35,836 nucleotides of DNA from Methanoregulaceae archaeon PtaB.Bin056 (lineage in GTDB: Archaea; Halobacteriota; Methanomicrobia; Methanomicrobiales; Methanospirillaceae), in assembly GCA_002067095.1 (NCBI GenBank), contig MVQD01000072.1, forward strand, positions 1-35,836. The letters are read 5' to 3'. The first letter of the stretch is position 1, and each line of letters opens with the position of its first letter. The notes under the pieces are model-generated. The model made no database searches and was not told where the DNA came from. It saw only the letters and a list, made by a program, of their open reading frames with translations. Shown here in pieces: positions 1 through 35,836 of this stretch. The position numbers were made by a program, and so were the translations under genes.

Positions 1-1
1 G

Positions 2-3000
2 CCTGTACGGGATTCGAGCGGTGCGATCATCGGGTCGGTATCTGTAGTCCGGGATATCACCGACCTGAAAAGGGCAGAAGAGGCGATTCGGGAATCTAAC
101 GAAAGGTTCAATATCGTCTCGAAAGCCACGAATGACACCGTCTGGGACTGGGACCTTATCACAGGCAGGCAGTGGTGGAACGACGGGATCCAATCAGTCT
201 TCGGCTACCGCCCGGAGGAAATTGAGCCGACTGTCGCATCGTGGTATACCCGCATCCATCCTGATGACCGGGAGCGTGTGATCGGGAGTATCCATGCAGC
301 TATCGACAAGGGAGAGAGCGCATGGATGGAAGAATACCTGTTCAGGAAGTCGGATGGCTCCTATGCGTATGTCTTCGACCGTGGGTTCGTGATACGCGAC
401 CAGGAGGGACGTGCAATCCGGATGGTCGGGGCAATGCAGGACCTGACCGAGCGGATGCGGATGGTCGACGCCCTCCGCGAGAGCGAGGCGCGGTTCAGGA
501 ACCTCTTCTCCCACATGTCCGCAGGTGTCGCAATCTACAGGGCGGTACAGAATGGCGAGGACTTCATCTTTATTGAGGTCAACCCCGCGGTAGAGCGAAT
601 CGAGAAGGTAAGAAGAGAGGACACGATCGGAAGGAGCGTGCTCGAGGTCTTCCCCGGCATAAAAGAGTTCGGGCTCTTTGACGTGTTTCAGCGGGTATGG
701 AGGACAGGCATCCCCGAGCATCACCCCATCTCAGAATACAGGGACGGACGGATTTCGGGATGGCGCGAGAATACCGTATTCCGGCTTCCCTCCGGGGAGA
801 TCGTTTCAATATACGAGGATGTGACCGAGAAGAAACAGGCCGAGGAGGCTATCCGGTTAAGCGAAGTACGGTATCGGACACTCGCAGAGGGAATTCCCGA
901 TATCATCGCGCGATTCGACAGGGAACACCGTCATACGTACATTAACCATGCTATCGAACGGGTGACGGGAAAGCCGGCAGAATCCTTCCTCGGCATGACC
1001 AACCAGGACCTTGGGATGCCCGACGAACTCTGCAGGCTGTGGGACGAGAAACTTGACCAGGTGTTCGAGAAGGGATCAGCGGTCACGTTTGAATTTGCGT
1101 ATCCTTTGGGTGAAAACCTCCAATTTTTTGAGTCAAGGATCATCCCCGAACGCTCCCAGTCAGGTGAGGTTCTCTCGGTCATCAGCGTCGCACGGGATAT
1201 CACGGATGAAAAGCGAGCCGAGAAGGGACGAATGGAGAGCGAGGCCCGGCTCGATTCTGCCATGGAGATCGGCAGCCTCGCGTGGTGGGAGATGGAGCTC
1301 CCGGAGGGGACCGTGCGGTTCGATCCGCGGAAGGCCGCCATGCTCGGGTACCCCCCCGGACAATTCCGGCATTACACGGACTTTACGGCACTTCTCCACC
1401 CGGACGACATCGAGCCGGCCACGCAGGCGATGCGGGGTCATCTTGAGGGACAGAATGCCCGGTACGAGGTCGATTACCGCCTCCGGACCGCAACAGGGGA
1501 TTACCGCTGGTTCCGGGACGTCGGAGGCATCACAAATCGTCATCCGGACGGGTCACCTGCCACTGTGACCGGGATCGTGATCGATATCACGGTGGCAAAG
1601 GAGGCTGAAGAGTCCCTGCGCCGGAGCGAGCTGTTCCTCAAGCAGACCGAAGAGCTCACACAGGTGGGCGGGTGGGAGTATGATGCCGCCACTCGGAGGT
1701 TCCGCTGGACGGACGAGATGTATTGTATCTACGGGGTTCCAAGGGACTTCGATCCCAGTGATATCTCCCATAATCTCTCCTTCTATTCGCCTGAAGACCG
1801 GGTTGTGATCGAATCTGCATTCCGCCGGGCCGTTGAGGAGGGGGCACCGTACGACATCGAGCTCCGCTTCCGGAGCGCAGACGGAAAAGACAAGTGGGTC
1901 CGGACAACGGCACAGGTGGAACGCCGCGATGGAATTGTCTCCCGTGTCTATGGCAACCTCATGGATATCACGGACCAGAAAGCGGCGGAGAACGCCCTGC
2001 GAGAGAGCGAGCTGTGGTTCCGGGAGATCTTCAACAAGGCCAATGACGGCATCGAACTGATAGGGGTTACCGAAGACGGGCTCCCCGGCCGGTTCATTGG
2101 CGTGAACGATATCGCGTGCTCCATGCTCGGGTACCAGCGCGAAGAGTTGCTCCGCATGAGCCCGTTCGATGTGAATACCGACTGGTACGATCAGCCCCTG
2201 GAGAAGATCATAAGCGAACTTGGCACCCGGGGTCACGCAACATTCCAGACGGAACACAGAAGAAAGGACGGGACCGTCTTCCCGGTCGAGATCAACAGCC
2301 ACCGGATTGCACTCGGTGGAAAAGACTATTTCATCTCCGTTGTCCGTGATATCACCGAACGCAAGAAAACGCACACGGCACTGGTGCAGAGCGAGGAACG
2401 GTACCGCACGCTTGTTGAAGAGATACCGGATCTCGTGATCGTTCAAAGGAAAGGCGAACTGCTCTACGTGAACCCGGCAATAACACGGTTAATGGGTATG
2501 AACGCTGACCAGCTGCTCCATTCAAATATCCTCACTTACATCGCCCCTGAGTCACGCGACGACGTGAAAACCGCGATGGAGAGACGTGAACGGGGTGATA
2601 AGGTCGATCCGTACGTGGTACGGCTGCTGCTTCCGGACCGCACGGAACGCTGGGTGGAGGTCCGGGGCTCGCGTATCCTGTTTGACGGCCAGCCAGCAAT
2701 TCTCAATATACTGAGCGATATCACGGACCGCAAACGTGCACAGGAGGCCCTTGCAGAGAGCGAGACCAGGTTCCGGGCCCTCATCCAGAACTCCTCCGAT
2801 ATCATCCGGGTGCTCGGCAGGGATCGACGAATCATTTACGAGTCCCCCTCAGCTGGACGCCTGCTCGGCTATCCCCCCGGGTCGATGATCGGGAAGGATC
2901 CGATGGAATTCGTCCACCCCGATGACCGGGAGCGGGTCACCCGGGACCTCGGGGAAGTCTTTGAGAAGACCAATCCCGGTATATCGACCGAGTTCCGGAT

Positions 3001-4255
3001 CCGCAAAGCGGACGGGGAGTACCTCTGGGTCGATACCATCGGGGTAAACCTTCTTGGGGTCCCGGGCGTCGACGGGATCGTTGTTACAACGCGGGTGATC
3101 CAGCAGAGGAAGGAGGCAGAAGAAGCACTGCGGGAGAGCGAACAACGGTACGAGGAGGTCATCGCGAATTCTCCCGACAGCATTTTCGTCGTCGAGGTGA
3201 CCGGCGAAGCGCGGTTCAGGATCCTGTACATGAATCCCGTCTCTGAAGAGCATATGGGGGTGTCGAACGCTTCTGCATCGGGAAAATACCTCGAAGAGCT
3301 CTTCTCTCCGGAAGTGTCCGGTCATCTCTCGGCAATGTACCGGAAGTGCCTCGATGCCGGGGCTACCCTTCGTTATGAAGAGAGCCAGAACCACCCGGAA
3401 GGCAAGCGGTATTACTCGACCACGCTGGTTCCCCTGAAGGTCGCCGGAGGTAAGATCGCCAGGATAATCGGTATCTCCCACGACATCACCAGCCGAAGAC
3501 TGATGGAGTCCGAGATCCGGTCGTTGAACACAGTGCTCGAACAGCGGGTCATCGAGCGGACCCGGGAGCTTGAGAGTGCGAACGAAGCGCTTGTTGCGGA
3601 GATTGGCCAGCGCGAGGCGGCAGAAGAGAGACTCCGTGCGTCGCTTGAAGAGAAACTCACCCTTCTCCGGGAAGTGCATCACCGGGTCAAGAACAACCTC
3701 CAGATCATCGTGAGCCTCTTAAACCTCCAGTCGCGCTACATCACCGACGAAAGTACCCTCGCTGCAATCCGCGAGAGCCAGAACCGTGTGCGGGCAATGG
3801 CGCTCGTCCACGAGAAGCTCTACCAGACCGAGACTCTCTCGCAGATCAACCTCGATGACTACCTCAAGTACCTTGGAAAAAGCCTCTTCCAGTTCTATGG
3901 TGCGAATACCCGGGGGATCACCTTCTCAGTCGACACAGGTGACGTCCATGTCGATATCAACACCGCGATTCCCTTCGGGCTGATCATGAACGAGCTCATC
4001 TCGAACTCACTCAAGTACGCGTTTCCTGACAAGAGACGGGGTGCGGTCTCGATCAGTGTGCGGCGCGACGACCATGCCCTGCATGTCGAATACCGGGATA
4101 CAGGAGTGGGCATCCCCGAAGATCTCGACTGGCAGAACACCAAGTCGCTCGGGCTCCGCCTGGTCCACTCGCTCGTATCGCAGCTGAACGGGAGCATCGC
4201 ACTCGACCGGAGAGAAGGGACCGCGTTCTCGATGGTCCTTCACGAGAAGGAATGA
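2..4255 (+). CDS. Multi-PAS sensor histidine kinase, 5' end outside window
   Basis: The reading frame is already open at the left edge, so the true start lies upstream; an internal ATG at 278 falls inside a PAS domain and is not the start. About 1417 residues are visible. They hold the tail of one PAS domain and then nine PAS/PAC units of roughly 115-130 residues, each ending in a D-I-T-type PAC end and an E-(A)-L-R-E-S linker. A coiled coil follows, then a HisKA_2 dimerisation helix with [11 protein letters not shown] (second His, visible residue about 1227, is the expected phosphoacceptor). The HATPase has N box NELISNSLKYAF and G box DTGVGIP. No membrane segment is visible, so this part is cytosolic. 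Signals sensed by the PAS domains cannot be read from sequence. The next kinase gene starts 3 bases downstream, indicating an operon. Confidence 0.93.
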   Translation, partial: PVRDSSGAIIGSVSVVRDITDLKRAEEAIRESNERFNIVSKATNDTVWDWDLITGRQWWNDGIQSVFGYRPEEIEPTVASWYTRIHPDDRERVIGSIHAAIDKGESAWMEEYLFRKSDGSYAYVFDRGFVIRDQEGRAIRMVGAMQDLTERMRMVDALRESEARFRNLFSHMSAGVAIYRAVQNGEDFIFIEVNPAVERIEKVRREDTIGRSVLEVFPGIKEFGLFDVFQRVWRTGIPEHHPISEYRDGRISGWRENTVFRLPSGEIVSIYEDVTEKKQAEEAIRLSEVRYRTLAEGIPDIIARFDREHRHTYINHAIERVTGKPAESFLGMTNQDLGMPDELCRLWDEKLDQVFEKGSAVTFEFAYPLGENLQFFESRIIPERSQSGEVLSVISVARDITDEKRAEKGRMESEARLDSAMEIGSLAWWEMELPEGTVRFDPRKAAMLGYPPGQFRHYTDFTALLHPDDIEPATQAMRGHLEGQNARYEVDYRLRTATGDYRWFRDVGGITNRHPDGSPATVTGIVIDITVAKEAEESLRRSELFLKQTEELTQVGGWEYDAATRRFRWTDEMYCIYGVPRDFDPSDISHNLSFYSPEDRVVIESAFRRAVEEGAPYDIELRFRSADGKDKWVRTTAQVERRDGIVSRVYGNLMDITDQKAAENALRESELWFREIFNKANDGIELIGVTEDGLPGRFIGVNDIACSMLGYQREELLRMSPFDVNTDWYDQPLEKIISELGTRGHATFQTEHRRKDGTVFPVEINSHRIALGGKDYFISVVRDITERKKTHTALVQSEERYRTLVEEIPDLVIVQRKGELLYVNPAITRLMGMNADQLLHSNILTYIAPESRDDVKTAMERRERGDKVDPYVVRLLLPDRTERWVEVRGSRILFDGQPAILNILSDITDRKRAQEALAESETRFRALIQNSSDIIRVLGRDRRIIYESPSAGRLLGYPPGSMIGKDPMEFVHPDDRERVTRDLGEVFEKTNPGISTEFRIRKADGEYLWVDTIGVNLLGVPGVDGIVVTTRVIQQRKEAEEALRESEQRYEEVIANSPDSIFVVEVTGEARFRILYMNPVSEEHMGVSNASASGKYLEELFSPEVSGHLSAMYRKCLDAGATLRYEESQNHPEGKRYYSTTLVPLKVAGGKIARIIGISHDITSRRLMESEIRSLNTVLEQRVIERTRELESANEALVAEIGQREAAEERLRASLEEKLTLLREVHHRVKNNLQIIVSLLNLQSRYITDESTLAAIRESQNRVRAMALVHEKLYQTETLSQINLDDYLKYLGKSLFQFYGANTRGITFSVDTGDVHVDINTAIPFGLIMNELISNSLKYAFPDKRRGAVSISVRRDDHALHVEYRDTGVGIPEDLDWQNTKSLGLRLVHSLVSQLNGSIALDRREGTAFSMVLHEKE

Positions 4256-4258
4256 AGT

Positions 4259-6949
4259 ATGGACGATGAGCCAATAGAAGGGCCGCAGCGCGGCAATTTT
4301 CTTCTGTCCGGGATATGGTCACCCCGCACCATGCACATCCTCGTCCAGGTGGTGGGGGTCGGTGTGGTGCTCCTCCTGCTTGCCCTGACAAGCACCTACA
4401 GTTACCTTCTTTTCCACAGCATTGTCGAGATCTTCACAATAGTCATCTCCTTCTCCATCTTCATCCTTGTCTGGAACGGCAAAAAGTCAATCGACAATGC
4501 ATTTTTCCTGGTCGTCGGCGTTGGTCTCCTCTTTGCGGGGGGGATCGACATTCTCCACACGCTTGCTTACAAGGGGATGGGAGTGTTCACGTTCGGAGGC
4601 GCCGACCTTCCCACCCAGCTCTGGATCGCGGCCCGGTATCTCCAGGCGTTCTCACTCCTCCTTGCCCCGCTTGCCATCGGGAGGAAAGTCAGGGTTTCGA
4701 CCCTGATTGCGGTCTTCGGGTTCGCAACCGCCGCACTGATCGCGGCAATCTTTACCGGGGTATTCCCCCACTGCTTCATCGAGGGCAGCGGCCTCACACC
4801 TTTCAAGATTTACAGTGAATACGTGATTTGCGCTATCCTTGGGGTTTCAATCGTTCTCCTCTACCGGGCACGGGAATATTTCGATCCCGATGTGCTGGCC
4901 CTCCTTATGTTGGCAAATGTCTTCTTTATCGGGGCAGAACTCTCGTTTACCGCGTATGTGAGCGTTTACGGCTTTGCCAACATGCTTGGCCATCTCCTGC
5001 GGGTGGTCGCTGTCTACCTGTGGTATCTGGCGTTTCTCGATATCGGGCAGAAACGGCCATTCGACCTGCTCTGGCGGGAGATGAAGCTGAACGAAGAGCA
5101 GCTGCGGAAGAGCGAGGAGAAATACCGCAGCCTCTTCGAGACGATGCTCGAAGGATTCGCGTTTTGCAGGATGATCTATGATGGCTCGGGCAGGCCCGTG
5201 GACTGGGAATATATCGAAGTGAACCCGGCATTCGGGCGCCTGACTGGCCTCCGGGATATTGTCGGAAAGAAAGTCAGCGAGGCAATCCCCGGAACGCGAG
5301 AGCAGTCACCCGAGATATTTGAGATATACGGGAGGGTTGCAGCGACCGGCAAACCCGAGACATTTGACGTATTCTTCACACCCTTGAGTATCTGGCTCCA
5401 CATATCGGTTTCGAGCCCCCAGAAAGGGTATTTTGTTGTGGTATTTGAGGATATCACCAATCGTAAGGCAGCCGAAGAAAAGCTCTCGTTCCTTGCGGCG
5501 ATCACCGAACACTCGTATGATGCCATCATCGGCAAGACCCCCGACGGGATCATCACGTTCTGGAACGCGGGTGCAGAGAAGATATATGGCTACACTCCTG
5601 CTGAAATGACGGGAAGGCCGATAACGGTACTGGTCCCCCCGGGGCACCCTGACGATACCAAAACACTCATCCAGAGGATCCGTGCAGGGGAGGCCGTCAT
5701 CAGGCAAGAGACCATCCGCCAGAGAAAGGACGGGGCCCTCATTCACGTCTCCCTGACGCTTTCCCCGGTGAAGGCCATGGACGGCTCACTGATCGGGATA
5801 TCGACCATTGCAAGGGACATCACCGGGCAGAAAGCGGCCGAAGAGGCCCTCCGCCAGAGCGAGGAGATGTTCCGGAGTTACATCGAAAATGCCCCCGACG
5901 GGGTATTCGTCGCAGACGCACAGGGTAATTACGTCATGGTAAACGATGCAGCCTGCGAGATGACCGGGTTTTCGAGGGAGGAGCTTCTCAGGAAGAACAT
6001 CAGGGACCTCGTCTTCCCCGGAGACCAGCACATTGGATTCGAGCATTTCCGGCGGGTGAAAGAGGAGGGGCAGGCGATCGGAGAAACGAGATATGTCACG
6101 AAGAGCGGCGAGGTCCGATACTGGCTTGTCAAGGCCGTCAGGATCAATGACCAGCGGCTGCTGGGATTTGCAAGCGACATCACCGACCGGAAGATGATGG
6201 AGTCAGAGATCCGCTCCCTGAACACGGTCCTCGAACAGAAGGTAGAGGAGCGGACACGGGCTCTGGCGGACTCGAATGTCGCGCTGGAGGAGGAGATATC
6301 CCAGCGGATGAAGACAGAGGAGCAACTGCAGGCAATGCTGAACGAGAAGACCCTGCTCCTCCGCGAGGTCCATCACCGGGTGAAGAACAACCTCCAGATC
6401 ATCATCAGCCTGACAAACCTCCAGCTCCGCCAGATCGAGGACCCGCAGATGAAGCGGATCATGGCAGAGACCCAGAACCGTGTGCGGGCAATGGCACTCG
6501 TGCACGAGAAGCTCTACAAGTCCGAGACCCTCGCGGATATCGATCTCGCCGAGTATGTACGCTTCCTCACCTCCCATCTCTTCGCGTACTACGAGACCGA
6601 TTCCCGGAGAGTGACCCTGAAGATCGAGATCGGGGAGATCATGGTGTCCATCAACACCGCCATTCCTATCGGGCTTATTCTCAACGAGCTGGTCTCAAAC
6701 GCGCTCAAGCATGCGTTTCCGGGGGGGCGGTCAGGGACACTGGCGATCTCGGCCAGCAGTGACAAGAACACCATCAGCCTCGCGGTGAAAGACAACGGTG
6801 TCGGCATCCCGGCAGACCTTGACTGGAGGAATACCCAGTCGCTTGGGCTCAGGCTTGTCGTGTCCCTCGTGAACCAACTGGACGGGACCATCGACCTTGA
6901 CAGGAGCGGGGGGACCGCGTTTACCATGGTGCTGAAGGTGAAGGAGTGA
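4259..6949 (+). CDS. MASE3-type membrane sensor histidine kinase with three PAS domains
   Basis: This 896-residue sensor kinase begins with about 260 residues containing several hydrophobic helices. They match the MASE3 membrane sensor type (for example the GGIDILHTLAYKGM stretch after the second helix pair). Three PAS domains follow at about 285-400, 410-530 and 535-655. A coiled coil then leads to a HisKA_2 helix with [11 protein letters not shown] (His706 expected acceptor). The HATPase domain carries [12 protein letters not shown] and DNGVGIPADLDW. The linker ESEIRSLNTVLEQ is almost identical to that of the upstream kinase, so the two are paralogues through their catalytic ends. The ATG lies 3 bases after the previous stop and the next gene starts 6 bases after its own stop. 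The ligand of the membrane domain is unknown. Confidence 0.93.
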   Translation: MDDEPIEGPQRGNFLLSGIWSPRTMHILVQVVGVGVVLLLLALTSTYSYLLFHSIVEIFTIVISFSIFILVWNGKKSIDNAFFLVVGVGLLFAGGIDILHTLAYKGMGVFTFGGADLPTQLWIAARYLQAFSLLLAPLAIGRKVRVSTLIAVFGFATAALIAAIFTGVFPHCFIEGSGLTPFKIYSEYVICAILGVSIVLLYRAREYFDPDVLALLMLANVFFIGAELSFTAYVSVYGFANMLGHLLRVVAVYLWYLAFLDIGQKRPFDLLWREMKLNEEQLRKSEEKYRSLFETMLEGFAFCRMIYDGSGRPVDWEYIEVNPAFGRLTGLRDIVGKKVSEAIPGTREQSPEIFEIYGRVAATGKPETFDVFFTPLSIWLHISVSSPQKGYFVVVFEDITNRKAAEEKLSFLAAITEHSYDAIIGKTPDGIITFWNAGAEKIYGYTPAEMTGRPITVLVPPGHPDDTKTLIQRIRAGEAVIRQETIRQRKDGALIHVSLTLSPVKAMDGSLIGISTIARDITGQKAAEEALRQSEEMFRSYIENAPDGVFVADAQGNYVMVNDAACEMTGFSREELLRKNIRDLVFPGDQHIGFEHFRRVKEEGQAIGETRYVTKSGEVRYWLVKAVRINDQRLLGFASDITDRKMMESEIRSLNTVLEQKVEERTRALADSNVALEEEISQRMKTEEQLQAMLNEKTLLLREVHHRVKNNLQIIISLTNLQLRQIEDPQMKRIMAETQNRVRAMALVHEKLYKSETLADIDLAEYVRFLTSHLFAYYETDSRRVTLKIEIGEIMVSINTAIPIGLILNELVSNALKHAFPGGRSGTLAISASSDKNTISLAVKDNGVGIPADLDWRNTQSLGLRLVVSLVNQLDGTIDLDRSGGTAFTMVLKVKE

Positions 6950-6955
6950 GGTGGC

Positions 6956-9900
6956 ATGCAAATGGCGCCGGGTAGTGAAAAGACAGAGACTATGAATCAT
7001 GAGCCGCGAGTGGGACATGCGTCAGGCCACATCGTCAGGATGACTGAGGCCAGATGGAGGATTGCCATCGTCGCCCTCTCTTTCCTGGTTACCCTTGTCG
7101 CTGTCGGCTGCCTCTCGCAGGGAGTCACCATCATCTTCATGCACCTCTATTACCTCCCGATTGTCCTCCTCGCCTATCACTACCGGAGGCAGGGACTTGC
7201 CGGCATCCTCCTCCTTGCCCTCTCCTACCTTGGCCTTGTCATCGCGTTTGACCCCGGCGATCCCACGGTAATCGAAGGAGCGGTCATCAGGGTCCTCGTC
7301 TTCATCGGCATCGGAGGCCTGGTGATATACCTCTCCGAGCACCTGGTTGAGACCGCGGAGAGACTCAGGAAGACCCTGCAGGTCCAGCAAAGCATTCTCC
7401 AGAACGCAAATGTCTGGCTGATGATCCTTGACAAGGAGGGCCGGGTGCTCGAGTGGAACACCGCAGCAGAAAAGATGAGCGGGTATCATGCTTCTGAAGT
7501 GCAGGGAAAGAACGATATATGGCGACTCCTCTACCCCGACAGGGACTACCGGAAGGAGATTACGGCGACGATCAACGAGATCATTGCGACGAAAAAAATC
7601 CTTGAGAATTTTTCCACCACCATCCGACAAAAGGACGGGTCTTCCCGGACCATCCTCTGGAATACCCGGGAGGTCCCCCACGAGAATGGAAATTCTCCCC
7701 TCTTTATCGCGATCGGCGTGGACATCACCGGACAGAGGCGCAGGGAGGAAGATCTCCACCTCCAGGCGACCAGGTTCCAGAAGCTGCTCGACCTCAACCG
7801 GTTAAAAGATGCCCCATTCAAGGAACAGCTCAGCCTCTCGCTCGAGGCAAGCCTCGATGTGACAAAGAGCATATACTCCTTCATCGGCCTGATAAGTCCG
7901 GACGAATCGGTCATGACCATACACTCGTGGTCGAAGGGTGCCATGAAGGACTGTGCAGTATCGGACAAGCCGATGCACTATCCCCTCTCATCCGCGGGAG
8001 TGTGGGGAGAGTGCATCCGGCAGAGGGCCCCGTTCGTCCTCAACGAGTATACCTCCGCCCATCCCGCGAAGCACGGGTACCCGGATGGGCATGTCCCCAT
8101 CACCCGTTACCTGGGGGTGCCCATTTTTGACGGGGGCAGTATTGTTGCGGTCATCGCAGTGGCAAATAAACAGGATCCGTATGACGAGGGAGACATCAAT
8201 GCCCTCACAGCGATTGGAAACCAGATGTGGGAGCAGTTGCACCGGAGACAGGCCGAGGAGATGCTCCGCGAGCATGAGCGCATACTCAACGAAGTAGGCC
8301 GGCTCGCAAAGGTCGGGGGGCTCGAACTTGACATCGGCACACGCACGGTGAAGTGGACCCGGGAGACCGCTACTCTCCATGACCTGCCGCCCGACACTGA
8401 CCACCTCGACCTTGCGGAAGGGCTCCTCTTCTTCGATCAGCCCGGGAGGTTCATCCTCTCTGCAGCAATCACGAGGTGCATGGAGACCGGAGAGCCCTTC
8501 GACTTTGAGCTCCCCTTCACCAGCGCCAAAGGCAGACACCTCTGGACACGCATCATGGGGCGGGCAGTGACCGAGGAGGGAAAGGTCGTCAGCCTGATCG
8601 GAGCCATTCAGGACATCACCGACTTAAAGCAGGCACGAAAAGCCCTGGAACAGAGCGAGGAGAAGTTCCGCGGTGTCGCCGAACGGAGCTCTGATCTCAT
8701 CCTCATCACGGATCAATCCGGCACCGCGATCTATGCGTCTCCTGCGACAGAGAAGATCCTGGGATACCACCCCGAAGAGGTCACCGGCAGGACCGCCTTT
8801 GATTTTGTCCTCCCGGAATCGCATGAAGCAGTGCGGGAAACGATGAGTAAAAACCTCGGCGGGCATACCGTGGAAGACCTGAAGGTTCGTGTCAGGAAAA
8901 AAGACGGCAGTTATGTCTTACTGCAGTGTTCAGTCTCTCCTGTCATCAAAGACGGAAGTGTTACAGGCATCCAGGTAATCGGCAGGGACGTGACTGAGCA
9001 GAGAGCTGCACAAGAGCATATCGCGAAACTCCTCAAAGTCCTCAGGGAGCAGGTCCGGATCATCAACACGAGCCCGGTCGTCGCGTTCCTCTGGAAGGCA
9101 GAAGAGGGCTGGCCTGTTGAAACGGTGAGCGAGAATATCACCCAGTTTGGGTATACCCCCGATGATTTCCTTTCAGGCAGGGTCTCCTATGTGGCTCTCA
9201 TTCACCCCGATGATCTCGACCGGGTAAGCGCCGAGGTGACGTACAACAGCGGGCATGGGATAAACGAGTTCACCCAGCAGTACAGGATACTGGCAAAGGA
9301 CGGGAAAGAACACTGGATAGACGATTATACCCACATCCGCCGTGGCAACGACGGAACGATCACCCACTACGAAGGACTCATCCTCGATATTACTCGCCGG
9401 AAACGCGCAGAAGACGCGCTCCGGAAAAGCGAACAGCGGAATGCACGCCTTATCGAGGCGGTTCCTGACCTGATGTTCACAATCTCCCGGGACGGTGTGT
9501 ACCTCGATTTCCATGTCCCGGACAGGTCTGTTCTTGCAATTCCTGCGGACCAGATCCTTGGCAGGAACATCCGGGATACCGGCTTTTCACAGGAGATGAC
9601 AGAACTGATGATGGAGCGCATCGCCCTTGCGATAGATACCCAGGAGCTCCAGCAGTTTGAGTACGATCTCACTCTCCAGGGGGTACTCCGCCATTACGAG
9701 GCACGCATGGTTGCGATCGACCAAAACGAGGTGCTTGCCATCGTCAGGGACGTGACCAAGCAGAAGCAGGCGGAAGCGCTGCAGAAGCACTTCATGGAGG
9801 AGCTCGAGCAGCAGGTGGTCGCCCGTACCAAGGCCCTGAACGCGTCCCTAAATGAGAAGGTGTTGCTTCTACGAGAGGTCCATCACCGGGTCAAGAACAA

Positions 9901-10477
9901 CCTCCAGATCATCATAAGCCTCATGAACCTCCAGATGCGCAAGGCTGAGGACCCCAGGTTAAAGGAGATTCTGCTGGAGACCCAGGACCGGGTACGGGCG
10001 ATGTCGCTTGTCCACGAGAAGCTGTATGTATCTGAAGACCTCTCGCGCATCAACCTTTCCACATATCTTCACTCACTCTGCACGCAGCTCATCTCCTCAC
10101 ACGGCGACATCGCACGGAAAGTAACTTTACATATGGAATTCGATCCTATCATGACAGACATCAATGTCGCTATCCCATTCGGCCTGATTATAAACGAGCT
10201 GGTCTCAAATGCCCTCAAGCACGCGTTCCCTGGCGAGATGAAAGGGGTTGTCACCCTCTGCGGGAGAGTGGAGAATGGCGGGATCGTGGTATCTGTGGAG
10301 GACGACGGTATAGGGTTTCCGGAAGGGTTCGACTGGCGCGATAGCCCGACGCTCGGGCTCCACCTGGTCCCGACGCTGGTCAGGCAGCTCAACGGAAGAA
10401 TCGAGCAGGTGAACAAGGAAAAAGGAACCCTGTTCCGGGTGGTCATCCCGGGAGATATGACGGGAGAAGCAGCATGA
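6956..10477 (+). CDS. Membrane sensor histidine kinase with five PAS and one GAF domain
   Basis: The protein has 1173 residues. After a short cytosolic lead come about four closely spaced hydrophobic helices (residues about 30-130). The order is then PAS (about 145-265), GAF (about 275-430, with the typical R-Y-L-G-V-P-I-F and A-V-I-A-V-A-N-K strands), and four more PAS domains (about 435-960). Next are a HisKA_2 helix with [11 protein letters not shown] (His977 expected acceptor) and a HATPase with [12 protein letters not shown] and [12 protein letters not shown]. The ATG at 6956 follows a GAGGTGG stretch that begins inside the upstream stop region; later in-frame ATGs at 6992 and 7039 are possible starts. 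The stop overlaps the next response-regulator start as ATGA, so kinase and regulator are probably made together and are likely cognate. Confidence 0.92.
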
Positions 10478-11457
10478 CATCGACGCGCATTCTGGTGGTT
10501 GAGGACGAGCAGATCGTCGCAGAGGACCTGAAAATGACCCTTGAGAGCCTGGGATACCAGGTGGCAGGTATTGTCAGCACCGGGGAGAGGGCCATCAAAC
10601 TGGCCGACACGGAGAAACCGGACCTCATCCTGATGGACATCATGCTTGCGGGAAAGATAGACGGGATCACTGCAGCATCAGAGATACGCGCAAGCCATGA
10701 CATACCGGTCATCTACGTCACGGCCTATGCCGATTCGACCCTCCTTGACCGGGCAAAACTGACCACTCCCTACGGATACATCGTGAAGCCCTTCAACGAG
10801 CGCGAGGTCCAGTCCAACATCGAGATCGCACTCTTCAAGCACCGGATGGAGCACGAGATAAAGAAGCGGGACGCCATTCTCCTTGCCCTGGGATTCGGGG
10901 TGGAATGGTTCCTCCGGCAGTTCTCTGATACCCACAGGATCACCCTTGGGGACGCTACCGACACCTGGGGCTACGATTTCCACCCGATCCTCGAGCAGGT
11001 TGCGATTGCGATGGACCTTGACCGGGTACAGGTCTTACGGTTCAGAGAGGCAGCGGGGAGGCCCGAATCGCTTGACCTGATCAGCGAATGGACGATGGGG
11101 GCCACCCCCTACCACCTCAAGGGGAATGAGAGCCCGGTGGTTGCCCTCTCAGAGATCGGCCTCTCGGGATCGATGCAGGACCTCCTTGGGGGAACCCCTG
11201 TCAAATTACACCCGGAGACACTACCGGGAAGTGAATCTCCCCTGCTTGTACAGATAGGAGTCCATTCGGCTATCGCGCTCCCGATCTTTGTCCGGGACAG
11301 GATCTGGGGCCTCGTGCTCTTTGCAACCGGGGAAGCGCGGGAGTTCCTCGGAGAGGAGATAGAAGCCATGAAGATCGCGGTCAACATCATCGGCGGGGCG
11401 ATCAGCCTCTATGTCTCGGCAGAAGGACAGTCCCGCAGGGGTCCCGCCGTGCAATGA
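10474..11457 (+). CDS. Response regulator, REC-GAF-like, no DNA-binding output
   Basis: The N-terminal 120 residues are a complete receiver domain: acidic pair E10/D11, phosphoacceptor D55 (LILMDIML), T83 and K105 (VKPF). After a short helical linker, residues about 150-315 look like a GAF domain ([10 protein letters not shown], then a W-G-L-V-L-F strand). There is no helix-turn-helix or recognisable enzyme domain. Signalling is therefore probably by protein contact or phosphotransfer, with the GAF part adding a second input. It overlaps the preceding kinase gene by four bases, which makes that kinase the most likely phosphodonor (inference). Its receiver is closely related to that of the gene at 11564 (both carry the run [10 protein letters not shown]), pointing to duplication. 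Confidence 0.9.
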
Positions 11458-11563
11458 ACTGCCCAGTATGTGGTGAAAGAAGAAGATACCAATGGATGGT
11501 GATCACTGCCGCGGGTGGTCCCTGTAGACCGATCCCGGCCTGGCACGGCTCACGGGTATTCCC

Positions 11564-13228
11564 ATGACCACGATCCTGATCACTGAAGACGAGCAGGTCG
11601 TCGCAGAGGACCTGAAGATGACTCTCGAGGGCTTTGGCTACACGGTCGCGGGAATCGCACCGTCGGGCGAGCAGGCCATTGCGCTGGCCGGACAGGTCCA
11701 CCCCGACCTTGTCATGATGGACATCTTCCTTGCCGGGGAGATGACGGGAATCCAGGCGGCAGAGGAGATCAGGTCACGCCTTGACATCCCGATCATCTTT
11801 TTAACTGCGTATTCGGAGTCCCAGATCATCGAGCAGGTGCGTGAGACCGGGCCGTACGGATATCTCCTGAAACCATTCAACGAACAGGAGATGTACATCG
11901 CGATCGAGATCGCCCTCTCTCGCCACTCCATGGACCGATCACTCCGCGAGAGCGAACAGCGGTACCGGCTCTTTGTCGAGCACTTCCAGGGGATTGCATT
12001 CAGGCTCTCCCTGGACCTCTCGCCTGTCTTTTACCATGGCGCACTCTCACAGATCACCGGCTATACCGAGGCGGAGGTCACTGTCGGGAAACCCTCCTGG
12101 GAGACGCTGGTGCACCCCGGCGACCGCCAGACCTACCACCTCGAGATGGAGAAGGCCCGAACCATGCCCGGGTATACGAGCGAGTTCCAGTTCCGGATCA
12201 TCCACCAGCAGGGAGTAACCCGGTGGATCAGGGCATTTATCCAGAATGTCGTGGACCAGCGGAACGATCCCCTTTTTATCCAGGGGGCTTTCTACGACGT
12301 TACGTCAACAGTCGAGGTCGAGGAGAGGCTTCGGGCATTGAACGAACACCTCGATGACCTGGTGAAGAAGAGGACACTGGATCTCGAGGCGACCAACCGT
12401 GAGCTTAACCTGAAGAACCGTGCGCTGCAGATCACCACTGCAGGCACCCGTGCCCTGGTGGTTGCCCGGGGCGAGCAGGACCTCCTGGCGATCATCAGCC
12501 GCATCCTCTCGGCATCAGGAGGGTACCGGGCGCTCTGGATAGGGACGCTCGGAGAGGGACCCGAGATACTGGCCCAGTCAGCACATGGTGAGCCCTGTTT
12601 TTCTCGTTCGGTGCCACACATCGTCGATGACCTCCCTCCCTGCATGCAGGAGGCGCTCCGCCGGGAGGGAGTAATAGTGTACAGGAAAGGCGAGGAGGCA
12701 TGTTCCCGCTGCCGGTTCAACAATGAGAAGACGGGGGTGCATGTCCTTGCCACTACGCTCCGATCAGCCACTCGCGTTGTGGGGGGGGTGTATGCCGTGC
12801 TGCCCGAACACCTCATGCCCGATCCGCAGGAGATCGCCCTCTTCCAGCAGATGGCACAGGAGATCTCTTTCGTGATTGGGTATCTCAGGAGTGGCGAGCG
12901 GGAGAAGGTTGCGCTGGAACAGATCTCCCGGATCCTCGAGCAGCTCGCAACTCTCAACGACCATATCCGCAATCCGCTTCAGGGAATCGTGGGCTACGCA
13001 AGTCTCCTCGACGACCCGAGCTCCGGCAAGGTCATCGATCTCTGCATGCAGGTCAACGAGATCGTGGACAAACTCGACAGGGGTTACCTGGAATCAAAGA
13101 AGGTCAGGAGCTACCTTGAGCGCCATGAGCATATCTCCCGGCAGTATGGGAAAGAGCGGAAGTTCCCGCGGACTAAAAAGAGTGCCGTGACATCGTCCAC
13201 GGATCCACATCACGAACGACCATGGTGA
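11564..13228 (+). CDS. Response regulator REC-PAS-GAF with C-terminal DHp-like His helix
   Basis: The protein has 554 residues. A receiver domain (D53, T80-region T-A-Y, K in LKPF) is followed by a PAS domain (about 125-255), a coiled coil and a GAF-like domain (about 285-450). That domain carries a Cys cluster (EEACSRCRF). The C-terminal 110 residues resemble a histidine-kinase dimerisation hairpin, with NDHIRNPLQG around His467, but no ATPase domain follows. Under this reading the protein could relay phosphate but not autophosphorylate. The start is the only plausible one: an in-frame stop at 11525 precedes it and no other start codon lies between. No clear ribosome site is seen. The 106-base gap to the upstream gene holds no obvious promoter. 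It overlaps the next gene by 7 bases. Confidence 0.88.
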   Translation: MTTILITEDEQVVAEDLKMTLEGFGYTVAGIAPSGEQAIALAGQVHPDLVMMDIFLAGEMTGIQAAEEIRSRLDIPIIFLTAYSESQIIEQVRETGPYGYLLKPFNEQEMYIAIEIALSRHSMDRSLRESEQRYRLFVEHFQGIAFRLSLDLSPVFYHGALSQITGYTEAEVTVGKPSWETLVHPGDRQTYHLEMEKARTMPGYTSEFQFRIIHQQGVTRWIRAFIQNVVDQRNDPLFIQGAFYDVTSTVEVEERLRALNEHLDDLVKKRTLDLEATNRELNLKNRALQITTAGTRALVVARGEQDLLAIISRILSASGGYRALWIGTLGEGPEILAQSAHGEPCFSRSVPHIVDDLPPCMQEALRREGVIVYRKGEEACSRCRFNNEKTGVHVLATTLRSATRVVGGVYAVLPEHLMPDPQEIALFQQMAQEISFVIGYLRSGEREKVALEQISRILEQLATLNDHIRNPLQGIVGYASLLDDPSSGKVIDLCMQVNEIVDKLDRGYLESKKVRSYLERHEHISRQYGKERKFPRTKKSAVTSSTDPHHERPW

Positions 13229-13611
13229 CCATAGCCATCATCGATGATGACCCCTACATTGTGGAGATCTTCACCCTCACCTTTGAACGGGCAGGGTATT
13301 TTGTCCTCTCCTATACCGACCCCCTGCACGCACTCAGGGATCTTCCCTCGAGGGACCCCTGCCTGATCATCCTTGACCTGATGATGACCCCCATCACGGG
13401 CCTCCAGTTCCTCGACCGGTGGAAGACGCTCGACCCACCCCGCAGTGTCCCGGTAGTCATACTCTCGGCATGGGACGTGTCCCCAGTGGACAGGGAGAAG
13501 TATGCGAAGGAGATCACGAGGATCATCCGCAAACCGGTGCTGCCGAAATTGCTTCTTGAGATCGTAAGGGATCTGTGTCCGGGCGGGCAGGCCACCGAAG
13601 GCCCCCGATAG
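13222..13611 (+). CDS. Stand-alone receiver-domain response regulator
   Basis: This 129-residue protein is a single CheY-like receiver. The acidic cluster is D8-D9-D10, the phosphoacceptor is D52 (LIILDLMM), a Ser replaces the usual Thr in V-I-L-S-A, and the Lys is in I-R-K-P-V. There is no output domain. The ATG lies inside the end of the preceding gene (7-base overlap), so expression is probably coupled to the REC-PAS-GAF-His protein. That partner's C-terminal histidine could exchange phosphate with this receiver (inference). This is the last gene of the plus-strand signalling array; the next 250 bases hold no gene that I can support. Confidence 0.9.
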   Translation: MVTIAIIDDDPYIVEIFTLTFERAGYFVLSYTDPLHALRDLPSRDPCLIILDLMMTPITGLQFLDRWKTLDPPRSVPVVILSAWDVSPVDREKYAKEITRIIRKPVLPKLLLEIVRDLCPGGQATEGPR

Positions 13612-13865
13612 TCGCCGGCGCTGGGAATGGCGAGAGGGTGCCATTCCCGCGGACTGGACGCATCTCCTGTGCTTCGGGCAGGGAATGCTCCCGTTCGAAT
13701 TGCCCGGAAAGTCCTAAAAGGAGGGACACTTCTCGCAGGACTCCGTGGGGGCTGCCCACCACCGGGAAGGCACAAAATGGGACTGGCGCCTCCGGCCCGC
13801 CTCACAGCCGGCAATTGGCATGCGATGTGGAAGCGAAGGCTGCGCGGAGCACCGATAATCAGCCG

Positions 13866-14483
13866 CTACTCCCCTGCGATGAACTCCCGGTACTGGGCAG
13901 GAATATCCTCGCGTTCCTCGGCGATTGCCTTCTGGATCATAAGGAGGTTCTCGAGGATCTGCCCTAACCGGTTAGACTCAACCTCCAGCTCAGCCCTGAG
14001 CACGTCGGCGTCCTGTGCGAGAGTCCCTGCCTGCGAGGAGAGATCAGCAATGTGTTCACGGACAATGACGAGCGGCTCCCTGACCCGCATGACGGTCTCG
14101 TCTATATAGCCGATCAGGGCGCATCGCCGCTCCTCGGCGACCTTTCTGTCCCGGTTATCGATGAAGCTCTCGATAATCACCTCTTTTTTCCCAAGCGATG
14201 CTCTCGTCGCGGTCTTCAGGATTGGGATGTTATGCCCATCGCGGTTGATCAGCACACGCTCTGAGTTGTCGATATCCTGCCCAAGGTCAGTGATCGGGCA
14301 TCTCCCCCTCTCTGCGGGGCATATGTACTGGTGGCATATCCTCCCCCGGACTTCCTCCCGCTCCCTCCCTATCAGGGAGAGTGCATTGGGATTGATATCA
14401 ATGATGGTATGGTCTTCCGGGTCGATGATCATGATTCCTGTCTGGATCTTCTCAAAAATCTGGTGGAGTTCTTCTCTCTCCAT
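13866..14483 (-). CDS. Small PAS protein with a Cys-rich insert and degenerate DHp-like tail
   Basis: The first 130 residues form one PAS domain (E-E-L-H-Q-I-F-E-K-I-Q-T-G, then I-N-P-N-A). It carries a cysteine cluster C50, C55, C62 with H51 (CHQYICPAERGRCPI) followed by TDLGQ and DNSER. The arrangement suggests a metal or redox site, which is inference. The C-terminal 85 residues are helical, with MRVREPLVIV where a kinase hairpin would carry H-x-R-N-P-L; the histidine position is Arg, and no ATPase follows. I chose the ATG at 14483 because a TATA-like CTATAACC lies about 40 bases upstream and GATGGGGA precedes this ATG. Longer in-frame starts at 14498 and 14579 would lie at or before the expected transcript start. 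It could modulate the neighbouring kinases. Confidence 0.82.
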   Translation of the reverse strand: MEREELHQIFEKIQTGIMIIDPEDHTIIDINPNALSLIGREREEVRGRICHQYICPAERGRCPITDLGQDIDNSERVLINRDGHNIPILKTATRASLGKKEVIIESFIDNRDRKVAEERRCALIGYIDETVMRVREPLVIVREHIADLSSQAGTLAQDADVLRAELEVESNRLGQILENLLMIQKAIAEEREDIPAQYREFIAGE

Positions 14484-14518
14484 TACAAAATTCCCCATCA
14501 GGTGTGAAGGGCTCGTCA

Positions 14519-14528
14519 GGTTATAGCG
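14519..14528 (-). promoter_or_regulatory. TATA-like box for the small PAS gene
   Basis: On the minus strand this reads GCTATAACC, about 40 bases upstream of the ATG at 14483. Transcription would then begin near 14497, leaving a leader of about 14 bases that includes GATGGGGA. It is read from sequence by spacing only. Confidence 0.4.
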
Positions 14529-14750
14529 CTTCTGCTGCGTGGCATCAAATCCCCATCCCGGATAGATGACGCGTCTCATCGGGCAGGGAGGAAGAGAGGG
14601 GAGAAAAGGGGATGGATTCGGAGAGGACAGGAATGCAAGGCCTGATGTTCCCCCGCCGGGGGGGGGTCAGTGCCTTGCACCACCCCCCACGCAAGGGAGG
14701 AAAAGTGAGAGAGTGGTGCATTCAGCCGTCCGGTTCTCCTTATTCTCAAT

Positions 14751-14806
14751 AGTGGCACGTGGAAAAGGCCTTTATCCCCGCGGGCTGAAAGGAGATTGGT
14801 GCCACT
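14751..14806 (+). promoter_or_regulatory. Promoter with TATA-like box flanked by an 8-bp inverted repeat
   Basis: AGTGGCAC at 14751-14758 is the exact reverse complement of GTGCCACT at 14799-14806. Between them lies CCTTTATCC at about 14769-14776, a plausible archaeal TATA box for the operon starting at 14873 (predicted transcript start near 14795). The second arm would sit at the transcript start. A regulator binding both arms is possible but not shown. Confidence 0.4.
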
Positions 14807-14872
14807 TCCGGTGTGCATGAAGAGGACTCCCTGGGAAAGCCCGCGTGGCAGGCGCAGGGGGAGGGTGACTGG

Positions 14873-16816
14873 ATGCCCGCCAAGAAAGAGATCATAGGGG
14901 AGCTCGGAGAGGAGGGGTTGATCCTCCCGACGCTTGTAAACAATGCCCTTGCGGCAAACGACCGGATCAAGTACTTCTTTACCCTGCTCCAGGCGGCGCA
15001 GGCGAGGGCCGAGAACCCTCACGCGGACTTTTCCGGCCTCCGGGTGGAGAGAGAGGCCGCGGGCATCGAGACGAGCATCTACGACAGGGTGGTGGCGGAA
15101 TCCGAGTCGGCGGGGGAAGGGGTCGTCCGAATCCCCTATGCATCCCGTCTGCTTGGCGAGGTGAGGGAAAACATGAGGGAGATGGCAACTCCCCTGCTTG
15201 CGCGGGATGATGCCGACGCCGCAGGTTTCAGGCAGCGCCTGGAGGCACTCGAAGGGACGATTCCGGCAGGGGAGGGAGACCTTGTCGAAAGGGCGGCAAT
15301 CGAGGCGATCACCGCGGGGCAGAGGGGAGAGGGCGACAGCATCCACCTCCTCGTCATGGACATGCACCGCGCCCTGAACCGGCTCCAGGGCGACCTTGCG
15401 AGCGAGGTCATCGACGGCGCAATGGCGTATCTCCTCGGTGACGGGGACCGCGACCTTGTCCGGGCCTTCATGTCGGGTGTCAATCGGACCGCACCCCTGA
15501 AGTTCGACCACCCTGGCCTTGGGACCACCGCGACGAGGAACGGCCAGAAACTGCTCCTCCAGAACGATATCGGGATGACCGACGCCCACGTGCTGGTGAT
15601 CACCATCGAGGGCCGCACTGTGACCATCACCTATACCGATATCCACATGCCGAGGCTCCAGTTCTTCCAGGGGCTCTTTGAGGGGAGGGGAGTCAAATGG
15701 GCGGACACCCTCTCAAAGAAAGGTGCAGCAGGTTTCGAGAAGAAGATCTACCACCTCTCCACGGGCACGTATGCCGCGAAGGGAGATGACGACCTGGCGG
15801 GCTTCCTCGCGTTCGCAGGGTCGCGCCTTGTCTTTTTGATCGACTGGAACCGCGCCCGGAAACGGCTCCGTAACTTCCTCCTCACCAAGGACGCAGTCGC
15901 GGTCCTGAAATGGGCCGCGGACAACGAATTCGGGCACATGGGGTTCCTGCTTCTCGGCGGGGAGAAGATGATCTACGATGCAATGGAGATGAGTTCGCGG
16001 GTCCCGATGCGGTACGGGGAGCCGCTCCACCAGATCCTCGGGCGGGAGAGGAGCATCGAGTATTTCCAGTGGGTGCTCCGGGTCTCTGCAACAGGCCTCC
16101 TTGCACACAAGTCCCGGCTCCTGATCCAGGACGAAATTAAGGCCGAGCTGCTCCGGTACTTCCGGTCGGCGCACGAGGGCCTGATGGAGATCTGCGAGGA
16201 GCATGCGACTCTTACGATCAGCGTGGCAACCGTTGTCAGGGAGGCGCTGCAGCGCATCCAGATGGGGGGAGACGTCTCCTTCATCGCGAGGAGTGCACAG
16301 AGGGCGAAGAAATGGGAGAGCGAGGCGGACCTCGCAGTCACGAAGGTGCGGACTCTCTCCCGGAGGATCGAGAACGCCGAGTTCTACCCGGCCCTCATCT
16401 TCACCGCAGATGACGCGCTTGACTTCCTGGAGGAGGCCTCCTTCTTTGTCACACTCATCCCGTCCGTCACGTTCTCGAGGAAGATCAACCAGTCGCTCGT
16501 CGAGATGGCCGAACTCGCAGAGAGGAGCGCCCAGGAGTTCCTGAAAGCGCTGATCGCCTCGCAGTACGTCTACAAGGGGTACAGCAGGGACGACATGCAG
16601 GAGTTCCTCCAGGCGATCGACCATGTCCTCTCCCTCGAGCACCAGTCGGACGAGGCCCTCCGACTCGCCCAGAAGACCATCCTTGTCGAGTCGCGGGACT
16701 GGAAAGAGATGCAGGTCTACGGCGACCTTGCACGGACGATCGAGGAGTCCACGAACTCCATGATGAAGGCGGCGTTTCTCCTCCGGGACGACATCATGGA
16801 GAGGATGAACCGCTGA
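14873..16816 (+). CDS. Uncharacterised protein with C-terminal PhoU/DUF47-like helical domain
   Basis: The product is 647 residues, soluble, with no signal peptide or membrane helix. The first 400 residues match no family I recognise. They begin with a helical part and include an alpha/beta stretch (V-L-V-I-T-I-E-G-R-T-V-T-I-T-Y-T-D). The last 220 residues are long amphipathic helices with two ExxxD motifs (E482-D486 in ESEAD and E589-D593 in EHQSD). These are typical of the metal-binding repeats of PhoU and DUF47 proteins, which bind metal-phosphate and accompany phosphate transport. The start at 14873 is preceded by GGGGAGGGTGA at good spacing; the ATG at 14813 (20 residues longer) cannot be excluded. 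The PPDK-like gene follows after 12 bases, so the two very likely work together, perhaps in phosphate or phosphoryl sensing (inference). Confidence 0.8.
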   Translation: MPAKKEIIGELGEEGLILPTLVNNALAANDRIKYFFTLLQAAQARAENPHADFSGLRVEREAAGIETSIYDRVVAESESAGEGVVRIPYASRLLGEVRENMREMATPLLARDDADAAGFRQRLEALEGTIPAGEGDLVERAAIEAITAGQRGEGDSIHLLVMDMHRALNRLQGDLASEVIDGAMAYLLGDGDRDLVRAFMSGVNRTAPLKFDHPGLGTTATRNGQKLLLQNDIGMTDAHVLVITIEGRTVTITYTDIHMPRLQFFQGLFEGRGVKWADTLSKKGAAGFEKKIYHLSTGTYAAKGDDDLAGFLAFAGSRLVFLIDWNRARKRLRNFLLTKDAVAVLKWAADNEFGHMGFLLLGGEKMIYDAMEMSSRVPMRYGEPLHQILGRERSIEYFQWVLRVSATGLLAHKSRLLIQDEIKAELLRYFRSAHEGLMEICEEHATLTISVATVVREALQRIQMGGDVSFIARSAQRAKKWESEADLAVTKVRTLSRRIENAEFYPALIFTADDALDFLEEASFFVTLIPSVTFSRKINQSLVEMAELAERSAQEFLKALIASQYVYKGYSRDDMQEFLQAIDHVLSLEHQSDEALRLAQKTILVESRDWKEMQVYGDLARTIEESTNSMMKAAFLLRDDIMERMNR

Positions 16817-16828
16817 GGGGTGGTGTGC

Positions 16829-18436
16829 ATGAGCGCTGCAAAACCCCATCCCCGCATGGTCTCGTTCGGTTGCGGCCTTGACGAGAGCGTCCCGGCCGAA
16901 GAGTTTGGCAACAAGGCTGCAAGCCTTGCCACCATTGCGTCCCTGGGAGTCAGGGTGCCACCCGGGTTCTGCCTCGGGGTGACCCTCTGCGAGGAGTACT
17001 TCGCGTCCGGGAGGCGCCTCTCTCCGGACCTCCCTGCCCTCCTTGCAACCGGGATCTCGCGCCTGGAGAAAGCAACGGGCCTCTCATTCGGCAGCAGCAG
17101 GAGACCACTCCTTGTCTCAGTCCGTTCAGGGGCGCCAGTCTCGATGCCGGGAGTGATGGAGACCATACTGAACATCGGGCTCTCCCGGGAGACCGTCCGG
17201 GGGCTCATCTCCCTCTCGGGGAACCCAAAATTTGCATGGGACTCGTACCGGAGGCTCATCCAGAACTTCGGGCAGGTGGTGTGCCGCCAGCCCCCCGCTC
17301 TCTACCAGGCAGCGCTCCGGCAGGCGATGGAGCGGGAGGGGGTCGAGGACGAGGTCGAGCTTGACGCCGGATCCCTCCGCGACCTTGCCGTTGAGTACGA
17401 GCGGATTTTTGCCCAGAACGGAGGCGAGAAGTTCCCTGCAGGGGCCATGCGGCAGCTCGAGCAGGCGGCCGAGGCCGTCATCCTCTCGTGGGAGAGCCCA
17501 CGCGCTGAAGCCTTTCGACGGCTCAACCTCATCAGGGAAGCCCGGGGGACCGCGGTTACGGTCCAGGCGATGGTGTTCGGCAACGTGGGCTCCCGCTCGG
17601 GTGCGGGCGTTGCCTTCACGAGAAACCCCTGGCAGGGGAATGCCCAGCTGCTGGTGGACTTCAAGTTCGGGGCGCAGGGCGAGGACGTGGTCTCCGGAGA
17701 CCAGTCGGTGAGCACCCAGCAGGAGTTCCAGGCGGCGCTCCCGGAGACTTTTGCGGAGCTTGTCGAGACCGCAAAAAGGCTGGAATCCCATTTCAGGGAC
17801 ATGCAGGACCTCGAGTTCACGGTCCAGAACGGAGAACTCTACATCCTCCAGACGAGAAGCGGGAAACGCTCCCCCTACGCGGCGTTGAAGATTGCAGTCG
17901 ACCTCTGCCAGGAAGGAGTCATCTCCCCATCGGACGTCATATGGATGCTGCGGGACGTGGACCTCGATGCCGTGTCTGTCCAGCGTGTGAGGACCCGGGA
18001 CCACCCCCTCGCAGTGGGGATCCCCGCGTCCGGGGGGGTCGCATCCGGGGATATCGCGTTCTCCTGCGCGAGCGCCGAAGCAATGGAAGCGGAGGGGAGG
18101 CGCGTGGTCCTGGTGAGGGAGACACCCTCCCCCGACGATATCCCCGGCATCAGGGCGGCAATCGCCCTCCTCACTGCCCGGGGTGCCCGGACTGCCCACG
18201 CCGCGGTGGTGGCAAGACAGATGGGAAGGGTCTGCGTGGTCGGCTGCGAGAGCCTTGTCATCGACGAGGCGCGGCGGAGGTGCAGGATCAGCGGGCAGGA
18301 ACTGCGGGAAGGCGCAACAATCACTGTAGACGGGAACTCGGGGAAAATATTCCTCGGGGAGGTGGAGTACTTGTCCGATCGCCCCACTCCGCTCATCGAG
18401 ATGGTGAGGGAGTGGGAGCAGTCCCTTCACCCGTGA
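16829..18436 (+). CDS. PPDK-like ATP-binding and phosphohistidine protein lacking the PEP/pyruvate barrel
   Basis: At 535 residues this equals the N-terminal part of pyruvate phosphate dikinase (about 870 residues). PPDK signatures are plain: GNKAASLATI near the start, SVRSGAPVSMPGVMET (about 95-112), GNPKFAWDSYRRLIQ (about 130), VQAMVFGNVGSRSGAG and AFTRNP (about 245), and AQGEDVVSG. The swivelling domain carries RTAHAAVVARQMG with His457 at the phosphohistidine position. The protein ends there, without the C-terminal PEP/pyruvate TIM barrel. It should bind ATP and could phosphorylate its own His, but the acceptor is unknown. I chose the ATG at 16829 because GGGGTGG precedes it; a GTG at 16820 is the alternative. 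The only operon partner is the PhoU/DUF47-like protein. Confidence 0.88.
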   Translation: MSAAKPHPRMVSFGCGLDESVPAEEFGNKAASLATIASLGVRVPPGFCLGVTLCEEYFASGRRLSPDLPALLATGISRLEKATGLSFGSSRRPLLVSVRSGAPVSMPGVMETILNIGLSRETVRGLISLSGNPKFAWDSYRRLIQNFGQVVCRQPPALYQAALRQAMEREGVEDEVELDAGSLRDLAVEYERIFAQNGGEKFPAGAMRQLEQAAEAVILSWESPRAEAFRRLNLIREARGTAVTVQAMVFGNVGSRSGAGVAFTRNPWQGNAQLLVDFKFGAQGEDVVSGDQSVSTQQEFQAALPETFAELVETAKRLESHFRDMQDLEFTVQNGELYILQTRSGKRSPYAALKIAVDLCQEGVISPSDVIWMLRDVDLDAVSVQRVRTRDHPLAVGIPASGGVASGDIAFSCASAEAMEAEGRRVVLVRETPSPDDIPGIRAAIALLTARGARTAHAAVVARQMGRVCVVGCESLVIDEARRRCRISGQELREGATITVDGNSGKIFLGEVEYLSDRPTPLIEMVREWEQSLHP

Positions 18437-18460
18437 ACCGGCCCGGCTTTGGGGGGTGAT

Positions 18461-19819
18461 TCAGGACTGGTCCCGTCGTCCCTGTCGAATCCTTGACGAG
18501 GCGTACTTCATCAGCGGGTACACCCCGTCGGCCATTGGGTGGACTTCCATGAACCGGTCGAAGTCATGGACGGTCACGCCAAGGCGCATCAGGAACGAGT
18601 GATAGGCGGCGATGATCCCTGCAGCAGGCCCGGCAGTGTAAACTCCGCCTATCTCTCCCGACCCTCCTGAGACAAGGATGCCTGCCATCCCCGTCTGCCC
18701 CCGCGGCACCGACCAGAACGTCCCGGGCCCGGCAGGACCAGGGCTCCCGAACGCCACCTCGTCGCCGCTCCCGTCACGTTCGACGAACGCGTACTCCGAC
18801 GCGAGGTTCATGGACTGGGGAATGGGCATGCAGTCCGGGGGAGGGTCCCGGCCAAGGATTGAGGCTGCGGCGACCGCGCCCTCGTGTCGTGCGACGGGGG
18901 TGAGGCAGCGCGACCCGGTCACGTCTCCGCATGCATACACGTCGGGGTTGCTGGTGGCCATCGAACGGTCGACGATGATCCGCCCGTCCTGCCCCTTCCT
19001 GATACCGGCAATCATGCCGGAGTTCGGGACCAGCCCCGCGGCGATGAAGACCCCATCGCAGGAAAACTGAGTCCTGCCCTTTCCGGTCTCAAGCACGGCA
19101 CTGGTCACCAGGTCGTCCCCTCCGATCTCGCGCACCGTGCAGCCCTCGCGGATCATCACTCCCTCAAGGTCCCTCTCCGCGAGTTCACGCAGTTTCGGGT
19201 GCATTCCTTTCAGAAATTCGCTCCTGGAGGCAAGGGTGACATCGGCGCCGAATTCCTGGAAGATGAACGCAAACTCCGCCGCCATGATCCCTCCCCCGAT
19301 GATCAGGAGGTGCTCAGGGACTTTATGCATGGAGGAAAGGGTGTGGGGGGTGTATACCCCCCCGAGCCGGATCCCGGGAATATCAGGGATGCGGGGGAGC
19401 GAGCCGGTGGCGATGACAATCCTGTCTGTCTCGACGAGATCGCCATCCACGTACAGGGAACTCCCATCCACCCTCCCCGTCGCTTTCTGCCGGATCTGCA
19501 CCCCGCAGCCCCTCGTCTCGGCATCGAGCACCGACGCGATCTTGGCCTGGACCTCTCTCATCCCGGAGAGAGTCCGGGAAAACGAGACCTCGGGGACACT
19601 GTCCAGGACTCCGAGCGAATGGAGAGTCCTTGAGACGAAGAGGTGCCTGGCGACATCGTTCAGGGCGCAGACTGCCATGCAGCCGTGGTGGAGGCACTGT
19701 CCACCGAGCCCCCCCTTCTCGATGAGGACGACCTCCTTTCCTGCAAGGCCAAGCTGCATCGCCGCGAACCGGCCCGCAGGCCCTCCGCCGAGCACCCCGA
19801 TGACTGACGGGGCTGTCAG
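18461..19819 (-). CDS. Dihydrolipoamide dehydrogenase-like FAD/NAD disulfide oxidoreductase
   Basis: The order of motifs is that of the class I pyridine nucleotide-disulfide oxidoreductases. FAD Rossmann VLGGGPAG stands at the N-terminus and the redox Cys pair is CLHHGC. The NAD-binding motif is IIGGGIMAAEF, and the second FAD motif is VYACGDVTGS. A C-terminal dimerisation domain ends in VHPMADGVYP. The family HPxxSE active-site signature is altered: His is kept but Ser-Glu is not. The first standard start codon, GTG at 19795, would remove the first beta strand. A CTG at 19819 restores MTAPSVIG before the glycine motif, overlaps the upstream stop as CTGA and has GAGGT just upstream, so I place the start there. 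No E2 or lipoyl-protein gene is nearby; the substrate is unknown. Confidence 0.85.
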   Translation of the reverse strand: MTAPSVIGVLGGGPAGRFAAMQLGLAGKEVVLIEKGGLGGQCLHHGCMAVCALNDVARHLFVSRTLHSLGVLDSVPEVSFSRTLSGMREVQAKIASVLDAETRGCGVQIRQKATGRVDGSSLYVDGDLVETDRIVIATGSLPRIPDIPGIRLGGVYTPHTLSSMHKVPEHLLIIGGGIMAAEFAFIFQEFGADVTLASRSEFLKGMHPKLRELAERDLEGVMIREGCTVREIGGDDLVTSAVLETGKGRTQFSCDGVFIAAGLVPNSGMIAGIRKGQDGRIIVDRSMATSNPDVYACGDVTGSRCLTPVARHEGAVAAASILGRDPPPDCMPIPQSMNLASEYAFVERDGSGDEVAFGSPGPAGPGTFWSVPRGQTGMAGILVSGGSGEIGGVYTAGPAAGIIAAYHSFLMRLGVTVHDFDRFMEVHPMADGVYPLMKYASSRIRQGRRDQS

Positions 19820-20787
19820 AAGACCTCGACTCCCTCGTCCATGGGTTCTGCAAGGACTTCGCCGGTATAGGCGTTCACTTCCACGATCTTTTTGCCCCGC
19901 ACCTGCCAGACCGGAATGTACGCCTGCTGCAATTGTACCTCGATGTTCTTTCTGTCAGGTTTCATCACCTTCTCCTCGTACGAGATGGCATCGCCGATCA
20001 CCTGCCTGATCCGGATCTTCCGGGTCAGGCTCTCAATCACCTCCGAGAGGACCTTCTCAGTTGCCTCCTCCTTCGTGAGCCGGGGCTGCACCACCTCGGC
20101 GTTCCGGGGAACGGCCGCCTCGGCCACGGCATTCCAGTCGGCCTCCATCTTTATCCCGTTGATCGCGTTGATCCAGCCGCTCCCCTCCGAGTCGAATGCG
20201 ACCCGGTTGTCCCTGTAGACCTGTTCACCCGAACTCTGGTAGGTGTAATACCAGTACGGCATGAACCGAAGGCTTGCCTGCCCCTGGGCCTTCGCGATCT
20301 GCTCGGCCGCCTGCCTCTGGACCCTGACAGGGAAGTGGGAGATGATCACTCCTCCGGCCTCCTCGTCATCTGTTGCCGGTCGCACCTCTCCCCTCGCGGG
20401 CGTGGCCCTTGATGCGGCCTGCCGCCTTGGGGCCTCCGAGAACGAGAGTGCAAGGGGGCGGTCAAGGATCCCGTCCAGGGCCGCCTCCCCCGCGAACCGG
20501 ATGAACTCATCGCGTCCCCAGAGGATACAGTTGCCCGCCCCAACGGAAGGGTCAAGAGAGAAGAGCAGTTTCTTGTAGGTGATCTCCTCGCCGTCCTTCA
20601 TCAGGCGGAAGGCACCGCTGTCGTACTCCCCGATCTCCGCAGGGTCATTGCTGCACAGGACCATGAGGTATTCATCATCCCGCTCGGCCAGGTCAAAGGG
20701 GTCCTCGAGAGTGTTCACCGAGAACCCAGCCGCCTCCAGGATGGACTTTATCGCATTTCTCGCCTTTTCCCGAAGCTTTTCGTCCAT
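19816..20787 (-). CDS. Uncharacterised archaeal protein, PepSY-like C-terminal end
   Basis: I do not recognise the 323-residue product. The N-terminal 110 residues look like a compact alpha/beta domain (E-A-A-G-F-S-V, Y-L-M-V-L-C-S-N-D). A low-complexity Ala/Arg/Glu-rich linker follows. The second half contains an aromatic stretch (RFMPYWYYTYQ) and ends with a segment resembling a PepSY or similar beta unit (YIPVWQVRGKKIVEVNAYTG, then E-V-L-A-E-P). No signal peptide or transmembrane helix is seen, so it is probably cytosolic. GGAGG lies 13 bases before the ATG, longer than usual spacing. Its stop overlaps the probable CTG start of the flavoprotein gene, so the two are co-expressed and may act together (inference). 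Confidence 0.75.
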   Translation of the reverse strand: MDEKLREKARNAIKSILEAAGFSVNTLEDPFDLAERDDEYLMVLCSNDPAEIGEYDSGAFRLMKDGEEITYKKLLFSLDPSVGAGNCILWGRDEFIRFAGEAALDGILDRPLALSFSEAPRRQAASRATPARGEVRPATDDEEAGGVIISHFPVRVQRQAAEQIAKAQGQASLRFMPYWYYTYQSSGEQVYRDNRVAFDSEGSGWINAINGIKMEADWNAVAEAAVPRNAEVVQPRLTKEEATEKVLSEVIESLTRKIRIRQVIGDAISYEEKVMKPDRKNIEVQLQQAYIPVWQVRGKKIVEVNAYTGEVLAEPMDEGVEVF

Positions 20788-20852
20788 TAACCATACATTT
20801 CCTCCATCTTATAGAACAATTTTTCTATTGACAGGAGAGATTAGATGGAGAG
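20788..20852. promoter_or_regulatory. Compact divergent promoter region
   Basis: Only 65 bases separate the unknown minus-strand gene from the NrpR-domain gene. The element ATCTTATAGAA at about 20806-20816 reads TATA-like on both strands (TTCTATAAGAT on the minus strand). It lies about 40 bases from the plus-strand ATG and about 25 from the minus-strand ATG. The minus transcript would then be nearly leaderless. Confidence 0.4.
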
Positions 20853-21599
20853 ATGAACCTCCCCCTCAAGTTCGTGCATACCCGGATAGAAGAGTACGCG
20901 ATGCAGGTGACGTTTGATCCCCGTGAAGGAAGAGGGACTGTCGTCTACAACCTCTCCCTCATCAGAAAAGAGGACCTCGAGTACGCCATCTCGGTCATGA
21001 AGGATGCCTTCAAGGCTGGGATATGCGTAAGCGGCCTTGTCCGGTTCATCGAGGAGGGAGCCCCGGTGGGAGATTTCCAGGTCCCGGCAGGGCACTGCGC
21101 GATCATCACGATGTGCAGCTCCACGCTTGACGGAGTCCTCATGAGGAAGGGTGTCCCCTCGAACCCCATCGGGGGAGGTGTGGTGGAGATAGAGAACAGG
21201 ATCCCGAGGCGGTTCACCCACATGATCCTCTACGAGCACACCACCATCGACCCGCTCCAGGCCCTCATCTCGCAGGAGATCACGTCGGTCAACGAGATGA
21301 TGAGGCGGGGAAGCGGCAATATCCTCGCGAACATCCGTCAGTGCCACATGGAGGCCGAGACGCTGGTGGGAGAGGTGATCGACGACCTTGCCGGCAGCAG
21401 TTTCTCAGGGATACTTGACGTGGGCCTCCCGAACACCCCCGCCCTCGGGGTCACCGTAGACCCCCAGTACATGGGGATCGTCGCCCTCGGGGGGACGAAC
21501 CCCATGGCCGCGATCAAGGAAGGGGGCGTCTTTGTCATGACCCAGGCCATCAAGGGGCTGATGGACGTCCAGGAGATGCAGGAGATACTGGAGTTCTAA
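20853..21599 (+). CDS. NrpR-type regulatory domain protein (DUF128), no DNA-binding domain
   Basis: The 248 residues are almost entirely one NrpR/DUF128 domain. Diagnostic stretches are GVPSNPIGGGVVEIENR, YEHTTIDPLQALI, GSGNILANIRQ, VGLPNTPALGV and VALGGTNPMAA. NrpR of methanogens represses nitrogen-assimilation genes and responds to 2-oxoglutarate. In some species the protein is split, with one part carrying the helix-turn-helix plus one such domain and a partner carrying only the domain. This gene fits the partner type, since only about 15 residues precede the domain, too few for a winged helix. TGGAGAG lies directly before the ATG. The 3' end overlaps the convergent TrmB-like gene by 4 bases. 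The DNA-binding partner is not in this window. Confidence 0.82.
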   Translation: MNLPLKFVHTRIEEYAMQVTFDPREGRGTVVYNLSLIRKEDLEYAISVMKDAFKAGICVSGLVRFIEEGAPVGDFQVPAGHCAIITMCSSTLDGVLMRKGVPSNPIGGGVVEIENRIPRRFTHMILYEHTTIDPLQALISQEITSVNEMMRRGSGNILANIRQCHMEAETLVGEVIDDLAGSSFSGILDVGLPNTPALGVTVDPQYMGIVALGGTNPMAAIKEGGVFVMTQAIKGLMDVQEMQEILEF

Positions 21600-22369
21600 C
21601 CGAGGGCCGCCCCGCTCATGGAGAGGAGCTCCCAGTAAAGCGAGAAGAACTTCACGAAGCCTCTTGATTCCGAGTAGAGTGCGGTAGACCCTTCCCCTCC
21701 CGAGACCATGACCACCATGGCCCTCTGGTGGTCGATGAGAAAGACACCTCCTGCGATTGACAGGTGCTTGAGATTGTACAGGGACTCCGGCGGGGACTTC
21801 ACGTGCACCGAGATACCCTCTGGAACAGGGCCGTCCCACCGGTCAGTCAGTACGCGGATGGGAAAAGCTCCTTTCTTTGCGAGCAGGGCCGCGATGATCT
21901 CTTCACGGAGGAATCCCCCGAAAAAGATGGTGTCGAGAGCGCACTCCGCATGCCCGAGGAGGTCGATTAAGCGGGAGCGGATGTGGTCGTCGCCGTAGAT
22001 GCTCCATATCAGCTCCTGGTCGCCACGCTCCCTCGACGACCTGTCCCTGTAGATCCGGGAGAGCATCTTCTTTGCGCGGGCAGCATCCGATTCGACCATC
22101 TCGAGCAGGTGGTCGATCCCGTCTTCAGGGGGGACTGCCTCGAACCTCTTTGGCGTGGCATGCGAGACCGAGACCAGGTTCTTCTGGATGAGCCGGTCCA
22201 GAACCGGGTACACCGACGCACGGGGCACCCCCGAGATCTCGTGGATGTCGGTCGCGGTCGCGCCCGAGACCTTGAGAAGGCCGATATACACCAGGGCCTC
22301 GTACTTGGTGAGCCCAAGAGACTTGAGGGACTCCGTGAGGGGAAGGTGCGATGTGGACGTTTCGGCCAT
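21596..22369 (-). CDS. TrmB-family transcriptional regulator
   Basis: Residues about 12-75 form a winged helix of the TrmB type: L-G-L-T-K-Y-E-A-L-V-Y-I-G-L, then ATDIHEISGVPRASVYPVL as helix-turn-helix, then a wing with PKRFEAVPPE. A coiled coil and a C-terminal alpha/beta domain of about 150 residues follow (D-T-I-F-F-G-G-F-L, I-R-V-L-T-D). That domain resembles the effector part of TrmB-like or phospholipase-D-like regulators. The protein is shorter than sugar-binding TrmB (about 340 residues), so the effector may differ. No ribosome site is visible; the transcript is probably leaderless, from a TATA-like ATTTAAGATT about 25 bases upstream. A palindrome in the shared promoter region (22400-22421) is a natural candidate operator for it. 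Confidence 0.88.
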   Translation of the reverse strand: MAETSTSHLPLTESLKSLGLTKYEALVYIGLLKVSGATATDIHEISGVPRASVYPVLDRLIQKNLVSVSHATPKRFEAVPPEDGIDHLLEMVESDAARAKKMLSRIYRDRSSRERGDQELIWSIYGDDHIRSRLIDLLGHAECALDTIFFGGFLREEIIAALLAKKGAFPIRVLTDRWDGPVPEGISVHVKSPPESLYNLKHLSIAGGVFLIDHQRAMVVMVSGGEGSTALYSESRGFVKFFSLYWELLSMSGAALG

Positions 22370-22378
22370 TACATACCA

Positions 22379-22388
22379 TTATATATCG
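22379..22388 (+). promoter_or_regulatory. TATA box of the surface-protein/pgi operon
   Basis: TTATATATCG lies about 50 bases upstream of the ATG at 22433. The usual archaeal spacing of about 25-30 bases puts the transcript start near 22410, inside the palindrome at 22400-22421. Confidence 0.5.
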
Positions 22389-22399
22389 CGAATCTTAAA

Positions 22400-22421
22400 T
22401 GTTGTTATAGCAATAACAACA
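22400..22421. promoter_or_regulatory. Perfect 22-bp palindrome, candidate operator
   Basis: The arms TGTTGTTAT and ATAACAACA are exact reverse complements, 9 bases each, around a 4-base centre AGCA. The element lies between divergent genes for a TrmB-like regulator and a surface protein, over the predicted plus-strand transcript start and just upstream of the regulator's own TATA-like box. This is the expected position for repression and autoregulation (inference). Confidence 0.6.
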
Positions 22422-22432
22422 AGTGGTTTGAA

Positions 22433-23704
22433 ATGTATATACGTCATTTCGCGATTTTGGCCATTTTAATCGGTTTAATTGGAACGCCGGTCATGGCGGA
22501 CGTAAAGTATCTGACCGGGGACCCGGAACTCTCCGCGTCCGTGGCCGGAAGAAACGAGTTCTCCCCTGGCGAGGATGTCGTATTGAAGGTCAATATCGAG
22601 AACCGCGGGCTGATTGAGATGAAGTTTGTCAGGTCAGGGATCGTGGAGCGGGACGACCTGCCCAGTACTGCAAAGCTCGTGAAAGCCGGCCTGGGCGCCG
22701 GAGACTCCCCCCTTGTCATCAGGTCTGACCCCCAGCTGGCAGGGGACATCCCCGGCGGCAGTACGGCGTCTGTCTCTTTCTCGGTCAAGGTGCCTGCGGA
22801 TGCCGAGGCAGGGGACTATATCCTGCCCATCAGTGTCCATTACGTCTACCTCAAGACCGCGGAACAGTATGGGCAGGACGCCATCTCTTACACCTACAGG
22901 GACGTCGAGGAGGTTATTGACCTCCCCGTAAAGATCAGGCCCAAGGCGATGCTCGAAGCAAGTTCCATAAAAAGCGAGCATCTGAACGCAGGCACGGAAG
23001 GGTACCTGGTCCTCACCGTCACGAACCAGGGTTCGGAGGACGCGAGGGATGCCGTCCTCAGGATTGCAAGGAACGGCAACAGCCCCGTGATCCCGACCGA
23101 CAGCAGCCTCTACGTGGGAGATTTTTTTGCCGGAAGCAGCAGGGAGGCTCGCTTCAAGGTCTCGGTCTCCCGTGACGCGGGGGAGGGTGAATACCCGCTT
23201 GACCTCTCCTGCCAGTACACCGACCGCGACGGCGATGTCGTCACGTCTGATGTCCTGACCATAGGGGTCCCCGTAGGGGGCAAGATACAGTTCTCGGTCG
23301 TCTCCCCGCCATCAGAGGTGCGTGCAGGTGGAAAGGCGGTCATCGAGGTGGAGTACCAGAACACGGGATCTGCGCCGGCCAGGTATGCCCAGGCCCGGAT
23401 CAGCGCGGTGGACCCTTTCACAAGCAACGACGACTCGGCGTATCTCGGTGACCTCGCCCCCGGGGAAAAGGCGGTTGCGAGGTACGAGGTCAACGTGGAT
23501 GCCGGCGCGACCATCAAGGAATACGGCCTCGACTCCGAGATCCGCTACCGCGACGCCCTCGACAACAGCGCGATATCCGATACGATGAAGGTGAGGGTGA
23601 GGGTGGTGGAAGGCGGAATTTCCCTCCTCCTGGTCGCAGGGGTCCTCATTATCCTCGCCTGTGCGGGCGGAGCGGGATATTATATCCTGAAGAGACGCAC
23701 CTAA
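22433..23704 (+). CDS. Membrane-anchored surface protein with CARDB/S-layer-type repeats (COG1361-like)
   Basis: The 423-residue product has an N-terminal signal sequence (hydrophobic HFAILAILIGLIGTPVMA, likely cut before DVKYL). Three Ig-like beta units of the COG1361/CARDB type follow at about 25-165, 170-275 and 280-400, each starting with a phrase like EFSPGEDVVLKVNIENRG. One C-terminal transmembrane helix (LLLVAGVLIILACAGGAGYY) is followed by the short cytosolic tail I-L-K-R-R-T. It is probably exposed on the cell surface with a stop-transfer anchor. The frame is open for 450 bases further upstream, but that part crosses the opposite regulator gene; the ATG at 22433 gives the signal peptide directly. 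The regulator on the other strand probably controls it. The pgi gene follows after 6 bases. Confidence 0.85.
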   Translation: MYIRHFAILAILIGLIGTPVMADVKYLTGDPELSASVAGRNEFSPGEDVVLKVNIENRGLIEMKFVRSGIVERDDLPSTAKLVKAGLGAGDSPLVIRSDPQLAGDIPGGSTASVSFSVKVPADAEAGDYILPISVHYVYLKTAEQYGQDAISYTYRDVEEVIDLPVKIRPKAMLEASSIKSEHLNAGTEGYLVLTVTNQGSEDARDAVLRIARNGNSPVIPTDSSLYVGDFFAGSSREARFKVSVSRDAGEGEYPLDLSCQYTDRDGDVVTSDVLTIGVPVGGKIQFSVVSPPSEVRAGGKAVIEVEYQNTGSAPARYAQARISAVDPFTSNDDSAYLGDLAPGEKAVARYEVNVDAGATIKEYGLDSEIRYRDALDNSAISDTMKVRVRVVEGGISLLLVAGVLIILACAGGAGYYILKRRT

Positions 23705-23710
23705 TACCCG

Positions 23711-24409
23711 ATGGAGAAGTGGCAGGAGCTTGCAGGGGTGCCCGAGATCCGGTACCTGGAGGACCTGAGACCCGTGCTCCGGGACCGCGAGTGCCCCTGC
23801 AGCGGCCCTGCATACTCGATGTACCGGGACCTCGCAGCATCCCCCGACGAACGGGAGTGGATGGCATCGCGTGCGATCCGTTTTGACATTACCTGCATCC
23901 CCGCGGCCATCGTATGCGGGGAGTATGTGAAGACCAAGGGCCATTACCACCCGGAGAACCCTGCAGGGACCGCGTATCCCGAGATATACCAGGTATTCAG
24001 AGGGAGAGCCCACTACCTCCTGCAGGCGCGTGACTTAACAGAGATAATCCTCGTGGAGGCCGGGGCCGGCGATACCGTGGTGGTGCCCCCCGGCTTTGGC
24101 CACGTGACGATCAACCCGGGTGGGGGTGAACTGGTGATGGCAAACCTCGTATCATCGAAGTTTTCCAGCGAGTACGACTTTTATGAGGCGCATCGTGGCG
24201 CCGCGTATTACGAACTCTCCGACGGGACACTGGAAAAAAACCCTGAGTACCCCCCGGTCCCGGAGCCGGCCAGGGTGAGGGCGGCAGAATTCCTGCCGAG
24301 ATCGCCCTTCAGGGGGCCGATCTACGACCTGGTGAAAGAGAGGGACCTCCGCCTCGGGTGCCTCAACCACCCCGAGATGTATGGGGAGTTCTTCATCCGG
24401 GCGGGATGA
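23711..24409 (+). CDS. pgi: Archaeal cupin-type glucose-6-phosphate isomerase
   Basis: The 232-residue product interconverts glucose 6-phosphate and fructose 6-phosphate in the cytosol. It belongs to the archaeal cupin phosphoglucose isomerase family, unrelated to the bacterial SIS-type enzyme. The cupin metal ligands are visible: H78 and H80 in KTKGHYHPEN, E91 in PEIYQV, and H131 in PPGFGHVTINPG. The family signature Y-x-x-T-x-G-H-x-H is present with a four-residue insertion before E91 compared with the short Pyrococcus form. The length is slightly above the usual 190-220 residues. The gene follows the surface-protein gene by 6 bases, so sugar phosphate metabolism and that surface protein share a transcript and probably the TrmB-like regulator (inference). 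The 3' end overlaps nadE by 17 bases. Confidence 0.9.
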   Translation: MEKWQELAGVPEIRYLEDLRPVLRDRECPCSGPAYSMYRDLAASPDEREWMASRAIRFDITCIPAAIVCGEYVKTKGHYHPENPAGTAYPEIYQVFRGRAHYLLQARDLTEIILVEAGAGDTVVVPPGFGHVTINPGGGELVMANLVSSKFSSEYDFYEAHRGAAYYELSDGTLEKNPEYPPVPEPARVRAAEFLPRSPFRGPIYDLVKERDLRLGCLNHPEMYGEFFIRAG

Positions 24410-25139
24410 GAGCCGGCGGGGGGAGGCGCTTGTGCTCCCCTGCCCTGACCATGGCGAGCACCTTCTCCTCGGTACTGTTTGTGCTCTTCCACCCTGACCT
24501 TGAGAGGGCGGCGAGCGCCGCATCGATCTCGGCGTAGGTAAGCCCAATCTCCTCCTCGTCCCGCTGCCCGGGCCACAGGCCGGCCGAGGGAGGCTTCTTC
24601 AGCACCCGATCAGGCAGGTCCATCGTCTCTGCCAGCGCGTAGACCTCTGTCTTGTACAGGTGCAGGATCGGCTGGATGTCGGCGGCGCTGTCCCCGTGCT
24701 TGGTGGAGTACCCGAGGAGGTACTCGGTCCGGTTGGAGGTCCCGCAGACAAGCCTCCTGTCACGGTTGGCATGGTAATAGAGGACCGCCATCCGGGTCCT
24801 CGCCATCAGGTTTCCGAGGAGGTACGGGCTCTCGGTGTACCCCGGCATCGTGCGGTATGCGTCCAGGACGGGGTCAATGCTGATCACGCAGCATTCCATG
24901 CGGAGCCGCCTGCAGATCTCTTCTGCGTCCTCGATATCACCAGGAAGGGTGACGCTGCTTGGAAGGACAAGGCCACGCACCCGTTCCCCGCCCACCGCCC
25001 GGCAACACATGGTCGCCGCCACTGCCGAGTCTATGCCTCCCGAAAGTCCGATCACGATCCCGGTGCTGCCGCTGCTCCAGTACGCATGCCGGATCAGCTG
25101 CTCTATCTTTCCCATCGCACACTCTGTTTGCTGTTCCAT
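24393..25139 (-). CDS. nadE: NH3-dependent NAD synthetase
   Basis: The 248-residue product makes NAD from deamido-NAD, ATP and ammonia, the last step of NAD synthesis. It has the PP-loop SGGIDSAV near residue 35. The family motif GTSNRTEYLLGYSTKHGD follows near 135, and KPPSAGLWPGQRDEEEIG is near 185. There is no amidase domain, so ammonia is the expected nitrogen source. The stop of the upstream channel gene is 6 bases away, and the ribosome site AGGTGAG lies inside the end of that gene, indicating co-transcription. A second Met at residue 9 is a weaker start. The gene converges on pgi with a 17-base overlap of coding ends. Confidence 0.92.
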   Translation of the reverse strand: MEQQTECAMGKIEQLIRHAYWSSGSTGIVIGLSGGIDSAVAATMCCRAVGGERVRGLVLPSSVTLPGDIEDAEEICRRLRMECCVISIDPVLDAYRTMPGYTESPYLLGNLMARTRMAVLYYHANRDRRLVCGTSNRTEYLLGYSTKHGDSAADIQPILHLYKTEVYALAETMDLPDRVLKKPPSAGLWPGQRDEEEIGLTYAEIDAALAALSRSGWKSTNSTEEKVLAMVRAGEHKRLPPPALIPPG

Positions 25140-25145
25140 GCAGTT

Positions 25146-26864
25146 TCACTCACCTTGATGTATCCCAATCAACCGCTTGAGATCGCGGGGATACCCAACC
25201 GCGATCAGCATGTCATTCCCGCGGATGGTGTCAGTTGGCCCGGGCCGAACAATCGACCGGTCCATCCCCTCGATGCCCAGCACCTTCACGCCGGTTGTCC
25301 GCTCCAGCCATTCCACCGTCTCCGGCTCTTCCTTTGTATAACGCTTCCTGACGACATACTGTCCATTGGGAAGGTTGAGGATGATATAGACCTGGTCCGA
25401 GAGGAGCACGCCGGCAATGACCTGCCCCCCGATACTTGGGAGGAGTGCGACGTAGTCGGCCCCGGCACGGGAGAGTCTCTCGACAGACGAAGGGTCGTTG
25501 GCCCGGGCAACAATCCTGAGGCGGGGATTGAGGTTCCTTGCCATCAGGGTCGTGAAAATGTTCAGCGCGTCGTCGTTGAGTGCCACGATGCAGAAATCTG
25601 CAGCCTCGATGTGCGCACGCCTGAGTGTCTCCTCGTCCTCAGCGTTGCCCACGACCTCGCTTTCAGGGTGCGGTTTCCGGTCTATGACAACGCACCTGAT
25701 CCCAAGTGCGGTAAGTTCGTCGTATGCCGATCCCCCGACGTCCCCAAACCCTGTGATCACCGCAAGGGCGGCCTCCTTCTCCCTTGGGAGGAACTCCTGC
25801 TGCACCATCTCCTGGATCCGGTTCATTTTCGTGACAAGGAAGAGCATGGTGGAGGTATCAAGCTGCTCAGCGGGCCCGGGGTAGAGGACAAAGTGGCCTC
25901 TCCTTGAGAGGAGGAGGCAGTCTGCACCAAAGCGTGAGAAGAGGTCGAGATCTCCAAGGCGCTTCTCTGCGGCCCGCGAGCCCGGGAGGATGGGAATGTT
26001 GATAATACGCAGCGTGTTCTCATCGGGAGTCCGTCTCTTGTTGCCATTCTCATCAACCACTGTCTCCTCGATGAGGGTATCGACGTGCGAAGTGAGGGCG
26101 ACATGCCGGGCGAGGATCTGCCCTGTTACGTACTTTGGAGAGAGGACCACGTCTGCGCCCGCGAACCGCAGGTACCGCTCAAAGGAGAGCTTGTCCACGA
26201 CTGCGACAATCGGGGCCCGTGTCATCTCTCGTATCCCGAGCACGACGCTGGCGGTAAGGCGCTCCTCTTCGCAGACCACCACGTGCCGTGCATTTCCGAT
26301 CCATGCGCTGGACCAGGTCGCGGAATTGTGGTAATCCCCCCAGATGATATACGCACGCTTACGAAAGAGATCGGCCAGTTCAAACGCGACATCACGCTGG
26401 TTTACCACCAGCACCAGCTGAAGGTCGGAGATGAGGAGGGTGTCCACCAGCGCCCTGGTGAGTGGCCCGTACCCGATGATCACGATGTGGCCTGAAACCG
26501 CGTGCGTGATCCGCCGAGGAGGAGATGCCTGGAATATGGTGCCGAGGTAGGGAACGAGGAGCAGGGGGATGATCATGAAGATGAGGATGATCCCGGTGAT
26601 CATCATGAGTATGGTGATCAGGATTGTCACCTGGTTTGTAAAGGGAAGCAGGTCACCGTATCCGACGGTCGTGATGGTCTCGAGCACGAAGAGCAGGGTG
26701 TTTGGCCAGCTGATGGGTCTCTCTTCGAGGATAGGATACGCATAGTGGAATATCGCAGTGTAAATGACGATCTGGGAAGCGAAGAGGAGAAAATACGATG
26801 CGATAGTCACTCTCCTCGAACCGTGTATCCGCCTCCAGATCATTCCTTTCCTGTCATGTGCCAT
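25146..26864 (-). CDS. Two-helix K+ channel with tandem RCK/TrkA domains
   Basis: The 572-residue product has two transmembrane helices (about 19-40 and 79-100). They flank a pore helix and the K+ selectivity filter TVGYG (66-70), so it is an MthK-type potassium channel. The cytosolic part contains two RCK (TrkA-N) Rossmann units, HIVIIGYGPLTRAL near 130 and LAVITGFGDVGGSAYDEL near 355, each followed by a TrkA-C-like domain. Most MthK-type subunits carry one RCK, so one chain here could supply a whole dimer of RCK units. The frame runs open to 27032, but that extension overlaps the tRNA thiolation gene; GAGGTGGG stands before the ATG at 26864, which overlaps the upstream stop by 11 bases. Ligands are unknown. 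Confidence 0.9.
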   Translation of the reverse strand: MAHDRKGMIWRRIHGSRRVTIASYFLLFASQIVIYTAIFHYAYPILEERPISWPNTLLFVLETITTVGYGDLLPFTNQVTILITILMMITGIILIFMIIPLLLVPYLGTIFQASPPRRITHAVSGHIVIIGYGPLTRALVDTLLISDLQLVLVVNQRDVAFELADLFRKRAYIIWGDYHNSATWSSAWIGNARHVVVCEEERLTASVVLGIREMTRAPIVAVVDKLSFERYLRFAGADVVLSPKYVTGQILARHVALTSHVDTLIEETVVDENGNKRRTPDENTLRIINIPILPGSRAAEKRLGDLDLFSRFGADCLLLSRRGHFVLYPGPAEQLDTSTMLFLVTKMNRIQEMVQQEFLPREKEAALAVITGFGDVGGSAYDELTALGIRCVVIDRKPHPESEVVGNAEDEETLRRAHIEAADFCIVALNDDALNIFTTLMARNLNPRLRIVARANDPSSVERLSRAGADYVALLPSIGGQVIAGVLLSDQVYIILNLPNGQYVVRKRYTKEEPETVEWLERTTGVKVLGIEGMDRSIVRPGPTDTIRGNDMLIAVGYPRDLKRLIGIHQGE

Positions 26865-27747
26865 GGCCCACCTCTGAGAGGATCTGGCAGGAGCGGCAGA
26901 CGTCGCTGCAGGGCTCACCGCACCGCTCGCAGGTATGCACAAAACCCTCTCGCGCTGCACCACGCTCCGAGAGTTCCTCGCCCAGGTTGACCAGGGCGTG
27001 GCGTGTGCCGGGGTGGTCCCATGCATAGCCATTCAGCATCCGCCTCACACCCGCACGGAGGGCATTGTGGGAGTAGGGGCACCGGCCGGTGTCGATACGC
27101 CCTGACACGAGGTATGCGTAGAGGGCAACCTCGCGCTCGGGGACGTGGAGGAACGGCTTGATCCTCGGCACCAACCCCTCCCGGGGCCCGGGGGCCCGCA
27201 GGAGTCGGCCGGAATCCCCCCTGAGCACGTTCATCAGGACGCTCTGGGCCTCGTCGTCCAGGTTGAACCCGAGCGCAAGACGGGTAGCATGCTGCTCCCT
27301 TGCGGCGACATTCAGGAGGTGGCGGCGAAGCACCCCGCAGTAGGAGCAGGAGAGTGCATCGCCCTTCTTTGCCACGATTTCGTCGATGGTCGTCCCGTAG
27401 TGTTCGCGAAACGAGGCCGTGACGTGAGGGACGCCGAGCCCCTCTGCGATCCTTTTGGCCTCTGTCGGGTCCCGGTACCCGGAGATCCCCTCGTCCACGG
27501 TAATGGCAAGCACCTGCACGTCCCGCCTCCGGGAGAGAAGTGAATGGAGAAAGTGCAAAAGGGCAGTCGAGTCCTTCCCCCCGGAGAGGGCGACGGCGAC
27601 CGTGTCACCCGGCCGGACCCACCTGCGCACCCGGATGTCCCGCTTTGCCTTGGCCTCGAGGTCTGCGAGAAAATGCTCCCGGCAGAGGTGGAGTCCGGAA
27701 TAACGCTGGAATAGAATGGCAGGGCGCCTGCACTTGCTACAGCGCAT
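26854..27747 (-). CDS. ncsA: NcsA/CTU1-type tRNA 2-thiolation protein
   Basis: The 297-residue protein belongs to the TtuA/NcsA/Ctu1 group that adenylates and thiolates uridine in tRNA (wobble U34 or U54). It starts with a zinc site C3-C6-C22-H25, then the PP-loop SGGKDS at about 55-60. Near residue 130 is the SCSYCGVLRR motif with the conserved Cys pair. A C-terminal zinc ribbon (CERCGEPCSDVCRSC) closes it. I chose the ATG at 27747 because the zinc finger follows immediately as in the family, and the TATA-like TTTATCTA about 40 bases upstream predicts a transcript start near 27760, after the in-frame ATG at 27774. Which uridine it modifies cannot be settled from sequence. It is the first gene of an operon with the channel and nadE. 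Confidence 0.88.
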   Translation of the reverse strand: MRCSKCRRPAILFQRYSGLHLCREHFLADLEAKAKRDIRVRRWVRPGDTVAVALSGGKDSTALLHFLHSLLSRRRDVQVLAITVDEGISGYRDPTEAKRIAEGLGVPHVTASFREHYGTTIDEIVAKKGDALSCSYCGVLRRHLLNVAAREQHATRLALGFNLDDEAQSVLMNVLRGDSGRLLRAPGPREGLVPRIKPFLHVPEREVALYAYLVSGRIDTGRCPYSHNALRAGVRRMLNGYAWDHPGTRHALVNLGEELSERGAAREGFVHTCERCGEPCSDVCRSCQILSEVGHGT

Positions 27748-27800
27748 GGGGGAGATCAGATCAACCTTTATCATCCGGATAGATAAATTGTGTAGCACAC
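27748..27800. promoter_or_regulatory. Divergent promoter between ncsA and rio2
   Basis: CTTTATCAT at about 27766-27774 is a TATA-like box for the plus strand and predicts a nearly leaderless rio2 transcript starting near 27797. ATTTATCTA read on the minus strand, at about 27782-27791, serves ncsA. The two core promoters overlap face to face in 53 bases. Confidence 0.5.
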
Positions 27801-28658
27801 ATGGCAATTTCTGCCGACCATATCCGGCAGCTCCACCCCTACGAGATACGCATTCTGCATACGCTGGAGCGCCTGATGAGGACCCATGCCTGGGTCCCCC
27901 TCGAGATGATCAAAAAATCCACCGGGTTCTCCGAATCCGAAACCCTCTTCCGTCTCGGCCGCCTGATGGAGATGGGCATGGTCCGCTACGACGTGGTGCC
28001 CTACGAAGGGTACAGTCTCATCTTCTCCGGATATGATACGCTGGCCCTCCTTTCCCTTGCGAGGAAGGGAACGGTATCTGCGCTGGGCCCGAAGATCGGG
28101 GAGGGGAAGGAGTCGGTGGTGTACGAGGCGGTCGGCCTTGGGAGCCTTGCCCTCAAGTTCCACCATGTCGGCCAGCGGTCGTTCCAGTCGGTCCGGCTCT
28201 CGCGGGAGTACCTCCCCGAGGAGGGGCACTGTCCGTGGATCTTTGCGTCCCGGTTCTCCGCCGAGCGGGAGCACGCGGCTCTGAAAAAGCTCCACCCCCG
28301 GGTCCGGGTCCCCATTCCCATCGACAGGAGCCGGAACGTAGTAGCAATGGAATTCATCCACGGGGCGAACCTGAACCGGTGCTGCCCGGAGGACCCGGAG
28401 GGAATATTGGAGGCGATCCTGGCAGCGGTAGGGGAGGCGTATCGCCTCGGCGTCATCCACGCCGACCTCTCTGAGTACAACGTGATGATAGACGGGAGCG
28501 ACGTGGTGCTGATCGACTGGCCGCAGTGGATCCCGCCCGACCACCCGAACGCCCGCCAGGTCCTCGCCCGGGATGTCGGGAACATCCTGCGCTACTTCTC
28601 GCGAAAGTTCAGGGTCACCGCTGACCCGGAGGCAGCCCTTGCAAGGGTGACAGGATGA
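27801..28658 (+). CDS. rio2: Rio2-type serine/threonine protein kinase
   Basis: The 285-residue protein shows the Rio2 layout: an N-terminal winged helix (residues about 5-85), then an atypical kinase domain. The flexible nucleotide loop is GPKIGEGKESVVYEA, the catalytic loop is GVIHADLSEYNVMI, and the metal-binding loop is VLIDWPQW. Rio2 acts in late maturation of the small ribosomal subunit in archaea and eukaryotes. The length agrees with archaeal Rio2 (about 280-300 residues). It heads an operon: its stop overlaps the DUF460 start as ATGA, and thiL follows. The promoter lies just before the ATG, so the mRNA is probably leaderless. Confidence 0.93.
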   Translation: MAISADHIRQLHPYEIRILHTLERLMRTHAWVPLEMIKKSTGFSESETLFRLGRLMEMGMVRYDVVPYEGYSLIFSGYDTLALLSLARKGTVSALGPKIGEGKESVVYEAVGLGSLALKFHHVGQRSFQSVRLSREYLPEEGHCPWIFASRFSAEREHAALKKLHPRVRVPIPIDRSRNVVAMEFIHGANLNRCCPEDPEGILEAILAAVGEAYRLGVIHADLSEYNVMIDGSDVVLIDWPQWIPPDHPNARQVLARDVGNILRYFSRKFRVTADPEAALARVTG

Positions 28659-30607
28659 AGGTCTTCGGCATCGACGTGATCAAGGGCTCGGTGCGGTCCA
28701 GGTCGAGGAGGCCGATGTATGCCCTGGTGGTCATGTCAGGCCGCGAGATCGTGAGCGAGTCGGAGGTATCGGGATTCCGCCTCCTGCGGATGCTGAACGA
28801 GGAAAGGCCCGACATCCTCGCGGTCGACAGCCTCCAGGAGATCGCCGTGGACCAGCACGACCTCTTTACGTTCCTCCAGGCGCTCCCTCCCGCAGTGCGC
28901 CTGGTCCAGGTGACGGGAGGCGAGAGGAAGGAGACCCTGGGGAAGGTCGCAAGCAGGTACAATATCAGTTTCAACCGGTTCGACCCCTTCGACGAGGCGC
29001 GGACGATCGCAAGGGTCGCGGCACTCGGGGCAGGTGCAGAAGTCGTCGCTTTTGAGAACGAGAGCGAGATCGTGGTGAGCAGGCACCGGTCGCCCGGCAA
29101 GGGGGGATGGAGCCAGAACCGGTATGTCCGGAAGATCCACGGGGCGGTCCAGGCGAAGGCGAGGGAGATTGGCCTTGAGCTGATGGCGTCAGGTCTCCGG
29201 TACCAGAAGCGGGAGACGCGGGCATTCGGGGGGTGCAGCCGGGTCGCGTTCACCGTCCAGGCCCAGAGGGACCAGCTCCCGGTCTCCACCTTCAGGGGAG
29301 CGGACGTGCAGGTGCGCATCTCCGGCAAACGACTCGAGCGGATCCGGTTCCGCCCGCTCTCAAGCAAGCCCCCCTACCTGATCGCAGGGATAGATCCCGG
29401 CACGACCACGGCGATCGCCGCCCTCGACCTCGACGGGAACCTCCTCCACCTCCAGAGCTCCCGCCAGATCTCCATGTCAGGGGTGATCGAGGCGCTCTAC
29501 CGTGTGGGCAAGCCCCTGATCATCGCGTCAGACGTCCACGAGATGCCGTTTTCGGTCGAGAAGGTCAGGAGAGCCTTCAACGCGGTTGCCCACACCCCGC
29601 GCCAGGACATGAGCGTCGAGGCAAAGCATGCCCTCACCTCGGGATACCTCTACCAGAACGACCATGAGCGCGATGCGCTCTCGGCTGCGCTGGAAGCGTA
29701 CCGCACTTACCGCAACAAGTTCCAGAACCTCCAGAAGAGGGTCCCGCCCGGGTACGAACTCGACGAGGTGAGGGCAGGGATCGTCCGCGGCCATTCAGTA
29801 GAGCAGGTGATAGGGGACCTGAAGGAAAAAGCGGCACCGGCCGAAGAGCAGGCGCCGGCAGTAGAAATCGATGCCGCACGGGACGAGCGGATCCGCATCC
29901 TGGACGGGACCGTCAAGCGGCTCAGGGTCCTCGTCGGGGAGCTCCAGGAAGAGGTCACAGAGAGGGAACGCCAGGTGGTCCGGCTGCAGGAGCGGCTGAA
30001 GAGAGTCCGCTCCCGGCAGGACCAGAAGGTGCGCTCCGATGCCGAGGTCACAAAGAGGGACGTGATCATCCAGAACCTCAAAAAAAGGCTCCGCAAGGAG
30101 GAGAGGGCGAACCGGGCGCTGAAGAAACGCATAGAGAGGATGAAGGAGTTTGACGAGGCACTCTTATCGGGTGAGACCATCCCGCTCAAGATCCTGCCCG
30201 CCCTCACGAGGGAGGGTGTCAAGGCAGTTTCGGCGGAGAGTGGAATACGTGAAGGGGATGTATTGTACGTGCCCCGTATCGAAGGCTTTGGGAAGAGCGC
30301 CGTAAAGGACCTGGCACAGGCGGGAATAGCGGCGCTGCTGGTCGGAGAATTCGCAGGCGACGCGGTCTCCCGGGAGGTGGATGGGGTCTTTCGCGAGTTC
30401 AATACCCCGGTCCTCTCCACAGATCACGTCAGGGTGGTGGTGAAGGGAGGACGCGGGGCAGCGGACCCGGGGCAGTTCCGAGCGGCAATCAGGCAGTGGC
30501 AGGAGTCCCAGGCAGCCTACGAGAAGGAGAAGAAGGGAAGGATGCTCGAGGAGATCTTCAGGGAATACCAGGCAGAGCGGGGAAAGGAGATGAAGAAGGT
30601 TGGATGA
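28655..30607 (+). CDS. DUF460 (COG2433) archaeal protein, RNase H-like fold plus coiled coil
   Basis: The 650-residue protein is of the archaea-specific DUF460 family. The N-terminal half carries two RNase H-fold-like units, the second beginning YLIAGIDPGTTTAIAALD, and includes the H-E-R-D-A-L-S-A-A motif near residue 347. Residues about 405-510 are a long charged coiled coil (repeated R-L-K/E-R heptads). The end is a small alpha/beta domain and a basic helical tail. The fold resembles RuvC/YqgF nucleases, so a role on RNA or DNA is likely, but no activity is established that I know of. It overlaps the rio2 stop by 4 bases and thiL by 8. The link with rio2 suggests ribosome or RNA metabolism (inference). 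Confidence 0.87.
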   Translation: MKVFGIDVIKGSVRSRSRRPMYALVVMSGREIVSESEVSGFRLLRMLNEERPDILAVDSLQEIAVDQHDLFTFLQALPPAVRLVQVTGGERKETLGKVASRYNISFNRFDPFDEARTIARVAALGAGAEVVAFENESEIVVSRHRSPGKGGWSQNRYVRKIHGAVQAKAREIGLELMASGLRYQKRETRAFGGCSRVAFTVQAQRDQLPVSTFRGADVQVRISGKRLERIRFRPLSSKPPYLIAGIDPGTTTAIAALDLDGNLLHLQSSRQISMSGVIEALYRVGKPLIIASDVHEMPFSVEKVRRAFNAVAHTPRQDMSVEAKHALTSGYLYQNDHERDALSAALEAYRTYRNKFQNLQKRVPPGYELDEVRAGIVRGHSVEQVIGDLKEKAAPAEEQAPAVEIDAARDERIRILDGTVKRLRVLVGELQEEVTERERQVVRLQERLKRVRSRQDQKVRSDAEVTKRDVIIQNLKKRLRKEERANRALKKRIERMKEFDEALLSGETIPLKILPALTREGVKAVSAESGIREGDVLYVPRIEGFGKSAVKDLAQAGIAALLVGEFAGDAVSREVDGVFREFNTPVLSTDHVRVVVKGGRGAADPGQFRAAIRQWQESQAAYEKEKKGRMLEEIFREYQAERGKEMKKVG

Positions 30608-31457
30608 GCGTGCCCTGAAGCGGGTGGTGATGGAGGTGGTGGGAAGGGACGCGGTCCTCGACGACTGCGCCGTTCTCCCCGTGGGTGACCGGTTCCTGGT
30701 CGCGTCGACCGATATGCTCCATGCGGGCACCGATTTCCCCGAAGGAATGACCGACTGGCAGGTGGGGTGGATGAGCGTCGCGGTCACGCTCTCGGACATC
30801 GCAGCAATGGGTGCGGACCCGGCAGACATTCTCCTTGCCGTGGGGCTCGACGACCCCTCCCGGCTCCGCCCTATCCTGGAAGGTGCAAAGGCATGCTGCG
30901 AGACCTACGGCGCCCGGTTTGCCGGGGGAGACCTCGACTCCCACCGGGAGCTCACCCTGGTCAGCTCGGGGATCGGGTTTACCCAGCGCCCCGTCCGCCG
31001 GGCAGGGTCAGAAGTAGGGGACGTGATCGGGATCGTGGGGGTTCCAGGCAGGGCCCAGGCAGCGCTGGAGGGCCACACACACTATCTGCAGTATCTCCTG
31101 ACGCCGTGCCCCAGGGTGGAGGAAGGAAGAGTGCTTGCCGCTGCAGGCGCCTCGTCGATGATGGATGTAAGCGACGGCCTCGTTTCGTCACTTTTTGACA
31201 TGAAAGAGGCAAATTCCTGCGGATACGAGGTCTTCTCAGCACAGATCCCGACAGTCCAGGGGATCCCCCCTGATGCCGGGCTCGATCTCGCGCTCCGGGG
31301 GGGTGGAGACTTTGGCCTGCTCTTCACCTGCAGGCCCGAAGTCCTTCCGCTCCCAATTCCCGACCTGTATGTGATCGGCCGGGTCATCGGAGAGCCTGTC
31401 GTGAAGCTCGACGGCCGGCCTGTGAAGATTCTCGGATACCAGCACCACTGGGATTAA
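30600..31457 (+). CDS. thiL: Thiamine-monophosphate kinase
   Basis: The 285-residue enzyme phosphorylates thiamine monophosphate to thiamine diphosphate with ATP. Family motifs are DDCAVLPVGDRFLVASTDML near the N-terminus (the Asp pair binds magnesium), VTLSDIAAMGADP, GGDLDSHRELTLV and MMDVSDGLVSSL. It is of the AIR synthase/ThiL fold. The start is a TTG at 30600 inside the end of the DUF460 gene, with AAAGGAGA about 9 bases upstream; a later ATG at 30630 would cut into the N-terminal helix before the magnesium site. The stop is one base from the stop of the convergent TPR gene. It is the last gene of the rio2 operon. Confidence 0.9.
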   Translation: MDERALKRVVMEVVGRDAVLDDCAVLPVGDRFLVASTDMLHAGTDFPEGMTDWQVGWMSVAVTLSDIAAMGADPADILLAVGLDDPSRLRPILEGAKACCETYGARFAGGDLDSHRELTLVSSGIGFTQRPVRRAGSEVGDVIGIVGVPGRAQAALEGHTHYLQYLLTPCPRVEEGRVLAAAGASSMMDVSDGLVSSLFDMKEANSCGYEVFSAQIPTVQGIPPDAGLDLALRGGGDFGLLFTCRPEVLPLPIPDLYVIGRVIGEPVVKLDGRPVKILGYQHHWD

Positions 31458-31458
31458 C

Positions 31459-33444
31459 TCACCTGTCCCATGCAGGAGTATACGAAGGCCACATCACGCG
31501 TATTGCCTCTGTCCGGCCGTATATTGCATCGCTGTTTGCGGGATACAACTCAAGCGCCCTGTCAAATGACTTGATGGCGTCCTGGATGCGGCCGAGTTTG
31601 ATCAGCGCGTACCCGCGGTTCGTCCATGCGATCGAGATGCGGGGGTCGAGGGTGATGAGGGATTCGTACGTGTCAAGGGACTTTTTGTATTCCCCAACCC
31701 GGTAGAGAGCGACCCCCCTGTACACATACGCCTCGGTCGTGCGGGGATTGAGTTCGAGCACGGTATCATAGGTGGTGATGGCCCCAAGATAATCACCAAG
31801 GCTGAACTGGAGCATCGCTTTCCAGAGCAATACCTCAATATTGTTCGGGTCCCTCCCGAGTATGCGCTGGTAAATCAGCATCGCCTCGCTCGGACGTTGC
31901 AGGGCGGCAAGCGCATATGCCTTCCTTATGAGGAGTGTCTGGTTCCCGGGGTCGTTTTTCAGTTCCCTGTCTGTGATCAGGACTGCTTCCTGTCCCCTTC
32001 CAAGGGCCTGAAGGGCCGAGACCTTGTACCCCCAGGCCAGGGTATTCCCGGGATCTACCGAGAGGATTTTATCGTACGCATCAATAGCCCCCTTGTAGTC
32101 CTTTGAAGCCTGCAGCGCATATCCCTTGTTGATCTGGAGGTCAAGCGACGTCGGGTTGAGTGCCAGTGCACGGTCGAAAGAGTCTGCAGCGTCCTTGAAC
32201 CGGCCCTTCTGAAGGAGGGCCGACCCCTTGGTTGACCACCCATATGCATTCCGCGGGTCAAGTTCCACTGCACGCGTCGCGTCCCTGATTGCATCGTCAT
32301 ACCTGCCCTGGCGTAAAAATGCCTGGCTGCGGTATGCCCATGCAGACGAGAACCCGGGTTCGAGGGAGATGGCACGGTCCAGGTCGCTTACCGCAGCGGT
32401 GTAATTCCCGAGGTTCAGGTAGGCAAATCCCCGGTTGGCAAGGGCGGCCACGTTTCCAGGGTTCGCTGCGATTGACGATGAATATGCACTCACCGCCTCG
32501 TCGAACCGTCCCAGGGAATTGTAGGAGAAGCCCTTGTTGTTCCATGCCACGCTGTTCTGGGGGTCCAGTGCAATCGCCGTGTCCGCTGTCTCAAGCGATT
32601 CATTGAACTGCCCCAGGTTGTTGAGGAGAAAGCTCTTGTACGCCCAGAATGTCGCATTTTTTGGATCGACTGCTATTGCGCGGTCATACGTGGCGATGGC
32701 ATCTGCATAAGCCCCGGTCGCGGTCTGGACGGACGCCATATGGTACATAAGCACGGTATTGGCGGGCAGATACGTGAGTGCATACTGGTATGCGTCCAGG
32801 GCTTCCTGGTATTTCCCGAATTGCGAGAGGAGATCGCCTTTCGCGAGCGCAGCCTCGCCGTACGTGGGACTGACATTGAGGGCATACTCATAGGAGCGAA
32901 GTGCCTGGTCGTATTCCTTTAATTCGACGAGCACGTCGCCAAGTTTCTTTGCGGCAGGGGAATAGGAGGCGTTCGTCCGCAGGACCATCGAGAACGCGGC
33001 AGCAGAGTCCTTATACCTCCCTTCGCGGGCCCAGACTTCGCCAACGCCGTTCCAGGCCATCGTGGCATTGCTGTCAAGCCCGATGGCGCGATCATACGCA
33101 TAAAAAGCCTCTTCGTTCTCTCCCATCCTGGCCAGGATATCACCCCTGCGAATCCAGTTCTGCACTGATGTTGGATCAATCGAGAGAGATTGGTTGTAGG
33201 AATGGAGCGCCTCCCCGTCTCTTCCCATCAGGTACAGCACCTCGCCTTTTCCAGCCCAGGCTTCGCTGTTGTTGGCATTCAAAGCGATGGCCTCGTCATA
33301 TTTTTCGAGGGACTGGGTGAAGTCTCCTTCCTGCTGCAGCACCCTGGCTTCTTCGAGGAGATCAGAAGGCTGCGACGATAAGCACCCGGCAAGCGATGCG
33401 CATACCAGGACCAGGAGGAGCAAGTGCCAGGGACTGATCTTCAT
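31459..33444 (-). CDS. Surface lipoprotein made of 18 contiguous TPR units
   Basis: The 661-residue product starts with a lipoprotein signal (hydrophobic stretch, lipobox LAGC with Cys21), so it is probably exported and lipid-anchored. From about residue 27 to 640 it is an uninterrupted series of 18 tetratricopeptide units. All after the first are 34 residues long, with the W/Y-x-x-x-G-x-x-L and A-x-x-x-Y-D-x-A-I pattern and Pro at the unit end. A short cap ending WPSYTPAWDR follows. TPR rods hold protein partners; none is identifiable here. A TATA box (CATATATG) lies about 30 bases upstream of the ATG and is surrounded by repeated AAGTTC motifs. Its stop faces that of thiL one base away. Confidence 0.9.
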   Translation of the reverse strand: MKISPWHLLLLVLVCASLAGCLSSQPSDLLEEARVLQQEGDFTQSLEKYDEAIALNANNSEAWAGKGEVLYLMGRDGEALHSYNQSLSIDPTSVQNWIRRGDILARMGENEEAFYAYDRAIGLDSNATMAWNGVGEVWAREGRYKDSAAAFSMVLRTNASYSPAAKKLGDVLVELKEYDQALRSYEYALNVSPTYGEAALAKGDLLSQFGKYQEALDAYQYALTYLPANTVLMYHMASVQTATGAYADAIATYDRAIAVDPKNATFWAYKSFLLNNLGQFNESLETADTAIALDPQNSVAWNNKGFSYNSLGRFDEAVSAYSSSIAANPGNVAALANRGFAYLNLGNYTAAVSDLDRAISLEPGFSSAWAYRSQAFLRQGRYDDAIRDATRAVELDPRNAYGWSTKGSALLQKGRFKDAADSFDRALALNPTSLDLQINKGYALQASKDYKGAIDAYDKILSVDPGNTLAWGYKVSALQALGRGQEAVLITDRELKNDPGNQTLLIRKAYALAALQRPSEAMLIYQRILGRDPNNIEVLLWKAMLQFSLGDYLGAITTYDTVLELNPRTTEAYVYRGVALYRVGEYKKSLDTYESLITLDPRISIAWTNRGYALIKLGRIQDAIKSFDRALELYPANSDAIYGRTEAIRVMWPSYTPAWDR

Positions 33445-33450
33445 TCGTAG

Positions 33451-33516
33451 AAGTTCGTCATGAAAGTTCTTAACATATATGGAACTTCCCGGTGTCCGGG
33501 AATAACATCAAAGTTC
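33451..33516 (-). promoter_or_regulatory. Promoter of the TPR lipoprotein gene with four AAGTTC motifs
   Basis: The TATA-like CATATATG lies at about 33474-33481. AAGTTC occurs on the plus strand at 33451, 33464 and 33511, and as its reverse complement GAACTT at 33482, so copies flank and abut the TATA box within 66 bases. Repeated hexamers around a core promoter suggest a regulator site; no factor is known. Confidence 0.45.
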
Positions 33517-33535
33517 AGTGCAGGAATTCCCAAAG

Positions 33536-33572
33536 AAAAAAAGATAGTATGGGGGCTCTATTAACCCCATAC
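33536..33572 (-). terminator. Hairpin plus T-tract terminator of the 315-residue secreted protein gene
   Basis: GTATGGGG (33547-33554) and CCCCATAC (33565-33572) form a perfect 8-bp stem with a 10-base loop. On the minus strand the stem is followed by TATC and then a run of seven T (33542-33536). It lies about 20 bases after the stop of the gene at 33594, in the right orientation for termination. Confidence 0.65.
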
Positions 33573-33593
33573 CCTGTTTTTGTTGGGATTATC

Positions 33594-34541
33594 TCAAATC
33601 CTGCGAACACCGGACTGGTACGTCATCGACTTGCTGAAGGACTCGATCACACCGGATGCGGTGGTCTTCTCCTTGTATACCATGTCGACGCCCTGCATGA
33701 ACCCGTTGGAGGGTGATGCAGCGCCGGTGTCATAGTTCCAGAACCCTGGTTCATAGGTCTTGCCATCAGGTGCGGTATACGAACCGAACACTCCGCCGGT
33801 CCTGCCCTCCATGATGTGGGCATTGATCCATGCTGCGGCCGAGCCGATTCCGGAGAGGCCGACACTGTAGCTCATACCGACCGGGACGTCCGCAGACGCT
33901 GCCACGTGGCGCTCGCTTGCCTGGGTGATCATTGATACCCGGGAGCCGGTGAAGGAGCTTCCCATCTCGACGATGTTGCAGTACGCCGGGATATAGCCGC
34001 TGTCACCGGTGCCGAACGGGCACAGCATGCGGTTACCTGCAGCGGATCCCATGCTTGCGCCATCGAGCATCAGGCTCTCCGAGAAGGTCGCTCTCCCCAT
34101 GGCATCTTCAGACGACACGAAGTCAAACTGCGTGGTCGCCTTGAAGTTGTCCTGGTTTGCGACCTTGTTCCCGGTATCGAGGCTCACCGTCTTGTCCCAC
34201 TCGATATAGCCGTTGTCCGCCAGCGTCTGCTCGCTGTAGGACATGGTATACTGGGTTTCGGGGGTCCAGGCCTGGTTGCCGGTGAGAGGATCATCGATTA
34301 TCCCATCATCATTCGCGTCAAGTTCGTCGCTGTAGTTATTCAGCGGGGGGTTATTCCGCAGGTCCTGGTTCGACGAGACCCAGACCGCCTCGGCACTGTC
34401 AGTGAATGTGCCATAGACCACCACATGGGTGACCGTGGTGATTCCCTGCGTCTGGCGGGTGGCCCCAACCGCGTCATCCGCCATTGCCATCCCTCCTAAC
34501 AGGACGAGTAATACCAGGGCAGTGATTCCGAGTTTTTTCAT
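33594..34541 (-). CDS. Secreted protein of unknown function, long paralogue
   Basis: The 315-residue product has a clear signal peptide (MKKLGITALVLLVLLGGMAMA, likely cut before DDAVG) and no C-terminal membrane helix. The middle part is rich in Asn, Asp, Ser and Thr, with a possible Ca-type acidic loop (DANDDGIIDD). The last 125 residues are shared with the small gene at 34831: MGSSFTGS, the AWINA and IMEGRTG phrases, GFWNYDTG, SPSNGFMQGVD and VYKEKTTASGVI are common to both. I know no function for this domain. AGGAGATGATC stands directly before the ATG, a strong ribosome site, suggesting high expression. A TATA-like ATATTTATTT is about 65 bases upstream, and a hairpin terminator follows the gene. 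Confidence 0.85.
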   Translation of the reverse strand: MKKLGITALVLLVLLGGMAMADDAVGATRQTQGITTVTHVVVYGTFTDSAEAVWVSSNQDLRNNPPLNNYSDELDANDDGIIDDPLTGNQAWTPETQYTMSYSEQTLADNGYIEWDKTVSLDTGNKVANQDNFKATTQFDFVSSEDAMGRATFSESLMLDGASMGSAAGNRMLCPFGTGDSGYIPAYCNIVEMGSSFTGSRVSMITQASERHVAASADVPVGMSYSVGLSGIGSAAAWINAHIMEGRTGGVFGSYTAPDGKTYEPGFWNYDTGAASPSNGFMQGVDMVYKEKTTASGVIESFSKSMTYQSGVRRI

Positions 34542-34603
34542 TGATCATCTCCTGTAGTTATGTTCCGATACTCACAGCATCAGAAGTATACAGTCGGTTT
34601 TCA

Positions 34604-34613
34604 GAAATAAATA
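34604..34613 (-). promoter_or_regulatory. TATA-like box for the long secreted paralogue
   Basis: ATATTTATTT on the minus strand lies about 65 bases before the ATG at 34541, giving a leader of about 38 bases that contains the ribosome site. A second AT-rich element, GTATAC near 34590, is a weaker alternative. Confidence 0.35.
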
Positions 34614-34783
34614 TCTTCTGGAGATCCAATCCATAGGGTTTCTGAATCAAAAGAACGATTCTTTAGGATTTTTCCGAATGAATGTCATTCAGGAAATCCG
34701 ATATGGGCACTGAACTGCGGTATCCCCACAACGAATGGAGATACTGACGTGAAAAATGCAGGTCTCAAAGGCATTATCATCGT

Positions 34784-34806
34784 AAAAAAATGTAAAAAAT
34801 AATTAA
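34784..34806 (-). terminator. Oligo-T terminator of the short secreted paralogue
   Basis: On the minus strand, after the stop at 34831, the sequence runs into T-rich DNA with T6 and then T7 separated by three bases. There is no strong stem; T-tracts alone can terminate archaeal transcription. Confidence 0.5.
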
Positions 34807-34830
34807 AAGGAGAGACATCCAGTGGATTTA

Positions 34831-35277
34831 TCAGAACGTGCAAAATCCACTGTTCATATTTGTAATGCTCATCGATTTTTCAAAGGACTGGATGACACCG
34901 GATGCAGTGGTCTTCTCCTTGTAGACAAGGTCGACACCCTGCATGAAGCCATTCGATGGAGACATGTCTCCTGTGTCATAGTTCCAGAACCCCGGGGTGA
35001 ATGAGCCGAAATTATTGCGAATCTGGTCAAATGTCGCACCGGTCCGGCCTTCCATGATGCGGGCATTGATCCAAGCGGATGCGGTGCCCACTCCAGAAAG
35101 GCTCACACTGTAGCCCATGGTAACCGGGTTCCAATTGGTGGCGGTTGCCATCGATAAATGGGAACCCGTAAAGGAGCTTCCCATATCCCCTACACTCGAA
35201 TACGCAGCAGCATCAGCAACTGCGATCCCGGCAATAAAAAATGCCAGGGCCAATACCAGGATGGAATATTTTCTCAT
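34831..35277 (-). CDS. Secreted protein of unknown function, short paralogue
   Basis: The 148-residue product has a signal peptide (MRKYSILVLALAFFIAGIAVA, likely cut after ADA) and then only the domain shared with the C-terminus of the 315-residue neighbour. Shared runs include MGSSFTGS, AWINA, IMEGRTG, GFWNYDTG and SPSNGFMQGVD, as well as VYKEKTTASGVI. The long paralogue therefore carries an extra N-terminal 185 residues. The open frame extends upstream to 35400, but the ATG at 35275-35277 starts the signal peptide and follows GGTGAGATC, so it is the real start. Its own promoter and T-tract show it is a separate transcript. Tandem arrangement points to local duplication. Confidence 0.85.
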   Translation of the reverse strand: MRKYSILVLALAFFIAGIAVADAAAYSSVGDMGSSFTGSHLSMATATNWNPVTMGYSVSLSGVGTASAWINARIMEGRTGATFDQIRNNFGSFTPGFWNYDTGDMSPSNGFMQGVDLVYKEKTTASGVIQSFEKSMSITNMNSGFCTF

Positions 35278-35328
35278 GATCTCACCTTCTCCAAATATTT
35301 TGGATATTACTGTACAGATATTTCGAGG

Positions 35329-35342
35329 GGAATTATAAAGGC
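35329..35342 (-). promoter_or_regulatory. TATA box of the short secreted paralogue
   Basis: On the minus strand this reads GCCTTTATAATTCC, a good archaeal TATA box about 55 bases before the ATG at 35277. The predicted leader of about 28 bases contains GGAGAAGGTGAGATC. Confidence 0.55.
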
Positions 35343-35694
35343 TTTCCTGTCGCCCGCACATGGACGGCGGCATTCTGGCATCAAGTGCCCATGCAATCAC
35401 TCCCCGTTGTGTTACCTCAAAGGGATTCGCTCACGCGATGCTCTCACGGGTAGGAAATAATTTCTCGGGATTTGAGGGTACCATTAAGATAATTTTCTGT
35501 AATCGGTTGTATTCACGCTCTTGAACGCGGGGCACATTCTCATTGGTGTCTTAAAATCGAGCGCAGGATACGTTGGGGAAATGATGCGTTAAACTTCTTC
35601 TCTCAGAGAATCTGGGGTAATCTCTGGCTGGTTGAGCGAAAACCATCTAAAAAAGAAAATTTGAAGGGATTCAGTTCTCATTTCTTCTTTCTGG
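35343..35694. other. Intergenic region without a supported gene
   Basis: In about 350 bases I see no coding sequence with a start and ribosome site, no tRNA and no obvious repeat. A short self-complementary TCTCTCAGAGA lies near 35600, and the only functional signal I can point to is the T-tract after the partial repeat protein. Confidence 0.5.
35647..35661 (-). terminator. T-tract terminator of the partial repeat protein gene
   Basis: About 35 bases after the stop at 35695 the minus strand reads ATTTTCTTTTTTAG, a T-rich run suited to archaeal termination. No stem is evident. Confidence 0.4.
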
Positions 35695-35836
35695 TTATTC
35701 CCAGGGGATTTTAAACACATTCGGGTTGTTGTAAGACCATGCATACTTCAGCTCGGGGGTCTTGAATGCATCCTCATAGGAACCCCAGCTCGAGGGAGTC
35801 AGTTCAGGAGCCTTGAACGCGTCCTCATACGAAGAC
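35695..35836 (-). CDS. C-terminal end of a protein with 17-residue repeats (partial)
   Basis: Read on the minus strand the frame is open from the window edge to the TAA at 35697-35695, giving 46 residues. They contain two copies of S-Y-E-D-A-F-K-x-P-E-L with a 17-residue period. The first is followed by T-P-S-S-W-G, and a degenerate third (SYNNPNVF) precedes the end IPWE. I do not recognise the family. The next genes are secreted proteins, so this may be another surface protein (inference). The start and most of the gene lie beyond the window. Confidence 0.75.
   Translation of the reverse strand, partial: SSYEDAFKAPELTPSSWGSYEDAFKTPELKYAWSYNNPNVFKIPWE
35761..35836. repeat. 51-bp tandem coding repeat
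   Basis: A 21-base block starting at 35761 (CTTGAATGCATCCTCATAGG) recurs with few changes at 35812 (CTTGAACGCGTCCTCATACG), a 51-base period equal to 17 codons. Most differences between the copies are at third codon positions, which suggests protein-level selection. Confidence 0.65.

Follow-up and report, generated by a model that had tools for sequence, protein, structure and literature searches.

What can a pyruvate phosphate dikinase (PPDK) do without its PEP/pyruvate barrel, and what is the role of the PhoU-like protein encoded beside it? The question is raised by two adjacent genes of a methanogen, the Methanoregulaceae archaeon PtaB.Bin056, located in a stretch of 35,836 nucleotides (contig MVQD01000072.1), hereafter the window. 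A preliminary description, made from the sequence alone, had placed a two-gene pair here and proposed that its products form a phosphoryl switch. Both reading frames are intact, and their features are listed in table 1.

Table 1. Features of the gene pair, in positions of the window
Feature	Position	Strand	Remarks
Gene 1 (P0001), 647 aa	14873..16816	+	Partner protein of the PPDK half; intact ORF
N-terminal helical part, residues 1-130 of gene 1
Core domain, residues 131-360 of gene 1	15263..15952	+	Conserved in 43 homologues
Linker, residues 361-415 of gene 1
PhoU_div (DUF47)-like helical domain, residues 416-647 of gene 1	16118..16813	+	Profiles, predicted fold, motifs
Gene 2 (P0002), ATP-grasp and phosphohistidine (mobile) domain, no PEP/pyruvate barrel	16820..18436	+	Intact ORF
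Catalytic histidine codon of gene 2	18197..18199	+	H460 from GTG 16820, H457 from ATG 16829; invariant in 41 homologues

The PPDK half and its missing barrel

The product of gene 2 matches the PPDK model TIGR01828 (EC 2.7.9.1) at positions 17-512 of 865 with 542.8 bits, below the full-enzyme cut-off of 843 bits, and in alignments with solved PPDKs it reaches no further than about residue 530 of about 875. Because both the profile match and the structure alignment end before it, gene 2 lacks the C-terminal barrel of PPDK, and the earlier reading of the protein as the ATP-grasp and phosphohistidine half of the enzyme is borne out. Its swivel domain is matched by PF00391 (E 4.1e-19), and identity with the full-length PPDKs compared is 38-45% across the N-terminal half. 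Equivalents of PPDK residues K22, R92, R135, E323, Q335, R337 and H455 are kept in 41 of 41 gene 2 homologues; the positions of E279 and D280 hold E or D, each with a single exchange, and that of D321 holds D or E. Judged from this alignment, the residues for ATP, phosphate (Pi) and histidine chemistry that gene 2 has in common with PPDK are retained, the catalytic residues of the ATP-grasp as well as those of the Pi site. Regarding the start of gene 2, the frame is open from a GTG at 16820, and the ATG at 16829 is the likelier start because it is preceded by the SD-like GAGGGGTGGTG. The phosphohistidine had been named as His457, which is correct when counted from this ATG.

Every complete gene 2 homologue ends before the barrel, and the truncation point is constant. 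The archaeon's own genome has no stand-alone barrel gene, and its sole PF02896 match lies inside a full-length PEP synthase of 756 residues. A frameshift or a separately encoded barrel, either of which had been suggested as a check on the truncation, is excluded by these two observations. In the tree, the gene-2-type halves form one clade with a support of 100; this single clade and the one constant place of truncation indicate that the barrel was lost once and never regained.

The same truncation is found in VadK (Rv1127c; PRK05878/NF004531), a mycobacterial PPDK that autophosphorylates its own histidine with ATP and Mg (PMC13400623), and the histidine concerned is equivalent to that of gene 2. 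However, the two proteins fall in separate clades, with 33-38% identity, and gene 2 scores 424.4 bits against PRK05878, for which the cut-off is 456. Membership of gene 2 in the VadK family is ruled out by this score and by the tree, and the phylogeny indicates that the loss of the barrel in the gene 2 clade was separate from that in VadK. None of the VadK-like loci examined has a gene 1 homologue beside it.

The partner protein

Gene 1 begins with ATG 14873, with GGAGGGTGA ahead of it, and its stop codon occupies 16814-16816. In the profile search the window protein by itself matches 0 Pfam or NCBIfam models, and the PhoU_div (DUF47) profile stays below the reporting threshold for it. This profile is matched by 26 of the 43 homologues (best E 1.4e-7). 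The gene 1 family profile matches the PhoU-like structure 3l39 (BT4638, a PhoU_div protein) across residues 473-642, the AlphaFold model superimposes on the same structure with a TM of 0.85 on target, and ExxxD-type motifs (E482/D486, D513-D517 and E589/D593) are conserved among the homologues. We assign the C-terminal 230 residues to PhoU_div/DUF47, with a PhoU-like fold as predicted by the model. Unlike PhoU_div proteins such as BT4638, the gene 1 version is fused to approximately 415 additional residues, among them a new conserved core, and its partner is a PPDK half rather than a Pit/Pst transporter.

The preliminary description had seen about 400 unrecognised residues fused to helices with PhoU-type motifs. 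Both parts are present, but the conservation is centred on residues 131-360, and the PhoU-like end is the less conserved part. The alignment of gene 1 homologues has 45 invariant positions in this core, 21 of them polar; D155, H158, D163, H165, H213, Q230-N231-D232, T236-D237-H239, D256-H258, R261, R318, D324, N326, R329-K330 and H355 are invariant in all 43. On this alignment, the core is an enzyme-like conserved cluster rather than an unremarkable part of a fusion.

The profile and structure searches that had been proposed for the N-terminal region found no solved fold matching residues 131-360. Nothing above noise came out of the fold search, for which two plasmid-collection rows were left out of the folding input: influenza PA and others matched at TM <0.25, and a YbjN chain (TM 0.43, E 0.035) is not significant. 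Profile and fold searches likewise revealed no recognisable relative of known function, and no rifampin phosphotransferase-like substrate domain is among the fold matches listed. For this relative-less domain fused to PhoU-like helices, the pair provides a context.

Conservation and genomic context of the pair

All relatives with gene 1 (22/22) have gene 2 adjoining. The same holds, with the same architecture, for 45 of 45 further loci in methanogens, Methanoperedens, Thiobacillus, Rhodocyclales and others, counted where the contig continues far enough past gene 1, as well as for additional divergent loci. The adjacency is kept even in plasmid copies of Methylocella and Aquabacterium, the neighbours of which are unrelated. 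The distances of gene 1 and gene 2 are correlated (r = 0.93, 37 loci). The co-occurrence, a survey of which had been proposed, is general: the gene pair is real, old and inseparable across archaea and bacteria. ORF clustering found no constant third gene in the bacterial loci, where the variable neighbours include a Ca-ATPase, EAL/GGDEF proteins, PhoD, a SpoT-like protein and sulfite reductase.

The genome contains one further copy (G000:C17:9396-9926), a piece at the end of a contig. It is syntenic with the upstream genes of the window at 73-75% nucleotide identity, and for this reason the contig is probably a stray from a sister species; the interpretation of the copy as a paralogue was rejected.

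The neighbourhoods of the pair point to polyphosphate metabolism. In several lineages the pair is collinear with polyphosphate genes (PPK1, Ppx, CHAD) or lies beside them, the PPK1-CHAD-Ppx clusters of methanogens included: the order is PPK1-Ppx-pair in G007, PPK1-CHAD-HD-Ppx-pair in G010 and PPK1-CHAD-phosphoesterase/HD-pair in Methanoperedens (L078). Ppx follows the pair in L077 and precedes it in Thiobacillus (L088, L090), and a divergent PPK1 cluster lies beside it in L074/L075 and G022. Among archaeal genomes at least 90% complete, PPK1 is present in 21 of 21 with the pair versus 20 of 34 without it (Fisher p = 3.6e-4, with genomes counted as independent despite their kinship). No polyphosphate gene is next to the pair in the window itself or in many other loci, and the PPK1 of the archaeon's own genome is on another contig. 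In the literature searched, the pair was found neither as a component of polyphosphate metabolism nor described together with PhoU, DUF47 or polyphosphate.

A candidate split dikinase and its alternatives

Because the two genes always occur together, often beside polyphosphate genes, they probably encode a split enzyme of a new type that transfers phosphate. Two-component dikinases are known, namely HpeHI, CreHI and the phenylphosphate synthase PpsAB (PMC12167813). These and the pair alike divide ATP-grasp, swivel histidine and substrate domains between two chains; however, the histidine domain of the known systems is on the substrate chain, whereas in the pair it is on the ATP-grasp chain. 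In addition, the substrate domain of HpeHI and PpsAB is of the rifampin-binding type, to which the gene 1 domain is unrelated as far as the fold search reaches.

We give roughly even credence to the reading of the pair as a two-component dikinase that derives from PPDK and acts in phosphate/polyphosphate metabolism, with phosphoryl exchange between the phosphohistidine and a site within the partner core. We infer here the formation of a complex, the phosphotransfer and its direction, the acceptor, the activity and the substrate. Gene 2 would bind ATP and Pi and autophosphorylate on its histidine (ATP + Pi + His <-> His-P + AMP + PPi), in the manner of the first half of PPDK. The swivelling histidine domain, having no barrel, would then trade the phosphoryl group with the gene 1 core, where either a bound substrate or a residue could serve as the site, and the PhoU-like end may bind phosphate or metal and tune or dock the complex. 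Phosphate/polyphosphate metabolism would be the physiological role. A more specific and rather doubtful version is a polyphosphate-linked dikinase with the chain held by the gene 1 core (polyP(n) + AMP + PPi <-> polyP(n-1) + ATP + Pi); if true, it would join PPK1 and PPK2 as a third polyphosphate-adenylate route and would rely on a new catalytic domain. The evolutionary picture is that of a PPDK half bound firmly to a single new partner in archaea and bacteria alike; this module is now linked to polyphosphate genes. If the chemistry is right, the pair would contribute a new domain, either catalytic or phospho-accepting, and would connect ATP/AMP, Pi/PPi and polyphosphate in a new way.

The ATP- and Pi-dependent switch of the preliminary description fares differently in its two halves: transfer toward the partner fits the dikinase reading, and the switch role stands as a rival that we regard as possible, though on the unlikely side. 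The level of gene 2 phosphohistidine would sense ATP/Pi versus AMP/PPi, and gene 2 would phosphorylate or bind gene 1, which would control phosphate uptake or polyphosphate enzymes with no net metabolic product. PhoU_div proteins are usually regarded as regulators, and the PhoU_div fold and ExxxD motifs of gene 1 are consistent with such a role, as are the polyphosphate and phosphate genes among the neighbours. The truncated PPDK VadK, moreover, acts through autophosphorylation and protein contact (PMC13400623). On the other hand, the strongest conservation of gene 1 is in the enzyme-like core and not in the PhoU part, and no constant Pit/Pst transporter is found among the scanned neighbours. 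We lean towards a split enzyme, that is, metabolism over regulation.

It is improbable that gene 1 modifies or regulates gene 2 in the manner of a PPDK regulatory protein, for example at T458, two residues before the catalytic histidine. This threonine is kept in 41 of 41 gene 2 homologues, and it is the site at which regulation acts on PPDK and PEP synthase (PMC12167813); however, structure alignments show the same residue in ordinary PPDKs without gene 1, gene 1 matches no kinase or regulatory-protein family, DUF299 being absent from its homologues as well, and the barrel-less enzyme would be left without an acceptor. Still less credible is a barrel supplied in trans, for instance by PEP synthase, with the pair providing ordinary PPDK activity plus an accessory protein. 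The genome does encode a barrel-containing PEP synthase, but that barrel, its only one, belongs to a complete enzyme with its own ATP and histidine domains, and all complete members of the pair lack it. Finally, a decaying PPDK, or an artefact of assembly or frameshift, would account for the truncation alone and has practically no standing: it is already refuted by conservation, that is, by the constant truncation point, the intact catalytic residues and the one deep clade of archaea and bacteria.

Conservation and spread of the gene pair

The two-gene arrangement was confirmed and strengthened; both ORFs, on one strand, are listed in the table. Gene 1, which encodes the partner protein, has its start preceded by GGAGGGTGA. 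Gene 2, encoding the pyruvate phosphate dikinase (PPDK) half, probably starts at ATG 16829, preceded by GAGGGGTGGTG, and GTG 16820 is also open; the catalytic histidine is thus H457 (from ATG) or H460 (from GTG). Co-occurrence, a check named in the preliminary description, held throughout: gene 1 is present in 22 of 61 relatives and the PPDK half adjoins it in all 22, including the 67% complete G004, where the second gene is divided between two contigs. A species-level genome collection yielded 49 gene 1 loci, in archaea (Methanolinea and other Methanoregulaceae, Methanomicrobiaceae, Methanoperedens) and in Thiobacillus, Hydrogenophilales, Rhodocyclales, Acidithiobacillus, Acidocella, Gemmatimonadetes and Planctomyces. 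Wherever the contig continues beyond gene 1 (45/45 loci; contigs of L070, L095, L101 and L107 stop too early), a same-strand PPDK half comes after it, and every complete half ends without the barrel. The two genes also stay together in more distant copies, namely L126, L127 and those on Methylocella and Aquabacterium plasmids. An intact gene 1 is missing from six relatives that carry full-length PPDK. Distances of the two genes correlate (r = 0.93). In a sample of the class to which the Thiobacillus genome belongs, full copies of the module are rare (2 in 274), and its occurrence across the archaeal phylum is patchy; this pattern suggests that the two genes moved horizontally together.

Coordinates of the gene pair and of other features
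Feature	Location	Strand	Observation
Gene 1	window 14873-16816	same as gene 2	start ATG 14873
Gene 2	window 16820-18436	same as gene 1	
Sensory genes	window 4259-13611		dense cluster upstream of pair; MASE3-PAS-HisKA_2 histidine kinase, two response-regulator plus GAF/PAS proteins, further response-regulator-like ORF
NRD1_2 ORF	window 20853-21599		single NrpR regulatory domain and no other Pfam domain, so DNA-binding part not found there
Gene 1 fragment (L028)	G000:C17:9396-9926		contig end; 82% identity to residues 1-176 of gene 1; genes upstream of it share synteny with window 13366-14487 (73-75% nucleotide identity)
334-aa protein genes	L026 1090-2094 (G023); L027 1252-2256 (G034)		21-24% to gene 1 residues ~28-316 (distant relation)
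Broken gene 1 (L025, L029, L031)	G027:C234:4176-6102		seemingly across three frames
Metallophosphatase fusion	L078:4265-5776		between CHAD and pair; fused to Ppx-GppA domain III/HD module

The PPDK half and its partner

Gene 2 matches PPDK_N and the PEP-utilising mobile domain. Its TIGR01828 match spans model positions 17-512 of 865 and solved PPDKs align over their first ~530 residues (E down to 1e-129), bearing out the loss of the PEP/pyruvate barrel. The only barrel in the genome (PF02896) sits inside a 756-aa PEP synthase, and therefore no separate gene supplies it. Among 41 homologues, the equivalents of Clostridium symbiosum PPDK K22, R92, R135, E323, Q335, R337 and H455 are invariant, E279 and D280 show one E/D exchange each, and D321 is D or E. 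The catalytic roles of these residues are attributed to work by Ye et al. (2001) and by Herzberg et al. (1996); since the residues are kept, ATP/Pi/His chemistry should be possible.

Mycobacterium tuberculosis Rv1127c (VadK), also a truncated PPDK, autophosphorylates on His422 and acts on the methylcitrate cycle (PMC13400623), a precedent that makes autophosphorylation of gene 2 likely. Membership of gene 2 in the VadK family was rejected: it scores under the family cut-off, shares only 33-38% identity with actinobacterial VadK-like proteins, whose compared loci lack gene 1, and groups in a separate clade (41 rows with support 100), apart from the VadK-like one (5 rows, support 99). PPDK was thus truncated at least twice.

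Regarding gene 1, library models gave no match to the window's protein, and 26 of 43 homologues match PhoU_div/DUF47. The family profile detects the PhoU-like structure 3l39 over residues 473-642, and the AlphaFold2 model (pLDDT 86.7, pTM 0.69) resembles 3l39 (TM 0.85 on target) and other PhoU structures. Most invariant positions (45/59) fall in residues 131-360, and nine in the PhoU part. Those of the core include D155, H158, D163, H165, H213, Q230, N231, D232, T236, D237, H239, D256, H258, R261, R318, D324, N326, R329, K330 and H355. Modelled alone (pLDDT 82.9, pTM 0.81), the core had no significant match in a PDB fold search; it is probably a new catalytic or substrate-binding domain.

Polyphosphate context and possible function

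Polyphosphate genes turned up beside the pair in neighbour scans. Collinear arrangements are PPK1-Ppx-pair (G007/L164), PPK1-CHAD-HD-Ppx-pair (G010/L165), PPK1-CHAD-metallophosphatase/HD-pair (Methanoperedens L078), pair-Ppx (L077) and Ppx-pair (Thiobacillus L088, L090). Divergent from or near the pair are PPK1-CHAD-Ppx (Methanoculleus L074, G052/L075), PPK1-CHAD (G022/L166) and CHAD (L071/G014); CHAD is a polyphosphate-binding module (PMC6537752). PPK1 lies at most about 10 kb from the pair in 4/14 pair-bearing archaeal genomes, and, by coordinates, that close to the PEP synthase gene in none of them. If a single gene falls by chance within 8 kb on either side in about 0.7% of cases in a 2.2 Mb genome, 4/14 has a probability of about 3e-6 and 3/12 of about 8e-5, rough values as related genomes are not independent. 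Among archaeal genomes at least 90% complete, PPK1 occurs in 21/21 with the pair and 20/34 lacking it (Fisher p = 3.6e-4). In genera g1 and g11 the two tend to be jointly absent (G003, G033; less complete G006, G009). No polyphosphate gene is near the pair in the window, and this genome's PPK1 is on a different contig.

The phosphoryl switch of the preliminary description is partly supported, and the reading shifts towards a dikinase split between two proteins and linked to polyphosphate. Most likely, gene 2 would catalyse ATP + Pi + His <-> His-P + AMP + PPi. With the barrel lost, the His domain of gene 2 would then visit gene 1 instead, where a residue, polyphosphate or some other phosphate compound may serve as acceptor or donor. 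Chains also share out ATP, His and substrate domains in the two-component dikinases HpeHI, CreHI and PpsAB, whose His domain, in contrast to that of the pair, is on the substrate chain, and whose substrate domain resembles that of rifampin phosphotransferase in type (PMC12167813). We give an even chance to a split enzyme of phosphate/polyphosphate metabolism, with the specific polyphosphate-exchange reaction taking somewhat less than half of that. A regulatory relay is less likely, and the other rivals share what remains.

Related and fragmentary loci

The metallophosphatase fusion is a candidate unusual polyphosphatase. Although labelled Thermoleophilia, the contig of L077 may be misbinned: besides Ppx and CHAD it has a pair of archaeal type, whose gene 2 falls among archaeal sequences in the tree. 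The L028 contig is probably a stray from a related species in the window's MAG. The 334-aa proteins lack catalytic-type motifs and a PPDK partner, and a flavodoxin-like reductase gene adjoins each on the opposite strand. The seemingly split gene 1 in G027 reflects either misassembly or decay of the copy.
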